NCBI GenBank assembly: GCA_030018315.1
Contig: JASEGA010000002.1
Coordinates: 62,001-126,000, forward strand
Source of the DNA: a bacterium
GTDB lineage: Bacteria; Hydrothermota; UBA3073; JACQXS01; JAGMCI01
Reading direction: 5' to 3'
DNA length: 64,000 bases
In this document: piece after piece, positions 1-64,000 of the stretch
Layout of the letters: every line of letters starts with the position of its first letter
Numbering within the stretch: the first letter of the stretch is position 1
Made by a program: the position numbers and the translations under genes
Notes under the pieces: generated by a model
Database searches by the model: none
Told to the model about the DNA's origin: nothing
The model's input: only the letters and a program-made list of their open reading frames with translations

Positions 1-179
1 TTGCTTAAAAGACCGGCTACATTCGTAATGTGAGTGAAACTGGCGTCTTCTTTATCAAAGATTAAACCACCACCTGTAGTAGCAGCATAGATTTTATCAC
101 CATTAGAGACTATATCATTGACTTCACTTGAATTCAGAAAACTTGTCCATTGGGATATGATAAATAGAATGATTAACAT
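1..179 (-). CDS. Secreted propeller-type protein, N-terminal part cut by window edge
   Basis: The open frame runs off the left edge. The visible 59 residues start with a hydrophobic signal-like stretch (MLIILFIISQ) and continue with a D-K-I-Y-A-A-T-T-G-G-G-L motif, which looks like one blade of a two-component-regulator or PQQ-like beta-propeller. The ATG at 179 is favoured because a good promoter (TTGACT, 17 bases, TACAAT) lies just before it with only 7 bases between the -10 box and the ATG. It is divergent from pcm. The rest of the protein and any C-terminal module lie outside the window. Confidence 0.6.
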   Translation of the reverse strand, partial: MLIILFIISQWTSFLNSSEVNDIVSNGDKIYAATTGGGLIFDKEDASFTHITNVAGLLS

Positions 180-186
180 TGCCCAA

Positions 187-215
187 ATTGTAGCCTGTAC
201 CACATTAAAAGTCAA
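187..215 (-). promoter_or_regulatory. Promoter for the left-edge gene, leaderless layout
   Basis: Read on the minus strand: TTGACT at 215-210, a 17-base spacer, and TACAAT at 192-187. The ATG is at 179, so transcription should start at or within a base or two of the start codon. There is no Shine-Dalgarno site. Confidence 0.55.
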
Positions 216-225
216 ATATTTTTAA

Positions 226-253
226 TTGACAACCTTTAAATATATGATATCTT
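226..253 (+). promoter_or_regulatory. Promoter for pcm, leaderless layout
   Basis: TTGACA at 226-231, a 16-base spacer, TATCTT at 248-253, then nine bases to the ATG at 263. No Shine-Dalgarno sequence lies before the ATG. It sits back to back with the promoter of the left-edge gene. Confidence 0.6.
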
Positions 254-262
254 AATAATATA

Positions 263-940
263 ATGAACATATTGCTAATTTTTACTATTTTGGCAGGAAC
301 AAGTCTTAATTATCAAACTCTTAAGAAACAAATGGTAGAAGAACAAATCGTTGCCCGTGGAATTGAAGATACGCTTGTCTTAAAAGCTATGTTACATGTA
401 GAAAGACATAAGTTTGTGCCAGAAAAATACAAAAAGCTTGCTTACACAGATAGACCGTTACCAATTGGATATGAACAGACTATATCTCAGCCCTATATTG
501 TTGCGTTGATGACTTCGCTGTTAAATTTAAGTGGTAATGAAAAAGTGTTAGAAATAGGAACTGGAAGCGGCTACCAAGCTGCAATACTTGCAGAGATTGT
601 ATCTAAAGTCTATACAATAGAGATACTTAAACCTTTAGCAGAGAGTGCAGAGGTGCGATTGAATGGGATGGGATACAAGAACATATATGTTAAATGCGGC
701 GACGGCTACAAAGGATGGCCAGAATATGCACCATTTGATGCTATAATAGTTACTTGCGCACCTGAACAGATTCCTCAACCTCTGATAGAGCAACTAAAAA
801 TTGGCGGTAAAATGGTAATCCCGGTAGGCAAACTTTATCAGGAACTCATCCTTATAACACGAACAGAAGACGGAATAAAGAAAGAACCTATCATCCCTGT
901 CAGATTTGTCCCAATGCAAAGAGAAGCACAACAGGAGTGA
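263..940 (+). CDS. pcm: Protein-L-isoaspartate O-methyltransferase
   Basis: Repairs isoaspartyl residues in aged proteins by SAM-dependent methylation. The 225 residues match the family's usual length. The motif I glycine loop (VLEIGTGSGYQAAILAEI) lies near residue 95, and the family signature around PIGYEQTISQPYIVALM comes before it. The first about 15 residues (MNILLIFTILAGTSLNY) are hydrophobic and look like a signal peptide, so the enzyme may be exported. The ATG sits nine bases after a -10 box, suggesting a leaderless message. The gene is monocistronic, with a convergent neighbour downstream. Confidence 0.93.
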   Translation: MNILLIFTILAGTSLNYQTLKKQMVEEQIVARGIEDTLVLKAMLHVERHKFVPEKYKKLAYTDRPLPIGYEQTISQPYIVALMTSLLNLSGNEKVLEIGTGSGYQAAILAEIVSKVYTIEILKPLAESAEVRLNGMGYKNIYVKCGDGYKGWPEYAPFDAIIVTCAPEQIPQPLIEQLKIGGKMVIPVGKLYQELILITRTEDGIKKEPIIPVRFVPMQREAQQE

Positions 941-957
941 CTCAATAGCTCAACGGC

Positions 958-2169
958 TCAACAACTTTTTATAGGACAGTTGTTACATTGCTCAACACTA
1001 CAATAGTGCTTGAAAATGTGAATCATGCCCTGAGAATAAACTTCCTTATCTAACTTCCGCTTTAGTAATAACTTCTTACTCATTAACTTTGTAATATTAT
1101 TTTCTGGTAAAGGTCTGTACTCTCTATAGATTTGGAGAATTTCATCCCTATTTTCTTTATTTAGAACGGATATTACAGGAAGACATACATTTAGAATTAT
1201 TATTCGGGCACAAGATTTACTAATCCTACTATTTTGGGAAAGTTTAGCTTCAATCTTTAATAAATTAGGAAAAGCGCTTATTAAGAAATTACATATACCC
1301 TCTTGAAGCACAGCGGCTAAAAAATAGCTTATCCCTTCTATTCTTCTTATAGGAAAATTAGGTGGCCTAACCTTGAAAAACTGCCACTCATCATCTATCA
1401 TAGTTTCTATGAAATTATGTTTAATTTTATCCCACGCATCTCGGAACTTGTAGGGAAGTAAACCAGCTACTCCAAGTAAACTAACTTTTAATATTTTGAC
1501 ACGCTCTTTTTTCGGCTTTCCAGTTACTAAAGATATCAATTTCTCTATTGGTGCAAGTTTAGCAAGCCTTACGAAAGGTGGCTCATTCTTTACATAACCT
1601 AATGACTCCATTATCCCTATGTAAGTAGATTGATCAGGACCATAAGCTTTTATCAATTCATTAAATCTACATTCCCTTTCACTAAACCTCTTAATACCCC
1701 CCATTTCAAGAATATTTACCAGCATCTTAAATTTAGGTCTATAATTGCAAACAGCTTTTCTTTTACTTCCCATTTCTTTATTATACCTCTTTAGAAACCC
1801 AGAAAAATTAGTTCTAGTCAATTTTGAGATGTCCAGAGTTTCAACTGTAACCCCATCTTTGGTAATAGTTTTTTGTGTATTAGCATGAGCTACTACATGA
1901 AGTATTACATTATTATACTTTGGGTCAGTGTCATGTCCATGGTCAAACCAGTTGCTACTTGAAAGATGTAATTCAACATCGCCTGTCATCACTTTATTAT
2001 TAAATTTGATAATAGCATGCTTAAAATCCGGACCATCTTCTTGATTTAAAGTGCCAACCGAAATAATCTTGATTGGTTTTTTACTTTCAGTTTTGAGCCC
2101 ACTTTTTAACAACTGATGCTGCCAGAGCCAGCGAATAAAGGATTCAGTCAGCTCTTTCCTTTTTGCCAT
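958..2169 (-). CDS. DUF2851 family protein
   Basis: 403 residues. It has the conserved N-terminal features of the DUF2851 family: an early FIRWLWQHQLL segment, then a block with N-QEDGPDFKHA, GDVELHLSSSNWFDHGH and NNVILHVVAHAN. The C-terminus ends in a cysteine cluster (CSVEQCNNCPIKSC) that could bind metal. The acidic and histidine motifs in the N-terminal half resemble a nuclease-like fold, but no function is established and I do not propose one. It is separated from prfB by about 70 bases and read in the same direction. Confidence 0.82.
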   Translation of the reverse strand: MAKRKELTESFIRWLWQHQLLKSGLKTESKKPIKIISVGTLNQEDGPDFKHAIIKFNNKVMTGDVELHLSSSNWFDHGHDTDPKYNNVILHVVAHANTQKTITKDGVTVETLDISKLTRTNFSGFLKRYNKEMGSKRKAVCNYRPKFKMLVNILEMGGIKRFSERECRFNELIKAYGPDQSTYIGIMESLGYVKNEPPFVRLAKLAPIEKLISLVTGKPKKERVKILKVSLLGVAGLLPYKFRDAWDKIKHNFIETMIDDEWQFFKVRPPNFPIRRIEGISYFLAAVLQEGICNFLISAFPNLLKIEAKLSQNSRISKSCARIIILNVCLPVISVLNKENRDEILQIYREYRPLPENNITKLMSKKLLLKRKLDKEVYSQGMIHIFKHYCSVEQCNNCPIKSC

Positions 2170-2242
2170 TCGGCATACCTGATTACACAGAAATAGGTGA
2201 AACTCCCAGCCTCACAGCAAGACTCTGGGTAATCAGCGTTCA

Positions 2243-3298
2243 TTATTTCTTTTTTAATAGCCATGCTCTTACAAAATCATCAAGATTTCCATCCATTACT
2301 TCCTGAACACGGGTAGTCTCAACCTCAGTGCGATGGTCTTTTACAAGAGTATAAGGACAAAAGATATAGGAACGAATTTCTCTTGCCCAGCCTATTTCTT
2401 GTTTCTCTTTTGTAAATTTTTCAAGCTTTTTCTTTTCATTTTCAAGCTTTAACTGGTAAATTCTTGACCTCAGCACTTTAAGTGCATTTTGCTTGTTCTG
2501 GTATTGAGAACGCTCGGATTGACAAGTTACAACTATTCCAGTAGGTAAATGAGATATCCTGACAGCACTTGATACCTTGTTTACATGTTGCCCTCCATGA
2601 CCTGACGCCCGAAATGTGTCAATTTTTAAGTCTTTTTCATTTAGTTCTACACTTATTTCATCCTCTATAAGGGGGCAAACAAAACAAGATGCAAAAGAGG
2701 TATGCCTGCGATGTGAGGCATCAAATGGAGAAATGCGAACTAAGCGGTGAACACCAGACTCACTCTTTAGCCAGCCGTAAGCATATTTGCCACTGACTTC
2801 AATTGTGGCATCCTTTAAACCGGCAACATCACCCGGTTCATATTGAAGGATATTTAACTTGAATTTCTTACTTTCAAGCCATCTCATATACATTCTAAAC
2901 AACATTAATGCCCAATCACAAGATTCAGTGCCACCTGCACCAGGATGAATTGAAAGAAGAGCGTCACGATTGTCATCTTCAGAGGTGAAAACAAATTTTA
3001 GCTCAGTCGACGTGATTTTCTCTTCTAATTTATTGACCTCATGAACTACATCCTCACCAAGTTCAGCAAGTTCTTTTAAATCTTGGAACTCTTTTTGAAT
3101 TTGGTCAAACTCTTTTACAAGCTCACGATGAGATGAAAGTTCCTCAGTTAGCTTTTTAGCTCTATGTTTATCAGACCAGAAACCAGGGGTGGTGAGTTCA
3201 GCATTTATTTTATCTATCTCTTTTCTATGTTTCTCTATTTCAAGAAAACTGTGTAATTCTGAAATCCTTTCAGTAAGCTCTTTCATTTCCATAATCAT
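2243..3298 (-). CDS. prfB: Peptide chain release factor 2
   Basis: Terminates translation at UGA and UAA. The 351 residues carry the SPF stop-recognition tripeptide (VRISPFDASHRRHTSF) and the catalytic GGQ (ASGHGGQHVNK). The N-terminal helical domain is present. Many bacteria need a programmed +1 frameshift at CUU-UGA near codon 26 of this gene. Here the same place reads TTT-CTT-GAA in one open frame, so the frameshift control is absent. A short palindromic repeat sits just upstream (3304-3330), between this gene and the mazG-like gene. Confidence 0.95.
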   Translation of the reverse strand: MIMEMKELTERISELHSFLEIEKHRKEIDKINAELTTPGFWSDKHRAKKLTEELSSHRELVKEFDQIQKEFQDLKELAELGEDVVHEVNKLEEKITSTELKFVFTSEDDNRDALLSIHPGAGGTESCDWALMLFRMYMRWLESKKFKLNILQYEPGDVAGLKDATIEVSGKYAYGWLKSESGVHRLVRISPFDASHRRHTSFASCFVCPLIEDEISVELNEKDLKIDTFRASGHGGQHVNKVSSAVRISHLPTGIVVTCQSERSQYQNKQNALKVLRSRIYQLKLENEKKKLEKFTKEKQEIGWAREIRSYIFCPYTLVKDHRTEVETTRVQEVMDGNLDDFVRAWLLKKK

Positions 3299-3303
3299 TA
3301 CCC

Positions 3304-3330
3304 TGTCATTCTGAACGAAGCAAAGAATCT
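3304..3330 (+). repeat. Short palindromic intergenic repeat, ATTCTGAAC type
   Basis: Reads TGTCATTCTGAACGAAG then CAAAGAATCT. ATTCT and AGAAT are the complementary arms. A related, longer copy lies at 47871-47929, and the sister GTCATTGCGAGC type occurs four more times in this window. All copies lie in or at the edge of intergenic gaps. Confidence 0.6.
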
Positions 3331-3338
3331 ATCCATAA

Positions 3339-3617
3339 CTAAACATCACAGATACAAGGAAGTTTGCCACACTTTGGACAGCTATTAGCGTAACGCTTAA
3401 CTGCCTGTTCCATGTCAATTCCCTTTATATTTGCAAGAGAGAACAACCAAGCACAGACATCGGCAAACTCTTCTTGTAAACACTTATTTGTCCGCATAGC
3501 ACGAGAAAGCTCACCAACCTCCTCTATAAACCAAGTAAATGTATCACGTAAACCACGACCGGCATCCTTCTCATAATATATATCATAGATAAGATTTTGA
3601 AACTCTTTTATCTCCAT
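3339..3617 (-). CDS. MazG-like nucleotide pyrophosphohydrolase
   Basis: A 92-residue all-alpha NTP-PPase-like protein. It has the paired acidic motifs [10 protein letters not shown] and [15 protein letters not shown] expected for magnesium binding in the MazG/dUTPase-like superfamily. Such enzymes hydrolyse nucleoside triphosphates to monophosphates. It ends in a [11 protein letters not shown] segment that looks like a small zinc knuckle. It overlaps the end of etfA by 10 bases and is the last gene of the apgM-etfB-etfA run, so it is probably co-transcribed. The substrate cannot be read from sequence. Confidence 0.75.
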
Positions 3618-4834
3618 CCATCCTCCTTTAGTCTTCTAGTTAACTTTGGAACTATCTCAAACAGGTCGCCTACAATGCCAAGGTCTGCTACCTTAAATAT
3701 TGGAGCAGATGGGTCTTTATTTATTGCTATTATACGCTCAGAAGAAATCATACCAGCTAAATGCTGGATAGCACCTGAGATTCCACAAGCTATATAGATT
3801 TTAGGCCTCACTGTCTTACCAGTTTGACCAATCTGATGTGAATACGAAATCCAGCCAGCATCTACAGGTAACCTTGACGACCCAACTGCTGCCCCCAGTA
3901 CAGCAGCTAAATCTTCAATTAGCTTGAAATTTTCAGGAGCTTTTAGTCCCCTGCCACCGGATACTATAATATCAGCTTCTTGAAGATTTACATACTGAGT
4001 TACATCTTCAATAAATTTAAGCACCCTCGTCCTTGACACAAACTCTGTATTAGGTAAAATTTCTTCCACTATTTTACCATTTCTACCAGCTTTTCTATCA
4101 GCTTCTTTCATAACTTTATACCTTACTGTCGCCATCTGCGGTCTACTGGTTCTACATAATATAGTAGCCATTATATTGCCACCAAAGGCAGGACGCGTCT
4201 GAGTCAATAGACCAGTTTTTTTATCTATATCGAGCTCAGTGCAGTCAGCAGTCAAACCTGTCTTAAGACGAGCAGATACACTCGGAAATAAAGTCCTGCC
4301 TATAGAGGTTGCACCAGCTAAAAATATTTCAGGTTTATACTTTAGCACTAATCTTGTAATTGCTCGAGTATAAGACTCAACATTGAAACTATCAAGCTTT
4401 TCATTCTCTACTACATAAACCTTATCTGCACCCCTGGATATAAGCTCGGTCCCGATAAAATCGGAATTAACATTATGCCCTAAAAGGACACAAGAAAGTT
4501 CTACTCGAGGTCGCACCTCTCGAGATCGCACCTCTCCTAATTTATCAGCAAGTTCTCTGCCTTTGCTAAGGAGTTCAAAAACTACCCTATGAACCTTACC
4601 ATTCGTTTGCTCCGCAAATATCCATACACCTTGATAATCTTGCTCTCTCTCTTTTTTCTTATCTACTTTTTCCATTTTTATAGCACCAAACTCACATACA
4701 GGAACACAAGCGCCACAAAGGTTGCAATTGTCTTTAATAAAAGCTAACCCATCTTTTATCTCTATAGCCTCATAAGGACAAGCAGAAACACATAAACCAC
4801 ACCCATTACACTTATCTTTTATGATTTTTATCAC
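3608..4834 (-). CDS. etfA: Electron transfer flavoprotein alpha subunit with N-terminal 2[4Fe-4S] ferredoxin domain
   Basis: 408 residues. Residues 1-60 hold two clusters, [12 protein letters not shown] and [12 protein letters not shown], typical of a bacterial-type ferredoxin. After a basic linker comes the EtfA N-domain and then the FAD-binding C-domain with [12 protein letters not shown] and [22 protein letters not shown]. With EtfB it forms the FAD-binding heterodimer that passes electrons between dehydrogenases and the membrane. The fused ferredoxin suggests a direct link to low-potential electron carriers. It overlaps etfB by four bases. No partner acyl-CoA dehydrogenase or FixCX lies in the window. 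Confidence 0.93.
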
Positions 4835-5613
4835 TTTGAGAGAAATATCACAAGATGCTTTACAGCCTCATCTACAGAGCCATTAAATACTTTGCCACCC
4901 CTATTTTGGTCAGGAGTAAATATACGGACTACACAGGTCGGAGACCCAATTAGACCTACTTCATCAGCTTTTACATCTATCTCTTTAACTCCCCAAACAG
5001 GAATCTCAGTCTTTTTTGCTCTCAATTTGCCACTTAAACTTGGAAGCCGCGGCTCATTTATCTCTTTTACAACTGTGAATAATGCAGGTAGGGAAGTTTC
5101 AACAAGCTCAACCCCTCGCTCAACTAACCTTTCTACTATTGCATACTTTTGCGTTATTTCTGCAATTTTCCTGACAAAAGTAACTACAGGAATACCCAAA
5201 AATTCGGCTACCTCCGGTCCTACTTGGCCAGTATCACCATCTACTGCTTGCTTGCCACATAGGATAAGGTCAAAGTTGCCAATCTTCATTATTGCTGTTG
5301 CAAGAGTATAAGAAGTAGCTAAAGTATCTGAGCCAGCAAATTTAGGGTCAGAGATAAGAAATGCAGCATCTACACCCATTGAAATAGCCTCTTTAAGTGC
5401 TTCTTTTGCCTGAAGAGGACCCATTGAGATTGCAGTTACATTACCACCTAATTTCTCTTTTATTCTTATTCCTTCCTCTATAGCATACATATCAAATGGG
5501 TTTACAATTGATGGCACCCCCTCTCTCATAATAGTGTTCGTTTCGGGATTGATTTTAATTTCTACAGATTGCGATATATCCGGAACTTGCTTGATACAGA
5601 CTATTATGTTCAT
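4831..5613 (-). CDS. etfB: Electron transfer flavoprotein beta subunit
   Basis: 260 residues with the EtfB start [12 protein letters not shown] and the AMP-binding region around [25 protein letters not shown]. It pairs with the downstream EtfA. Its ATG overlaps the apgM stop by one base (TAATG), and its own end overlaps etfA by four bases, so the three are translationally coupled. Confidence 0.95.
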
Positions 5614-6797
5614 TAGGCACCAAATTTCTTAAGCTTTAGTGCATAGGCAAGCATTAAAGTGAGTGCATGGATTGCATTAAATCGGCCTAACCCACCACTC
5701 ATACACTCTCTTTCTGTAAACCTCTTAGCTGAATCCGGAATTACCCACTTTGAATAAAGTAAAAAAGGATTCGGATGCCAAGAATGTGCCTTCAAAAGGG
5801 CAGGCGTTGAGTGGTCACCAGTGACAACAAATACAGCTGGACTGAGATCAAGAAACTCAGGAATACGCCTATCTATCTCCTCAATTAGTTTTACCTTAGC
5901 ATCAAAATTGCCATCTTCACCTAAACTATCTGTCCTTTTTATATGTAGATAAAAGAAATCGTAATCTTTAAAATGCTTCTTTAAAGTAGAAATCTCATCA
6001 TCAATACTCGGCCCAGTATCTAACACAGCCATACCCACAAGCCTTGCAAGCCCACAATACATAGGATAACTTGCAATTGCAGCGGGTGTCAACTTAAACC
6101 TATCTTGCATTGAAGGGATAACAGGAGGCTTGGCAAAACCACGAAGAAGTACCATATTTGCGGGTGGAGAGAGAACTTTTCTTACTATATTTACAAAACT
6201 ATTAACGACACGCGCAGTCTTCTCAGCATCAGGCACTATAGCTTCACATATATTTGGAGGAGTACCAACTTTTTGAGGGTCAGTCTCTGTTACCCTATCA
6301 TCAAGTCTATCCCCACTGAGCACAAGGACAAACCTGTGTTCCTTACCAGGTGTTATCTCAACCTTTACATCTTCAATTTGTTTTATATTCGCCTTTAACC
6401 TATCACATATTTTCTTATTTTCTTCAGTAGATATCCTACCAGCCCGCCTATCCGTAATTATTCCATTTTTATCAACTGTAGCAAAGTTGCCACGAGCCGC
6501 AACAGTAGAAGAGTCAAGACTTATTCCAACACCTAAAGCCTCAAGCACTCCTCTACCTATCTGATATTTAACTGGATCATATCCAAAAAGGGAGAGATGA
6601 GCAGGCCCAGAGCCAGGTGTTATCCCAGGAGCTACAGGGTCTGTTACCCCAGTAACAGATATTTGGGTAAGTTTATCTAAATTTGGAGTGGACGCAGTCT
6701 CAAGCTCAGTAAAGCCAGCTTTCGGAACTCCACCAACACCATCCAAAACAAGTAACAAAATTTTAGATTCCGTCTTTACAGCCAACTCTTCTATCAT
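5613..6797 (-). CDS. apgM: 2,3-bisphosphoglycerate-independent phosphoglycerate mutase, archaeal type
   Basis: Interconverts 3- and 2-phosphoglycerate. The 394-residue length and the motifs KILLLVLDGVGG, STPNLDKL, GSGPAHLSLFGYDP and VTGDHSTPALLKAHSWHPNP mark the archaeal-type (ApgM) branch of the alkaline phosphatase superfamily. The first D, H and S residues are the expected metal and phosphoserine sites. It is the first gene of the operon with etfB, etfA and the mazG-like gene. A perfect consensus promoter ends six bases before the ATG, so the message should be leaderless. Confidence 0.93.
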   Translation of the reverse strand: MIEELAVKTESKILLLVLDGVGGVPKAGFTELETASTPNLDKLTQISVTGVTDPVAPGITPGSGPAHLSLFGYDPVKYQIGRGVLEALGVGISLDSSTVAARGNFATVDKNGIITDRRAGRISTEENKKICDRLKANIKQIEDVKVEITPGKEHRFVLVLSGDRLDDRVTETDPQKVGTPPNICEAIVPDAEKTARVVNSFVNIVRKVLSPPANMVLLRGFAKPPVIPSMQDRFKLTPAAIASYPMYCGLARLVGMAVLDTGPSIDDEISTLKKHFKDYDFFYLHIKRTDSLGEDGNFDAKVKLIEEIDRRIPEFLDLSPAVFVVTGDHSTPALLKAHSWHPNPFLLYSKWVIPDSAKRFTERECMSGGLGRFNAIHALTLMLAYALKLKKFGA

Positions 6798-6803
6798 ATA
6801 AAA

Positions 6804-6832
6804 ATTATATCCCTAAACCATTGAACTGTCAA
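6804..6832 (-). promoter_or_regulatory. Perfect consensus promoter for the apgM-etfBA operon, leaderless
   Basis: On the minus strand: TTGACA at 6832-6827, a 17-base spacer, TATAAT at 6809-6804, then six bases to the apgM ATG at 6797. Both hexamers match the sigma-70 consensus exactly. The spacing puts the transcription start on or next to the ATG, with no room for a ribosome binding site. Confidence 0.72.
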
Positions 6833-6856
6833 GTAAAATAGTAGCTAACATGTAAC

Positions 6857-6874
6857 TCAAGGCTTTAGCCTTGA
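6857..6874. repeat. Small hairpin in the divergent intergenic gap
   Basis: TCAAGGC, loop TTTA, GCCTTGA: a perfect 7-base stem between apgM and the divergent 1065-residue gene. It lacks a run of T on either side, so it is not a clear terminator. The gap from 6798 to 6967 otherwise holds only the two promoters. Confidence 0.5.
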
Positions 6875-6931
6875 CACCCCATTCTCAGTACACATCAATG
6901 ATTTCTCAGTGTAAATCAATCTACAAATTAC

Positions 6932-6960
6932 TTGACTTTTAGTGAATTAAATATTATTTT
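6932..6960 (+). promoter_or_regulatory. Promoter for the large coiled-coil gene, leaderless
   Basis: TTGACT at 6932-6937, a 17-base spacer, TATTTT at 6955-6960, then seven bases to the ATG at 6968. No Shine-Dalgarno site is present. Confidence 0.55.
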
Positions 6961-6967
6961 AAAATAG

Positions 6968-9900
6968 ATGAAATCACGAGGAAGACAACTTAGTCCTTGG
7001 ATAAATATTAAAAAACGAGTAAGAAGGTTTGAAATTCTTGTTAAAACTGGAAGTAGTGTCATGATATTTTTGGCAAGTTTTGGAGGTGGACTATTCTTAT
7101 ATCTTGTTTTAGACTACATATTCTTTTTACCATCATGGATTAGATTATTATCACTTATTCTTGTATCTATAGTTAGTATCAGTTTTGTAGCAAAAGCCAT
7201 TCTATCTAAATTTGACCCCATTAATGAACTTGAAAAAAATTTTCCAAAATTTAATGGACAACTGCTTGCTTCTATCTCATATTATCCAGAAATACTCGGA
7301 TATTCTGATGAGCTCATATATGAAGTAAGGAGACAGACAGAGAGGATGCTGAAATCTATAAATATTAGAAGCGAAGTTAAAAGAAAATTGAAACCATTGG
7401 TCAAATTACCTATCATTAGTTGCGCACTCACTGTTGCTTTTATCTTATTTCTACCATCTCCTAAATCTATATGGGTGAAAAGATTTTTTAGCCCAAATCA
7501 TAAGTTCATATCACTTACTGTATATCCGGGTGATAAAATAGTAACTTATGGTGACTCTTTAGAGATAAGGGTTACAGCCAAGGAAATAGTGCCAAGAAAG
7601 TTAGCTATTGTAGTAGATGGAAACTATATTACTCTTTACAAAAAATTTGGCTTCAAAACTACTATGCAACAAATAACGCAAGATATTATATATTATGCAA
7701 GAGTTAGTGATGTATCAAGTGATACACATAAAATTTTGGTCACTATTAGACCGTGGGTCAAGGATTTAAATCTCGTGTATAACTATCCAGAGTATACAAA
7801 AATTGCACAAGTCAAAACTACGAGTCCTATTATAGAAGCCCTATATGGAACAAGAATAGAAATTGAAGGCGAAGCAAACATAAATTTGAAGAAGGCAAGC
7901 CTACAGTTTAATAAAACACCTGATATACCATTAGAAGTGGAAGGCAAAAGATTTAAAGCAAGCTTTAATGCGACACATAATGATAGTTACCGAATATTTC
8001 TATCAGCAGCTAACGGGTTAGAAAATTTAAACCCTGAATCATATCCAATTAGGGTATGGAATGATGAGCCACCAAAGGTTGATATACTATTTCCAGCTAC
8101 TGATATTGAAATGCCAGCAACTATGAAAATTCCGATAATCTTCCATACTATAGATGATTATGGAATATCTAAGTCAAAGCTTGTTACTGACAAAGGTGAA
8201 CAGCTTATAACAAATGAAATTGGTCCGGATACAGTGATTAGTTATAATTGGGATGTCTCTGGATTTGAATTGCTTCCAGCTGATATATTAAAATATTGGA
8301 TTGAAGTTTACGATAATGATGCTTTCAAAGGCCCTAAATGCGCAAAATCTGAGACTTATAAAATTTATTTCCCTACTGTTGAGGACATATATAAACAAGT
8401 GACTGGCGAACAAGCAAAGACAATGGATGAACTACAGAAAGTGATTGAAGACTTGAAAGCAGTCAGCGAACGATTGGAGACAATAACACCACAGACTGGG
8501 ATACAGGAACTTAGCTGGGAGGAGAAGGAAAAGATAAAAGAGGTAATTGAGAAAGGAAAAGAAATTGAGAAAAAAATAGAAGGGCTTAAGAGTGACTTAA
8601 ATGAACTTTATAAAAGAATGGAAAATACGATGTGGGTTGATAAGGATTTAATGGATAAAGTTAAAGAACTGCAAACACTATTCGCTGAACTTAACCTACC
8701 GGAACTAAATGAAGCTATCCGGAAACTTGAGGAAGCAGTGCAGAAAAATCCAGAAATGTTAGCTGATGCAATTAAGAACTTAAACTTGACACAAGATGAA
8801 CTTAGAAAAAGGATTGAAAACACTATTGAGTTACTTAAAAAATTTAAACAAGAGCAGATGCTTAAATCTTTGGCAGAAGAGGCTTCAAAACTACAGGAAT
8901 GGCAACAAAGTATAAATGAGAAGACTGAGAGGGGGGAGGAGGCTTTAACTGAGCTTGCCAAAGAGGAACAAGCGTTAAGCGAAGAGTTAGCTAAACTTGC
9001 ACAGGAGTTAGATAAACTATCAAAAGAGTCAACATCATTAAAAGAAAATTTAGAACAAGAGGAGAGACGAGCCAGTGAAATTCGGTCTCAACTTAACCAA
9101 GCCGCAAATGAACTTGCAAAATCAAGTAGACCAATAAAACTACAGCAAAGAATATTAGAACAGCTGTCAAGGCTGACATCAAACCTTAACTCTCTGTATC
9201 AACAAATGATACAACAGGGAAAGGAACAGGTTGCACAACAGATAAAGAGACTTGAAAATGAGCTGCTGTTTTTGTCGGTTGAGGAAGAAGGATTAGGAAA
9301 AGTAAAGACCTTTCAGAGTGGGGTAGGTTTGGGTCTCCCGACCCAAACTGAAGGTGACTTACTTGATATGGCGTTTAGACAAGAAGCATTAATCAAAGGG
9401 ACTAAAAATGTAAGTGATGAACTAAAATCATTAATGACCATTACCCCATTTATATCCTCATCTGCAATGCAACATATATCAAACTCTTTAAGCTCAATGG
9501 AATCTGCTAAACGAGGGTTTGAAGAACGTAATCTGGCAAAAGCACAGATGTCGCAGAAAATAGCAATGGCTGAACTTAACAAAGCAGTTACTGAACTTAT
9601 GAAGGCTGAAGACGCTTTACAATCTGCATCATCTGCTTATGGGATGCAAGAACTGATGCAACAATTGGCACAATTGACACAGAAACAACAAGGATTGAAT
9701 CAGATGATACAATCACTTCTGCCAATGAGCTTGGCACCAAGTGAACAGATGCAAGCTCTCGCTGACCTCATAGGACAACAGCAAGCAATATCAGAGGAGC
9801 TTAAGCAAATAGCAGAAGGCTTGAAAGGGAAAGTGCTCGGTGACCTCGGTGGGGTAGCGCAAGAGATGGAGAAGCTCGCAAAAGATTTACAAAAAGGAAT

Positions 9901-10165
9901 TACAGATGAAATTGTAAAAAGACAAGAGGATATTTTAAAGCACTTGTTGGATGCACAAAAATCTATCTATACAAAGAAATACTCAAGACGAAGAATATCA
10001 GAACCAGGTGAAAACTTTACTAACCTACCATCGCCTCCACAACCAAAACTTGTCACCAAGAGAGGTATATCACAAAAGGATATTATAAAGGCTTTAAAAG
10101 AGAAGTATCCAAAAGAATACGAATCACTCATCCGTGCTTACTTCCGAATACTATCTACAGAATAA
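6968..10165 (+). CDS. DUF4175-like membrane-anchored coiled-coil protein
   Basis: 1065 residues. Two hydrophobic segments lie at about 28-52 and 56-78 and a third near 145-163. A periplasmic beta-rich region of about 300 residues follows, then from about residue 480 to 970 long charged and glutamine-rich heptad-like helices. The arrangement resembles DUF4175 proteins of Bacteroidetes, which are often coded near MoxR, DUF58 and DUF4159 genes. In this window the only MoxR gene is 36 kb away. Function is unknown; a role in envelope organisation is inference. The gene stands alone behind its own promoter. Confidence 0.6.
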   Translation: MKSRGRQLSPWINIKKRVRRFEILVKTGSSVMIFLASFGGGLFLYLVLDYIFFLPSWIRLLSLILVSIVSISFVAKAILSKFDPINELEKNFPKFNGQLLASISYYPEILGYSDELIYEVRRQTERMLKSINIRSEVKRKLKPLVKLPIISCALTVAFILFLPSPKSIWVKRFFSPNHKFISLTVYPGDKIVTYGDSLEIRVTAKEIVPRKLAIVVDGNYITLYKKFGFKTTMQQITQDIIYYARVSDVSSDTHKILVTIRPWVKDLNLVYNYPEYTKIAQVKTTSPIIEALYGTRIEIEGEANINLKKASLQFNKTPDIPLEVEGKRFKASFNATHNDSYRIFLSAANGLENLNPESYPIRVWNDEPPKVDILFPATDIEMPATMKIPIIFHTIDDYGISKSKLVTDKGEQLITNEIGPDTVISYNWDVSGFELLPADILKYWIEVYDNDAFKGPKCAKSETYKIYFPTVEDIYKQVTGEQAKTMDELQKVIEDLKAVSERLETITPQTGIQELSWEEKEKIKEVIEKGKEIEKKIEGLKSDLNELYKRMENTMWVDKDLMDKVKELQTLFAELNLPELNEAIRKLEEAVQKNPEMLADAIKNLNLTQDELRKRIENTIELLKKFKQEQMLKSLAEEASKLQEWQQSINEKTERGEEALTELAKEEQALSEELAKLAQELDKLSKESTSLKENLEQEERRASEIRSQLNQAANELAKSSRPIKLQQRILEQLSRLTSNLNSLYQQMIQQGKEQVAQQIKRLENELLFLSVEEEGLGKVKTFQSGVGLGLPTQTEGDLLDMAFRQEALIKGTKNVSDELKSLMTITPFISSSAMQHISNSLSSMESAKRGFEERNLAKAQMSQKIAMAELNKAVTELMKAEDALQSASSAYGMQELMQQLAQLTQKQQGLNQMIQSLLPMSLAPSEQMQALADLIGQQQAISEELKQIAEGLKGKVLGDLGGVAQEMEKLAKDLQKGITDEIVKRQEDILKHLLDAQKSIYTKKYSRRRISEPGENFTNLPSPPQPKLVTKRGISQKDIIKALKEKYPKEYESLIRAYFRILSTE

Positions 10166-10280
10166 GAAGCAATTTTAAAGTTGTAAGACTTGGCTATTCT
10201 TATCTTAAATCTTTTAAAATAAAAATTAGTAGCCCGTCACCATTATTTCATATAAATTTTCTCTTTTTTACACAATGATC

Positions 10281-10727
10281 CTACCCCCTATTACCCAAAA
10301 TGCTTCCGAGTCCAATACCAACACATGATTTGAAAAAAGAACATTCCTGCTTAAGTAATTTCCCTGTTACCCAGACACAAGAACTCCCTAACAGTATATT
10401 TCCTATCGTACAATACTTTATAAACACAATTGCACATTCTCGAGATTGATAAGGATAACGTTCACTCATATAGGCATTAAGTATTGCAAAAGTTGAACCT
10501 ATACTTGTCCCTATCCCTGCTGCTCCAAATTCTACCCCATAAATTCCAGCTTGCTTCCACACAGATATATTGTTATTCTCACTCACTTTTGGACCTTGCA
10601 GAGATAAATTACTGAAATAAAGATAATCACTCGCGTGCAAACATCACGAGTCTACTCTGTAAGGAGAAACAGGGAAAGCAAAAGTATTTGTACCGATGAA
10701 GAAGAATATTTTCCGAACACATTCCAG
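10281..10727 (-). pseudogene. Decayed exported protein of unknown family
   Basis: The longest piece is a 119-residue frame from a TTG at 10640. It is glycine-rich and partly hydrophobic (IYGVEFGAAGIGTSIGS). The same frame stays open upstream to 10727 and there encodes a signal-peptide-like stretch (KIFFFIGTNTFAFPVSPYRV), but a TGA at 10646-10644 interrupts it. The C-terminus also stops abruptly in a glycine-rich region. I read this as a broken gene; the family is not recognised. Initiation at the TTG is possible but would leave no export signal. Confidence 0.45.
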
Positions 10728-10805
10728 CTATAAGAAGCTTCTATTTTGAACGCTTATCCACATAATATAACAATATTTACGGCTAATATTGTTAAAAATC
10801 CTTTT

Positions 10806-11100
10806 TTATACATGCTTCATCCTATTTTTCTTAAATATGATATTTATATTAATCCATTTTCTCACAGGAATCTGTATCTCTGTCAGTAATTCAGGTTCAG
10901 GAGTGTTCTTTGGACAGCTGATATAAACTTCTCTACACGGACCAATACATTTATAGCCTTCTTTGTTAATCCATTGATAGATTTCTACCCAGCTTTTACC
11001 TATTGTAGCATAAGACCCTTTTTGTAGAATAAGACCCTTTGTGAGTTATGACAGCAACTTCAACTGCTAGGAACTCCTTTACTTTTTTAATTTTTATGTC
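10806..11100 (-). pseudogene. GyrI-like effector-binding domain, broken by a 19-base duplication
   Basis: On the minus strand the frame reads VEVAVITHKGSY, then after a frameshift KGSYATIGKSWVEIYQWINKE, PCREVYISCPKNTPEPELL and TEIQIPVRKW. These match the small-molecule-binding GyrI/BacR-type domain (SHS2 half). The break is exactly at two direct 19-base units (11003-11021 and 11022-11040) that differ at one base. Removing one unit restores an uninterrupted frame. No start codon is evident, and the 5' end abuts the stop of rplY. It is probably a recently inactivated fragment. Confidence 0.62.
11003..11040. repeat. 19-base tandem duplication
   Basis: Two adjacent copies of TTGTAG(C/A)ATAAGACCCTTT, identical except for one base. 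The 19-base unit shifts the reading frame of the GyrI-like gene by one. It is most simply a replication slippage event. Confidence 0.85.
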
Positions 11101-11102
11101 TG

Positions 11103-11714
11103 TTATTTCGCTTCCTCTTCTTTTACTTTTTCCTCTTTTTCTGCCGTTACTTCTTCTACTACTTTCTCAGGTGGCTTTTCTTCAAATACTCTTGGCATAA
11201 GGACTGTAGCTACCACGGAATCAAGACTTATGGTGAACTTGCCTTTTATTGGAGGTAAATCCTTTAGATGAATAGAATCGCCTATCTTTAGGTTGCTCAC
11301 ATCTACTTTAATTTCCTCTTGTATATCCTCAGGGAGACATTCAACTTCAACCTCAGATAATATATGCTCCAATATACCACCCTGCTCTTTTACTCCAATT
11401 GGAATGCCTTCAAATACTATCGGAATCCTAACTTTTACTTTCTCACCTTTACGTAAGTGTTGAAAATCAACATGGATTATTTTTGAGGTTACCGGGTCCC
11501 ATTGCACATCTTTGACTATCACATCCAGCTTTTTGCCAAAATCAAGAGTGAAATGCTCAGTCTCACCTATCAGTTTAAGTTCATTTTCATCAACTTGAAG
11601 AAGAACTGGCTCTTCTCCATGCCCATAGACGATAACGGGTATCTTGTTCTTGTTCCTAAGCCTTTTTACTTCCCTTTTACCTTTTTTTGTCCTGATCTCT
11701 GCTTTTAACTTCAT
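11103..11714 (-). CDS. rplY: 50S ribosomal protein L25, CTC form
   Basis: Binds 5S rRNA in the large subunit. The 203 residues include the N-terminal L25 domain (RNKNKIPVIVYGHG) and the C-terminal TL5/CTC beta domain (PIVFEGIPIGVKEQGGILEHI, longer than E. coli L25). The tail is glutamate/lysine rich. An AGAGGT ribosome site precedes the ATG. It follows prs by 16 bases and ends the ispE-spoVG-tRNA-prs-rplY block. Confidence 0.95.
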   Translation of the reverse strand: MKLKAEIRTKKGKREVKRLRNKNKIPVIVYGHGEEPVLLQVDENELKLIGETEHFTLDFGKKLDVIVKDVQWDPVTSKIIHVDFQHLRKGEKVKVRIPIVFEGIPIGVKEQGGILEHILSEVEVECLPEDIQEEIKVDVSNLKIGDSIHLKDLPPIKGKFTISLDSVVATVLMPRVFEEKPPEKVVEEVTAEKEEKVKEEEAK

Positions 11715-11730
11715 GGTTTACCTCTAGCTA

Positions 11731-12660
11731 TTAGATAAAAAGGGAACTCACTGATGTCTCTTTATGAATTCTTAATATTGCTTCGCCCAATAAGTTAGCT
11801 ATCGAAAGGACTTCAATTTTAGGTGAGTTATTCTTGAGCGGAAGGGTATCTGTGACAAATAATTTTTTAAGCTCTGATTCTTCTATTTTTTGGGTCGCAG
11901 TTCCTGAAAGTACTGGATGTGTACAATAACAGTAAATATTATTTGCTCCCTCTCGTTTTAAAGCGTAAGCAGCATTTACAATTGTGCCTCCTGTAGATAT
12001 TATATCATCTACAAGAAGAACATCCTTATCACTCACATCACCTACAACATTTGTCACATAAGCCTCATCAGGGGCAGGTCTGCGCTTGTTGATAATAGCA
12101 AGCGGTAAATTACCCATACGCTTTGCAAGTCCCTCAGCTCGCTTGGCACCACCTACATCAGGAGCTACAATTATAAGGTTTTTTAATTCCATCTTCTTGA
12201 ACCGCTCTAAAATGACAGGTGTAGCGTATAAATGGTCTACAGGGATGTCAAAGAAGCCTTGAATTTGGGCTGCATGCAAATCTACAGTTAGTATTCTATC
12301 TGCTCTGGCTGTCCTTATAAGGTTTGCAATTAGTTTTGACGAGATTGGGACCCTGGGTTCATCTTTTTTATCTTGACGTGCATATCCAAAATAAGGAATT
12401 ACTGCGGTTATCCTTTTTGCTGATGCCCTACATGCAGCATCTATCATTAGAAGGAGCTCAAGCAGATTTTCTGCTGGTGGATGAGTAGATTGGACTATAA
12501 ATACATCTACTCCTCTCACATTTTCACCAATCTTTACCTCAATCTCACCATCTGAAAACCTATCTACTACAGCATCAGCTAACGGTAAGCCTAAATATTT
12601 ACATATCCCTTTTGCTAAATCAGGATTTGAACTCCCGGTTAAAACTTTTAATTCATTCAT
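11731..12660 (-). CDS. prs: Ribose-phosphate pyrophosphokinase
   Basis: Makes PRPP from ribose 5-phosphate and ATP. The 309 residues have the usual family length. Clear motifs are FSDGEIEVKIGENVRG, the RQDKKDEPRVPISSKLIANL flexible-loop region, the VDLHAAQIQGFFDIPVDHLY metal site and the PRPP-binding VLLVDDIISTGGTI. It lies 16 bases after tRNA-Gln and directly before rplY. Confidence 0.97.
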   Translation of the reverse strand: MNELKVLTGSSNPDLAKGICKYLGLPLADAVVDRFSDGEIEVKIGENVRGVDVFIVQSTHPPAENLLELLLMIDAACRASAKRITAVIPYFGYARQDKKDEPRVPISSKLIANLIRTARADRILTVDLHAAQIQGFFDIPVDHLYATPVILERFKKMELKNLIIVAPDVGGAKRAEGLAKRMGNLPLAIINKRRPAPDEAYVTNVVGDVSDKDVLLVDDIISTGGTIVNAAYALKREGANNIYCYCTHPVLSGTATQKIEESELKKLFVTDTLPLKNNSPKIEVLSIANLLGEAILRIHKETSVSSLFI

Positions 12661-12676
12661 TTAACCCCCATTTTAA

Positions 12677-12747
12677 CTCGAGGGGATGGATTCGAACCAC
12701 CATTAATGGCTCCAAAGGCCACTGTCCTGCCATTAGACGACCCTCGA
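12677..12747 (-). tRNA. tRNA-Gln (anticodon TTG)
   Basis: A 71-base cloverleaf on the minus strand. The acceptor stem TCGAGGG/CCCTCGA is perfect. The anticodon arm is GTGGC-CTTTGGA-GCCAT with anticodon TTG, which reads CAA. The T loop is TTCGAAT. A U1-A72 first pair is usual for tRNA-Gln. CCA is not encoded. It sits between spoVG and prs. Confidence 0.95.
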
Positions 12748-12778
12748 AATTACAGTGGATAGTGGAAAGTGGGCAGTG

Positions 12779-13051
12779 TTATTCTTTGGTCGCTGTGGAC
12801 TTCAATGCCTTTTTATACTCATCAATAACTGCCTTCTCTATCTCCTCACGTGTCTCATTGTTAAGAGGATGTGCAATATCCTTGAAACTGCCATTCCCAA
12901 GCTTTCTTGAAGGCATTGCAACAAAAAGACCTTTTGTCCCCTCTATTACTCTTAAATCAGTTACAACAAAGCAATCGTCAATTGTGATTGAGGCAAATGC
13001 TTTAAGCTTGGGCTCGTCACGCAGAGTTATCTTTACTCCGGTAATCTCCAT
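12779..13051 (-). CDS. spoVG: SpoVG family RNA-binding regulator
   Basis: 90 residues, typical of the family, with the conserved start EITGVKITL and the core AFASITIDDCFVVTDLRVIEG and GLFVAMPSRK. SpoVG proteins bind nucleic acid and act as site-specific regulators in Firmicutes and spirochaetes. The role here is not known. A strong AGGAGG site precedes the ATG. It lies between ispE and tRNA-Gln. Confidence 0.93.
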   Translation of the reverse strand: MEITGVKITLRDEPKLKAFASITIDDCFVVTDLRVIEGTKGLFVAMPSRKLGNGSFKDIAHPLNNETREEIEKAVIDEYKKALKSTATKE

Positions 13052-13108
13052 CTTGTCCTCCTATAGCACAGTGATTAGTGCCAATCTGATGGGTACACTT
13101 ACCACTAC

Positions 13109-13951
13109 TCACTTGCCACTGCTATTAACTGCATTTACAAGTTTAACATCAAGACCTATAAATTTCTTATTAAGTTTTATATCTCTTTCCTGTAAAATTC
13201 CGTAAACACAAGAACCACTGCCAGAGAGTGAAGCCCCTAAGGCACCTAATTTAAGTATATTCTCTTTTATTTCTTGCAATTTGGGATAAGTCTGAAATAC
13301 CAATTGCTCAAAGTCATTATAAAGATTTTGGCTCAACTCCTTAATATTCCCGTTTAAAATAGCATTTTTTGAAATCTTAAAGTTACATCGCTCTTTTGTC
13401 AAGTAATTTTTTACCTCCTTATAAGCCCATGCAGTAGAAATAGAAAATTTGGGGTAAACTAAAATAAACCAGAGAGGTGCTTCTAAATGGGGGAGAGGCG
13501 TTATAATATCACCTCTTCCTTTTATAAATGCTATACCACCTTTAAGAAAGAATGGAACATCAGAACCTAGTTCTAATGCAAGCTTAAAAAGAGCATCGTA
13601 ACTCAAAAGATTGCCAAAAAGATTGTTTAATCCAACAAGCGTCTTAGCTGCACAGGAACTACCACCACCTAAACCGGCACCAATCCAGATTTGCTTTGTG
13701 AGGTTGATTTTGACGCCAGTTTTAATACGCATTCGTGTTAGAAAGAGATTAGCGGCTTTAAAACACATATTCTCTTTACCATATGGAGGACAATTAGATG
13801 AAAAATCAATTCCATGGCTATTCTTAGAAATCTCAAGTTCGTCAAAAAAATTAATAGTCTGCATAATAGTCTCAATATTATGATACCCATCAGGTCTCTC
13901 ACCTACAATTTTAAGCCCCAAATTTACTTTAGCATAAGCTTTAAGTAACAT
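13109..13951 (-). CDS. ispE: 4-diphosphocytidyl-2-C-methyl-D-erythritol kinase
   Basis: A GHMP kinase of the MEP isoprenoid pathway. The 280 residues show the start AYAKVNLGLKIVGERPDGYHN and the GHMP ATP loop IWIGAGLGGGSSCAAKTL. The C-terminal GASLSGSGSCVYGI completes the fold. No other MEP genes are in the window. It begins the conserved ispE-spoVG-tRNA-prs-rplY order. Only a weak -10 box (TATAAA) is seen just before the ATG. Confidence 0.95.
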   Translation of the reverse strand: MLLKAYAKVNLGLKIVGERPDGYHNIETIMQTINFFDELEISKNSHGIDFSSNCPPYGKENMCFKAANLFLTRMRIKTGVKINLTKQIWIGAGLGGGSSCAAKTLVGLNNLFGNLLSYDALFKLALELGSDVPFFLKGGIAFIKGRGDIITPLPHLEAPLWFILVYPKFSISTAWAYKEVKNYLTKERCNFKISKNAILNGNIKELSQNLYNDFEQLVFQTYPKLQEIKENILKLGALGASLSGSGSCVYGILQERDIKLNKKFIGLDVKLVNAVNSSGK

Positions 13952-13987
13952 TATTATTTATAGGAATGTTGAATTTGTACTGTTATT

Positions 13988-14389
13988 TTAAGATAGCCAA
14001 TTTTCAAGCTTTAGCCCTTGAATTCTATGAAAATCAGCGTCATCTGAAACAAGGATCAAGTTACTGGTTTTTGTTGTGGAAGCAATTAAAATATCCGCAT
14101 CTTCAATAAGTTTTCCTCTCTGTTGCAAATTTGCGTAAATTTCCGCAGCTTCGTCAAAAACAGACTGAGTATCTAATAAAATCAAACCAAATTTTTTACA
14201 AAGTATATGAAATTTCTCTAACTGTGATGTAGCTTTAGCAGCCAAAAGACCTCTTTTTATTTCATAGTAACTTATTCCATTTATATAAATTTCCTCCCCT
14301 TCTATCACAACTCTTTGGACTTTTCTTTTGACTTTTTCATCTCCTTTTAATATTGCTGTAATGATATTTGTATCAAGCACATATGTCAT
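13988..14389 (-). CDS. PIN-domain protein, VapC-like toxin
   Basis: 133 residues. It carries the PIN acidic residues: the YVLDTNIITAIL start, the central YYEIKRGL and the C-terminal EDADILIAST and SDDADFHRI. VapC toxins are ribonucleases cutting tRNA or rRNA. Its ATG overlaps the stop of the 85-residue gene upstream by four bases, the usual layout of a toxin behind its antitoxin. Confidence 0.85.
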   Translation of the reverse strand: MTYVLDTNIITAILKGDEKVKRKVQRVVIEGEEIYINGISYYEIKRGLLAAKATSQLEKFHILCKKFGLILLDTQSVFDEAAEIYANLQQRGKLIEDADILIASTTKTSNLILVSDDADFHRIQGLKLENWLS

Positions 14390-14643
14390 TTAAAAAGAGA
14401 CCTACGTTTCACTGCTTCCTCAAAAGTTTCCCTTTGTTTGGGAGATAACTCATCTAACATACCAAAAACAGTCTCTAATACATCGAGCTTTTCGAATAGA
14501 GAAACAAGGTTGCTAACTACCTTTGTATTTTCAAAGATATGTGGAATAGTATTATTCCATTCCTTCAACATTTGTTTTTCGAAACTACTAAACTCCTTTA
14601 TCTCTTTTTTATTATAGATTTTTCCTACCTGTGCTATTGGCAT
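14386..14643 (-). CDS. Putative antitoxin partner of the PIN protein
   Basis: 85 residues, mostly charged and helical, with no recognised antitoxin DNA-binding motif. It is called an antitoxin only by position: directly before and overlapping the PIN gene. It ends one base before the TIR gene's stop codon region, so TIR, this gene and PIN form one tight cluster read leftward. It might instead belong with the TIR protein. Confidence 0.5.
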   Translation of the reverse strand: MPIAQVGKIYNKKEIKEFSSFEKQMLKEWNNTIPHIFENTKVVSNLVSLFEKLDVLETVFGMLDELSPKQRETFEEAVKRRSLFK

Positions 14644-14644
14644 T

Positions 14645-15118
14645 TCAATCCTTTTTCAAAGAATAAAGGAATAATAAAATTAGTCCACCAACCAAAAATC
14701 CTGTAAGAAGATCCTGAGTTTTTTTATCTTGTATTAACCGTTGAATCCTCTGGGATACTTCTGATATTGTACTCAAAGGATTACTACGATTTATTACAAT
14801 TTTTTTACAAGAAGAATTAATTGGAACCTTAGCATCAGCCACTAAAAGAAGAGGTTTACGAGGCGTTAAATTTTGACCATAAACAACTTCTGTATTAACC
14901 CATTGAGAATGATGTCCTTCTTGGCTGGCTATGGCAATTATATAGTTTGCCTTTTTTATTTCCTTTTTAATATCTTCGGGAACGACATTATCTGGCTTCC
15001 AATCTCTGCGGGGGATAAAAGGAACTGCCCCCCGCCGGGCTACTTCTTCAGCCATTGCATCTACTAAAGCAAGCTCCCTTGGTGCTACACTATGACTGAT
15101 AAAAATCCTAATTGACAT
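14645..15118 (-). CDS. TIR-domain protein with C-terminal membrane anchor
   Basis: 157 residues. Residues 1-110 look like a TIR domain: RIFISHS near the start, PFIPRRDW in the BB-loop region, YIIAIASQ, then QWVNTEVVYGQ with W73 and E77 in the W-x3-E arrangement of catalytic TIR NADases such as SARM1. A single hydrophobic helix (about 137-153) near the C-terminus would tether it to the membrane. Bacterial TIR proteins often act in anti-phage defence by depleting NAD. That role here is inference. The gene is tightly followed by the 85-residue and PIN genes. Confidence 0.72.
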   Translation of the reverse strand: MSIRIFISHSVAPRELALVDAMAEEVARRGAVPFIPRRDWKPDNVVPEDIKKEIKKANYIIAIASQEGHHSQWVNTEVVYGQNLTPRKPLLLVADAKVPINSSCKKIVINRSNPLSTISEVSQRIQRLIQDKKTQDLLTGFLVGGLILLFLYSLKKD

Positions 15119-15137
15119 TCTGATACTTTTGCCTCTA

Positions 15138-15318
15138 TCAACTTATCTCTTCTTTCTGTTTTGGTTTTTTAAACACAGCTATAGGAATACCGATAGCTAT
15201 AAATATACATCCTATAAAACCTATTATCAATCCCTTTGTTTTTGCTCTCTCAAACTTAATAAGTTGCTCAAAACCTTCTATTATCTCGAGTACATCGTGT
15301 GGAGTTAACCTCTTTCAT
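15138..15318 (-). pseudogene. Small membrane protein ORF with a one-base frameshift
   Basis: From 15138 upstream the minus strand encodes TPHDVLEIIEGFEQLIKFER, a hydrophobic helix GLIIGFIGCIFIAIGIPIAV, and a basic tail. An ATG at 15318 encodes MKE in the neighbouring frame, and dropping one G from GAGG would join the two. It starts inside the end of the next small ORF and ends 20 bases before the TIR gene, so it may be part of that cluster. Confidence 0.4.
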
Positions 15319-15475
15319 TCCTCAAATCCATATTCCTCAAATCTGCTTTTGTAACTGCTATGGCTTCATTTATATCACAACCCAACACATTTTTTACCAT
15401 TAATCTCTCTAGGTAGTTTAAAATACCCAAATAAACTCCACTGACTATCAGTATCAGTACTCCTATTTTTATCAA
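15305..15475 (-). CDS. Small single-helix membrane protein
   Basis: 56 residues from a TTG start with a GAGG ribosome site eight bases before it. The N-terminus is a hydrophobic helix (IGVLILIVSGVYLGILNYL) and the rest is charged and polar. It is too short for family recognition. It heads the leftward run that continues through the frameshifted membrane ORF to TIR and PIN. Confidence 0.4.
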   Translation of the reverse strand: MIKIGVLILIVSGVYLGILNYLERLMVKNVLGCDINEAIAVTKADLRNMDLRNERG

Positions 15476-15532
15476 ATTTAATCCTCTTTTTCTCCCTTTT
15501 TCCTAAAAATTGTACAGTATAAATCCAAAATG

Positions 15533-16135
15533 TCAATCTTTTTCTCTCGTTATCTCTGTTTCAACTATTTCACATATTATGTGTCCGATAAGAATATGAG
15601 CTTCCTGAATCCGTTGTGTATTAGAAGAAGGGACTTTTATTCCAATATCTACGAGCTTCACAAGTTTATCACCTTTCTCACCTGTTAGTCCAATTGTATA
15701 AATACCTATAGATTTAGATACTTCTACTGCTTTAATTATATTTGGTGATTCACCTGAAGTTGAGATTGCAATTAGGACATCGCCTTTTTTGCCAAGTGAT
15801 TCAATTTGTCGCGCAAAGACAATGTCAAATGAAGTATCATTCGGGATAGCTGTTAAAAGCGAGGTGTTTGTTGTAAGTGCAATAGCTGGAAAACTTTGCC
15901 TTTCTTTTTGTAATTTTGCAACAAATTCGCAAGCAAGATGCTGAGAATCTGCTGCTGACCCTCCATTACCACAGAGAAGAATTTTTTTGCCCTGCCTTAA
16001 AGCCTTAAGCACAATGTTTGTTGCCATTCCAATTTCAACTGTTTTTTTCTTTAATAGTTCTTTTGTACGAATACTTTCATCTATTATTCTTAAAACTTCA
16101 CGCTTATAATTTTGCATTTTCTTTGATGTATTCAT
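15533..16135 (-). CDS. gmhA: Sedoheptulose 7-phosphate isomerase
   Basis: First step of the heptose pathway for the lipopolysaccharide core. The 200 residues have the SIS-domain motif LLCGNGGSAADSQHLACEFV, the T-N-T-S-L-L-T loop, and ISTSGESPNIIKAVEVSK. The late RIQEAHILIGHIICEIVE segment is typical of GmhA. It overlaps the end of rfbD by 32 bases. Later heptose genes are not in the window. Confidence 0.92.
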   Translation of the reverse strand: MNTSKKMQNYKREVLRIIDESIRTKELLKKKTVEIGMATNIVLKALRQGKKILLCGNGGSAADSQHLACEFVAKLQKERQSFPAIALTTNTSLLTAIPNDTSFDIVFARQIESLGKKGDVLIAISTSGESPNIIKAVEVSKSIGIYTIGLTGEKGDKLVKLVDIGIKVPSSNTQRIQEAHILIGHIICEIVETEITREKD

Positions 16136-16961
16136 TTAACGCCTCCTCCCACGGCCTTAAAGGTTTGCCAAAAACTCTGTCCCACACAAAATTTAGTAGT
16201 CTCCAATTATATGGCCTTTTTGCTGGCTTTTTAAGTTTTTGAGAACTTATTGGTAGAACCTCACAACTGATTTTAGAAATTTTAATTATAGCCTGCGCAA
16301 ATTCATACCAAGAACAACAGTCAGAATTTGTGATATGATAAATTCCAAAATATTTGGTTTTGATTAATTTCTGAATTGCATGTGCAATGTCTTTAGTATA
16401 AGTCGGTGCCCCAATCTGGTCGTCAACTACTTCAATTTTATGCGTCTCCTTACCTTTTTTAACAACCGTATCAACAAAATTTTTACCCCATTTCCCATAA
16501 AGACCGGATGTCCTAATAATCCAAAATTTTTCTAAAAGCTTCTTAACCCATAACTCACCGTCAAGTTTTGTCTTACCATAAATATTTATAGGATTTGGTG
16601 AATCCCATTCCAAATAAGGGGTAGGTTTCTTACCATCAAAAATATAATCAGTTGAAATATAAAGAATTGGAACCCTAAGCTCCTGACAGGCAAGACATAC
16701 ATTCTTTGTCCCTATAGAATTAACTTTACAGGCTCGTTTGGGATTGAGTTCACAGCCATCTACATCAGTATAGGCAGCAAGATGAATTACAAGAGATGGA
16801 TTTAGATTAACAATACTTTGAATACTTTTAGTAAGAGTAATGTCTAAGTTATGTATGTCAGTAGGAATAAGTATATAATCCTTAAGGAGTGGTATCAGGT
16901 CTCTTCCAAGCATCCCTGATGCACCAGTAATTAGGATTTCCTTTTTTACGGTTGGCGACAT
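16104..16961 (-). CDS. rfbD: dTDP-4-dehydrorhamnose reductase family protein
   Basis: An SDR-extended enzyme of 285 residues. It has the NAD(P) loop ILITGASGMLGRDL, LHLAAYTDVDGCE, the STDYIFDG catalytic segment and YGKTKLDGE. RfbD makes dTDP-L-rhamnose. The first residues of the nucleotide-binding strand fix the start, and the start overlaps the rfbA-like gene by 80 bases. rfbB and rfbC are absent here, so the actual sugar product is uncertain. Confidence 0.88.
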   Translation of the reverse strand: MSPTVKKEILITGASGMLGRDLIPLLKDYILIPTDIHNLDITLTKSIQSIVNLNPSLVIHLAAYTDVDGCELNPKRACKVNSIGTKNVCLACQELRVPILYISTDYIFDGKKPTPYLEWDSPNPINIYGKTKLDGELWVKKLLEKFWIIRTSGLYGKWGKNFVDTVVKKGKETHKIEVVDDQIGAPTYTKDIAHAIQKLIKTKYFGIYHITNSDCCSWYEFAQAIIKISKISCEVLPISSQKLKKPAKRPYNWRLLNFVWDRVFGKPLRPWEEALNEYIKENAKL

Positions 16962-17658
16962 AATTATTTATCTCAAGCAAAGCATCTACTGATACACCGG
17001 CATCACCCCACCAGCCATCAAATATTTCATAAGTTAGCTTTCCACATTTTGCATACCAATCGTTTACATCGCTGATTTCAAGTTCACCACGAGCTGATGG
17101 CTTAAGACTACGAATTATATCAAATACCTGTGAGCCATACATATATACGCCTATAACAGCGTAATTTGAGAGCAGTGCTGATGGCTTTTCAATTACTTTT
17201 CTAATTGTTTTACCTTCAATAATAGGTACTCCATAATCACTTGGGTTCGGTACTTCTTTTAAAAGAACTTTTGCACCATCCTCAACTTCAAATTGCTTTA
17301 CTGCATGAGCTATACTACCGTCCAGAATATTATCTCCAAGTATAACAACAAATTTATCATCCCCTATGAATTCTGATGTCAAAAGAATTGCATGAGCAAT
17401 CCCTTTCTCTTCTTCTTGATATGTGTAACCGAGCCTTTTTAGCCCCAATTGCCTACCATCGCCAAGTAACCGTAAGAAGTCGCCTGCTGAGTTACCGCCG
17501 GTCACAAGTATCACTTCCTTAATTCCTGCATCCACAAGTGTAAAAATTGGGTAACATATCATTGGCATATCATACACAGGGAGTAGGTGCTTGTTAGTTA
17601 TTTTTGTCAGTGGATAAAGCCTTGTACCAAGACCACCTGCAAGAACTACACCTTTCAT
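16882..17658 (-). CDS. Glucose-1-phosphate thymidylyltransferase-like nucleotidyltransferase
   Basis: 258 residues with the sugar-nucleotide transferase motif VLAGGLGTRLYPLT, then YDMPMICYPIFTL, VILGDNILDG, EKPS and WWGDAGVSVDAL. It is close to RfbA but shorter than the usual about 290 residues. The last about 25 residues overlap the coding start of rfbD in another frame and look unlike the family, so the end may be an extension past a lost stop codon. It probably feeds the same dTDP-sugar route as rfbD. Confidence 0.85.
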   Translation of the reverse strand: MKGVVLAGGLGTRLYPLTKITNKHLLPVYDMPMICYPIFTLVDAGIKEVILVTGGNSAGDFLRLLGDGRQLGLKRLGYTYQEEEKGIAHAILLTSEFIGDDKFVVILGDNILDGSIAHAVKQFEVEDGAKVLLKEVPNPSDYGVPIIEGKTIRKVIEKPSALLSNYAVIGVYMYGSQVFDIIRSLKPSARGELEISDVNDWYAKCGKLTYEIFDGWWGDAGVSVDALLEINNYVANRKKGNPNYWCIRDAWKRPDTTP

Positions 17659-17662
17659 ATAT

Positions 17663-18068
17663 TCAGGTCTCTTTGATTCTATATCCTTTTTCTTTTAAAT
17701 ATTTAATAGATTGTTTTAGAAATCCTTGTGCATTTTTAACATGGTTTGCTGTCTCTTTCTTAGATATTTCTTTAATAACTTCATAATCCTCCTATTTGCC
17801 TGTCTTTAAAAGCATCAAGAAGATAGGAATGAAGATTTAATGATAACAACTTTGTCTTAGTAAAGTGTTTTCCAAAAACTGCTATTACTGCAGAGTGTTT
17901 AGAAAAACTTAAATTTTTTGTAAGAAGAAGTGCTTCAGCACAATAAAACATAGAGTAGTAAGCTCTTGAAATAGAAAAATCGTAATCTTTTCTTTTATAT
18001 AGCACTTCCGCTACTTCAAGACTCCGCTGGGCTTTGTGAATTAGTCTTTTGACTTCCTCTTCATTCAT
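17663..18068 (-). pseudogene. HEPN-domain protein, frameshifted
   Basis: The first 94 residues match a HEPN domain (RSLEVAEVLYKRKDYDFSIS, RAYYSMFYCAEALL). The frame then ends at GGATTATGA (17781). Dropping one base in GGAGGA restores the family's continuation, RQIGDYEVIKEISKKETANH, on to a stop at 17663, for about 134 residues in total. The RYYYxMF-like site needed for HEPN RNase activity (R-x4-6-H type) is not clearly intact. It overlaps the MNT gene by four bases. The protein is either truncated or the gene is inactivated. Confidence 0.7.
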
Positions 18069-18382
18069 ACAGAAACTACCTTTTTCTTGATGTTTATGAG
18101 AAACGGTGTTCTATACTTTTGATATTCTTCTTGTGAGAACAAAAATTCTGAAATTACAACATCGTATTTCAGAGATAAATTATTTGAGACATTTCTTATT
18201 CCCATTTTTTCTTTAAAACACGGTTCACTTTTAAGAACAATAGCTATATCTATATCAGACCCTGCTTTTGCTTCATTTCTTCCGTGAGACCCAAATAATA
18301 ATATCCTTTCCAAATTATCGCTGCTAATTTTTCTAATAGCTTCCTTAAATTCGCTCAGAATAAGCTTAATTTTACTATTCAT
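18065..18382 (-). CDS. MNT-type nucleotidyltransferase, antitoxin partner of HEPN
   Basis: 105 residues with the minimal nucleotidyltransferase signature LLFGSHGRNEAKAGSDIDIAIV. In MNT/HEPN systems this protein can neutralise the HEPN RNase by AMPylation. The HEPN gene directly follows with a four-base overlap. Its own ATG overlaps the end of the GGGPS-like gene by four bases, an unexpected operon neighbour. Confidence 0.85.
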   Translation of the reverse strand: MNSKIKLILSEFKEAIRKISSDNLERILLFGSHGRNEAKAGSDIDIAIVLKSEPCFKEKMGIRNVSNNLSLKYDVVISEFLFSQEEYQKYRTPFLINIKKKVVSV

Positions 18383-19113
18383 TTTATTTTATGAATTGCA
18401 GCCGCAAAATCTTTGGCTAATTGAGGCTCCTTTTGCAATACATCTCCTATCACAACTCCTTGCGCACCGGCAGCAACTTTTGACTTGGCATCAGCTGGAG
18501 TCCTAATTCCACCGCCTACAATAATTGGTATAGTTATATAATCCCTGACCTCGCGTATCATTTGATTTGGAACAGAGTTGCTGGCACCACTACCTGCGTC
18601 AAGATATACAAGTTTCATTCCCAAATATTCAGTTGCAAGTGCATGATATTTTGCAATGTCAGGTTTATCTCTTGGAATTGGTAGCGTATGACTCATAAAC
18701 AAGACACTGGTCAGATTACCTGATTCTATAAGTAAATATCCTGTAGGTATAACTTCAAGCCCAAATTCCTTAATAATTGGTGAAGCCTTTACATGTTCAC
18801 CTATTAGATATTCTGGATTCCTGCCAGAGATTAACGATAAAAATAAGATGGCATCTGCATGCTTTGAGAGCTGAGTTGAATTTCCGGGAAAGATAATAAC
18901 AGGTACAGTTGAATGAGATTTGACTAGTTTTGTGAACTCGTCAAAATTAGGCTTCTCTATTGTACTTCCACCAACTAATATTGCATCCGCCCCATTAGCA
19001 CATATGTTTTTAATTTTGGATTCTATACCCTGTAAATTTATGTCAGGGTCAAGTGGGACTAAAAAGGCTGCTCCTTTTTGCTTAAAAATACGAGTTAGAT
19101 ACGAATAAACCAC
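18379..19113 (-). CDS. Geranylgeranylglyceryl phosphate synthase family protein
   Basis: 244 residues forming a TIM-barrel of the GGGPS/PcrB family: LVPLDPDINLQ, ADAILVGGSTI, PVIIFPGN, VYLDAGSGAS and PIIVGGGIRTPADAKSKVAAGA. Archaeal members make the first ether bond of archaeal lipids from glycerol-1-phosphate. PcrB of Firmicutes makes heptaprenyl forms, and some FCB bacteria carry archaeal-like members. The length fits the longer group II enzymes. A GTG start is used. It lies downstream of the 5S gene and upstream of MNT/HEPN. Confidence 0.88.
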   Translation of the reverse strand: MVYSYLTRIFKQKGAAFLVPLDPDINLQGIESKIKNICANGADAILVGGSTIEKPNFDEFTKLVKSHSTVPVIIFPGNSTQLSKHADAILFLSLISGRNPEYLIGEHVKASPIIKEFGLEVIPTGYLLIESGNLTSVLFMSHTLPIPRDKPDIAKYHALATEYLGMKLVYLDAGSGASNSVPNQMIREVRDYITIPIIVGGGIRTPADAKSKVAAGAQGVVIGDVLQKEPQLAKDFAAAIHKIK

Positions 19114-19118
19114 TTATC

Positions 19119-19146
19119 TTTTGGAGTGCAAAATCGGTGATTTTGC
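19119..19146. repeat. Palindromic 28-base repeat, copy 1
   Basis: Contains GCAAAATC-GGT-GATTTTGC, a perfect 8-base stem with a 3-base loop, preceded by TTTTGGAGT. An identical 28-base copy lies at 30495-30522. Here it sits between 5S rRNA and the GGGPS-like gene. Confidence 0.75.
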
Positions 19147-19177
19147 GCAATCCTTAACTTTTTAGTTTTTTAAAACA

Positions 19178-19295
19178 ACCCCGGCAGCACCTACTCTCCC
19201 ATACCGCTTCCAGTATAGTACCATCGGCCTCTGGGGCTTAACTGCCGTGTTCGGAATGGGAACGGGTGTGGCCCCCAAAGTATAGCCGCCGGGAA
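19178..19295 (-). rRNA. rrf: 5S ribosomal RNA
   Basis: On the minus strand it starts CCCGGCGGCTATA and contains the conserved CCATTCCGAACACGGCAGTT loop, GCCGATGGTACT, and GGGAGAGTAGGTGCTGCCGGG. The CCCGGC and GCCGGG ends pair as helix I. The length is about 118 bases; exact ends are uncertain by a few bases. No 16S or 23S lies next to it, so it is an unlinked 5S gene with its own promoter. Confidence 0.95.
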
Positions 19296-19308
19296 CAGTT
19301 TACATTTT

Positions 19309-19336
19309 AAAATATCACTTTTAAAGCTTTTGTCAA
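19309..19336 (-). promoter_or_regulatory. Promoter for 5S rRNA
   Basis: Minus strand TTGACA at 19336-19331, a 16-base spacer, TATTTT at 19314-19309. The predicted start is about 7-10 bases before mature 5S. Confidence 0.55.
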
Positions 19337-19452
19337 GTAAAAAGAAACCAAAGATGACACAGATTTTCACAAGATAAAGATAAATTATAAGAACAAATCT
19401 GGTGCTAATCTTGTGTAATCTTGTGATTTATACTTTCATAGTATATTAAGTT

Positions 19453-20688
19453 TTATAGTTTATTTATTACAAGTCCAGTGATAAGTTTAGGATAAAAGTC
19501 GGTTGATTTCTGAGGCATTACTTCACGACATGCTGAAATTTTACGCACCTCTTCTATACGGGTTGGATTTAAGATAAAAAATAAATCATATTTGCCAGCC
19601 TTTACACCTTCTATACCTTCGTCTATATCCCTCAAATAGTCTATATTTTCCTTCCTTGCTATCTTTTCCTTTGAAATCATTAGCACATGCTCAATGATTA
19701 CAGAGTGCAGAACAGTTACATCTAAAGTCTTATACTCATAGGTTCTGTCCTTGCTGACAAATTTGTCCATTAAGTTAGCATTTTTTAATTTTAGAACCCA
19801 AAACTTACCATTATATAAGCCAAATACATGCTTTTTACCTGAAAGTGCAGTTAAAACTGATTCTTTGGAATTGTGTTCTTTGACAGCAAAAAATTTAGTA
19901 ACTTTATCTATAAATCCCTCAGTTGATATGCCATAAATTGCTCTGTGGGTGGGTAAAATTAAAAGACCAGGGTCCTCCATTGATACAAAGGTTACCATCC
20001 TATGGGTTGCGGTTGGGTTTTCTTTTGAATAATTAAGTGCTGTCTCATATCTATGATGCCCATCTGCAATGAGTAATGTTTTTGTTGCCATTAATCGCTG
20101 AATACTTGAAATTGTCTCTTCATCCCATATTCTCCATAGCTTATGGGAGACTCTTTTTTCATAAGATTCGGAGATATCAATTAATGGAGGAGTAGCAGAG
20201 ATTTTGGCGTCAATTAAATTTGATATTTTATTTTCTATATCCGAATAAAGCATAAATATTTGACCAAAGTTGGCGCGTGTTGCACGGAGCAATTTTAATC
20301 TATCTTCTTTAGGAGCAGATAGAGTACGTTCATGGGGTAAGACTACGCCTGTAGAAAAATCTTCAAGCTTTAATATTGCAACAAACCCTTTACGGAGTTT
20401 AGACTCACCTTGTGGAGTAATATATTCTTGAAAATAAGGATAAATTGACGGCTCTTTATCTTGAATTAATATACCTTCATCCTGCCATTGTTCAAAAAAT
20501 GTATTCGCTCCAGTATACGGGTCTTTCTCTTTATTAAGCTCAATCCTAATAATATTATACTCACTTTTTTTATAATATGCTTCCTGCATACTGGGTGTGA
20601 TTTTATCATAAGGTTGAGTGACTACATCAGATAAATTAACTTTCTCTTGATTATATCTTATCCCTTTAAACGGCTTAATCTCTGCCAT
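19453..20688 (-). CDS. DUF1015 family protein
   Basis: 411 residues matching DUF1015: the start KPFKGIRYN, LSDVVTQPYDKI, VVLPHERTLSAPKEDRLKLL, and the signature LIADGHHRYETALNY. Its biochemical role is not established. Members are often found beside serine-biosynthesis genes, and here a serA-like gene and a class V aminotransferase lie 3 kb away. A GGGGGA ribosome site precedes the ATG. Confidence 0.9.
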   Translation of the reverse strand: MAEIKPFKGIRYNQEKVNLSDVVTQPYDKITPSMQEAYYKKSEYNIIRIELNKEKDPYTGANTFFEQWQDEGILIQDKEPSIYPYFQEYITPQGESKLRKGFVAILKLEDFSTGVVLPHERTLSAPKEDRLKLLRATRANFGQIFMLYSDIENKISNLIDAKISATPPLIDISESYEKRVSHKLWRIWDEETISSIQRLMATKTLLIADGHHRYETALNYSKENPTATHRMVTFVSMEDPGLLILPTHRAIYGISTEGFIDKVTKFFAVKEHNSKESVLTALSGKKHVFGLYNGKFWVLKLKNANLMDKFVSKDRTYEYKTLDVTVLHSVIIEHVLMISKEKIARKENIDYLRDIDEGIEGVKAGKYDLFFILNPTRIEEVRKISACREVMPQKSTDFYPKLITGLVINKL

Positions 20689-20700
20689 TTTTGCTCCCCC

Positions 20701-21012
20701 TTATCTTAACTTTTTTAATTTTTTAAATCTTTCTTTAAAGTCTGAGGCATACTCATTTCTTAAAGTATCTGCTAAGCATTCCATTCTTTTCCAATCAAGG
20801 TTATCACTTTGAGCTTCTATAAGTTCTTTTATATCTTGTTCGTCAAATCTTGTTAGCTTCCTTCTACCCAATTTATAAAGAATTAACTCCTCTGGTCGAG
20901 CTACTCTCCATTTCTTGCCAAATATCTTAACTTCTACAGCTCTTTCCAATGCCACACGGTCAATAGTTATAGCTTGCAATCCTGAGATCGATTGAATGAC
21001 TGGTCTTCTCAT
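20701..21012 (-). CDS. Nucleotidyltransferase-like fragment (AbiEii/DUF6036-type C-terminal part)
   Basis: 103 residues. The central VARPEELILYKLGRRKLTRFDEQDI resembles the C-terminal half of DUF6036/AbiEii-type nucleotidyltransferases, where such a segment follows the catalytic core. The N-terminal catalytic GS...D-x-D part is missing. The start overlaps the preceding gene by 53 bases in another frame. It may be a truncated gene, or the second half of a protein split by a frameshift. Confidence 0.5.
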   Translation of the reverse strand: MRRPVIQSISGLQAITIDRVALERAVEVKIFGKKWRVARPEELILYKLGRRKLTRFDEQDIKELIEAQSDNLDWKRMECLADTLRNEYASDFKERFKKLKKLR

Positions 21013-21319
21013 CTCTAAACTTAACTGGCAATCCTTTTAATAGTCTTTCTGCAAGATCCATTTTATACTCGCCTTCATCCTTCCTGCTACGCATTTCCTT
21101 TATAAACTCGATGAGCCACTTGAGTATCTTAGTCTTTTTCTCTTTTGGTAATTTCTTCCACTCCTCTGCTTGCTCCTCACTTATCTCCTCGTAAGCCTTG
21201 TCAATTTCGGCTTGGTTAATAGGTTTAATGCATTCCATACTGTTCTTGCCAGTAATACAACTATCCTTATTCCTGATGAGTTTCTTGAATTTTACACATT
21301 CCCAGCCTCTTTCTGTCAA
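20960..21319 (-). CDS. Hypothetical protein
   Basis: 119 residues from a TTG. The middle is strongly charged and helical (EEISEEQAEEWKKLPKEKK). Upstream of the TTG the frame stays open through IPKCEHLIL, and an AAGGAG site stands before an ATA codon, so the start codon may have been altered or is non-standard. The C-terminal residues (KTSHSIDLRIASYNY) overlap the next gene in another frame. No family recognised. Confidence 0.4.
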   Translation of the reverse strand: MTERGWECVKFKKLIRNKDSCITGKNSMECIKPINQAEIDKAYEEISEEQAEEWKKLPKEKKTKILKWLIEFIKEMRSRKDEGEYKMDLAERLLKGLPVKFRDEKTSHSIDLRIASYNY

Positions 21320-21375
21320 AATTAGGTGCTCACATTTCGGTATCTCGTCTCCTTTTTAACATTCCTTGAAAGCTA

Positions 21376-21477
21376 TTAACGGATTAATAAAATAGGATAT
21401 AAATTTTCCTTTATGCGGTCATATTCATGACCAATCTCCTCTGCAAGCTTATACTTTGATTTCTTAATCACTATCAT
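21376..21477 (-). CDS. Small ORF of 33 codons
   Basis: ATG preceded by AAGGAGATAG, a good ribosome site. The product is charged (KKSKYKLAEEIGHEYDRIKE). Nothing like it is recognised. The 21320-21570 gap holds only this ORF. Confidence 0.28.
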   Translation of the reverse strand: MIVIKKSKYKLAEEIGHEYDRIKENLYPILLIR

Positions 21478-21570
21478 CTATCTCCTTGCAAGGAAAAAAG
21501 AACCATCCCCATAGCCTTTGGAGAAAACAAAGCTAACTGCAAACATGCTGTTAGGTAGAGCTCATTCAGA

Positions 21571-21945
21571 TTAATCCCATGCGATCTTTCTGGGCTTGCC
21601 CTCAAGATATTCCTTGATTAAGTCTTGTATTAAATGACACCTCTCAATTAATTCTTCGCACATTACAGCGTAAGCTTTGAATGGTTCAGGTAACTGCTCG
21701 GATGCCTTAACCTCGATGAGCTCTCTGAATATATTCTCTAGGAATTTATCAACAACTTTTATACTTCCATATATTACGTTAAGACTTCCACGTTCATCTT
21801 CGCTTAATCGAGGGCCGACATCACCAATATAGAGATCATAAAGATATGTTATACAGGAAACATTTTGGCTTGGTAAAAGTCTCTGTTTATTTAAGGCTTC
21901 TTTCAAATTATTCAGATGATCAATTTTTGAGGTATCAATCCCCAA
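21571..21945 (-). CDS. Hypothetical helical protein
   Basis: 124 residues, predicted mostly alpha-helical, with several leucine-rich amphipathic stretches near the C-terminus (ERCHLIQDLIKEYLEGK). No signal peptide or known motif. The start overlaps the end of the 75-residue membrane gene by 11 bases, so the two are probably made together. Confidence 0.5.
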   Translation of the reverse strand: MGIDTSKIDHLNNLKEALNKQRLLPSQNVSCITYLYDLYIGDVGPRLSEDERGSLNVIYGSIKVVDKFLENIFRELIEVKASEQLPEPFKAYAVMCEELIERCHLIQDLIKEYLEGKPRKIAWD

Positions 21946-22162
21946 TTACTACGTAGTTCGCTATCGATGGCTTTTCTTTTTTTCTGATGGATAATTTATC
22001 TTTAATAATTTCCCATATGACTGATAGTAGGAACCCTACTACAACCCCAACCACTACCCAAAATCCACTACACTCATAAAGTTTCAACAAATCAGCCTCC
22101 TGACTATGAGTTTCGCATAACTCATTTATCTCTGAAGTTTGGATATCCTTCCATTTGGGCAA
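21935..22162 (-). CDS. Small single-pass membrane protein
   Basis: 75 residues with one clear transmembrane helix (FWVVVGVVVGFLLSVIWEII, about 34-53) and charged flanks. It overlaps the 124-residue gene by 11 bases. Family unknown. A paired membrane anchor and soluble partner is a reasonable reading but not shown. Confidence 0.5.
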   Translation of the reverse strand: MPKWKDIQTSEINELCETHSQEADLLKLYECSGFWVVVGVVVGFLLSVIWEIIKDKLSIRKKEKPSIANYVVIGD

Positions 22163-22178
22163 AATTTATACACATTTC

Positions 22179-23582
22179 TTACCTCAACTTTACAACCTTT
22201 ACTGGTTTATAGTCCTTAACTTTTAGAAAATAAATGCCCGCCCTAAGATTCTCGCCAATTGTATTACTCTTTGTTGTTTCTACCAGTCTTCCACTCAAAT
22301 CGTAAATCTGTAACCTAATTTTTGTTTTTCGCTAATCCTTAAACATTTAACACTAATCACTGTGGTAAATGGATTAGGATAAGTTTCGAACAATTCAAAT
22401 TTTGAGGGCAAAGTTTCAAGGAATTCTTCGATAGAATGCTCGTCAGTAAGAAAAGGAATAAAATGTATCTCACCATACTCATGATTATCCCAATGGTCAT
22501 AAATTCTATTGTCTATTTCACCTGCATCAGTAGTATACCAATAATTGTATTGGGCATCAATATCATGTGGAGTGAGATTCTTAAAAGCATAGAATCCAGA
22601 AGGATGCTCAAAAGTTGTATCACCTGCTATGTTGTTACTACAGGCAAGTGCAATAGAACTTTGAGCTATAATTAACCCTGGATTTAGAGTATTAAATTTT
22701 ATTTCTCTAATTACGGAAGCTCCATAATAATTAATAATTTTCCCGGTTATAGTATTATTACAGATAGTATCAAGAGATGCACCCGGACAATTCTTGATTG
22801 CTTCATTGTAGCCTTTTATCTCATTCCCTCGTATTGTCTCAATTGAACCTTCATTTAAAATGCCTGCAGATTTCCAGCCTCCGGATCCTTGCATGATATT
22901 TTTTGCTATACTCCCAATTGAATTCTTGTTCGTGATCCCGCGGGTATTATTAATTAATGTATTTTCCCTTACAGTCTGGATTTGACCATAATTTAAAATT
23001 CCATCATAACTGTTAGAGAAAGTATTTTCTTTTACCATATTTATCATTCCGCTGTTAGAAATACCATACTCAGAATTTTCTAATATATTATTGTGTGCTA
23101 TAGTACCTATCGAGCCGGAACCCGAAATTCCAATCCCGCCCCAATTTCTTGATATATTGCAATGTGTTATACTATCAAAAGGAGCCATTATCTTACAACC
23201 ACGATCTCCATAGCTGATTCTTACATATCTTAAATTTCCTGAACTTCCGGAACAAAATTCTAATTTTTTCCAACGATGGAGGATATTATCTGTATCTATA
23301 ATAATTGAATCCACCTCAGTGCCTTTAGCAATGAGTATTCCATATATTGTGAAACTTCGATTTTCTAAAATTATCACTTTAACCCCTGGCTCAATTGTGA
23401 GAGTAATAAGGCTATCTACAATTATATCTCCATATATAACATATGGACTTCCTGCTACATTCCAAATTGTATTGGCCGAGATATGTCCACTCACATAAGT
23501 AGTGTCTGCTCTAACCAATACTCCAGCAAATACTCCAAATACCAAGCTCGCCACCCCAAAAGGTGAATCTGAAACTTCTCAT
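22179..23582 (-). pseudogene. Secreted right-handed beta-helix protein with C-terminal sorting-like module, frameshifted
   Basis: The main frame (22295-23554) encodes a signal-like N-terminus, VSGHISANTIWNVAGSPYVI, LTIEPGVKVII and many N-x-I-x-x-N coils of a parallel beta-helix, then the YPNPFTTVISV start of the C-terminal module. The frame is lost at A-runs near 22317-22330; one base less restores IYDLSGRLVETTKSN, NLRAGIYFLKVKDYK and a stop at 22179. At the 5' end, an ATG at 23582 with an AGAGG site encodes MRSFRFTF in a frame one base off (TTTTGGGG run), giving a better signal peptide. Two disruptions at homopolymers suggest a decaying gene or sequence errors. Confidence 0.7.
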
Positions 23583-23680
23583 AGTACACCTCTCACAACA
23601 TTGGGGACAAGTTCATTTTCTATATAAAGCCTTCGTTAGTTCTTTATATTTTTTCTCTATTTGCTACCGCAATCTTTAGC

Positions 23681-24577
23681 TTATTTACCGAACTCGCGTA
23701 TAATGTTGACAACCTCTTTACCAATCCTTTCCTGCGCCTCTTTAGTTGAAGCTCCTATATGAGGAGTAAAAGTGACATTTGGTAGCCCCATGAGTTCACT
23801 CTTAGCAGGTGGTTCAGTCTCAAATACATCAAGCCCAGCACCTGCTAATTTACCACTCTTTAAAGCGTCAAGTAATGCAGATTCATCAATTACGCCACCT
23901 CTTGCACAGTTTACAATAACTACACCTGGCTTCATTTTTTCAAATCCAGCCTTCCCAATAATGTGTTTGGTCTCAGAAGTTAGTGGAATATGGAGAGATA
24001 TATAATCTGAGGTTCTAATTAATGTATCAAGGTCTACAAGTTTTATTCCCTCTACAGCTTTGACATAAGGGTCGTAGCCGATAACATTCATACCAAGAGC
24101 AGTTGCCCGCTTGGCAAGCTCTTTACCAACCCTGCCTACTCCTATTATACCGAGTGTCTTACCTGATAACTCAATACCTGTAAGTGCCTTTTTCTCCCAT
24201 TGCCCTTCCTTTATAGACTGCGTCCCCCTTGCAATATGTCTTGATATTGCAAACATGTGGGCAAGTGCAAGCTCAGCTACAGAAGCAGAGGAGGCACCGG
24301 GAGTGTTAACAACTTTTATGCCTTTGGATTTAGCATAATCTGCATCTATGTTATCAAGTCCGACTCCACCTCTTATAATAAGTTTCATTTGCTGCATCTT
24401 GTCTATCATTTCCTTTCTTACCTTAGTCGCACTCCTCACCACCATAACATCAAAATCACCTACCCTGTTTGGTAGCTCCTCTTTTGGGATTCCGGATAAG
24501 TCTTCAACATCAACCCTTAACTTTCGCAGCTCTTCAATTGAGCCGGGGTCAAGTGGGTCTGCCACAAGTACTTTCAT
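23681..24577 (-). CDS. serA: D-3-phosphoglycerate dehydrogenase-like 2-hydroxyacid dehydrogenase
   Basis: 298 residues, the short form without an ACT domain. It has GGVGLDNIDADYAKSKGI, the NAD loop LGIIGVGRVGKELAKRA, NCARGGVIDE and the FTPHIGAST end. SerA oxidises 3-phosphoglycerate to start serine synthesis. The short form could also act on glyoxylate or hydroxypyruvate. The partner aminotransferase overlaps by four bases, which supports serine or glycine metabolism. Confidence 0.87.
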   Translation of the reverse strand: MKVLVADPLDPGSIEELRKLRVDVEDLSGIPKEELPNRVGDFDVMVVRSATKVRKEMIDKMQQMKLIIRGGVGLDNIDADYAKSKGIKVVNTPGASSASVAELALAHMFAISRHIARGTQSIKEGQWEKKALTGIELSGKTLGIIGVGRVGKELAKRATALGMNVIGYDPYVKAVEGIKLVDLDTLIRTSDYISLHIPLTSETKHIIGKAGFEKMKPGVVIVNCARGGVIDESALLDALKSGKLAGAGLDVFETEPPAKSELMGLPNVTFTPHIGASTKEAQERIGKEVVNIIREFGK

Positions 24578-25719
24578 TTTGCCCCCTTTCTTAAGACTTC
24601 TTCAGCTGCCTTTACACCTTTGCCAATTTCTACTGGATAGTTAAGGTCATTCAGAGACATCTCAATTGCAGAAATGGCAGTTATAATATCAAATGGGCCC
24701 ATATAGCCGAGGTGGGCAATCCTAATTATTTTACCCTTTAGATGATTCTGCCCACCTGCAACATTGACTCCGTAACGCTTCCAAAGTAAGCTCTTGAGTT
24801 CTGCACCATCTACACCATCAGGAGCATAAACGCCGGTGACTGCGTTTGCAGAGTATTTAGAAATTAACTTAAGCCCAAGTGCTGTCACTCCTGCTCTTGT
24901 CGCCTCCGCAAGTAATGCATGACGCTGTAAGAGTCCATCTATGCCTTCTTTATTTATCAACTCAAGTGATTTATCCAGTGCCACAATTAACGAGACTGCC
25001 GGTGTATACGGGGTATCTGCCTTTTCTAACGACTTCCTTGCTTTCGTAAAATTAAAATAAAACTTAGGGAGTGTAGATTTTTCTATAAATCCCCACGCCT
25101 TATCACTGACTGAAGCAAATGCAAGTCCTGGTGGTAGCATAAGTGCCTTCTGAGAACCGGCTACACAAACATCTACACCCCAGTTATCGACTTGGATGTC
25201 ACAGGCACCAAGGCCAGAGATGGCATCAACTACAAATATAGTATTAGGTTTGCTTTTTATAATTTCGCCATATTCTTTTATTGGATATAAAGTAGCTGTA
25301 CTTGTCTCACACAGTGTAGCAAATACTGCCTTAATATTTGGGTCTTTATCCAGATGACTCTTAATTACATCAGGTTTTGCTATATCGCCCCATTCTACAT
25401 CTATAGGAATCGCGTTAACTCCATACGCTTTACAGATATCAAACCACCGCTCACCAAATTTACCGCCCCTTATTGCTAATGCCTTATCACCAGCTGATAA
25501 GGTATTGGCTACTGCACCCTCCATAGCACCAGTCCCAGAGGCAGCAAAGGTAAGCACAGGATTCTTTGTCTTGAAAATTGGTTTCAAGTTTTCTGATACC
25601 CTGCCAAATATTTCCATATGCTCCTTTGTCCTGTGGTGAATAATTGGTTGGGACTCAGCTTGCCTGACTGCATCTGGAACCGGAGTAGGACCAGGTGTTA
25701 AGAGATACTCTTTTCTCAT
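24574..25719 (-). CDS. Class V aminotransferase, serine-glyoxylate/alanine-glyoxylate type
   Basis: 381 residues. It begins LLTPGPTPVPDAV and has AASGTGAMEGAVANTL, the PLP lysine in AGSQKALMLPPG, and the late AGGQNHLKGKIIRIAHLGYMG. The family moves amino groups between serine or alanine and glyoxylate or pyruvate; some members serve as phosphoserine aminotransferase in phyla without classical SerC. Paired with serA, the latter role is plausible. It has a leadered promoter and a GGGGGA ribosome site. Confidence 0.88.
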   Translation of the reverse strand: MRKEYLLTPGPTPVPDAVRQAESQPIIHHRTKEHMEIFGRVSENLKPIFKTKNPVLTFAASGTGAMEGAVANTLSAGDKALAIRGGKFGERWFDICKAYGVNAIPIDVEWGDIAKPDVIKSHLDKDPNIKAVFATLCETSTATLYPIKEYGEIIKSKPNTIFVVDAISGLGACDIQVDNWGVDVCVAGSQKALMLPPGLAFASVSDKAWGFIEKSTLPKFYFNFTKARKSLEKADTPYTPAVSLIVALDKSLELINKEGIDGLLQRHALLAEATRAGVTALGLKLISKYSANAVTGVYAPDGVDGAELKSLLWKRYGVNVAGGQNHLKGKIIRIAHLGYMGPFDIITAISAIEMSLNDLNYPVEIGKGVKAAEEVLRKGAK

Positions 25720-25739
25720 AATTCCCCCTTTTTAAATTT

Positions 25740-25768
25740 TATATACCACATAATGTTCTCTATGTCAA
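25740..25768 (-). promoter_or_regulatory. Promoter for the aminotransferase-serA pair
   Basis: Minus strand TTGACA at 25768-25763, a 17-base spacer, TATATA at 25745-25740. The start codon is 20 bases further on with a GGGGGA ribosome site, so this message has a short leader, unlike most promoters here. Confidence 0.6.
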
Positions 25769-25816
25769 GAAAAAAGAAAAAAGTAATTGTCGTCTTTTTG
25801 GTAATTTAAATTTTTG

Positions 25817-25844
25817 TTGATTTTTACTTTTTTTGGAGTATATT
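25817..25844 (+). promoter_or_regulatory. Promoter for nitroreductase-gcvT
   Basis: TTGATT at 25817-25822, a 16-base spacer, TATATT at 25839-25844. A leader of about 85 bases follows, containing a low-complexity TTTGTGATTTG-type stretch, and a strong GAGGAGG ribosome site. Confidence 0.45.
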
Positions 25845-25935
25845 TTTATAAACTTAGAATTTGTGATTCGGTTGGGATTTGAGATTTGTTTGTAATTTGG
25901 TGATTGTGATTTGAAACTTATTAAGAGGAGGTATT

Positions 25936-26466
25936 ATGGATGTAAGTGATGCCATAAAAGAAAGAAGGAGTGTGAGAGCGTACAAGGATAAAGAAATACC
26001 TGACGATAGTTTAAATAAGATACTTGAGGCTGCCCGGCTTGCACCTTCTGCATCCAACAGACAGCAGTGGAAGTTTATAGTCATACGCGACACAGTTCGC
26101 AGGAAAGCAATTGCCCGTGCAGCAGCTAACCAGGAATTTGTTGGTGAAGCTCCAGTTGTTATTGCAGCAGTCTCTCTTGACCCTGTGCATGTAATGAGGT
26201 GTGGGGTCCCAGAATACGCTGTAGACCTCGCTATTGCTGTTGACCATATGACATTGCAAGCAGTGGAACTTGGGCTTGGTAGCTGTTGGATATGTGCATT
26301 CGCACAGGAAGAAGTTAAACGAATACTTAATATACCGGCTAAATATAAAGTAGTAGCTCTACTTCCAATTGGCTACCCAAGTGATGCTCCAGGTCCAAAG
26401 ATACGTAAATCTATTGAAGAGATAGTATGTTATGAGGCATTTCCGAAGGATCCTGTGGATAAATAG
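25936..26466 (+). CDS. Nitroreductase family protein
   Basis: 176 residues of the FMN-dependent nitroreductase fold. The N-terminal RRSVRAYKDKEIPDDSLNKI and EAARLAPSASNRQQWKFIVI bind FMN, and the GLGSCWICAF and LLPIGYPSD segments follow. Members reduce nitro compounds, quinones or flavins; the substrate here is unknown. The gene is eight bases before gcvT, probably one transcript. Confidence 0.9.
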   Translation: MDVSDAIKERRSVRAYKDKEIPDDSLNKILEAARLAPSASNRQQWKFIVIRDTVRRKAIARAAANQEFVGEAPVVIAAVSLDPVHVMRCGVPEYAVDLAIAVDHMTLQAVELGLGSCWICAFAQEEVKRILNIPAKYKVVALLPIGYPSDAPGPKIRKSIEEIVCYEAFPKDPVDK

Positions 26467-26474
26467 GAGATACT

Positions 26475-27566
26475 ATGTTTAAAAAAACTCCTTTCTATGG
26501 GAAGCATGTAGAAGCTGGTGGCAAAATTGTACCATTTGCTGGATTTGAAATGCCTATACAGTTTAAAGGAATACTACATGAAGTTAAACGAGTGCGGTCT
26601 ACAGTTGGGATATTTGATGTATCTCATATGGGGAGGGTTGAGATTCACGGTCCTAATGCTATGAGATTTGTTAGTGAGCTGACAACAAATGACCCTTATG
26701 CACTCAATATTTTTCAAGCCCAGTATTCCTGTATGTGTTATCCAAATGGTGGTATAGTTGACGACCTTATTGTTTATCGTCTTCCTGATAAATTCTTGCT
26801 TGTCATAAATGCAGCTAATAGAGAGAAGGATTATCAATGGATGATTGAACACAAGTTAGAGGGTATAGAAATAGTGGATGTAAGTGATGAGATTGCACAA
26901 CTTGCAGTTCAAGGTCCGATGGCAGAGCCTACAATGCAACCTTTGGTAGATATTGATTTATCTAAAATGAAATATTATTGGGGAGCTAATGGTAAAGTTG
27001 CTGGAGTACACGCATTTATTTCAAGAACCGGCTACACAGGGGAAGATGGGTTTGAAATCTATTTTTCTGTAAAATATGCGAGTGAAGTTTGGGATAAAAT
27101 TGTTGAAGCAGGGCGTAGTTTTGATATTGAATCTATTGGACTTGGGGCAAGAGATACGCTGAGACTGGAGATGAAGTACTGTTTGTATGGAAACGATATA
27201 GATGAGACAACTAACCCACTTGAAGCTGGACTTGGCTGGATAACGAAACTTAATAAACCAAATTTTGTTGGTAAGGAAGCAATCGTTAGACAAAAGGAGG
27301 AAGGGTTAAAGAGAAAACTTGTAGGATTTGTAATGAAAAGTAAAGCTATTCCAAGACAGCACTATAAGATATTTAAACAAGGTAGACAGATAGGTGAGGT
27401 CACAAGTGGTAACTTTTCACCCTCAATAAATCAACCTATTGGATTAGGGTATGTAAAAATTCCATACGATGAAGTAAATACAGAAATTGAGATAGATTGT
27501 AGGGAAAAACTTGAACCCGCAAAGATTATAAAACCGCCTTTCTATACACAGAGAACACATAAATAA
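26475..27566 (+). CDS. gcvT: Aminomethyltransferase (glycine cleavage T protein)
   Basis: Transfers the aminomethyl carbon of glycine to tetrahydrofolate. The 363 residues include YGKHVEAGGKIVPFAGFEMP, the catalytic VSHMGRVEIHG region, RTGYTGEDGFEIY and GLGARDTLRLE. The C-terminal beta domain ends in the usual place. An AGGAGA site precedes the ATG. The partner genes gcvH and gcvPA are 20 kb further on. Confidence 0.96.
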   Translation: MFKKTPFYGKHVEAGGKIVPFAGFEMPIQFKGILHEVKRVRSTVGIFDVSHMGRVEIHGPNAMRFVSELTTNDPYALNIFQAQYSCMCYPNGGIVDDLIVYRLPDKFLLVINAANREKDYQWMIEHKLEGIEIVDVSDEIAQLAVQGPMAEPTMQPLVDIDLSKMKYYWGANGKVAGVHAFISRTGYTGEDGFEIYFSVKYASEVWDKIVEAGRSFDIESIGLGARDTLRLEMKYCLYGNDIDETTNPLEAGLGWITKLNKPNFVGKEAIVRQKEEGLKRKLVGFVMKSKAIPRQHYKIFKQGRQIGEVTSGNFSPSINQPIGLGYVKIPYDEVNTEIEIDCREKLEPAKIIKPPFYTQRTHK

Positions 27567-27692
27567 GAAGGGCAAAGGAGTGAGAAAAAAGAGATAAATT
27601 TAGTAGATATACTCGTAAACCCTCGACTTTATTCTGCACTTGTAGCTGAAATAAATCAGTTTAGTACAGACCTTGTTGATGCAGGTTATTCG

Positions 27693-29999
27693 GTGCAGGT
27701 AGATACAGTTTCGGGTATGGACCACCAAGCACTGCGAGCATGGCTTGCAGCATTACCTAATTTAGTAGGTGCTATATTTATTGGTGAGATCCCTGTAGCT
27801 TGGTATGAGTCTAACGGGTTTTGGTCTTGGGAAGAGTTTCCAATTGACTTGTATTTTATGGATTTGAATGGAGACTGGCTTGATTCCGACGGTGACGGTA
27901 TTTATGATGAACACACAGGAGATGTTAGACCAGAAATTTGGGTCAGTAGACTCTACGCTCGCCCTTTGCTTTGGGATAATGAAGTAAGGCTTCTTAAGCG
28001 ATACTTTGAGAAAAACCACCTATACAGGACAGAAGGTTTAGGGGTGCCACAAAGGGCATTATCATTTGTGGATGATGATTGGGTTGGATTTGGAGACTGT
28101 GGATTAAGTTCAGTCTATACAGATGTGGGAGTGGTAGAAAATGAGACAGCAACTACAGCAAATGGGTACAGAAGTAAATTAGGTGAGGGATACGAATGGA
28201 TACAGTTGTGTGCCCACTCTTCACCATGGACACATACATTTAGAGTTCCAACCGGATTCCGGGGCACTGTCTTTAATTACGAAATATTTGTGTTAAAGCC
28301 CTACGCTTTGTTTTATAATCTATTTGCATGTTCAGGGACAAGATTTGTAGAAGAGAATTATTTAGCAGGTTGGTATATATTTAATGATTTATATGGGCTA
28401 TTGACAGTGGGAAGTACAAAAACCGGGTCTATGCTTTATTTTAAAGATTTTTATACCCCTATTGGTAATGGAAATAGTGTTGGGGAAGCATTTAAAGAAT
28501 GGTTTATACAACATGGAGAAGAATCTATAGATTGGTTCTATGGGTTAAATATACTTGGTGACCCTACTTTAAAACCACTGGGACAAAAGAAATGCAATAT
28601 ATCTCAATTAAGAGTCCAACAGTGCCCATCAAATGGATGGTCAACTCCAGAAGTTGTAGCATCACATCCTGAGTCTGATGGTAATCCAGACATAATTTCG
28701 GGTGTTGATGGAAAGATTTGGGTAGTGTGGGAGTCGGGACGCTCAGCTAACAATGGCAGGTCTGATATATACTGTGCTTACAGGGATATGAGTGGTTGGT
28801 CGAGTGTAATGAATATTGGAGCTGATGAGTATTGGGATTTTAATCCAACAATTGGAATCTATAATTCACAGCCTATTGCAATATGGGCAAATATGGGTAG
28901 GAATGCTCTCCACTACAACCTGTATTACAGCCAATACAATGGCAACAACTGGTCTTATCCTATGCTTGTATCATCTGACCCAAGCTGTGACTTACATCCT
29001 AATCTTGCAAATAGTAGAGATGGAAAACTTTGGCTCACTTGGCAAACGAGGAGAGATGTAAACTCTAATATCTACACAGCTTACTTTCAAGATGGAACAT
29101 GGGCACCTGCTCAAAGAGTTACTCAAACTAATGATGATGAAGTATCACCAGTAATAGTCATTGACGGGACTAATTTACCTTGGATATTTTATTGCAGATA
29201 CAACCCAAAAAGTTCTGAAATTTGGGGTAGTCACTATGATGGCTCAAATTGGATAGAAATAGGTCCTATTTCTGGTATCCAGGTGAGTGCTTATAGACCT
29301 GCGGCTACAGCTGACAGCAGTGGTCGAGTATGGGTTGGATGGCAAGCATTTGATGAGGGTGTGGGTAATATATACACAAGCTACTATAACGGTTCAGATT
29401 GGAGTCTTCCTAAGAAAATAACTTTAAATACTCAAAATAGCTTATTTCCGGATATGACCACAGACTGGAATGGGACGTGTTGGGTTGTCTGGCAGGGTAA
29501 AGTAGATGGAGAATGGGATATTTATGCAAGCCGTTTAGATGATACACTTTGGACAAGCCCTGAAGTGATAGGATTGTCAGGTCCTGATATTAATCCAAAA
29601 ATAACAGCTGATTCGTCAGGAGTATGGGTTGTATGGCAAAATTGCCAATCAGGTAACTGGAATATATATGTTTCAAATAATAACTTGCAAGAAATTTATG
29701 AAATTTTTCTAAAGACTACAAAAGTGTTTACTGTTTTCCAAAGTTATCCTAACCCGTTTACAGAGGAGACTCAAATCTTATATTGGTTACCTTATACGGC
29801 ATTTATAAGAATTTCTATATATAATTTATTAGGACAAAAAATCCTGACTCTATCAGATGGAACCCAGGGACCAGGATATCATAAGGTAAGATGGACTGGC
29901 TGCGATTCTCATAAGAAGAAAGTAGCATCTGGTATCTACTTTTACAAAATAGAAATAGATAATTTTAAGACAGCAAATAAACTTATCGTATTGCAGTAG
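27693..29999 (+). CDS. Gingipain-like (C25/caspase-fold) secreted protein with beta-propeller and sorting-like tail, 5' truncated
   Basis: The frame is open right from the gcvT stop (27567) and encodes VDILVNPRLYSALVAEINQF before the GTG at 27693, but no ATG and no signal peptide remain, so the 5' end is probably lost. Next come GAIFIGEIPVAWY, LDSDGDGIYD, a candidate His (QLCAHSSPW) and Cys (NLFACSGTRF) dyad and NILGDPTLKP, as in C25-like peptidases. Then five or so propeller blades of the W-VVWQ type, and finally YPNPFTEETQI to SGIYFYKIEID, the shared C-terminal module. Whether it is expressed is doubtful. Confidence 0.68.
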   Translation: MQVDTVSGMDHQALRAWLAALPNLVGAIFIGEIPVAWYESNGFWSWEEFPIDLYFMDLNGDWLDSDGDGIYDEHTGDVRPEIWVSRLYARPLLWDNEVRLLKRYFEKNHLYRTEGLGVPQRALSFVDDDWVGFGDCGLSSVYTDVGVVENETATTANGYRSKLGEGYEWIQLCAHSSPWTHTFRVPTGFRGTVFNYEIFVLKPYALFYNLFACSGTRFVEENYLAGWYIFNDLYGLLTVGSTKTGSMLYFKDFYTPIGNGNSVGEAFKEWFIQHGEESIDWFYGLNILGDPTLKPLGQKKCNISQLRVQQCPSNGWSTPEVVASHPESDGNPDIISGVDGKIWVVWESGRSANNGRSDIYCAYRDMSGWSSVMNIGADEYWDFNPTIGIYNSQPIAIWANMGRNALHYNLYYSQYNGNNWSYPMLVSSDPSCDLHPNLANSRDGKLWLTWQTRRDVNSNIYTAYFQDGTWAPAQRVTQTNDDEVSPVIVIDGTNLPWIFYCRYNPKSSEIWGSHYDGSNWIEIGPISGIQVSAYRPAATADSSGRVWVGWQAFDEGVGNIYTSYYNGSDWSLPKKITLNTQNSLFPDMTTDWNGTCWVVWQGKVDGEWDIYASRLDDTLWTSPEVIGLSGPDINPKITADSSGVWVVWQNCQSGNWNIYVSNNNLQEIYEIFLKTTKVFTVFQSYPNPFTEETQILYWLPYTAFIRISIYNLLGQKILTLSDGTQGPGYHKVRWTGCDSHKKKVASGIYFYKIEIDNFKTANKLIVLQ

Positions 30000-30066
30000 T
30001 TTTATATTTCATTAATGTAGTTCTACGCTAAAAGTTATTTTTATTCTTGTGTTAAATCTAAAAATA

Positions 30067-30516
30067 ATGCTCCGGAAGATGGAAATTAAAGACCTCAAAA
30101 TGGTTGAACAAATAGAGAACGAATGTTTCAAAATTCCATGGCCAATGAGTGCATTCTTACAGGTGCTTACAATGAAGGATACCCTATCCGTCGTGTGGGA
30201 TGAAAGCGGAGATATTATAGGGTATGGAATGGTTATTCAACTTAAATCATCGGTTCATATAGTGAACCTTGCTGTAAAACCAAGTTATAGAAGGAAAGGA
30301 ATTGGAAGTAGGATACTTTTAAATTTCATCAGGTATGGGGAAGAACTGGGTAAAAAGGTTGCAACACTTGAAGTTAGAACCAGTAACCTTCCAGCGATAA
30401 ATTTATATAGAAAATTTGGATTTAAAAAAGTGGAAGTAAAGAAGTCGTATTACCCTGATGGCGAAGATGCCATTGTTATGAGAAAAGAACTAAATTTTGG
30501 AGTGCAAAATCGGTGA
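30067..30516 (+). CDS. rimI: GNAT acetyltransferase, RimI-like
   Basis: 149 residues from the ATG at 30067; a GTG at 30049 in frame is less likely. The acetyl-CoA loop VKPSYRRKGIGSRIL and the later LEVRTSNLPAINLYRKFGFKKV are typical of RimI, which acetylates the N-terminus of ribosomal protein S18. In many bacteria rimI neighbours tsaB; here tsaB is 27 kb away. The last codons and the stop lie inside a palindromic repeat. Confidence 0.85.
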   Translation: MLRKMEIKDLKMVEQIENECFKIPWPMSAFLQVLTMKDTLSVVWDESGDIIGYGMVIQLKSSVHIVNLAVKPSYRRKGIGSRILLNFIRYGEELGKKVATLEVRTSNLPAINLYRKFGFKKVEVKKSYYPDGEDAIVMRKELNFGVQNR

Positions 30517-30522
30517 TTTTGC
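30495..30522. repeat. Palindromic 28-base repeat, copy 2
   Basis: Identical to 19119-19146, with the GCAAAATC-GGT-GATTTTGC hairpin. It supplies the last five codons and stop of rimI, so the element has landed at the 3' end of the gene or been used as its terminus. Confidence 0.75.
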
Positions 30523-30531
30523 TTTAAGTTT

Positions 30532-31839
30532 ATGTTTAATTTTGCATTTTTAGTTCTTAATTTTGAGTTTCTTAGTTATAACCCTACTACCCTTGTACAA
30601 CCTCCATTTGGGCATACAATGGGTTATAGTCGTGTTACATCATATGAGGTGAAACTAATTTTTGGTAAGTCACTATCTTTTCAAGAACCTCAAGGAATTG
30701 CGTGCTGTAAATTAAAAGCTCTTGATAACCCAAATGATGGAGAGGATGATGATGAACTTACAGTTTATTGCACAAATTCGTGGGCAAATCAGATTATATA
30801 CAATAAATCACTCACCGAGATAGGGATTTATGGCAGATTTGGCTCCAATGTGGGTGAATTCTGGTGGCCCCAGGGGATTGATGCAAATCCAGAGGGAGAT
30901 GTATATGTGGCAGACATTGGTAATAACCGAATAGTTAAGCTAAAAAATGAGATCGATTCATTGAAGTGGATGGCATCAATTGGGTCATTTGGGTGCGATA
31001 CTGTTGAATTTGATGAACCATGGGATGTGACAATTGACTCAGAAGGTAGGATATGGGTAGCTGACAAAGGGAACGATAGGATACAGGTTCTATCTAAGGA
31101 TGGAGGTTTTGTACAGGAGATAAGAGGATTAAATAAACCAACTGCAATCGCTGTTGCAGATAAAGGAGAATACTGGTCATACTATAAAGATGATTTCATC
31201 GTAGTAATTGATGAACTCGGTAAGAGAATTCAGAAATTTAGTTTAGATGGAAAATTACTTGTATGTAGAGAGTTACAGGACTTGAAACTTACTGACGCCA
31301 ATTTCTCAGATTGTGCAATTGATTATTACGAAAATGTGTGGGTAGTAGACAGGTTAAATTGTTGTATTCATAAATTTGATAGATTTTTAAGGCTCATTAC
31401 AAGTTTTGGTAGACGAGGGGTACGGGATAAAGAATTTGTGTCCCCCAGAGGAATAACAATTTGGAGAAGGTTTGGCCAGGTTTTCATTGTAGAACAGGAG
31501 GCGATAGATTACTACTGGATTGGTGTAGATGGATATATAGAAGGATGTTATCCACCAATTTTCGACCCAAAGGAAAAAGGGACAACAATAGTTATATATT
31601 TAACTGAACCAGCTTATATAACTTCAAAGATATACGACTATCAAAGAAACCTAATAAGGGATTTTATTCCATTTTATAAACAAGAAGCTTTTGGCCACAA
31701 TATTGTATGGAATGGAAGAGACAACAAGGGTGAAGTAGCCAAGTCTGGTGAGTATCTGATTGAAATAACTATTGAGCCAACATACTCATCAAGAGGATAT
31801 TTCAAGAAAAAACTTGAAACTAAAGTCACGTGCAAGTAA
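30532..31839 (+). CDS. NHL-repeat propeller protein with FlgD-like C-terminal domain
   Basis: 435 residues. Residues about 75-300 hold NHL-type blades: GIDANPEGDVYVADIGNNRIVKL, VTIDSEGRIWVADKGNDRIQVL and similar. The C-terminal about 90 residues resemble a FlgD-type Ig domain (WNGRDNKGEVAKSGEYLIEI). The N-terminus is hydrophobic. A structural or ligand-binding role outside the cytoplasm is likely; no enzymatic motif is seen. Confidence 0.72.
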   Translation: MFNFAFLVLNFEFLSYNPTTLVQPPFGHTMGYSRVTSYEVKLIFGKSLSFQEPQGIACCKLKALDNPNDGEDDDELTVYCTNSWANQIIYNKSLTEIGIYGRFGSNVGEFWWPQGIDANPEGDVYVADIGNNRIVKLKNEIDSLKWMASIGSFGCDTVEFDEPWDVTIDSEGRIWVADKGNDRIQVLSKDGGFVQEIRGLNKPTAIAVADKGEYWSYYKDDFIVVIDELGKRIQKFSLDGKLLVCRELQDLKLTDANFSDCAIDYYENVWVVDRLNCCIHKFDRFLRLITSFGRRGVRDKEFVSPRGITIWRRFGQVFIVEQEAIDYYWIGVDGYIEGCYPPIFDPKEKGTTIVIYLTEPAYITSKIYDYQRNLIRDFIPFYKQEAFGHNIVWNGRDNKGEVAKSGEYLIEITIEPTYSSRGYFKKKLETKVTCK

Positions 31840-31847
31840 TTTTGCTT

Positions 31848-31875
31848 GTCATTGCAAGCGAGAGTGAGGCAATCT
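31848..31875 (+). repeat. Short palindromic repeat, GTCATTGCGAG type
   Basis: GTCATTGCAAGC then GAGAGTGAGGCAATCT, with ATTGC and GCAAT arms. It follows the NHL-repeat gene by a few bases. Confidence 0.6.
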
Positions 31876-31926
31876 TATTCAATTGTGGAAGTGGAGAGGA
31901 TGCCAGATACTCTATTATTAATTTAC

Positions 31927-31955
31927 TTGATTTTTTTCTTTAAACGTGTTAAAAT
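31927..31955 (+). promoter_or_regulatory. Promoter for the PTS EIIA gene
   Basis: TTGATT at 31927-31932, a 17-base spacer and TAAAAT at 31950-31955. A 54-base leader follows with a GGGAGG ribosome site, so this is a leadered transcript. Confidence 0.42.
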
Positions 31956-32009
31956 GCTTTCACTTATAAAAATTTATAGTTAAATCTTGAAAAGAGAGAG
32001 GGAGGTAAA

Positions 32010-32522
32010 ATGCTTTTACAGGAATTGATAGATGAGGAACTCATAAATTGTAACCTTACAGGTAAAAACAGAGATGCAGTTATTGAAGAACTTGTAGAAC
32101 TTTTTATAAAGAAAGAAATAATTAAGGATAAAGGTGAATTTATTACTGGTATTAAGAAGAGAGAAGAGATAGAATCGACAGCCATCGGAGACGGTATTGC
32201 TATCCCACATGGAAGGTCGGATTCGGTTAAGAAACTAATGATAGCATTTGGAAGGACGGCTCAGGGGGTTAATTTTAACGCTGTTGATAAGAACCCTGTA
32301 CACTTAATCTTTATGATTGCCGCCCCAGTTGAGATGCGTAAAGAATATTTGCAAGCAGTTGCTAAGGTTGCAAGACTTTTGAAGTCAAAGATTATGAGAG
32401 ATGCGTTACTTAAATCAGAAAATCCGAAAGACGTAATGAAAGTGATAAGAGATTTTGACGGTGTGGTGCCAGAGAAGTTAAAAGTGAAAATAAAGAAAGG
32501 AAGGATAATTCATAGAAAATAA
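32010..32522 (+). CDS. PTS EIIA domain protein, fructose/nitrogen-regulatory type
   Basis: 170 residues of the PtsN/EIIA-Fru fold. The phosphorylated histidine lies in GDGIAIPHGRSDSVKKLM, and VNFNAVDKNPVHLIFMIAAP follows. EIIA-Ntr proteins are signalling phosphocarriers, and no EIIB or EIIC gene accompanies it. It is two bases upstream of a PII-like gene, suggesting a regulatory rather than sugar-transport role. Strong GGGAGG ribosome site. Confidence 0.88.
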   Translation: MLLQELIDEELINCNLTGKNRDAVIEELVELFIKKEIIKDKGEFITGIKKREEIESTAIGDGIAIPHGRSDSVKKLMIAFGRTAQGVNFNAVDKNPVHLIFMIAAPVEMRKEYLQAVAKVARLLKSKIMRDALLKSENPKDVMKVIRDFDGVVPEKLKVKIKKGRIIHRK

Positions 32523-32524
32523 TT

Positions 32525-32869
32525 ATGTATTTACTTATCATAATTCTATATAATGAAGAAGATTTGGATAGCGTCCTCTCCTGTCTTATTGAACTTGGTA
32601 TAGAGGATGCAATTACAATTGATTCTGAATCAATGGAGCGTACACTTGCTTACAAAGTCCCAATATTTGCAGGAATTAGGTTTAGCTTGAGAGGGAGAGT
32701 ATATTCTAAAATGATTATCGCAATAGCTGAAAATGCAGGAACAGGAAAGGAAATAGTAAAGCTTTTAAAAGGAGTTGGGATTGATTTTGAAAAAGAGGGT
32801 GTTGGTAGAATTATTACATTAAAAATTGAATCTATACTTGGTGCTCCAAAAGAGATAGAGGAAATCTAA
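32525..32869 (+). CDS. PII/CutA-like ferredoxin-fold protein
   Basis: 114 residues with a beta-alpha-beta-beta-alpha-beta pattern as in PII-related trimers (YLLIIILYNEEDLDSVLSCL at the start, SKMIIAIAENAGTGKEIVKL in the middle). The T-loop motifs of true GlnB are not seen, so it is only PII-like. Coupling to the EIIA gene hints at a joint signalling pair. Confidence 0.5.
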   Translation: MYLLIIILYNEEDLDSVLSCLIELGIEDAITIDSESMERTLAYKVPIFAGIRFSLRGRVYSKMIIAIAENAGTGKEIVKLLKGVGIDFEKEGVGRIITLKIESILGAPKEIEEI

Positions 32870-32920
32870 TCCACATTTATAAAAAAATAAAAAAGTAGGA
32901 ATAAAGGAACGTTTTTATTT

Positions 32921-33062
32921 CTTTGATACGGACGGATATGTATATAACTGGGGATGTAGGGGTGGATTGGGGTGTAACTTTGACGATAAAGCCAAGGTTA
33001 CAGTTTATTTTGCACCTAATCAAGATGACCGGAGGAGTGCAACAAAAATATTTGACTTCTTG
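32921..33062 (+). pseudogene. Fragment of an ITGDV-type beta-helix gene, copy 1
   Basis: Reads YITGDVGVDWGVTLTIKP, then after a one-base shift VTVYFAPNQDDRRSATKIF. This is the typical opening repeat of a secreted beta-helix protein. Related fragments lie at 34040-34138 and 60765-60880. No intact gene surrounds it. Confidence 0.55.
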
Positions 33063-33077
33063 AGAATTTAGAATAAG

Positions 33078-33821
33078 ATGATAAGAGTGAAAATTCAAGC
33101 GGCGTCTTTATTCACTTTATTATTCTTTTTATCGGGGTCTAAAATATTTTCTGACAGTTTATATCCCTATTCTATTGGGTTCTCAATGAGACCCCTTAGT
33201 GCACAAGTAATTGGTATAGGAGAGTTAATTGAAATAAGTGTTTTAGGTTCTAAGAATATCTTCCATAGCACAGAATCTGAAGAAGTCAACAAGATAAGAC
33301 AACTTGTTGGTGTAAGAACACATTGCTTCATTTACCGTCCGTTTATAGAAGAATTTAGGGGAAAAATGGACACCATCTCACTTTATTGGGTTGCAATGTA
33401 TGGTGGTGATATATTTTATAAAATCAAACCACATTGGCAACTTGCATTAACTATAAGTCATCTTTTTGGATATCGTATGGACTGGTATAATATGGCAGAA
33501 CTTTCTCGAGGTATCAAAGATTTAATGTTTATTGGCGGTGACGTAAGCTATGATATACTGGAAAAACGAAGTATTGCATCCATAGGAGGAGGAGGTATTT
33601 GTAGAGGGGGGTATGGCATGGGACCGATCGAAAGGATCCAATTACAAAATTCATTAGAGGTCCACCTCTTTGGACGTGTTGAATCACAAATTGCCCAAAA
33701 TATAGCACTGTTTATGAGCATGCGGTATATTAGAACTGACCTAAAAGGGAGGTGCACCGTGACAAATATGAGACTGGATGGTATGGCTCTTCAATTAGGG
33801 GTGAGCTTCTATATTTATTAA
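33078..33821 (+). CDS. Predicted exported outer-membrane-type protein
   Basis: 247 residues. A clear signal peptide (about 1-26, AASLFTLLFFLSGSKIFSD) is followed by alternating hydrophobic strands and a final aromatic residue (LQLGVSFYIY), as in outer-membrane beta-barrels. No family recognised. The first codons (MIRVKIQ) resemble those of the 34166 gene (MSRVKIQ), and both are preceded by similar DNA. Unlike that gene, the -10 box seems to have been lost by a short deletion. Confidence 0.55.
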   Translation: MIRVKIQAASLFTLLFFLSGSKIFSDSLYPYSIGFSMRPLSAQVIGIGELIEISVLGSKNIFHSTESEEVNKIRQLVGVRTHCFIYRPFIEEFRGKMDTISLYWVAMYGGDIFYKIKPHWQLALTISHLFGYRMDWYNMAELSRGIKDLMFIGGDVSYDILEKRSIASIGGGGICRGGYGMGPIERIQLQNSLEVHLFGRVESQIAQNIALFMSMRYIRTDLKGRCTVTNMRLDGMALQLGVSFYIY

Positions 33822-33848
33822 TAGTAGAAAAATTAAAAGGGAGGTAAA

Positions 33849-33944
33849 ATGAAGAGAAGCGCTTTCTTTATATTATTTTATTTAAAAATAATGGTGTCAA
33901 GTCTGATTTTTTCTCTCGGGAATTTAGAGCTAAAATTAAAATGA
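33849..33944 (+). pseudogene. 5' stub of an exported-protein gene truncated by a repeat element
   Basis: A GGGAGG ribosome site is followed by an ATG and a signal-peptide start (MKRSAFFILFYLKI). The frame then enters the dispersed 140-base element at about 33889 and stops after 31 codons. It looks like a gene whose 5' end remains and whose body was replaced. Confidence 0.45.
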
Positions 33945-34031
33945 AGAAATAAAATATTGTGGTTGATAGAAAAAATATAGGAGTCAAGGAGAGAGGCAAA
34001 ACCATAAATGTGGGCTCTGTCCCCTTCACGC
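33889..34031. repeat. Dispersed about 140-base element, copy R1
   Basis: Begins GTGTCAAGTCTGATTTTTTC, includes GGTTGATAGAAAAAATATAG and ends GGGCTCTGTCCCCTTCACGC. It is nearly identical to 62234-62373, and its right two-thirds also to 60932-61018. No protein is encoded. It shows no clear terminal inverted repeats. Together with the fragments at 33849-33944 and 34040-34138 it accounts for the 345-base gap between the two flanking genes. Confidence 0.8.
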
Positions 34032-34039
34032 TCTAAGGG

Positions 34040-34138
34040 GTGAGGGTGTGACACTTACAATCAATCCATGAGTGAGAATCTGGGTAGAGCCTTGGAGTGA
34101 TGACCAGGGAGGGGGAGTAGAAAATATTTGATTTCTTA
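34040..34138 (+). pseudogene. Fragment of an ITGDV-type beta-helix gene, copy 2
   Basis: Reads EGVTLTINP, a stop, then VRIWVEPWSDDQGGG. It matches the fragment at 60765-60880 closely (IWIEPWSDDQRS). It directly abuts the R1 element. Confidence 0.5.
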
Positions 34139-34155
34139 AGAAATTAGAGTATAGT
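34128..34155 (+). promoter_or_regulatory. Promoter for the 34166 gene, leaderless layout
   Basis: TTGATT at 34128-34133, a 16-base spacer, TATAGT at 34150-34155, then ten bases to the ATG. Confidence 0.48.
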
Positions 34156-34165
34156 ATAAAATAAG

Positions 34166-35188
34166 ATGAGCAGAGTAAAAATTCAAAGTTATATTTCAGT
34201 TTTTGGTCTAACCTCATCGATGCTTATTATGGCTATCCCTCAGGTAGTTAGAGCACAGCCAGATACATTATGGACACGTACCTATGGCGGAAGTAGCGAG
34301 GACATTGGCTACTCTGTGGAGCAGACTTCAGATGGAGGGTATATCATAACTGGATATACTCACTCTTTTGGTGCAGGTTGGTGTGATGTATGGCTCATAA
34401 AGACAAATTCAGTTGGTGATACAGTATGGACGAAGACCTTTGGTAAAAGTTATGATGATAAAGGCTACTCTGTGCAGCAAACCAAAGATGATGGATATAT
34501 CATCACTGGATCTACCGTCTATTTCTCCGGTGAGGGTGCATGGCTTATAAAGACAAATGCAAATGGAGACACAATTTGGACAAAAATATTTGACGGATAT
34601 GGTTCGGATGTAGGCGTATCGGTGCAACAGACCTCTGACGGTGGCTATATTATAACTGGATATACCATATCTTACGGGGCGGGTGAGTCTGATATCTGGC
34701 TTATAAAGACAGATTCACTTGGCAATAAGCTTTGGGATAAGACCTATGGTGGAACTTACGGTGATCATGGCTATTCAGTGCAACAGACTTTAGATGGAGG
34801 GTATATCATAGCTGGATGTACTGAGTCTTTTGGTATGGGTAATAATGATGTATGGCTTATAAAGGTAGGACCTGACATAGGAATAGAAGAGAGCGTAAAG
34901 TGCAAAATGCAAAATGTAAAATTGGATTTACAAAATTACCCAAATCCGCTTACCAAGTCTACTATTATCAGTTACAGTGTACTAATTTCATCTTTGGTGA
35001 CCCTGAAGATTTACGATTTATCAGGGAGGGAAGTAATAACGCTTATTAATGAAAAGCAAAAAGAAGGACATTATAGTGTAATATGGGACAGGAAGGATAA
35101 ATATGGAAAGAATCTAAGCGGTGGCATATATTTTTGCTACCTACTTGAGGAAGAGTTTAGAATTATGGGAAAAATGGTAGTTTTCTAA
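34166..35188 (+). CDS. Secreted repeat protein with C-terminal sorting-like module
   Basis: 340 residues. After a signal peptide (about 1-30) there are four near-identical repeats of about 50 residues of the type TLWTRTYGGSSEDIGYSV, QTSDGGYIITGYT, DVWLIKT. Such repeats form beta-propeller blades. The last about 80 residues hold the module YPNPLTKSTIIS, LKIYDLSGREV and SGGIYFCYL. A role outside the cell is likely; the cargo function is unknown. Confidence 0.78.
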   Translation: MSRVKIQSYISVFGLTSSMLIMAIPQVVRAQPDTLWTRTYGGSSEDIGYSVEQTSDGGYIITGYTHSFGAGWCDVWLIKTNSVGDTVWTKTFGKSYDDKGYSVQQTKDDGYIITGSTVYFSGEGAWLIKTNANGDTIWTKIFDGYGSDVGVSVQQTSDGGYIITGYTISYGAGESDIWLIKTDSLGNKLWDKTYGGTYGDHGYSVQQTLDGGYIIAGCTESFGMGNNDVWLIKVGPDIGIEESVKCKMQNVKLDLQNYPNPLTKSTIISYSVLISSLVTLKIYDLSGREVITLINEKQKEGHYSVIWDRKDKYGKNLSGGIYFCYLLEEEFRIMGKMVVF

Positions 35189-35202
35189 AATAGGAGGTAA
35201 AT

Positions 35203-36346
35203 ATGTCAAGATTCTTTTGCATAGAAAATCAAAAATTAAAAATCAAATATCAAATATAGAGCCAAAGATTACATAGATGGAGCTGCTGATTATGACAGTG
35301 GGTAGTATGGAGAATACAGGGATAGAATTGTTTAAACCTATTGATGATAGTAAAACTCCAAATGAGAAGATAATGAACTGTGAGATTGAATATGCGTATC
35401 GTGGAATATCTGTGTTAGATAAGGATAGAAAACTTGAGCTCCAGAAATGTAGGATAAGTGACTGTTTGGATACAGGTGTGTATTCACTTGCCGACCAGTT
35501 GAGTATTAAGCAAAATACTATTACACATAATAATAGAGGGGTATGGGTAGATAAGGGCAATACAGAGGTTAAGAATTCAATTATCATGAACTCGTGGGAT
35601 GCAGGCGTATATGCAACAAATACTGCTGTTGTAGATGTAAAGAATGATACTTTACTTGGTAATGCAACGGGGGTGTAGTATACAGATGTGTCAAGTGGTG
35701 AGGTTAAGAATAGCACAATTATGAATAATGAGACTGGAATCTTTACCTCTGGTAGTTCAGCTCCGACTGTTAAGCTCACTAATATAGTGAATAACACAAA
35801 CTATGGTGTGTATATAGATGGTAAGTCTACTCCTAATCTTGGTGATAAGAATGCGAATAAGGAGTCAAGAAATGTAATCTATGGTAATAGTAAATACGAT
35901 GTCTATAATAATACTGCTAATACTATTTGGGCACAGAGAAATTATTGGGGAACAATGGATTTGGATACAATAAGGGCGCATATCTACGACTATTACGATA
36001 ATCCGGCTCTGGGTAAAGTGATATTTGAGCCTATTTGGTCAGGTCCAACAGTTGGAACGAGTGGTCCAATGTGTGCAGGTGGATTACAAATTACAGATTA
36101 CAAATTTTCCCAAATCCATTTGGTTCAGAAGCTAAAATTAGATTTGCCCTACCTAAAAAGGGAATAGTAAATTTGAAGATTTACGATGCAAGTGGTAGGT
36201 TAGTGGAGACACTGGTTAATGGAGAGACTGAGCCTGGCTATTATACATTAAAGTGGAACGCTAAAGGTTTTCCGACTGGCATTTATTTTGCAAAGTTTGT
36301 AGCAAAAGATTACATAAAGAAAGAAAAGCTTATTTTGCTGCGGTAA
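35203..36346 (+). pseudogene. Secreted beta-helix protein gene, heavily broken
   Basis: A start (AGGAGG, ATG at 35203) leads into AT-rich repeat DNA and a stop. Then come YIDGAADYDSG, a stop, and two long frames: 35277-35678 ending in TAG, and 35688-36167. Together they encode many N-x-I coils (ITHNNRGVWV, IVNNTNYGVYIDG). Near 36084-36106 a 14-base direct duplication shifts the frame; removing it joins to LQIFPNPFGSEAKI, LKIYDASGRLVETL and TGIYFAKFVAKDY. At least three lesions are visible. Confidence 0.78.
36084..36106. repeat. 14-base direct duplication causing a frameshift
   Basis: TTACAAATTACAGA is followed by TTACAAATT. Deleting one 14-base unit restores the frame from AGG into LQIFPNPFG, the usual start of the C-terminal module. 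Confidence 0.7.
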
Positions 36347-36354
36347 GCACATAC

Positions 36355-38682
36355 TTATTTATCTGAGAGTGCTATGTGTATTGCTTCGTCTATTCTTTTT
36401 ATAAATTTAAATTTAAGCCCACGCTTTACATAGAATGGAATTTCTTCAAGGTCTTTGCGATTCCAATCAGGAAGAATTATAGTATGTATCCCTGCACGCT
36501 TAGCTGCTATTACTTTCTCCCTTATACCACCTACAGGTAGGACTTTACCACGAAGAGTAATCTCACCCGTCATTGCTATACCCGGATTGACTGGTATATT
36601 TTTAAATAATGAGACAAGAGCAGTAGCTATAGCAATACCTGCTGAAGGTCCATCTTTTGGAATAGCGCCTTCAGGAACATGAATGTGTATATCATATTTA
36701 TCAAAGAAGTTTTCGGGAATTTTAAATTTCGTTGCCTCTGACCGTACATAAGACAAAGCAGTTTGAGCTGATTCTTTCATTATATCACCAAGTTTACCAG
36801 TTAAGTTAAGTCCTTTTTTACCTTTCATCTTTGTAGCTTCAATAAACATAATTGTACCACCTTCAGGAGTATATGCAAGCCCTGTAACCACACCAACTTC
36901 ACCTTCTCTGTCTCGTAACTCTGAGAAGAACTTTGGTGGCCCAAGGAATGAAAGTAAGTTCTTGGTAGTTATCACAGTTTTACGCTTCTTCTTGCCACTC
37001 GCTACTTGTTTTGCAACTTTCCTTATACAATTTGCAAGCTCACGCTCAATATTTCTTACTCCTGCCTCACGAGTATAACCTTGAATAATCTCACGAATGG
37101 CACCATCTGTAAATTCTATAAGCTCTGGAGTTAATCCATTTTCCTTTATCTGTCTTGGAATTAAAAAATTATTTGCTATCTTCATTTTCTCCTCAAGAAT
37201 GTACCCGGGTAGGTGGATTATTTCCATACGGTCCTTTAGAGCAGGTAGGATTGGGTCTACTATATTTGCTGTTGTGATAAACATAACATGAGAAAGGTTG
37301 AATGGAATCTCAAGGTAGTGGTCTGAAAAGCTCTTATTCTGCTCTGGGTCAAGTGCTTCGAGCAAAGCGGCAGCCGGGTCTCCTCTGAAGTCAGCGCCTA
37401 CCTTATCAATTTCATCAAGCATAAATACAGGATTCCTTGACATAGCTCGATTTATCCCTTGAATTATTCTACCTGGAAGAGCGCCGACATAAGTCCTTCT
37501 ATGTCCCCTTATTTCAGCTTCATCCCTTACTCCACCAAGTGAGAATCTAACAAACTTCCTACCAAGAGCACGTGCAATTGACATACCAAGCGAAGTCTTA
37601 CCTACACCCGGTGGACCAACAAAGCATAAAATTGGTCCCTTTGTATCGGCTTTTAATTTTCGGACAGCTAAATACTCAATAATTCTTTCTTTTACATCTT
37701 TAAGATTGTAATGGTCTTCATCTAATACTTTTTGGGCACGTACTATATCAAGATTATCATCAGTCTCCTTTTCCCAGGGCAAAGAAGTAAGCCAGTCAAG
37801 ATAAGTTCTGCAAACTGTATACTCAGCAGATGCGGGTGGCATACGCTCAAGGCGGTCAAGTTCCTTATACGCCGCTTCCATTGCTTCTTTTGGTAATTTA
37901 GCTTCTTCTATCTTTTTTTTAAATTCTTCAACCTCTACTGTGCGTTCATCTTTCTCACCGAGTTCCTTTTTGATTGCTTTAAGCTGTTCCCTTAAGAAAT
38001 ATTCTCGCTGTGTCTTACTAACCTCTGTTCTCACATCTGATTTTATCTTCTCACCAAGCTCAAGAATACTCTCCTCCTTTGCAAGAATTGGAAGAAGGTA
38101 AGTCAACCTTTCTTTTGGGTCACGAATCTCAAGTAGCGCTTGTTTTTCTTTCACTGTAAGAGTAAGATTAGAAGCAACAAAGTCTGCAAGCTTTGATGGA
38201 GACGAAATGTTCATTGCATAAACTTGTAGGTCATCTGATAAATAAGGGGCGAGTTTTATAATTTTCTGAAATGTAGTTGAGACATCGCGCATAAGGGCTT
38301 CAAGTTCTAAATCTTTCTTTATTTTTACCTTTTCTATTAGTTCAATCTCTACCTCCATAAATGGGTCTCGCTGAACAATTCTTTTAATTTGTACTCTTTC
38401 TAACCCTTGAACAATTATTCTTACAGAACCATCAGGAAATCTAAGCATCTTTAGAATAATAGATACAGACCCTATTTGGTAAAAATTATGCTCATCTCGC
38501 TCATCAAGATGAGGTGCTTTAAGTGTGAAAGTGCCAACAATTTTATTCTGTGAAGCAAGGACATGCTCTACCAATCTTGTAGACCTATCATCTTTTACGA
38601 TAAGAGGGACAACCATATTAGGAAAAATAACTAAATCCTCTACAGTCAGTACTGAGACTCTTTTTGGTATTCTACTACGCAT
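36355..38682 (-). CDS. lon: ATP-dependent protease La
   Basis: A cytoplasmic AAA+ protease. From the ATG at 38682 it is about 775 residues. It has the N-terminal LON domain (LVIFPNMVVPLIV), Walker A GPPGVGKTSLG, the FMLDEIDKVG Walker B, and the catalytic serine in PKDGPSAG with a lysine following. Eight upstream codons in the same frame (from GTG at 38706) lie entirely inside a GTCATTGCGAG repeat, so they are not protein-coding by origin. The FAD oxidoreductase ends upstream on the same strand. Confidence 0.97.
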   Translation of the reverse strand: MRSRIPKRVSVLTVEDLVIFPNMVVPLIVKDDRSTRLVEHVLASQNKIVGTFTLKAPHLDERDEHNFYQIGSVSIILKMLRFPDGSVRIIVQGLERVQIKRIVQRDPFMEVEIELIEKVKIKKDLELEALMRDVSTTFQKIIKLAPYLSDDLQVYAMNISSPSKLADFVASNLTLTVKEKQALLEIRDPKERLTYLLPILAKEESILELGEKIKSDVRTEVSKTQREYFLREQLKAIKKELGEKDERTVEVEEFKKKIEEAKLPKEAMEAAYKELDRLERMPPASAEYTVCRTYLDWLTSLPWEKETDDNLDIVRAQKVLDEDHYNLKDVKERIIEYLAVRKLKADTKGPILCFVGPPGVGKTSLGMSIARALGRKFVRFSLGGVRDEAEIRGHRRTYVGALPGRIIQGINRAMSRNPVFMLDEIDKVGADFRGDPAAALLEALDPEQNKSFSDHYLEIPFNLSHVMFITTANIVDPILPALKDRMEIIHLPGYILEEKMKIANNFLIPRQIKENGLTPELIEFTDGAIREIIQGYTREAGVRNIERELANCIRKVAKQVASGKKKRKTVITTKNLLSFLGPPKFFSELRDREGEVGVVTGLAYTPEGGTIMFIEATKMKGKKGLNLTGKLGDIMKESAQTALSYVRSEATKFKIPENFFDKYDIHIHVPEGAIPKDGPSAGIAIATALVSLFKNIPVNPGIAMTGEITLRGKVLPVGGIREKVIAAKRAGIHTIILPDWNRKDLEEIPFYVKRGLKFKFIKRIDEAIHIALSDK

Positions 38683-38712
38683 TGAGATTGCTTTGCCTAC
38701 GCTCACAATGAC
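38683..38712 (-). repeat. Short palindromic repeat, GTCATTGCGAG type
   Basis: On the minus strand GTCATTGTGAGCGTAGGCAAAGCAATCTCA, directly abutting the lon ATG. It matches the copy at 54690-54719 nearly base for base. Confidence 0.7.
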
Positions 38713-38727
38713 ATTTTTAAAATTCGT

Positions 38728-39858
38728 TTATCGTAGAATTTCTTCAATCTTAAACTCTCGTGTAATAGAGAATTCATCTATAGGGATATAGGTAGTTCCT
38801 TTAACAATAAGCTCTGCCATACACTTACCAAGTGCAGGTGCAAGCATAAAACCGTGACCGCAACAGCCACCAAGTATCCAAAACCCTTTTACTTCAGTTT
38901 CTCCAATGATTGGGTTACCATCCGGGGTCATAGTATACCAGCCAGCCCATTGACGAATAACTTTTAGCTCAGCCAACTTAGGCATTAGTCTCAATATACG
39001 CTTCGGAAATTCATATGTGAACTCAAATGATGAGTCCCTCATTATACCTTTGACTGGAGATTCTGGAGTGTAACACCCTATAATTTGACCAGTAGCCCAT
39101 AGTTGTTGAAAGTAACAGCTTGGCCTATAATCTACTATCATTGGCTCAAATAATCTAAATGGGATTTCTTCAGTAACTATGGCTTCATGGCGCTCAGGCT
39201 CTAATAGAAGAGCGACTCCTACAAGTTTACCAACTTCTTTAGCCCAAGCACCTGCTGCATTTATGATAACAGGAGCCGAGTACTTATCTCCTTTATGGGT
39301 ACAAACTGAAGTGACACGTCTATCTTTTGTATTGATTTTTGTCACTTCTGTGTAAGGTAGGATTTCGCCACCGAGTCTCTTTATTCCGGCAGCGTATCCT
39401 TTGACTACAAGAAATGGATTAGCTTGCCCATCTGATGGACAATATGCTCCACCAGTGAGGTCAGATACCTCAAGTTGTGGTGCTATTTTCAAAACATCTT
39501 CTGCAGAAATAAATTCAACATCAAGACCAAGTTTTTTCTGAATTTTTATAAGTTTTAGATAGCTCTCTTTTTCAAAATCTGAATGTGCAAGAAATAAATA
39601 ACCACCCTGATGCCAGTCAACTGCGATTCCAAACTCATCTTCTATTTGGTTAAAAATACGCACGCTCTCCATTGCAGCTCTTATGGTTCCCGGAGTTGAG
39701 AACTGTTGTCTTATTCCTCCTATGCATCTTCCAGTTGACCCTGATGCCAAGTATTCTTTCTCAATTAATAGTACCTTATATCCAAGTTTTGCAAGCTCAT
39801 ATCCAGTGGCACAACCAAAAATTCCGCCCCCAATTATTATAGAGTCGTAAACTTTCAT
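38728..39858 (-). CDS. FAD-dependent amino-acid oxidoreductase (DadA/sarcosine oxidase family)
   Basis: About 376 residues from the ATG at 39858. The FAD loop is SIIIGGGIFGCATGYELAKLG, with GSTGRCIGGIRQQF (attachment region), NAAGAWAKEVGKLVG and the C-terminal GNPIIGETEVKGFWILGGCCGHG. Related enzymes oxidise proline, sarcosine or glycine. The longer frame to 39897 runs back through the promoter, so the ATG at 39858 is preferred. It is divergent from the M16 pair and followed by lon. Confidence 0.88.
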   Translation of the reverse strand: MKVYDSIIIGGGIFGCATGYELAKLGYKVLLIEKEYLASGSTGRCIGGIRQQFSTPGTIRAAMESVRIFNQIEDEFGIAVDWHQGGYLFLAHSDFEKESYLKLIKIQKKLGLDVEFISAEDVLKIAPQLEVSDLTGGAYCPSDGQANPFLVVKGYAAGIKRLGGEILPYTEVTKINTKDRRVTSVCTHKGDKYSAPVIINAAGAWAKEVGKLVGVALLLEPERHEAIVTEEIPFRLFEPMIVDYRPSCYFQQLWATGQIIGCYTPESPVKGIMRDSSFEFTYEFPKRILRLMPKLAELKVIRQWAGWYTMTPDGNPIIGETEVKGFWILGGCCGHGFMLAPALGKCMAELIVKGTTYIPIDEFSITREFKIEEILR

Positions 39859-39864
39859 ATTAAT

Positions 39865-39893
39865 AAAATACTCCAAAATTCTATTTTTGTCAA
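39865..39893 (-). promoter_or_regulatory. Promoter for the FAD oxidoreductase, leaderless
   Basis: Minus strand TTGACA at 39893-39888, a 17-base spacer, TATTTT at 39870-39865, six bases to the ATG at 39858. Confidence 0.55.
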
Positions 39894-39919
39894 CCAAAAA
39901 GGTAAATTCCTATTTATTC

Positions 39920-39947
39920 TTGACAACTAATGAAAACAGGCTATATT
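39920..39947 (+). promoter_or_regulatory. Promoter for the M16 peptidase pair, near-leaderless
   Basis: TTGACA at 39920-39925, a 16-base spacer, TATATT at 39942-39947, then 11 bases to the ATG at 39959. It lies inside the longest possible frame of the gene, so it decides the start. Confidence 0.55.
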
Positions 39948-39958
39948 TTTATTTAAAG

Positions 39959-41449
39959 ATGAGAGTGATTATACTTAGTTTTTTATGCCTTACAGTTGCT
40001 GTCTCTTTATTTCCTTTCTCAGGGTTTCAATCAATTGAAGACAAGATAGTAGAGTATAAACTTGATAATGGGCTAACCCTACTTATTCTACCAAGACACG
40101 AAGCTCCTGTAGCTTCTTTTGTTACATTTGCAAAAGTAGGAAGTAGTGATGAATATGAAGGTATTACAGGGATGGCACATATACTTGAGCATATGGCATT
40201 TAAAGGCACTAAAGAGATTGGGACAAAAGATTTTGAACTGGAGCAAAAAGCAATAGCAGCTGAAGATAGTATTTTTGAGTTGATACTTAAAGAAAGAGCA
40301 AAAGGAGATAAGCTCGATTCTATAAACCTAAAAATGTTAGAGACCGCATTTAGGGCTGCTCAAAAGAGTTCTAAAGAGTTTAGTATTTCTGGTCAATTTA
40401 GTGAAATTATGAAAATAGAAGGTGGGCGCATAAATGCAGGGACTTCCAATGACTACACAGCATATTATTGTAGACTACCATCTAACAAACTTGAACTCTG
40501 GATGTGTATGGAATCGGAAAGGTTTCTATCACCAGTTTTGAGAGAATTCTATATTGAAACCCAAGGTCCAATTGCTGAAGAGAGGAGGATAGGATATGAA
40601 GATAGCCCACAAGGCAAATTATGGGAGCAATTCTTTCTCACTGCATTCCCTCAAGGTCATCCATATAGACACCCAGTAATTGGGTTTATGGGAGATATAC
40701 TCACAGCTACAAGGGAAAAAGCAAGAGAATTCTTTAATAAGTATTATATTCCATCTAACCTAATTGTAGCTATTGTAGGCGATGTAGAGCCAAACGAAGT
40801 AATAAGATTGGCAAAGATTTACTGGGGCAGGCTACCTAAGAAAGAGCCCCCCTTACCTTTAGAAATTCCGGAGATTACTCAAAAAGAGGAAAAAAGAATA
40901 GAACTTAAGTTACAGGCTCAACCGATACTTTATATTGGTTACCATTGTCCGAGTGGAAAAGCCCCTTATAATATTATCTACGAGACTATAGCCGATTACT
41001 TAGGTAGGGGACGCACTTCTCTTTTATATAAGAGCTTAGTAAAAAATAAAAGAATAGCTACTAATGTAGGTTGTAATGCTTTTGTCCCAAGCCCAAAATA
41101 TCCATCCCTCTTTTTATCCTGGGCTACCCCAGCCGCCAACCATACAGCAAAAGAGTGTGAAACCGCTATCTATGAACAGATTGAACTCTTGAAAAGGGAG
41201 CTAATTCCAAAGAAAAAGTTGGAAAAGATAATTTCAAGGAAAAAAGCAGAACTCGTCAGATATCTTGATAGTAACTTACATACAGCTTTAGAATTAGCTT
41301 GGTATGAAGGAATTTATGGGGACTGGCATGAATTATTCACTATATTAGATAAACTGGAAAAAATTACCCCTGAAGATATACAAAAGGTAGCAGAAAAAGC
41401 ATTTGTTAAAACCAACTGTGTTGTTGGAAGTATTGTGACTTCAGAGTAA
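39959..41449 (+). CDS. M16 zinc peptidase, catalytic subunit
   Basis: About 496 residues. A signal peptide (about 1-22, LSFLCLTVAVSLFPFSG) suggests a periplasmic enzyme. The zinc motif HILEHMAFKG (HxxEH) lies near residue 73, with a downstream EER glutamate. An insert between HxxEH and the glycine-rich part is seen. Such proteins act in pairs with an M16 subunit lacking the zinc site, coded next door (41452). The stop is two bases before the next gene's GTG. Confidence 0.92.
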   Translation: MRVIILSFLCLTVAVSLFPFSGFQSIEDKIVEYKLDNGLTLLILPRHEAPVASFVTFAKVGSSDEYEGITGMAHILEHMAFKGTKEIGTKDFELEQKAIAAEDSIFELILKERAKGDKLDSINLKMLETAFRAAQKSSKEFSISGQFSEIMKIEGGRINAGTSNDYTAYYCRLPSNKLELWMCMESERFLSPVLREFYIETQGPIAEERRIGYEDSPQGKLWEQFFLTAFPQGHPYRHPVIGFMGDILTATREKAREFFNKYYIPSNLIVAIVGDVEPNEVIRLAKIYWGRLPKKEPPLPLEIPEITQKEEKRIELKLQAQPILYIGYHCPSGKAPYNIIYETIADYLGRGRTSLLYKSLVKNKRIATNVGCNAFVPSPKYPSLFLSWATPAANHTAKECETAIYEQIELLKRELIPKKKLEKIISRKKAELVRYLDSNLHTALELAWYEGIYGDWHELFTILDKLEKITPEDIQKVAEKAFVKTNCVVGSIVTSE

Positions 41450-41451
41450 AA

Positions 41452-42858
41452 GTGAGGAGTATAAAATTTGTTACGATTCTCGTAGTGTTATTTACAAGTC
41501 TTTTGTTTGCACAAAAGTCTTACAAGAAATTGACATTCCCTGCTTTACACGAGATTAAGATTCCTAAAATTAAGGAAGAAAAGTTATTAAATGGTATGGC
41601 TCTATATATGGTTGAGGACCATTCTTTACCTATTATAAAAATTTATGCAATGGTTGGAGTTCGCTCTCTGTTCGACCCATCCAATAAAGTAGGACTTGCT
41701 CGCCTAACTGGATTAGTAATGAGAACAGGGGGGACAAAGAATTTTTTATCAGATGAGATTGACGAAAAATTAGAATCTGTAGGTGCTACTATTGAAAGCT
41801 CAATAGGTACCGATTATGGTGAAGTAGAGCTTTGGGTCTTAAAAGAACACTTTGATGAGATACTACCTATATTTGTTGATATTATAAGGTATCCAACATT
41901 TACTGAAGATAAGATTGAGTTAGCTAAAGTTATATTAAAGACAGAAATAGCGAGGTGTAATGATGACCCGTTTAATATTGCAATAAGAGAATATAGAAAA
42001 CTTATATATGGAAAAGATAGCCCCTATGCAAGGACTATTGAGGACTCTACCATAAACAATATAAGTAGAGATGATATTATAGCTTTTTACAAGAAATATT
42101 TCTACCCTAATAACATAAAATTAGGAATTATTGGCGATTTCAATTCAAAGAAGATGAGAAAAAAGCTTAAAGAAGCTTTTGGAAATTGGGATAAAAAAGA
42201 GATAGAATCCTACACTATTCCAGAAGTGACCTATCATTACCACTCTTCTGTAAACCTGGTTGACAAAGCCGGCCTTAAACAAACAACAATCCTTATGGGT
42301 CATATTGGTGGGATTATGAGTAATCCCGATATCCCTGCTCTTACAGTGATGAATGAAATCTTAGGTGGCGGTTTTACTGGCCGTTTGTACAAGAATATAC
42401 GCGAAGCCAAAGGGCTAGCCTACCTTATCTTTGGAAGGTATAACTCTGAGTATGACCATCCTGGCATTTTTTATTTAGGAGTGCAAACTGAGGCAAAAAA
42501 TACTGTTGAAGTTGTGGAAGATATCAAGAATGAAGTAAAGAAGATAAGTGAAGAAAAAGTAACTGATGAAGAATTAAGGCAGGCTAAGAATAGCTACCTT
42601 AACTCATTTGTGTTTAACTTTGATACAAAAGAAAGAATTTTACAGAGAATAATGACTTACGACTATTACGGTTATCCAAGAGATTTCATTAATCAACTAA
42701 AAGAGCAAATTGAATCTGTGACTAAAGACAATATTTTGAGAGTCGTAAACGAGTATATTCATCCAGAAGATATGATAATTCTTGTTGTAGGAGATGCGGA
42801 TAAAATTAGAGATTTACTTACTTCCTTAGGCAAAGTTAATGAAATAGAGGTGCACTAA
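41452..42858 (+). CDS. M16 peptidase-like, non-catalytic subunit
   Basis: 468 residues with a signal peptide ending near LFAQKSYKK. The position of HxxEH reads GLARLTGLVMRTGG, so the zinc site is lost. The partner R/Y motif is kept in GGGFTGRLYKNIREAKGLAY, as in the second chain of M16 heterodimers. Together the two would form one peptidase in the periplasm. Confidence 0.9.
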   Translation: MRSIKFVTILVVLFTSLLFAQKSYKKLTFPALHEIKIPKIKEEKLLNGMALYMVEDHSLPIIKIYAMVGVRSLFDPSNKVGLARLTGLVMRTGGTKNFLSDEIDEKLESVGATIESSIGTDYGEVELWVLKEHFDEILPIFVDIIRYPTFTEDKIELAKVILKTEIARCNDDPFNIAIREYRKLIYGKDSPYARTIEDSTINNISRDDIIAFYKKYFYPNNIKLGIIGDFNSKKMRKKLKEAFGNWDKKEIESYTIPEVTYHYHSSVNLVDKAGLKQTTILMGHIGGIMSNPDIPALTVMNEILGGGFTGRLYKNIREAKGLAYLIFGRYNSEYDHPGIFYLGVQTEAKNTVEVVEDIKNEVKKISEEKVTDEELRQAKNSYLNSFVFNFDTKERILQRIMTYDYYGYPRDFINQLKEQIESVTKDNILRVVNEYIHPEDMIILVVGDADKIRDLLTSLGKVNEIEVH

Positions 42859-42864
42859 TTTGGC

Positions 42865-42892
42865 TTGACAAATTTTGTAAATAGCTTATAAT
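42865..42892 (+). promoter_or_regulatory. Promoter for moxR, leaderless
   Basis: TTGACA at 42865-42870, a 16-base spacer, TATAAT at 42887-42892; both hexamers are perfect. Nine bases separate it from the ATG at 42902, with no Shine-Dalgarno site. Confidence 0.68.
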
Positions 42893-42901
42893 AATTAAAT
42901 T

Positions 42902-43882
42902 ATGGATGATATTGAAGCCATAGAAAAGCTTAAAGAGGCAAAAGATAGGTTATTAAAAGAAATAAGGAAGGTAATTGTAGGTCAGGATGATGTATTAAAC
43001 CAGCTTCTAATTGCATTGCTTGCTCAGGGGCATTGTATTCTGATAGGTGTGCCAGGGCTTGCTAAGACTTTGATTGTAAATACACTCGCAAATGCACTCT
43101 CTCTGTCTTTTAATCGCATCCAGTTTACACCCGACCTTATGCCATCAGATATTACAGGAACAGATATAATTGAGGAAGATATATCTACTGGGAGGAGGAA
43201 ATTTAGATTTATAAATGGTCCAATATTTGCAAATGTAATTCTTGCTGATGAGATAAACCGTACCCCACCAAAGACGCAATCAGCCCTTCTTCAAGCAATG
43301 CAAGAATACAAAGTTACAGCTTCTGGAGTAACCTATGAACTTGAGCGTCCATTCTTTGTACTTGCTACACAGAACCCAATTGAGCAGGAAGGAACTTATC
43401 CGCTACCTGAGGCACAGCTTGATAGATTTATGCTTGAGGTAGGAATCTACTATCCATCACAAGAAGAGGAGGAAAAGATTGTAGAAACTACCACTTCTGC
43501 TTATGTTCCAGAAATAAATAGGGTGCTCACAGTCAAAGAAATACTAGAACTACAATCGTTGGTCAGAAGAGTCCCTGTAGCACAGAATTTAATTCGTGAT
43601 GTAGTAAGGTTTGCGAGCCTTACAAGACCGAGTAAGGATTCAAGTTCACCAAAATATATAAATGACTGGGTAGCTTGGGGTGCAAGTCCAAGAGCATCTC
43701 AGTATCTAATTCTTGGTGCAAAAGCAAAGGCAATTCTTGAAGGTAGGTACACGCCATCAATAGATGATGTACGATATGTTGTAACACCAGTCCTTAGGCA
43801 TCGTATTATCACCAACTTTAATGCTGAAGCTGAAGGAGTGACACCACTTGATATAATACAAAAACTTTTAAAAGAGATTTGA
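42902..43882 (+). CDS. MoxR family AAA+ ATPase
   Basis: 326 residues. Walker A is GVPGLAKTLIVNTLA, Walker B VILADEINRTPP, sensor ATQNPIEQEGTYPLPEAQLDRF, and the C-terminal lid is present. MoxR proteins act as chaperone-like ATPases, usually with a DUF58/VWA gene immediately downstream. Here no such gene follows; instead there is a gene-free stretch of 304 bases. Its partner must be elsewhere. Confidence 0.93.
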   Translation: MDDIEAIEKLKEAKDRLLKEIRKVIVGQDDVLNQLLIALLAQGHCILIGVPGLAKTLIVNTLANALSLSFNRIQFTPDLMPSDITGTDIIEEDISTGRRKFRFINGPIFANVILADEINRTPPKTQSALLQAMQEYKVTASGVTYELERPFFVLATQNPIEQEGTYPLPEAQLDRFMLEVGIYYPSQEEEEKIVETTTSAYVPEINRVLTVKEILELQSLVRRVPVAQNLIRDVVRFASLTRPSKDSSSPKYINDWVAWGASPRASQYLILGAKAKAILEGRYTPSIDDVRYVVTPVLRHRIITNFNAEAEGVTPLDIIQKLLKEI

Positions 43883-43970
43883 GCCATAGAAGATATTATA
43901 CCCGTCTATAATAGGTAAGTATTTCTAAAATGGAGAACAAAAACTATATTATCACGAAAATCGTATCTTG

Positions 43971-44133
43971 CCTGTCAGCAGACAGGAAAACACAAAAACA
44001 CGAAGGGAACATAAGATTAAAAGAGTTGTAAATTAAGTTGGATGAAGTATTCGTTTGGAGTTAACAGAGATTGGAAGAGAGTTTAAGAGATAAAAATGAT
44101 GACTCTCTTTCAATCTCTTAAAATCACTGTTAA
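43971..44133. repeat. Gene-free stretch with two inverted repeats
   Basis: CCTGTC-AGCA-GACAGG at 43971-43986 is a perfect 6-base stem. At 44061-44133 a longer imperfect inverted repeat begins TTAACAGAGATTGGAAGAGAG and ends AATCACTGTTAA. The rest of 43883-44185 holds no convincing gene or promoter. These may act in 3'-end formation for moxR and the convergent PHP gene. Confidence 0.45.
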
Positions 44134-44185
44134 TATTTTGTGTCTTTCGTAATAAAATGGGAGGTTTTAGAAAAACTCTAAGCCA

Positions 44186-44800
44186 TTACACCCATCTTTT
44201 GTAAAGGTTTATAAGTCCAGTAAATATTCTATTATATAGAGGGCTTCTTTCTGTAGTTAGTATGTTTCCATTTCCATTAAGAAGAGCTGACTTAATATTA
44301 TAGTCATTAAAACTCATTTTAGTCAATCCAATCTCTCTTAAAAAGTGGGCATCAGAGCCTACAATTACAGGTTTATTGTATTCTTTGGCAAGTGCCATTG
44401 CCATTCGGTTTTCGCCATTAGTACATCTTGAATTATAAACCTCTATTATATCTACGGCTTCAATTAGTTCATTATCCAATTTATGTTCCCTGTAAGGATG
44501 AGGTAAAACTACAAGGCCACCCTGATTTTTAATTTCTTGTATTACTTTTTTGCTACTCTTTGAAATAACTTCATTTTTTAAAAATAGCCCTATAATGTCA
44601 CCCTCATCAGTATAGTATTCAGCACCTACTATTATGTTTACCTTACCAATTTTATTTGCCTCCAGTGCCCCTTTTATAGTCCCATGGTCGGTAATAGCAG
44701 CAAAATCAAGCCCCAGTTTTTGGATGTGTCCTACTATTCTGGCCGGAGGGATATTGGCATCAAAAGAATAGGAAGTATGAATATGGAAAGTACCTATCAT
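44186..44800 (-). CDS. PHP-domain phosphoesterase
   Basis: 204 residues. It has the PHP motifs GTFHIHTSYSFDA, FAAITDHGTIKGA, GGLVVLPHPYREH and PVIVGSDAHFLREIG, so all four metal-binding clusters are visible. PHP proteins of this size are usually phosphoesterases of unknown substrate. The gene stands alone. Confidence 0.85.
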   Translation of the reverse strand: MIGTFHIHTSYSFDANIPPARIVGHIQKLGLDFAAITDHGTIKGALEANKIGKVNIIVGAEYYTDEGDIIGLFLKNEVISKSSKKVIQEIKNQGGLVVLPHPYREHKLDNELIEAVDIIEVYNSRCTNGENRMAMALAKEYNKPVIVGSDAHFLREIGLTKMSFNDYNIKSALLNGNGNILTTERSPLYNRIFTGLINLYKRWV

Positions 44801-44977
44801 TGTAATATCAAAAATTAAAAATCAAATATCAAAATTACATATTAAAATGTAAAAATTCTAAATCCTAAACAAATTCCAAATTCTAAATTTCAGTGTTCCA
44901 AACAAGTTTAAGATTTGGGAAATTGTGATTTAGATATTGTTTAGAATTTAGGATTTCGGATTTAGGGTTTCTCATAT
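44801..44977. repeat. AT-rich low-complexity repeat region
   Basis: Contains ATCAAAAATTAAAAATCAAA (44807 on), also present at 35228-35254, and opposing TTCTAAATCCTAAAC and TTTAGAATTTAGGATTT arms that make an imperfect inverted repeat. No coding potential is seen. Similar words occur at 25855-25915. Confidence 0.55.
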
Positions 44978-45949
44978 CTATCTATATTCATCTGCGGTTA
45001 AAAACTTTTTATTTGAGAGGTAGGTAAGCAAGTTTTGTATATCCTCGGGTAAATCTGCTTCAAATTCCACCTCTCTTTTATATATAGGATGCTCAAACCT
45101 CAAATATATAGCATGCAGGGCTTGGCGTGACATTACTTGCATAATATCATTGAACTCATCAATTGGGACTTCAGGTAATCTCTTTCTACCACCATAAGTT
45201 GGGTCACCCACAATCGGATGATTTAGATGAGCTAAATGCACTCTTATCTGATGCGTCCTACCAGTCTCTAATTCAACTTCAATCTCAGTTATGTATGTAA
45301 ATCTTTTAATAACCTTAAAATGTGTAACTGCACTCCTTGATGCTAGTGGTGTCACTGCCATTCTCTTACGTTCTATAGTATGTCTCCCTATGGGAGCATC
45401 AATTGTCCCCTCATTACGCTCAATTTTACCCCATACAAAAGCAAGATATTTACGCTTAAGTCTGTGAGTCTCCACTTGGCGGGTAAGTTTAAGTAAAGCA
45501 GAGTCAGACTTTGCAAAAACAAGTAAACCTGATGTATCTTTATCAAGCCGATGTAATACACCTGGTCTTGTACGGTCAGTTTGCCATGAAAGTTGACAGT
45601 GATAAAGTAATGCGTTTACAAGTGTACCACGCAAATTACCGGGTGCCGGATGTGTTACCATACCGGGTGGTTTGTTAACAACAATTAAGTGCTGGTCCTC
45701 GTATATAATATCAATAGGTATGTTTTCGGGCTCAACTATGAATCTTTCAGGTTTTTCATAACTTACAATAACCTTATCTCCTGCTTTAAGTGGAGTATGC
45801 GATTTGGCTGGTTTATCATTTATAAGCACTTTGCCGTCTTCAATCAGTCTCTGAATTTGTGACCTTGATATACCAAGACCAGCCTTGTATAAGTATTTAT
45901 CAAGCCTTATTTTTTCCTTCGGTTTTACTACCCTTGAAAATAAAGTCAT
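44978..45949 (-). CDS. rluD: Ribosomal large subunit pseudouridine synthase, RluD-like
   Basis: 323 residues. An N-terminal S4 RNA-binding domain (RLDKYLYKAGLGISRSQIQR, about 18-75) is followed by the RluA catalytic domain with RPGVLHRLDKDTSGLLVFAKS (catalytic aspartate) and ELETGRTHQIRVHLAHL. The enzyme modifies uridines in 23S rRNA. The exact target cannot be told from sequence. Confidence 0.92.
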   Translation of the reverse strand: MTLFSRVVKPKEKIRLDKYLYKAGLGISRSQIQRLIEDGKVLINDKPAKSHTPLKAGDKVIVSYEKPERFIVEPENIPIDIIYEDQHLIVVNKPPGMVTHPAPGNLRGTLVNALLYHCQLSWQTDRTRPGVLHRLDKDTSGLLVFAKSDSALLKLTRQVETHRLKRKYLAFVWGKIERNEGTIDAPIGRHTIERKRMAVTPLASRSAVTHFKVIKRFTYITEIEVELETGRTHQIRVHLAHLNHPIVGDPTYGGRKRLPEVPIDEFNDIMQVMSRQALHAIYLRFEHPIYKREVEFEADLPEDIQNLLTYLSNKKFLTADEYR

Positions 45950-46058
45950 AAATTTAAATATACTTTAAAAATTAATTAAGTTGCAATTACTTTTATTCTG
46001 GAACGTGATAAGAAATAGTCATAATTTTATAGTATAGGATAAAGAACTACAAGCCTCA

Positions 46059-46775
46059 TTATAGTTTTAAGAAGAGTGCTTTCTTCTGTGCTTCTATTAA
46101 CTGTTTTATTCCATGTTCCGCAAGCTTAATTAAATTTTCAAGTTCTCCCATTGTGAACGGCCTCTTTTCACCGGTTCCCTGGATTTCAATACACTTTAAG
46201 CTCTCCGACATAGCAATATTCATGTCTACTTCAGCAATATAATCTTCATCATAAGTTAGGTCAAGTATTGGAGTTCCATCAACTATACCAACTGATACTG
46301 CAGCTACTGCTTCACGGATTGGTGAATGCTCAATTAAGCCATGTTCTAACATATATTGGATTGCATCATAAAGGGCAATATAGTCACCAGTTATGCTTGC
46401 AGTGCGTGTCCCACCATCTGCTTGTATGACATCACAGTCTACTGTGATTGTAAAACCAGCTATGTCATCAAGGTTTGATACACTCCGAAATACCCTCCCT
46501 ATAAGCCGTTGAATCTCGTAAATCCTACCAGATGCTTTATCTCTTGGAATACGCTCTTTAGAACTCCTTGGAAGCATCCCATATTCAGCGGTGAGCCAGC
46601 CTGTTTTTTTATCCTTTAAAAAATGAGGAACCCTTTCTTCTACTGTAGCTGAGCATACAATTTTAGTTCCACCAAGCTCAATGAGGCAAGAACCTTCAGG
46701 CTCTTTTAAGTAATCTTTCTCTATTTTAACTGTTCTTAATTCGTTAGGTTTTCTGCCGTCTTTTCTTTTAACCAT
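46059..46775 (-). CDS. rph: Ribonuclease PH
   Basis: Phosphorolytic 3' trimming of tRNA precursors. About 238 residues from ATG 46775: KRKDGRKPNELRTVKIE, GWLTAEYGMLPRSSKER, QADGGTRTASITGDYIAL and the C-terminal TGEKRPFTMGELENL. A longer frame to 46802 runs through the -10 box, so ATG 46775 is preferred. It shares an 80-base divergent promoter region with the exonuclease gene. Confidence 0.95.
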   Translation of the reverse strand: MVKRKDGRKPNELRTVKIEKDYLKEPEGSCLIELGGTKIVCSATVEERVPHFLKDKKTGWLTAEYGMLPRSSKERIPRDKASGRIYEIQRLIGRVFRSVSNLDDIAGFTITVDCDVIQADGGTRTASITGDYIALYDAIQYMLEHGLIEHSPIREAVAAVSVGIVDGTPILDLTYDEDYIAEVDMNIAMSESLKCIEIQGTGEKRPFTMGELENLIKLAEHGIKQLIEAQKKALFLKL

Positions 46776-46781
46776 GGTATT

Positions 46782-46810
46782 ATTATATTTTAAAGTTAAC
46801 AAGAGTGCAA
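46782..46810 (-). promoter_or_regulatory. Promoter for rph, leaderless
   Basis: Minus strand TTGCAC at 46810-46805, a 17-base spacer, TATAAT at 46787-46782, six bases to ATG 46775. Confidence 0.55.
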
Positions 46811-46819
46811 GTAATTTTC

Positions 46820-46847
46820 TTGACTTTTAGTAATTCTACAGTATATT
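46820..46847 (+). promoter_or_regulatory. Promoter for the PolB-like exonuclease, leaderless
   Basis: TTGACT at 46820-46825, a 16-base spacer, TATATT at 46842-46847, seven bases to ATG 46855. Confidence 0.58.
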
Positions 46848-46854
46848 TGTTTAA

Positions 46855-47484
46855 ATGATTAGACTTTATATTGATATTGAGACAATTCCTGGACCTGAGA
46901 GATTAAAAGAAGAAATAGTACAAAATATTGTACCACCTAAAGATCTCGTAACTATGTGGGAGATAAGTAGATGGAAAGAAAATGAGGTAAAAAAGTTATA
47001 TCGTGATACCGCTCTAAATGGCAATTTTGGTAGTATTCTTTGTATCGGATATATAAAAGAACAACCAGTTAGTGAGGATAAAGCTGTTATCAAGGGTGAT
47101 GAGCGTGATATTTTACAAAAATTTTGGGAAGTTGCTAAAAATGCTGATAAACTCATTGGTCATAATATACTTGATTTTGACCTCAAATTTATATGGAAAA
47201 GGTCTATAATTCATAAGATTAAGCCAAGTATTGACATAAGTTTTGCAAGGTATCGGAGTGACTTTGTTTACGATACAATGCAAGAGTGGGAGAAGTGGCA
47301 CGGCTATATAAAGCTTGACCAACTTGCAAGAATACTTGGACTACAATCATCAAAGAGTGTTCTCAATGGGAGTAAGGTTTACGATTATTATAAAGCAGGT
47401 AAACTTCAAGCTATATATGACTACTGTATAGCTGATGTCGAACTCGTCCGTAAAGTATATAAACGGATGAATTTTATAGAGTGA
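46855..47484 (+). CDS. 3'-5' exonuclease, PolB-exonuclease-like (DEDDy)
   Basis: 209 residues of the RNase H-like fold. Acidic motifs are LYIDIETIPG near the start, IGHNILDFDLKFI in the middle and YCIADVELVRKVY at the end, giving D, E, D, D and a tyrosine. This matches the family of predicted exonucleases related to the PolB exonuclease domain. The in vivo role is unknown. It is 13 bases before gcvH, so the two may share a transcript. Confidence 0.82.
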   Translation: MIRLYIDIETIPGPERLKEEIVQNIVPPKDLVTMWEISRWKENEVKKLYRDTALNGNFGSILCIGYIKEQPVSEDKAVIKGDERDILQKFWEVAKNADKLIGHNILDFDLKFIWKRSIIHKIKPSIDISFARYRSDFVYDTMQEWEKWHGYIKLDQLARILGLQSSKSVLNGSKVYDYYKAGKLQAIYDYCIADVELVRKVYKRMNFIE

Positions 47485-47497
47485 AGGGGGTGATGGT

Positions 47498-47875
47498 ATG
47501 GACATTCTGGAAGACTTAAAATATACCAAAACACACGAATGGGTTAAAATTGAAGGTGATATTGTGACTTGTGGGATAACAGATTATGCACAATCAGAAC
47601 TATCTGATGTTGTCTTTGTTAATCTTTATAAAATAGGTACTTTTGTTGACAAAGGTAGACCAATAGGAACCATAGAGGCAGTTAAAGCTGTTTCTGACAT
47701 CTATGCACCTGTATCAGGTGAGATTATAGATGTAAACGAGGGACTTGCTAAATCGCCTAATCTTGTAAATCAGGACCCTTATGGTGAGGGTTGGATGGTG
47801 AAGATAAAAATCTCTAACCCAAGTGAGTTAGATACCCTTTTAACAGCTGAAGCTTATAAGAAAACTTTACTCTGA
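47498..47875 (+). CDS. gcvH: Glycine cleavage system H protein
   Basis: 125 residues, a lipoyl carrier. The lipoyl lysine lies in GTIEAVKAVSDIYAPVSG, and KYTKTHEWVKIEGD opens the fold. It carries the aminomethyl group between the P and T proteins. A GGGGGTGA ribosome site precedes the ATG. The stop codon is already part of a palindromic repeat. Confidence 0.96.
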   Translation: MDILEDLKYTKTHEWVKIEGDIVTCGITDYAQSELSDVVFVNLYKIGTFVDKGRPIGTIEAVKAVSDIYAPVSGEIIDVNEGLAKSPNLVNQDPYGEGWMVKIKISNPSELDTLLTAEAYKKTLL

Positions 47876-47929
47876 ACGAAGTGAAGAGTCTCTCACGAGA
47901 TTCTTTGCTATCGCTCAGAAAGAATGACA
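47871..47929. repeat. Palindromic repeat, double ATTCTGAAC type
   Basis: TCTGAACGAAGTGAAGAGTCT, a short centre, then AGATTCTTTGCTATCGCTCA and GAAAGAATGACA. The halves are inverted copies, so the RNA would fold as a long hairpin between gcvH and gcvPA. The gcvH TGA lies at its left edge. Confidence 0.7.
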
Positions 47930-47951
47930 AAAAGGTGTACAGGAGTTAAGA

Positions 47952-49313
47952 ATGCCCTTCATTCCTAATACAGATGAAGATAGGAAGAAAATGCTTCATA
48001 AAATAGGGGTGAAAAACTTTGATGAACTACTCTCTCCTATTCCTGAACACTTAAGACTTAAAGAGCCTCTAAATCTCCCACCCTCTTTATCAGAGTTTGA
48101 AATCAATAAGTTAATGCAAAGAATTTCAAAAATGAATCTTACAACTGAAGATTGTATTTCATTTTTAGGTGCTGGGTGCTACGACCACTATATACCTGCG
48201 GCTGTTGATTATGTCATCTCAAGACCCGAATTTTATACTGCCTATACACCATACCAAGCTGAAGCCTCACAAGGGACACTTCAGATAATTTATGAGTATC
48301 AGTCAATGATTTGTGAACTCACGGGGATGGATGTTGCAAATGCATCAATGTACGACGGTGGCTCTGCTCTTGCTGAAGCTTGCCATATGGCGAGTTCAAT
48401 AAAAGGGAGAGAAAAAGTATTAATCTCAGATTCTGTCAACCCATCCTATATACAGTGTGTTAAGACCTATCTCGGTAGTAATAGGGTAATACATATCCCA
48501 CTTAATAATGGTAGAACTGATGTATCTATTCTCAAAAATATGCTATCCGACAGTATAGCTTGTGTTGTAATTCAGCATCCAAATTTCTTTGGAATACTTG
48601 AGCCAGTGAATGAGATAGGGCATTTAGTTCATTTAAGAAACTCACTTTACATAGGAATACCACTTCCAATTTCACTTGGAGTACTATCGCTACCAGGGGA
48701 TTGGGGTGCAGACATTGTTGTAGCTGAGGGTCAGTCTCTTGGAATTCGTCAATCTTTAGGTGGTCCTGGGCTTGGAATTCTTGCCGCACGTAAAGAATTT
48801 ATAAGACAAATGCCGGGTAGGATAATCGGAAGAACACAGGATATAGAAGGAAGGCAAGGTTTTGTGATGACACTACAGACACGTGAGCAACACATAAGAC
48901 GAGAGAAAGCAACATCAAATATATGTACAAATGAAGGACTATGTGCTATTGCTGCCTGTGTTTATCTTACAATTATGGGACCGCAAGGAATGAAGGAAGT
49001 TGGTGAACTTTGTTATGCGAAAGCACATTATTTAGCAGAAAGAATAAAGAAAATTACAGGGTTTAGTTTAGTTTATGATGCACCATTCTTCAATGAATTT
49101 TTGGTTCAAACACCGGTTTCAGCAGAGGAGATTGTTCAAGCATTAATCAAGGACCATATTTTTGCTGGATTCCCAATTTCAAGGCTTTTCAAACAGCATA
49201 CACATGAACTTCTTGTAGCAGTGACAGAGAAAAGAACACGCGATGAACTTGATTATTTTATAGAAAAATTGAAAGAGATTAGACCTCAAGAGGTAGCACC
49301 TCAAGCTGATTAG
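47952..49313 (+). CDS. gcvPA: Glycine dehydrogenase (decarboxylating) subunit 1
   Basis: 453 residues of the split P protein, N-terminal half: FIPNTDEDRKKMLHKIG, SFLGAGCYDHYIPAAVDY, YTAYTPYQAEASQGTLQ and the late GGPGLGILAARKEFIRQMPG. It decarboxylates glycine together with GcvPB, which carries the PLP lysine. gcvPB does not follow; nadB does. An AGGAG site precedes the ATG. Confidence 0.95.
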   Translation: MPFIPNTDEDRKKMLHKIGVKNFDELLSPIPEHLRLKEPLNLPPSLSEFEINKLMQRISKMNLTTEDCISFLGAGCYDHYIPAAVDYVISRPEFYTAYTPYQAEASQGTLQIIYEYQSMICELTGMDVANASMYDGGSALAEACHMASSIKGREKVLISDSVNPSYIQCVKTYLGSNRVIHIPLNNGRTDVSILKNMLSDSIACVVIQHPNFFGILEPVNEIGHLVHLRNSLYIGIPLPISLGVLSLPGDWGADIVVAEGQSLGIRQSLGGPGLGILAARKEFIRQMPGRIIGRTQDIEGRQGFVMTLQTREQHIRREKATSNICTNEGLCAIAACVYLTIMGPQGMKEVGELCYAKAHYLAERIKKITGFSLVYDAPFFNEFLVQTPVSAEEIVQALIKDHIFAGFPISRLFKQHTHELLVAVTEKRTRDELDYFIEKLKEIRPQEVAPQAD

Positions 49314-50879
49314 GTGGAGACAGATTTCTTAGTTATAGGGAGTGGTATAGCAGGGCTTACGTTTGCAATTAAGGTTTCGGCTTACGGAGATACAGCTGTT
49401 ATCACAAAGAAAGAAAGTACTGAGACAAACACAAATTATGCACAGGGTGGGATAGCAGCCGCTCTCTCATCTCATGATTCTATTGAGCTACATATCCGAG
49501 ATACATTGAATGCAGGAAATGGACTTTGTAAAAAAGAAGCTGTCCGTATAATGGCAAATGAGGGACCTAGATTAGTTGTGGAACTTTCAGAATTAGGAGT
49601 AGAATTTACAAAAGATAAGGATGATAATTTTGACCTCGGAATGGAGGGTGGTCATTCGGAGCGTAGGATTGTACATGCAAAAGATGCGACAGGGGCAGCA
49701 ATTGAGACTACTCTTGTCAGGGTAGCAAAAGATAAGGGAATAAAATTGTTTGATAATTGGCTTGCCATTGACTTAATATTAAAAAATAATAGATGCATAG
49801 GTGTATGGGTTTTTGATGTTGAGAAAGGGGATGTTTTTCCATTTTTTTCAAAGGCTACTCTTATTGCAACTGGTGGGATAGGTGCAATTTACTTACATAC
49901 AACTAATCCAAGTATAGCTACTGGCGATGGTATAGCGATGGCTTATAGAGCTGGGGCAAAGATTGCAAATATGGAATTTGTACAGTTTCATCCTACTTCA
50001 TTTTATGGTAAACGAATTGGAGACCGTGCATTATTACTTTCTGAAGCTATAAGAGGGGAGGGTGGAATATTAAAAACTAAAGATGGGCACTCATTTATGG
50101 AGAAATACAATTCAAGGAAGGAACTTGCTCCAAGGGATATAGTTGCAAGGGCAATCCATAAAGAACTTAAGGAAAGTGGCGATGAATATGTGTTACTTGA
50201 TATCACACATATACCAGAAAAAAGAATAAAGGAGAGATTTCCGACCATTTATGAGGTATGTCTTTCTTTTGGTATAGACATATCAAAGGAGCCAATCCCA
50301 GTTGTCCCTGCTGCTCATTATGAATGTGGTGGTATTCTCATAGATATTAGCGGGCTAACTAATATTCCTTGCCTATATGCAGCTGGTGAGTCAGCGTGTG
50401 TCGGAGTCCATGGTGCAAATAGGCTGGCATCAAACTCATTATTGGAGTCGCTCGTTTTTGCTCATAGGGCAGCTAATGCGGCATGTAAATCACTTGAAAA
50501 TGTAGAGTATCCAAAATTACATAAGTTTGCTCAACCAGAAAAGCTATGCGAGTCGAGTATAATTTTAGATTATTTACTCCAAATAAAGAGGATAATGTGG
50601 AGCCATGTTGGAATAGTTAGGGATGATAATGGATTGAAATTAGCGAGAAGTGAAGTTCTAAAATATAAACTTGAAATAGAAAACCTTTATAATACTCATA
50701 AGCTAACTCTTCCATTAGTTGAGCTCCGTAATGTAGCAACAGTCGCTTCAATAGTTATAGAATGTGCTTTGTGGAGGAAGGAGTCAAGGGGACTTCACTT
50801 TAACATTAACTGGCCAGAAAAAGATGATATTCATTATAGGAAAGATACAATTGTAGAAAAAAAAGGTAATTTTAACTAG
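49314..50879 (+). CDS. nadB: L-aspartate oxidase
   Basis: Oxidises aspartate to iminoaspartate for NAD synthesis. The 521 residues include the FAD loop FLVIGSGIAGLTFAIKV, TNTNYAQGGIAAAL, MEFVQFHPTSFYG, the R-G-E-G-G active site and ANRLASNSLLESLVFAHRAA. The GTG start directly follows the gcvPA stop with no space, so translation is probably coupled. nadA and nadC are not in the window. Confidence 0.93.
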   Translation: METDFLVIGSGIAGLTFAIKVSAYGDTAVITKKESTETNTNYAQGGIAAALSSHDSIELHIRDTLNAGNGLCKKEAVRIMANEGPRLVVELSELGVEFTKDKDDNFDLGMEGGHSERRIVHAKDATGAAIETTLVRVAKDKGIKLFDNWLAIDLILKNNRCIGVWVFDVEKGDVFPFFSKATLIATGGIGAIYLHTTNPSIATGDGIAMAYRAGAKIANMEFVQFHPTSFYGKRIGDRALLLSEAIRGEGGILKTKDGHSFMEKYNSRKELAPRDIVARAIHKELKESGDEYVLLDITHIPEKRIKERFPTIYEVCLSFGIDISKEPIPVVPAAHYECGGILIDISGLTNIPCLYAAGESACVGVHGANRLASNSLLESLVFAHRAANAACKSLENVEYPKLHKFAQPEKLCESSIILDYLLQIKRIMWSHVGIVRDDNGLKLARSEVLKYKLEIENLYNTHKLTLPLVELRNVATVASIVIECALWRKESRGLHFNINWPEKDDIHYRKDTIVEKKGNFN

Positions 50880-50887
50880 GAGGATTT

Positions 50888-53800
50888 ATGATTTGCGTAT
50901 TATTAGGTCTCATTTTAAGCATGGGGGAGCTAACAAAAGATATATATTTCAAGGAAAGTGATATCTTATTTGATAGGGTGAGAGGATACGACGTCATAAG
51001 GTTAGAAGGGTGCGACTTTACCAACACACCTAGTGAACCACAACTTCCTGTTAAAACTGTCTATTTTTTACTACCAAATGATTCTAAAGTAAAAGAAGTT
51101 AAAGTTAAGTCAGCTGATTTTAAGTGGCTCCCAGGCGAATACAATATATTGCCAGCACAATTACCTCAAATACTTTCAAAGCGAGCCCCTATTAACTTTA
51201 TTGAACCTAAATTGTCCGTATATAAATCAGTGGATGAGTATCCGGATAAGTTGGTAGAATTTAAAGGAGAAGGCTCAATTCGTGGGTATAGGATTGCTGA
51301 ACTTCTTGTTTATCCAGTTCAGTGGATTCCTAAAGAGAAGAAGCTTAAACTTTATAGAAGGATTGATATTAGTATTAAACTTGATCCAATAAGTCAACCA
51401 ACTGTAAAAAATAGACCCAAAGAGATAGAGACTCTTATTAAGTCAGTTGTGGTAAATTCTGATGACTTAACAAATCTAACTCATACAAAGCTAATAGATG
51501 AGTTTACCCAATCTATTTACGAGTATTTAATTATAACCTCAGATGCATTAAAATCAGCATTTGAGCCTCTAAGAGACTGGAAGGCAGAAAAAGGTGTTCC
51601 TGCTACAATAAGAACTACAGAATGGATAAGTGCCAATTATAATGGTAGGGACCTTGCTGAAAAGATAAGAAATTTCATTATTACAGCACAGGACTCGGGG
51701 CTTGTATGGGTTTTACTTGGGGGTGATGTAGATATAGTTCCAGCAAGAATAGCTTATGCAATGACATGTGGGGCAGGATTTATGCCAAATGAGGATAGTC
51801 TCTATGCTGACCTATATTACTCGGACCTTGATGGTGATTGGGATGCCAATGGAAATGGGGTGTTTGGTGAAGTAGCTGATAATATTGACTTATATCCAGA
51901 TGTTTTTGTAGGAAGAGCTCCTGTAAGGAATGCTACGCAAGTTCAAGTATTTGTTAACAAAGTTTTAAATTATGAAAGAAATCCACCCGCTGATTATCTA
52001 AAAAATGCCCTATTTTTTGCTGAGATTCTGTGGCACGACCCATACACAGATGGAGGGATTGGTAAAAATATGATTGGCGAATTATTTCCATCAGAGTTTA
52101 ATATACAAAAGCTTTACCAATCGTTAGGGAATGAGAACCCAAATTCTGTCATTACTGCAATGAATGAAGGCAAAAATCTACTAAATCATGCTGGACATGG
52201 CTGGATTTATTTGATGGGAGTGGGTAACGGATATTTAACGGACTCAGATATAGATGGTTTAACAAATGGAAATAAGCAAGGAATATTGTATTCTATAGGG
52301 TGCTGGGTAGGTGCATTTGACTATGATTGTATCGCTGAACATTGGGTAAGGAATCCGAATGGCGGAGGGGTTGCCTGTATTGTAAACTCAAGATATGGGT
52401 GGGGCTCACCAGGTAATCCCGGATATGGATACTCAGATATATTTGACAAAGGTTTTTATCGTAATATATTCAAGGAGAACATAACTCATATCGGGCAGAT
52501 ACTTGCTAAAACAAAACTTGACTATATCGCATTCTCTCGCGAACCCGATGTATATAGATGGCACCAGTATCAGCTAAATCTACTTGGTGAGCCAGAACTT
52601 AATATTTGGACTGATTCCCCATGTAGCTTAGAAGTTGCTCATCCAGAGAGTATATCTATTGGTGAAAGTCTTTTTAGGATAGCAGTCAAAAATGGGAGCA
52701 CTCCAATACGCGGTGCTCTTGTGTGTTGCATGAAGCCAAATGAAGTTTATGACCGTATTTATACAAATGAGATTGGGGAGGCAAGTTTTTATATAAATCC
52801 AAGCTCAATAGGCAGTTTAAAAGTGACCGTGACTTGTCATAATTATTACCCTTATCAAGGGATAGCACAGGTATTTTCAGCTGGTCCTTATCCTGGATAT
52901 TGGGCACATCGAATTAGTGATTCAGGAGGTAATGGTGAAATAAATCCTGGTGACACTATCACCTTACAAGTTACATTCAAAAACTTTGGTACTGAACAAG
53001 CAGATGCGGTAACTGCAATTCTGAAGACCAATGACCCTTACATAACTATTTCAGACTCAGTTGCTAATTTTGGTAATATTGCTCCAGGGGATACGGCTAT
53101 AGATGATTTTGTTTTCCAAGTCAACCCCTTATGTATACTCACACATATAATTCAATTTACTTTAGATATTATAAATTTTGGCTCTCATACTCTAAATCTC
53201 ATGATTCAGACACCAGTGTTAACCTACAAATATTATTTAGTAGATACAATTCCTGAACCAGGTGATACTTTTAACCTATTGATTAGTATAAAAAATAGTG
53301 GAACTGGAGAAGCAATAAATATAGATGGCATACTTTACTCCCAAAACCCTTATATCACAATTCTTGATAGTATTGCAAACTTTGGTAGTCTTAAACCAGA
53401 TTCTTCTGGCACCGCCCTGTATACTGTTAGGATAAATCAAACATGTCCATCTCCTTACTTTACAAATTTTGTCTTAAATCTATCAACCGGTCCTTATTCA
53501 TTTACAGACACTTTTTTACTCAAAATTGGGTACTCTGAATTCTCAGACAATGTTGAATCTGGGGTTGGTGGCTGGACTCACGGTGGTACTGATGACTTAT
53601 GGCATATTACGGAAAGAGACTGTCACTCTCAAACTCATTCATGGTGGTGTGGTGATGACGGTTCACAAGGGTATCATAATAATATGAATGCATGGCTTTT
53701 GTCTCCTAAATTCGTAGTAGGGCATGACTCATGGCTATCATTTTGGTACAGGTTTGATGTTGCAATTTATGGAGTGGATGGTATTTATGTAGAAGTTGGT

Positions 53801-54646
53801 GATGGAAATAACTGGGATACACTTGATTTTATAGGGTCTGGTGGTGCATTAGATAGTATTTATATGGGAAACGATTGGGTTATTGGAGCATACCCACTTA
53901 ATTATCCAGTTGGCTCTGAACTTAGAGTCAGGTTTAGTTTTATATCTGATAAAGAGGATGTAGGTGAAGGCTTTTACATTGATGATATCCAAGTTGGGTA
54001 TCCAGTCCAGATAGCTAATCTTAGGATTAATGATTCATTAGGAAATCTTGACAGTGAGTTAAATCCTGGTGAGATAGTGAATTTTAGGGTTGAACTCATA
54101 AATACTGGAACATCTAGCATTAGTGATGCTTATGCATTACTCACAAGTTACGACCCTTACATTACTATTTTAGATGATAGTTCTTACTTTGGTAACATTG
54201 AACCGGGAAATTTGGCCAATAATTTTACTAATCAATATCTACTTAAATGTAGCCAATTTGCTACACCGGGTTCTAAGGTTAGATTTGCTTTAAAAATTAT
54301 AGGTAATTATGGCTCCTATGTCTGTATAAAGAATTTTACCACTAAAATTGGACCAAAAGTTGGAATAGAAGAAAATGTGGCTTACAAATTTTACCTATCA
54401 CAAAATAAACCAAATCCATTCATAAACAAGACGATTATTTGTTATTCACTGCCAAGATATGAGCCACAAGTCCGACTCACAATCTACGACCTTGCAGGAA
54501 GAGTTGTTCAAACGCTTATAGATAAGCCTCAAGACCCTGGTCTCTATGAAGTTGAATGGATTTCTGTTGGTGTTTATTCTGGTGTTTATTTTTACAAGTT
54601 AACTGCAGGAGCAAAATCTGCAGCTAAAAAGCTAATTATAATGTAA
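50888..54646 (+). CDS. Gingipain-like C25 peptidase with Ig-like and jelly-roll domains and sorting-like tail
   Basis: 1252 residues. After a short hydrophobic start comes a C25 propeptide-like part (about 30-200). The peptidase region (about 200-570) has WVLLGGDVDIVPARIAY and DLDGDWDANGNGVFGE, a candidate histidine in LLNHAGHGW (about 437) and a cysteine in YSIGCWVGAFD (about 472). Then CARDB-like repeats (NPGDTITLQVTFKNFG and others), a jelly-roll (DNVESGVGGWTHGG) and the final module with NKPNPFINKTI, TIYDLAGRVV and SGVYFYKL. A large secreted or surface protease is likely. An AGGAGG ribosome site precedes the ATG. Confidence 0.88.
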   Translation: MICVLLGLILSMGELTKDIYFKESDILFDRVRGYDVIRLEGCDFTNTPSEPQLPVKTVYFLLPNDSKVKEVKVKSADFKWLPGEYNILPAQLPQILSKRAPINFIEPKLSVYKSVDEYPDKLVEFKGEGSIRGYRIAELLVYPVQWIPKEKKLKLYRRIDISIKLDPISQPTVKNRPKEIETLIKSVVVNSDDLTNLTHTKLIDEFTQSIYEYLIITSDALKSAFEPLRDWKAEKGVPATIRTTEWISANYNGRDLAEKIRNFIITAQDSGLVWVLLGGDVDIVPARIAYAMTCGAGFMPNEDSLYADLYYSDLDGDWDANGNGVFGEVADNIDLYPDVFVGRAPVRNATQVQVFVNKVLNYERNPPADYLKNALFFAEILWHDPYTDGGIGKNMIGELFPSEFNIQKLYQSLGNENPNSVITAMNEGKNLLNHAGHGWIYLMGVGNGYLTDSDIDGLTNGNKQGILYSIGCWVGAFDYDCIAEHWVRNPNGGGVACIVNSRYGWGSPGNPGYGYSDIFDKGFYRNIFKENITHIGQILAKTKLDYIAFSREPDVYRWHQYQLNLLGEPELNIWTDSPCSLEVAHPESISIGESLFRIAVKNGSTPIRGALVCCMKPNEVYDRIYTNEIGEASFYINPSSIGSLKVTVTCHNYYPYQGIAQVFSAGPYPGYWAHRISDSGGNGEINPGDTITLQVTFKNFGTEQADAVTAILKTNDPYITISDSVANFGNIAPGDTAIDDFVFQVNPLCILTHIIQFTLDIINFGSHTLNLMIQTPVLTYKYYLVDTIPEPGDTFNLLISIKNSGTGEAINIDGILYSQNPYITILDSIANFGSLKPDSSGTALYTVRINQTCPSPYFTNFVLNLSTGPYSFTDTFLLKIGYSEFSDNVESGVGGWTHGGTDDLWHITERDCHSQTHSWWCGDDGSQGYHNNMNAWLLSPKFVVGHDSWLSFWYRFDVAIYGVDGIYVEVGDGNNWDTLDFIGSGGALDSIYMGNDWVIGAYPLNYPVGSELRVRFSFISDKEDVGEGFYIDDIQVGYPVQIANLRINDSLGNLDSELNPGEIVNFRVELINTGTSSISDAYALLTSYDPYITILDDSSYFGNIEPGNLANNFTNQYLLKCSQFATPGSKVRFALKIIGNYGSYVCIKNFTTKIGPKVGIEENVAYKFYLSQNKPNPFINKTIICYSLPRYEPQVRLTIYDLAGRVVQTLIDKPQDPGLYEVEWISVGVYSGVYFYKLTAGAKSAAKKLIIM

Positions 54647-54689
54647 AAAGCTAAAAAAAAGTATCACAAAAATCGTTTTTCTTGCCAAT

Positions 54690-54719
54690 GTCATTGCGAG
54701 CGTAAGCGAAGCAATCTCA
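54690..54719 (+). repeat. Short palindromic repeat, GTCATTGCGAG type
   Basis: GTCATTGCGAGC-GTAA-GCGAAGCAATCTCA, with ATTGC/GCAAT and GCG arms. It lies between two converging genes, the C25 peptidase and guaB, where it might also serve in transcript ends. Confidence 0.72.
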
Positions 54720-54721
54720 AG

Positions 54722-56227
<1,506 letters not shown>

Positions 56228-56233
56228 TTACAA

Positions 56234-57512
56234 ATGGGAGATAACAGCAATAATAGGCTTAAAAAAGCGGGTCTAAAAACAAGTGTAAAGGAGGAGGCTG
56301 CTGCTTCTGTAATGTTTGGATTAGGTGATTCATATAATATCACCGTATGCAATTGCAGTGGGAGCGACTCCTTTCCAACTCGCTATTTTGACATCAATTC
56401 CTAACTTAGTAGGCTCTTTTTCACAGCTCTCTGCAACTAAAGCAATAGAAAAAAAATAGCCGTAAAGCTATAACCACAAAATTTGTAATGTTTCACGCAT
56501 TGATGTGGCTTCCTATGATTGGGTCTATATTCTTGTACTCAAAAGGACTAAGATTTATTCCTGTACTTATTATTTTTCTATGGACAGTTTACCTTTCGTG
56601 TGTAAATTTTGCATTACCTGCTTGGCTTTCATGGATGGGTGACCTTGTACCAGAAAATAAGAGAGGTAGATATTTTAGTATAAGAAGCACAATTTGTAAT
56701 AGTGTGTTACTGACTGCAACACTATTGGCAGCAGTTTTTCTTGATTCTTTAAAAAAGTCAAATTTGTTGTTTTTAGGATTTGGTACCCTATTCTTTTTTT
56801 TGCAATGGTTTTTAGACTCATATCAGCCTTTCTATTGACAAAACAGTATGAACCCACTCTTAAAGTGGATAGTAGTTATTATTTTAGCTTTGCCCAATTT
56901 GTTAAAAGAATGAAAGGTAACAATTTTGATAGATTTGTGATATTCATTATGCTTATGTATTTATCAACTTTTGTTGCAGCTCCATTTTTTACGCCCTATA
57001 TGTTACGTGACCTAAAATTTAACTATATCCTGTTTATTCTTATAGCAACTGTAACGCCAGTCTTAATTAATATTGTAACTGGACCATTGTGGGGTAGATT
57101 TTCTGATAGATTTGGAAATGTGGTGACTTTAAGAATTTGTAGTGTATTTGTGAGTATAACCCCACTTTTGTGGCTCATTTCTCCTAATCCTTATTATCTT
57201 ATTTTTGTACCCGCACTTATAGGTGGGAGTGGGTGGGCTGGTTTTGGACTTGCTTCATCCAATTTTATTTATGATGCCGTATCAAGACAGCGTCGTGGGT
57301 TATGTTTTGCTTATTATAATGTCTTAAATGGGATAAGCATCTTTATTGGAGCAACAATTGGTGGCTTAATAGTGAAACTACCGTTGCATCTTATGAATAT
57401 TTTCCTTTTTACTTTCCTCATATCGGGCATTCTACGTTTTACAGCATTCGCAGTAATGATACCAAAAATAAAAGAAGTGAGGGTAGTAGATAGAGTAGAT
57501 AGATATTTATAG
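56234..57512 (+). pseudogene. Major facilitator superfamily transporter, broken by at least three frameshifts
   Basis: The pieces line up into one MFS-like protein of about 425 residues. The start is MGDNSNNRLKKAGLKTS. Near 56337 an extra base in TCATATAATATC breaks YISPYAIAVGATPFQLA. A second shift falls in the A8 run near 56450 (after SATKAIEK), and a third in the T-run near 56790-56800 (after LGFGTLFF). The long frames 56488-56838 and 56805-57512 hold most transmembrane helices (WLSWMGDLVPENKRGRYFS; GPLWGRFSDRFGNVVTL). Two of three lesions lie in homopolymers. Substrate unknown. Confidence 0.8.
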
Positions 57513-57541
57513 AACTAATTTCACTATAGTACATTTTTTCT

Positions 57542-57569
57542 TTGACTTTTCAAGAATTTAAGATATATT
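57542..57569 (+). promoter_or_regulatory. Promoter for the tsaE operon, near-leaderless
   Basis: TTGACT at 57542-57547, a 16-base spacer, TATATT at 57564-57569, 12 bases to the GTG at 57582. Confidence 0.55.
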
Positions 57570-57581
57570 TAAATTTAAAAT

Positions 57582-58001
57582 GTGATATCTTATAGCGAGC
57601 AAGAGACAATAGAATTTGGTAAGAAATTAGGTAAAAAATTAAAATCAGGTGATATTGTAGCCTTATATGGTGAATTGGGAGCTGGTAAGACTGTACTTAT
57701 AAAAGGAATTGTGAAAGGAATTGGGTGCGATACTCAAGTTAAAAGTCCATCTTTTGTTTTTGTGCATGAATATAAAGGTAAATTTCCTGTATATCATGTA
57801 GACTTATATAGAGTAAATAATCTAAAAGATGTCTTAAGTCTTGGTATTCAAGAGTTCCTTAAAAGTGATGGAATTTGTCTTATTGAGTGGGCAGAAAATG
57901 CAAAAGATATTATCCCATTGCCCCATATTAAGATTAGACTTAAAATATTAAACGAAAATATTAGAGATATAAGTATTTCAAATGTTGGTCTTGGGGATTG
58001 A
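57582..58001 (+). CDS. tsaE: tRNA threonylcarbamoyladenosine biosynthesis ATPase TsaE
   Basis: 139 residues with Walker A GELGAGKTVLIKGI, SPSFVFVHEY and HVDLYRVN. TsaE drives the TsaBDE complex that makes t6A37 on ANN-decoding tRNAs. It overlaps tsaB by 20 bases, so the two are coupled. GTG is the only sensible start. Confidence 0.95.
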   Translation: MISYSEQETIEFGKKLGKKLKSGDIVALYGELGAGKTVLIKGIVKGIGCDTQVKSPSFVFVHEYKGKFPVYHVDLYRVNNLKDVLSLGIQEFLKSDGICLIEWAENAKDIIPLPHIKIRLKILNENIRDISISNVGLGD

Positions 58002-58635
58002 AACTTCAAGTTTTACTTTAGGATTAGGACTTGTGGAGGATGATAAAGTGGTGTTTGACTTGTTTGTTAATTCAGGAACTCCACAGAGTGAGGATATCAT
58101 TAGAATAATGAAAGAATGGATAGGCGACCCTACTCAGATAGATGGCTTTGGCGTATCTTTAGGGCCCGGCTCTTTCACTGGGTTAAGGGTAGGGTTAGCT
58201 ACTGTAAAGGGACTTGCAATTGGGTTGAATAAGCCTGTTTTTGGGATTCCAACTCTTGATGCATTCTTAGTTGGTGTCCCTTATACAGAATACAGAATTA
58301 CACCAATTATTGATGCAAAAAGGGGCGATATCTATGCTGCAAGCTATGAAAAGGATGGAAAAAGGATTACACCGTATCTTGCAACAAATCCAGTAGAGTT
58401 CTTTGACCAGCTTGAAGGTGAACACATATTTGTAGGGGACGGGGTACGGGTTTACTCAGATTTAATAAATGAAAAACTCGGTCGTAGGGCGCATTTTGTA
58501 TCTCCTAACCCTGATTTTCCGAGAGGTTCGTGGGTTGCGTCAATCGCACTCAATAGATTAAAAAAATGTGATTTTGACCAGGTTGACTCATTAGAGCCTA
58601 TATATTTACATCCACCAAGAATTATAAAGAAATGA
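57982..58635 (+). CDS. tsaB: tRNA threonylcarbamoyladenosine biosynthesis protein TsaB
   Basis: 217 residues of the ASKHA fold: VLGIETSSFTLGLGLV, GFGVSLGPGSFTGLRVGLATVKGLA and a late P-I-Y-L segment. TsaB is the non-catalytic partner of TsaD. Its stop overlaps the nfeD start by four bases. tsaD is not in the window. Confidence 0.95.
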   Translation: MLVLGIETSSFTLGLGLVEDDKVVFDLFVNSGTPQSEDIIRIMKEWIGDPTQIDGFGVSLGPGSFTGLRVGLATVKGLAIGLNKPVFGIPTLDAFLVGVPYTEYRITPIIDAKRGDIYAASYEKDGKRITPYLATNPVEFFDQLEGEHIFVGDGVRVYSDLINEKLGRRAHFVSPNPDFPRGSWVASIALNRLKKCDFDQVDSLEPIYLHPPRIIKK

Positions 58636-59876
58636 GCTATTTTTTAATACTTTTACTTTTGACTCATATTGATGTAGCAAAACTTAGTGGTATAATCCAT
58701 CCTACATCTGCAAGTTATGTAATAAGGGCAATTAAACAAGCAGAGGATGATGGTGCAGAGTGTCTGATAATTGAGCTTGACACTCCTGGTGGACTTGATG
58801 AAGCAATGAGACAAATAACCAAATCTATTCTTAATGCACGTGTTCCAGTAATTGTCTATGTTTATCCGTCGGGTGCAAGATGTGCTTCAGCTGGTGTATT
58901 TGTTACACTCTCAAGTCACATTGCTGCAATGACACCCGGAACAAATATTGGGGCAGCTCATCCTGTGGCGATGGGTGGAGAAATGAAAAAAGAGATGGAA
59001 GATAAGGTAGTAAACGATGCAGTTAGTTATATAAAATCAATTGCTAAGAAAAAGGGTAAAAATGAGAAATGGGCTGAAGATGCGGTTCGTAAATCTGTAA
59101 GTATTACTGCAGAAGAAGCGATAAAACTCAATGTAATTGATATTGTCGCAGACGACTTACCACAACTCTTAGATAAACTTGACGGACGTGAAATAAAGCT
59201 TGAATCTATGATAAAAGTCTTACACACTAAGGGTCAGGAAATAAGGGAAATACAGTGGACTTTTAGAGAGAGGTTTTTATCTACATTAGCAAACCCAAAT
59301 ATAGCATATATACTTCTTATAATTGGACTCTATGGTATCATACTTGAGTTTTCTCATCCGGGTACAATCTTCCCGGGTGTATGTGGTACTATTTCACTTA
59401 TACTTGCATTTTATGCTTTCCAAATATTACCTGTAAATTATGCAGGTGTAGCTCTTATTATTCTTGCATTTGGTCTATTTATACTTGAAGCACTAACACC
59501 AACCTATGGCCCACTTGCAATAGGGGGAACTGTTTCTTTAGCTCTCGGCTCTATAATGCTTATAAGAGCGGGGATTCCATTTCTAGAAGTCTCTCGTCCA
59601 GTAATAATTACAGTCGTTGCTGTTACTGCATCATTTTTTGTATTTGCTTTATCAATGGCATTTAAGGCAATGAGGAAGAAACCAACTACTGGAGAAAAGG
59701 GGCTGATAGGAGAGATAGCAGAAGTAAGAGATAGAATTGAGCAAGGAAAGGAGGGGAGAGTGTTTGTTTTAGGAGAATGGTGGAAGGCAGAATCTGACGA
59801 AACAATAGAAGTGGGTGAAAAAGTAAGGGTAGTAAAAGTAAATAGACTTATCCTTAAAGTGGAGAGGATAAAATAG
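58632..59876 (+). CDS. NfeD-family membrane-bound ClpP-class protease
   Basis: 414 residues. A short signal-like start, then a ClpP/SppA-like domain with LIIELDTPGGLDEAM, the nucleophile serine in GARCASAGVFVTL, and a lysine in YIKSIAKKKGKNE. Several membrane helices follow (about 220-340) and an OB-fold NfeD C-terminal domain (GLIGEIAEVRD). It forms an operon with the stomatin-like gene, the classical partner of such proteases. Confidence 0.92.
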   Translation: MSYFLILLLLTHIDVAKLSGIIHPTSASYVIRAIKQAEDDGAECLIIELDTPGGLDEAMRQITKSILNARVPVIVYVYPSGARCASAGVFVTLSSHIAAMTPGTNIGAAHPVAMGGEMKKEMEDKVVNDAVSYIKSIAKKKGKNEKWAEDAVRKSVSITAEEAIKLNVIDIVADDLPQLLDKLDGREIKLESMIKVLHTKGQEIREIQWTFRERFLSTLANPNIAYILLIIGLYGIILEFSHPGTIFPGVCGTISLILAFYAFQILPVNYAGVALIILAFGLFILEALTPTYGPLAIGGTVSLALGSIMLIRAGIPFLEVSRPVIITVVAVTASFFVFALSMAFKAMRKKPTTGEKGLIGEIAEVRDRIEQGKEGRVFVLGEWWKAESDETIEVGEKVRVVKVNRLILKVERIK

Positions 59877-59885
59877 GAGGGAATC

Positions 59886-60647
59886 ATGGGTATTGCGATA
59901 GCTTTTATTGTATTTTTTGTCATAATACTTCTCGCTAATGCAATAAAGGTGCTTCCAGAGTATGAGCGTGGAGTGTTATTTAGACTTGGTAGATTTGTCG
60001 GGATTAGGGGACCCGGACTTGTAGTTATCATACCATTCATTGATAGACTTGTGAGAGTCTCACTTAGAGTTGTTACATTAGATGTGCCTTCTCAAGATGT
60101 AATAACTAAGGATAATGTGTCAACAAAAGTGAATGCAGTGGTTTATTTTAGAGTGATGGATCCGGGAAAGGCAGTTATACAGGTGCAGGATTACCTTTAT
60201 GCTACATCTCAAATATCTCAAACTACTTTAAGGAGCGTGCTGGGACAGGCAGAGCTTGATGAGTTACTTGCTGAGAGAGAGAAAATCAACAAAAGGTTAC
60301 AGGAGATAATCGACGAGCAAACTGACCCATGGGGAATAAAAGTATCAGTTGTGGAAGTGAAGTATGTAGAACTCCCTGAAACGATGAAACGAGCAATGGC
60401 TAAACAGGCAGAGTCGGAGAGGGAGCGTCGTGCAAAGGTAATACATGCAATGGGTGAATATGAGGCATCAGAAAAACTTAGAGAGGCATCAGAGGTTCTA
60501 AGTAGGTCACCATCTGGTTTACAACTCAGATTCTTACAAACACTTACAGAAGTATCAGCAGAGAAAAACTCTACTATCATCTTTCCATTGCCTATAGAAC
60601 TTATTAAGCCGTTGTTTGGAAAACAGTGGGACTCAAGCAGTAAGTAA
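59886..60647 (+). CDS. SPFH-domain stomatin-like protein (slipin)
   Basis: 253 residues: one N-terminal membrane helix ([16 protein letters not shown]), then the SPFH/band-7 core ([37 protein letters not shown]) and a coiled end ([17 protein letters not shown]). Slipins form membrane microdomain oligomers and pair with NfeD proteases. GGAGG precedes the ATG nine bases after nfeD. Confidence 0.93.
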
Positions 60648-60687
60648 TTGATTAATATAGCCATATCTTTTACGGTCTAATTAAAAT

Positions 60688-60729
60688 GTCGTTGCGAGTC
60701 CCGATAAGTGTTGGGACGAAGCAATCTCA
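60688..60729 (+). repeat. Palindromic repeat, GTCATTGCGAG type with a second hairpin
   Basis: GTCGTTGCGA-GTCCC-GATAAGTGTT-GGGAC-GAAGCAATCTC. The ATTGC/GCAAT-type arms enclose an extra GTCCC/GGGAC stem. Confidence 0.65.
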
Positions 60730-60764
60730 TAACCTAGCAATATAGAAGGGGACACTTCTATTTT

Positions 60765-60880
60765 TGATACGGATATATATAACTGGTGATGTGTGGGTAG
60801 ATGAGGGAGTTACTTTGACTATTAAACCCGGGGTGAAGATTTGGATAGAACCTTGGAGTGATGACCAGCGGAGTGCATAA
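60765..60880 (+). pseudogene. Fragment of an ITGDV-type beta-helix gene, copy 3
   Basis: Reads YITGDVWVDEGVTLTIKPGV, then KIWIEPWSDDQRSA and a stop. Unlike copies 1 and 2 it is in one frame, but there is no start and no continuation. It lies 50 bases before the R2 element. Confidence 0.55.
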
Positions 60881-60931
60881 AAATAAGTTGCAAAATTGGG
60901 AAAATGGATTAATATATAGTAAACAATGGAG

Positions 60932-61018
60932 AGAAATAAAATATTGTGGTTGATAGAAAAAAATATAGGAGTCAAGGAGAGAGGTAAAACCATAAATGTG
61001 AGCTCTGTCCCCTTCACA
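60932..61018. repeat. Dispersed element, partial copy R2
   Basis: Shares AGAAATAAAATATTGTGGTT through GAGCTCTGTCCCCTTCAC with R1 and R3. The left third of the element is missing. Confidence 0.75.
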
Positions 61019-61042
61019 CCCTGAAACAAATAAATGGTCGCT

Positions 61043-61207
61043 GTGAGGCTGTCCAATAATTATTAGAGGTGGTGCAAGAATGGTGAACGACCTTCAAAAT
61101 GGACTCATTTTTGCAAGTAATATGGTGAGTTGTTACTATATATCACCTTATTTTGATGCGAAAGTGGTGAATGTTATACGGTAATTTGAATTGTCAGACA
61201 GCCTCGC
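61043..61207. other. Gene-free stretch bounded by inverted 11-base repeats
   Basis: GTGAGGCTGTC at 61043-61053 is matched, with one mismatch, by the inverse GACAGCCTCGC at 61197-61207. Between them lies a 34-codon frame from ATG 61081 (MVNDLQNGLIFASNMVSCYY) with no clear ribosome site. I see no known element. It may be a remnant of another broken secreted-protein gene. Confidence 0.35.
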
Positions 61208-61252
61208 TGTCCCTTATTTCCCTACAATGGAAGGCCAAAGAGTTATAGGGAA

Positions 61253-62222
61253 GTGAAAAGTTTGATTTTATTGATGAGTGTAGTTGTTTTTCTTTTAAAT
61301 AGTTGTAGGCGAAATTCAAACAATGCAGTAGAACCACCAACACCAGTTTATCTGCAAATTGACGATGGCCCTGCTTGGTCGCCCGATGGGGGTACTATTG
61401 CATATTACCATTCACATGTCACTAAGATCTGGAAGAATGGTGCTTGTTCTGTTAATCGGGATTCAACTGGAATCTGGTTTATTGATACGGCTGGCTCAAA
61501 TTATCAGATGTTTTTAAATCTAAAGGAGTGGAGTGCTGGCTCTCCTGATTGGTCGCCAGATGGGAACAAACTTGCTTTTGTGAGGGGAGCACACATTTAT
61601 ACTATCAATGTGGATGGTAGTGGTTTAACTTGCTTAACTTGTGACGAAGAAGGTCGCTTCTTCTTCCCGGATTGGTCGGCTGATGGTAAAAAGATTGCAT
61701 ATGATTGTACCACTGAGCCTCCTGGAAGGGGAATATGGGTTATGGAGGCTGGTGGGGAGAACAAAAGGTATCTAATACCTTTTTGGCGCTCTCCCGATTG
61801 GTCACCTGACGGAGCAAAATTTGTCTGTGAAGGAGGCCTTGGTTCAACCGGGGCTGGATCTCAAATTTGGGTTATAGATACTACTGGAACAAATGCAAAG
61901 CAATTAACATTTTTGGGCATAAGGAATATAGATCCGGTCTGGTCTCCTGATGGAGCAAAAATTGTTTTTTTCATCACAAGCAAATGGAGAAGTCCCTCAA
62001 GTCTGGGTAATGGATTTCGATGGAAGCGATCCTAAAAAGTTAACTACAGAAGGAGGTGTTGCTCCAAACTGGTCACCTGATGGTAAGAAGATCGTCTATA
62101 GTCAGTATAATGGTTGGGAATTCACTTCTGAGAGTGGTATGCTCTGGATTATGGATGCAGATGGCTCAAATAAACGGCAGCTGACTTCTTATAATGTAGA
62201 ACTTATTGAAGATGGTCCTTAA
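61253..62222 (+). pseudogene. TolB-like PD40 propeller lipoprotein, one frameshift
   Basis: A GTG start and lipobox VFLLNSC (Cys18) mark a lipoprotein. WD40-like PD40 blades follow: PAWSPDGGTIAYY, PDWSPDGNKLAFV, PDWSADGKKIAYD, PVWSPDGAKIVF. The frame is lost in the T7 run at 61963-61972; one or two T fewer joins it to SSQANGEVPQVWVMDFDGSD and NWSPDGKKIVYSQYN, ending at 62222. All blades beyond and before the break are well kept, so the break is recent or a sequence error. Confidence 0.78.
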
Positions 62223-62233
62223 AAGTAAGTGAA

Positions 62234-62373
62234 ATAATAGTGTCAAGTCTGATTTTTTCTCTCGGGAATTTAGAGCTAAAATTAAAATGAAGAAATAAAA
62301 TATCGTGGTTGATAGAAAAAATATAGGAGTCAAGGAGAGAGGCAGAACCATAAATATGGGCTCTGTCCCCTTT
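62234..62373. repeat. Dispersed about 140-base element, copy R3
   Basis: From AATAGTGTCAAGTCTGATTT to GGGCTCTGTCCCCTT, nearly identical to R1 at 33889-34031. It lies just after the frameshifted lipoprotein gene. Confidence 0.8.
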
Positions 62374-62440
62374 GCGCCTTATAGGTGCTGAAGATGTATA
62401 TAAATATGACCATATTCATGTGTTGTATGGAAATTAAGAA

Positions 62441-63838
62441 ATGAAAAAAATATTTATTATATTAGTGCTTTTAACCCCAATTCAAGCATTTTCATGGACG
62501 CCACCGGTTCAGATATCAAATTCTGGAGTGGCTCCCGCTGTGACGAGTGATAAAAGGGGATGGATTCATGTTGTGTGGTGGTGTAAAACAAAAATAAATG
62601 AAGCAAGGTACGATCATATATTCTATTCCTGCAACAGTGGGACTGGTTGGTCTTCTCCCCTTGACATATCCCCTAATGCTACAGGGGCAGGGAATGTAGC
62701 TATTACCACAGATACATTGAATTGGATACATGTGACATGGACAGATTTTGGTCCTTATGTTGGGAAGCTTTACTACACCTATTACAATGGCACTAACTGG
62801 GCTACTCCAATTTGTATGGCTGAGATCTTGCCAAACTGCTCAGCTTTAGGGACGAGTGATTTAATTTGCGATTCTTTAAACAACCTCCATTTAGTATGGA
62901 GCGGTAGTCCTGATATAGGTGGAAATACGGAGATTTTTTACAGCAAATTTGATGGACACGCTTGGAGTTATCCTATAAATGTTTCCAATGATTTACCTCA
63001 CTCTGCAAAGATTAATATAGCGATAGATTTGAAAGATAATTTACATGTAGTATGGCAAGATTATACCGGTAATTACGGGGTACGTTACTCCAAATATAAT
63101 GGGACATCGTGGTCACCATCTGTCCTACTCCCAGATATATCACCTGGTCAATCTGTATATCCCAGAATAGGTATAGATACATTTTGTTTGCCACATGTGG
63201 TATGGGAGGAGAGAACTCCTGGCCCTGCACAAAACGAAATAGTTTATACTCATTATGAGGGTGACACTTGGTGTCCCTGCACGCTATTATTTACAGCCGA
63301 AATTGCCAGTCAACCTGTAATAGTAAGCGATTCTCAAAATAGAGTATATGTTGTATGGACCGGATTGGGAGGATTATATTATAGTTTTTGGGAAAATGGT
63401 TCTTGGTCTCAACCAGACACTATCCCAAGTGCAAAAGGTTATGCTGATTTAACAATAGACAAGATACAAACTACCCTTCATTTAGTATGGTATTCTCACG
63501 ACGGAATCTGGTACAGTAGACATAATTTATTAAGAATAGAGGAGAAGCTAAATCATACTTACGGATTTATGTTAGATACTTTTCCTAATCCTTGCTATGG
63601 AGGAATTAAAATTTATTATAGCCTATCCAAATTCCACAGTGTAAATATCATAATATCAGATATAGCAGGGCAAGTAATTGATAAGGTTGATTTAGGGTAC
63701 CAATCTTCAGGTGAGCATAAATTCGTGCTTCCACTTGGGAGATTTAAGAAGGGAGGTATACTATGTTCAGGTGTTTATTTTCTTACTTTAAAGGCAGGGG
63801 GGCGTATTACAACGAGAAAAGTGGTTGTAGTGCATTAA
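62441..63838 (+). CDS. Secreted beta-propeller protein with C-terminal sorting-like module
   Basis: 465 residues. A signal peptide (about 1-19, IFIILVLLTPIQAFSW) is followed by BNR/sialidase-like blades of the type GWIHVVWWCKTK, NNLHLVWSGSP, DNLHVVWQDYTG. The end carries DTFPNPCYGGIKIYYSLS, IISDIAGQVID and SGVYFLTLKAGG, the shared module. The blades resemble those in the 27693 protein. Extracellular role likely, enzyme activity not shown. Confidence 0.82.
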   Translation: MKKIFIILVLLTPIQAFSWTPPVQISNSGVAPAVTSDKRGWIHVVWWCKTKINEARYDHIFYSCNSGTGWSSPLDISPNATGAGNVAITTDTLNWIHVTWTDFGPYVGKLYYTYYNGTNWATPICMAEILPNCSALGTSDLICDSLNNLHLVWSGSPDIGGNTEIFYSKFDGHAWSYPINVSNDLPHSAKINIAIDLKDNLHVVWQDYTGNYGVRYSKYNGTSWSPSVLLPDISPGQSVYPRIGIDTFCLPHVVWEERTPGPAQNEIVYTHYEGDTWCPCTLLFTAEIASQPVIVSDSQNRVYVVWTGLGGLYYSFWENGSWSQPDTIPSAKGYADLTIDKIQTTLHLVWYSHDGIWYSRHNLLRIEEKLNHTYGFMLDTFPNPCYGGIKIYYSLSKFHSVNIIISDIAGQVIDKVDLGYQSSGEHKFVLPLGRFKKGGILCSGVYFLTLKAGGRITTRKVVVVH

Positions 63839-63870
63839 GCCTAAAACCTTTAGTTAAGGGAGAAGAAAAG

Positions 63871-64000
63871 ATGAAGAAGGTATTATTCGCTTTATTGCTA
63901 ATGCTTTTTACATTTAATTTCACTATAAAAAGTTATGCAATACCCAACCACAATGCAGTTCTAATCTGTGGTGAGACTGCAGATAAGTTAGCAGATACCA
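63871..64000 (+). CDS. Exported protein, N-terminal part cut by window edge
   Basis: Starts with ATG after GGGAGAAGAAAAG and encodes a signal peptide (MKKVLFALLLMLFTFNF) followed by HNAVLICGETADKLADT. The AVLICGE strand is reminiscent of caspase-fold proteases, but too little is visible to say so. It runs off the right edge. Confidence 0.55.
   Translation, partial: MKKVLFALLLMLFTFNFTIKSYAIPNHNAVLICGETADKLADT

What the first reader, a model, noticed from the sequence alone, without database searches (positions are those of the whole stretch)
13988..15475. Compact TIR-membrane / PIN toxin patch with tiny membrane ORFs
Between ispE and gmhA sits a tight leftward run: a 56-residue membrane ORF, a frameshifted membrane ORF, a 157-residue TIR protein with the W73-x3-E77 catalytic pattern and a C-terminal membrane helix, an 85-residue unknown and a PIN toxin. 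Spacing is 1-20 bases or overlapping. A membrane-tethered minimal TIR next to small membrane proteins and an RNase toxin is not a layout I recognise from described defence systems. It might be a candidate two-effector (NAD and RNA) defence or abortive-infection unit.
Basis: partly seen in the sequence, partly recalled or inferred. Interest (0 to 1): 0.55.

Follow-up and report, generated by a model that had tools for sequence, protein, structure and literature searches.

The report
Mix-and-match TIR/RNase antitoxin module
A small genetic cassette pairs a membrane-anchored immune-type (TIR) protein with an RNA-cutting toxin through a short bridging antitoxin, and relatives in distant microbes swap either partner while keeping the matching half of the bridge, which points to an undescribed plug-and-play defence layout.

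Summary
The TIR gene, the 85-residue gene and the PIN gene are real and form one unit; the two tiny membrane ORFs are not shown to belong. The unit interrupts a gmhA-ispE pair that is adjacent in 10 of 12 relatives examined. The same TIR-small gene-PIN trio recurs in a Brocadiales genome with other flanking genes (L019). The 85-residue protein is best read as a bridging antitoxin. Its C-terminal tail follows the toxin: 41 of 43 pairs with the same toxin but another partner are alike, against 0 of 47 with the same partner but another toxin. In two partner classes its N-terminus follows the upstream partner: 11 of 12 TIR-B pairs with different toxins and one DUF4209 pair. Upstream partners include membrane TIR, TIGR04255 and DUF4209-HEPN proteins; downstream toxins include several PINs, MazF and HEPN. 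Each family is known; this swappable layout was not found in the papers searched. For the window's own TIR class the N-terminal link is weak (z 3.3).

The parts
14645..15118 (-). membrane-tethered TIR protein (157 aa; W73, E77; C-terminal hydrophobic helix): upstream partner
   Evidence: Pfam TIR_2 38.5 bits against cut-off 28; E77 invariant in 9 of 9; C-terminal hydropathy; 61% identical TIR in L019
14386..14643 (-). 85-aa bridging antitoxin/adaptor: variable N-part, conserved C-terminal tail
   Evidence: no family match above cut-off; tail shared with the PIN-A loci; tail follows toxin
13988..14389 (-). PIN RNase (VapC-like, 133 aa), toxin
   Evidence: Pfam PIN 57.4 bits; VapC models; D6, E43, D97, D99, D117 invariant in 9 of 9; solved VapC relatives
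14386..14514 (-). part of the adaptor gene that codes the toxin-specific tail (last 42 residues, as cut, and the stop codon)
   Evidence: z above 5 in 35 of 35 pairs between different PIN-A partner classes
15509..15536 (-). promoter-like site TTGACA-16-TACAAT just past the gmhA stop codon (consensus match only)
   Evidence: 11 of 12 positions; 11 sites found in the region against 7.3 expected
15138..15475 (-). two open stretches in different frames (56-aa membrane ORF and a second membrane stretch); probably a decayed or unrelated gene, not shown to belong
   Evidence: absent in L019

Best explanation
This is a horizontally moving three-gene toxin-antitoxin cassette in which a small antitoxin bridges two proteins. 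Its C-terminal tail holds the downstream VapC-type RNase inactive; its N-terminal part docks on the upstream partner, here a short TIR protein anchored in the membrane. I think it most likely that the three make a standby complex at the membrane, and that a signal of infection sensed at or by the TIR frees the RNase, which stops translation, with the TIR acting as a second (NAD-consuming) effector or as the trigger. Shown: gene order, recurrence, swapping of toxins and partners, tail-toxin match. Inferred: binding, joint inhibition, trigger, NADase activity, phage defence.
For: Same trio in another phylum with other flanks. All 10 genomic loci of this PIN type (window plus L013-L021) have adaptor and an upstream partner gene: TIR 2, TIGR04255 7, DUF4209 1. 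In a TIR clade 58-91% identical to its first row, the toxin changes between three PIN types and MazF while the adaptor keeps its N-domain and changes its tail. DUF4209 does the same: L197 and L204 share the adaptor N-part and differ in tail and PIN. L109 pairs a TIR of the window's clade with the adaptor C-part and HEPN otherwise seen with TIGR04255. The L153 adaptor tail matches, 48% over 50 aa, the antitoxin next to a VapC on a cyanobacterial plasmid. A later search in a new phylum gave one strong member, again TIR-adaptor-HEPN, its TIR broken by a stop.
Against: No binding or activity was tested. N-domain and partner could travel together by linkage if recombination simply swaps tail plus toxin. 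For TIGR04255 and for the window's TIR clade no N-part similarity is seen across different toxins, and between window and L019 it is weak (z 3.3; 6 of 500 shuffles as high). 12 of 24 short membrane TIRs have no such neighbours. TIGR04255 is not a known toxin or sensor. The structure model of the TIR failed (mean pLDDT 42).
Confidence: 0.6

Rival explanations
1. Ordinary two-gene VapBC that happens to follow a TIR gene; co-transcription only.
For: PIN is a clear VapC relative with an overlapping upstream small gene; toxin-antitoxin pairs often land in defence-rich places (recalled).
Against: 10 of 10 genomic loci of this PIN type carry an upstream partner gene, overlapping or within 5 bases except in L018, whose frames are broken; the TIR trio recurs in another phylum (L019); TIR-B adaptors keep one N-domain through four toxin types.
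Confidence: 0.15
2. The TIR is the sensor or stabiliser of the antitoxin, as the SecB-like chaperone is in toxin-antitoxin-chaperone systems; only the RNase kills. (A version of the bridge model, so its probability overlaps with it.)
For: The slot is filled by unlike proteins (TIR, TIGR04255, DUF4209), as expected of exchangeable sensors; CmdTAC works this way (PMC11618068, passages seen).
Against: Two of the three partner classes, TIR and the HEPN-family DUF4209 (PMC3710099, passages), look like enzymes, and E77 is kept in 9 of 9. TIGR04255 did not give a clear fold match.
Confidence: 0.35
3. N-domain and partner stay together only by linkage: recombination inside the adaptor gene swaps tail plus toxin, and the N-domain serves dimerisation or DNA binding.
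For: Would give the same match of N-domain to partner; antitoxins are known to be modular (PMC10440598, passages).
Against: The N-part differs between partner classes even with the same toxin (PIN-A set); no DNA-binding family was found in it (DUF2283 just over cut-off in L096).
Confidence: 0.25
4. The unit is decayed and inert in this genome.
For: Broken frames just upstream; broken members elsewhere (L099, L018, L020, L095, L205, L211).
Against: All three window genes are intact with catalytic residues kept.
Confidence: 0.1

Closest known systems
VapBC type II toxin-antitoxin
   Same: PIN RNase with a small gene just upstream, overlapping by ATGA; toxin-specific C-terminal tail
   Different: a third gene stands upstream in all 10 genomic loci seen; antitoxin N-part is not a recognised DNA-binding domain
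Toxin-antitoxin-chaperone (TAC, e.g. CmdTAC)
   Same: three genes, antitoxin with a toxin part and a part for a third protein
   Different: third protein is TIR, TIGR04255 or DUF4209, not a SecB-like chaperone; extra part is N-terminal; gene order partner-antitoxin-toxin
Panacea/NetFlax modular antitoxins
   Same: one antitoxin domain combined with many toxins through exchangeable tails
   Different: no Panacea domain; the constant part here goes with a third gene
Thoeris ThsB / short TIR defence proteins
   Same: weak TIR similarity (PADLOC ThsB 9.5e-6)
   Different: no ThsA-like gene beside it; neighbour is a toxin-antitoxin pair

Membership tests
VapBC type II toxin-antitoxin | PIN domain with conserved acidic residues | tested here: met
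VapBC type II toxin-antitoxin | small antitoxin gene just upstream, coupled | tested here: met
   4-base overlap; same in L013-L021
VapBC type II toxin-antitoxin | antitoxin with a known DNA-binding N-domain | tested here: inconclusive
   no Pfam, NCBIfam or PADLOC match above cut-off; a divergent one is not excluded
VapBC type II toxin-antitoxin | toxicity neutralised by the antitoxin | not testable with these tools
   needs a bench test
TIR NAD-consuming effectors | TIR domain with catalytic glutamate | tested here: met
   profile reaches AbTIR NAD hydrolase; the glutamate column aligns with E in the five solved TIRs shown
TIR NAD-consuming effectors | NAD cleavage | not testable with these tools
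   needs an assay
Toxin-antitoxin-chaperone (TAC) | SecB-like chaperone gene | tested here: not met
   third gene is TIR
Thoeris | ThsA effector beside ThsB | tested here: not met
   flanking genes scanned are of ispE, spoVG, gmhA, rfbD and rfbA type
Panacea antitoxins | Panacea domain | tested here: not met
   no such Pfam match in the 85-aa protein

The most novel reading that the evidence does not exclude
A two-headed antitoxin restrains two killers of different kinds at once: a membrane TIR NAD-consuming enzyme through its N-part and an RNase through its tail. Both slots are freely exchanged across bacteria and archaea, making a general combinatorial immune platform in which one small protein is the switch.
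Probability: 0.3. Interest if true: 0.82.

Novelty: new variant of a known kind. Interest (0 to 1): 0.62.

Why it matters
If right, it links NAD-consuming TIR immunity and RNase toxin-antitoxin modules in one switch, explains why TIGR04255 and DUF4209 genes of unknown role sit beside RNase toxins, and gives a directly testable answer to how such toxins are triggered. It also offers a simple rule (match the tail to the toxin, match the N-part to the partner) for finding more systems.

Tried and rejected
Tiny membrane ORFs as parts: no family above cut-off, no plasmid match for the second stretch, absent before the TIR of L019. Close TIR relatives in genome contigs by peptide patterns: none confirmed. 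TIR in plasmids, phages and viral contigs: none. PIN in plasmids at 1e-25: none. PHROGs: PIN matches a family of unknown function at 1e-19, TIR one at 9e-5. Flanking repeats at the insertion: only short, chance-like ones. Base composition of the insert: 32-36% G+C, near its surroundings, so no sign of foreign origin. TIR structure model: failed, not used. TIGR04255 model (mean pLDDT 74): no SecB fold among the matches shown (absence is not a test); best second-look matches are arginine/creatine-kinase type domains, Z 9.2, rmsd 4.2, 187 residues, Foldseek's best are TBP-like; inconclusive. PIN-A tree: too weakly resolved to count partner swaps. MazF-type tail of L127: one weak plasmid match, E 0.03, with no MazF seen beside it, so that tail link rests on the neighbouring MazF alone. 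Literature: searches found no description of the layout; passages of PMC9503650 did not show it either. The library lacks most subscription papers and all preprints.

Full report
What is there. On the minus strand between gmhA (15533-16135) and ispE (13109-13951) lie a 157-aa TIR gene (14645-15118), an 85-aa gene one base later (14386-14643) and a 133-aa PIN gene overlapping it by four bases (13988-14389). TIR and PIN are over Pfam's cut-offs; the 85-aa protein has no match above cut-off. The window belongs to the phylum that holds a candidate division WOR-3 genome: G071, listed as 'same phylum', carries the locus L009, whose 3,366 31-mers all occur in L018, a record titled WOR-3.

The unit is an insertion. 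Of 12 ispE loci examined in relatives (12 of the 19 loci other than the window's own that one search returned), 10 have gmhA directly before ispE (its end within 92 bases of the ispE start, or overlapping), one has another gene there (L228) and one lacks gmhA (L231); none has the module. A promoter-like site lies just past gmhA. No clear flanking repeat was found and base composition is not unusual.

The trio recurs. A scan of genome contigs with the PIN found 9 loci at 60-77% identity (L013-L021); the next of the 80 kept is at 39%. They lie in records titled Thermodesulfovibrionales, Chloroflexi, Altarchaeum, WOR-3, Brocadiales, Spirochaetota and Hydrothermarchaeota, plus two titled only 'bacterium'. 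With the window these are 10 loci (L008 and L009 are L014 and L018 again). In all 10 a small gene with the same C-terminal tail overlaps the PIN start by four bases, and a third gene stands before it: TIR in 2 (window, L019), a TIGR04255 protein in 7, a DUF7380-DUF4209 protein in 1. Families were scanned for L013, L014, L016 and L019; L018's partner was found by the TIGR04255 model (as G071) although its frame is broken; L015, L017, L020 and L021 rest on alignment with L013 and L016. L020 has a stop in its PIN. In L019 the TIR is 61% and the PIN 66% identical to the window's, and the gene before the TIR is an unrelated amidohydrolase-like one (named from reading), so the shared part is exactly TIR, small gene, PIN. 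L019's TIR scores 24.2 bits to TIR_2, under the cut-off of 28. Host names come from record titles.

The TIR family. Profile searches of three phylum samples and of nine genomes reached through loci (147, 9, 343 and 345 genomes) gave TIR loci; I took 89 into a test, of which 3 repeated the same ORF and were dropped, leaving 86 (L094 and L110, repeats of L003 and L099, were left out before). Short TIRs with a hydrophobic C-terminus: 24. An RNase toxin ORF lay in the locus of 11 of the 24 and in 0 of the 62 other TIRs (Fisher p 1e-7, uncorrected; on the tree presence of the adaptor needs only 2 changes, so kinship explains much of that figure). A PIN profile built without the TIR-linked toxins still found 9 of the 9 PINs and no other ORF. 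The 11: window and L116/L019 (PIN-A), L004, L096, L097, L098 (PIN-B), L126, L153 and L117 (three further PINs), L127 (MazF), L109 (HEPN). L095 keeps only the adaptor. The remaining 12 of 24 have neither adaptor nor toxin in view, among them L103, whose contig ends 184 bases after the TIR. The toxin type names PIN-A to PIN-G and TIR-A, TIR-B are my labels.

Swapping, seen from the TIR side. Eight TIR-B proteins form one clade (97/92 support), 58-91% identical to the first row. Behind them stand PIN-B (4), PIN-C, PIN-D, MazF, or only the adaptor. The TIR-B adaptor N-domain is shared; it reaches DUF2283 just over cut-off (23.3 against 23 bits) in L096, and 2 of 8 members match it at E 1 or better. 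L098's adaptor is the odd one out (z 1.0 against L127).

Swapping, seen from the partner side. In the window's phylum TIGR04255 has 15 matches in 14 of 147 genomes: 8 are followed by an adaptor and a HEPN-like gene, 2 by an adaptor and a PIN, 2 by two genes of unknown kind, 1 by none, and 2 are cut by contig ends. HEPN calls are below Pfam's cut-off and rest on similarity to L109's protein, which PADLOC's HEPN_IX matches at 8.5e-5. DUF4209, a HEPN family according to PMC3710099 (passages), has 8 matches in 7 of 147 genomes: L197, L200 (= L014) and L204 (partner end only, at a contig edge) have adaptor plus PIN, L198 ends there, and L199, L201, L202, L203 do not.

The bridge. I took 28 adaptors (26, plus L197 and L204) and compared N-parts and C-parts separately by local alignment against shuffles. 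C-parts: z above 5 in 41 of 43 pairs with different partners and the same toxin, in 0 of 47 with the same partner and different toxins, and in 0 of 247 with neither. N-parts: 12 of 47 with the same partner and different toxins, 2 of 43 with different partners and the same toxin, 0 of 247 with neither. Moving the cut to 35 or 50 residues hardly changes this (tails 41 of 43 at each cut; 0, 0 and 1 of 47). The N-part result comes from TIR-B (11 of 12 pairs) and DUF4209 (1 of 1); none comes from TIGR04255 or from the window's TIR clade, where window and L019 give only z 3.3. The labels were mine and the pairs are not independent. One tail is independently tied to a plain VapBC: the L153 tail matches the antitoxin beside a VapC on an Allocoleopsis plasmid (48% over 50 aa).

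A later check. A search of 390 further genomes, made after the pattern was seen, gave one match better than 1e-21: L211 (4e-35), again TIR, HEPN-type adaptor and HEPN, with a stop in the TIR; two weaker short TIRs (L212, L221) have no toxin, and L213 has a PIN-like ORF before, not after, its longer TIR frame.

How it may work. The best-supported reading is a three-gene toxin-antitoxin unit whose small protein holds the RNase by its tail and the partner by its N-part. Release on infection would stop translation; the TIR would add NAD loss or act as the trigger. The catalytic residues are kept, and solved relatives include NAD hydrolases and VapC nucleases, several named tRNA(fMet)-specific. Which residues are catalytic is recalled, except that D6 and E43 are named for a PIN toxin in PMC10440598. 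Binding, inhibition, trigger and phage defence are inferred.

Known systems. TAC systems (PMC11618068, passages) share the three-part logic but use a SecB-like chaperone. NetFlax work on modular antitoxins (PMC10440598, passages) describes exchangeable tails in gene pairs; the term TIR does not occur in its main text. No paper in the library holds TIGR04255. I therefore call it a new variant of a known kind, not a new kind.

Noticed in passing
L187 and L192, downstream of TIGR04255 genes: TIGR04255 followed by a 161-aa gene and a further gene of unknown kind: possibly another toxin type.
   Followed up: no
L013:2902-3645: TIGR04255 model resembles arginine/creatine-kinase type domains (Z 9.2, rmsd 4.2, 187 residues) or TBP; inconclusive.
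   Followed up: partly
L205:3756-4453: IMG/VR contig with an adaptor tail and a broken PIN-A but no partner gene: a relic suggesting transfer by viruses.
   Followed up: partly
L099, L211, L018, L020, L095: Broken TIR, partner or PIN genes, or a lost toxin: the modules decay often.
   Followed up: partly
window 12677-12747: tRNA gene between prs and spoVG on the minus strand.
   Followed up: no
L002 (own genome, contig 6, 68605-68967): A second PIN match in the same genome with an in-frame stop.
   Followed up: no
L213: A PIN-like ORF stands upstream of a longer TIR gene, the reverse order.
   Followed up: no
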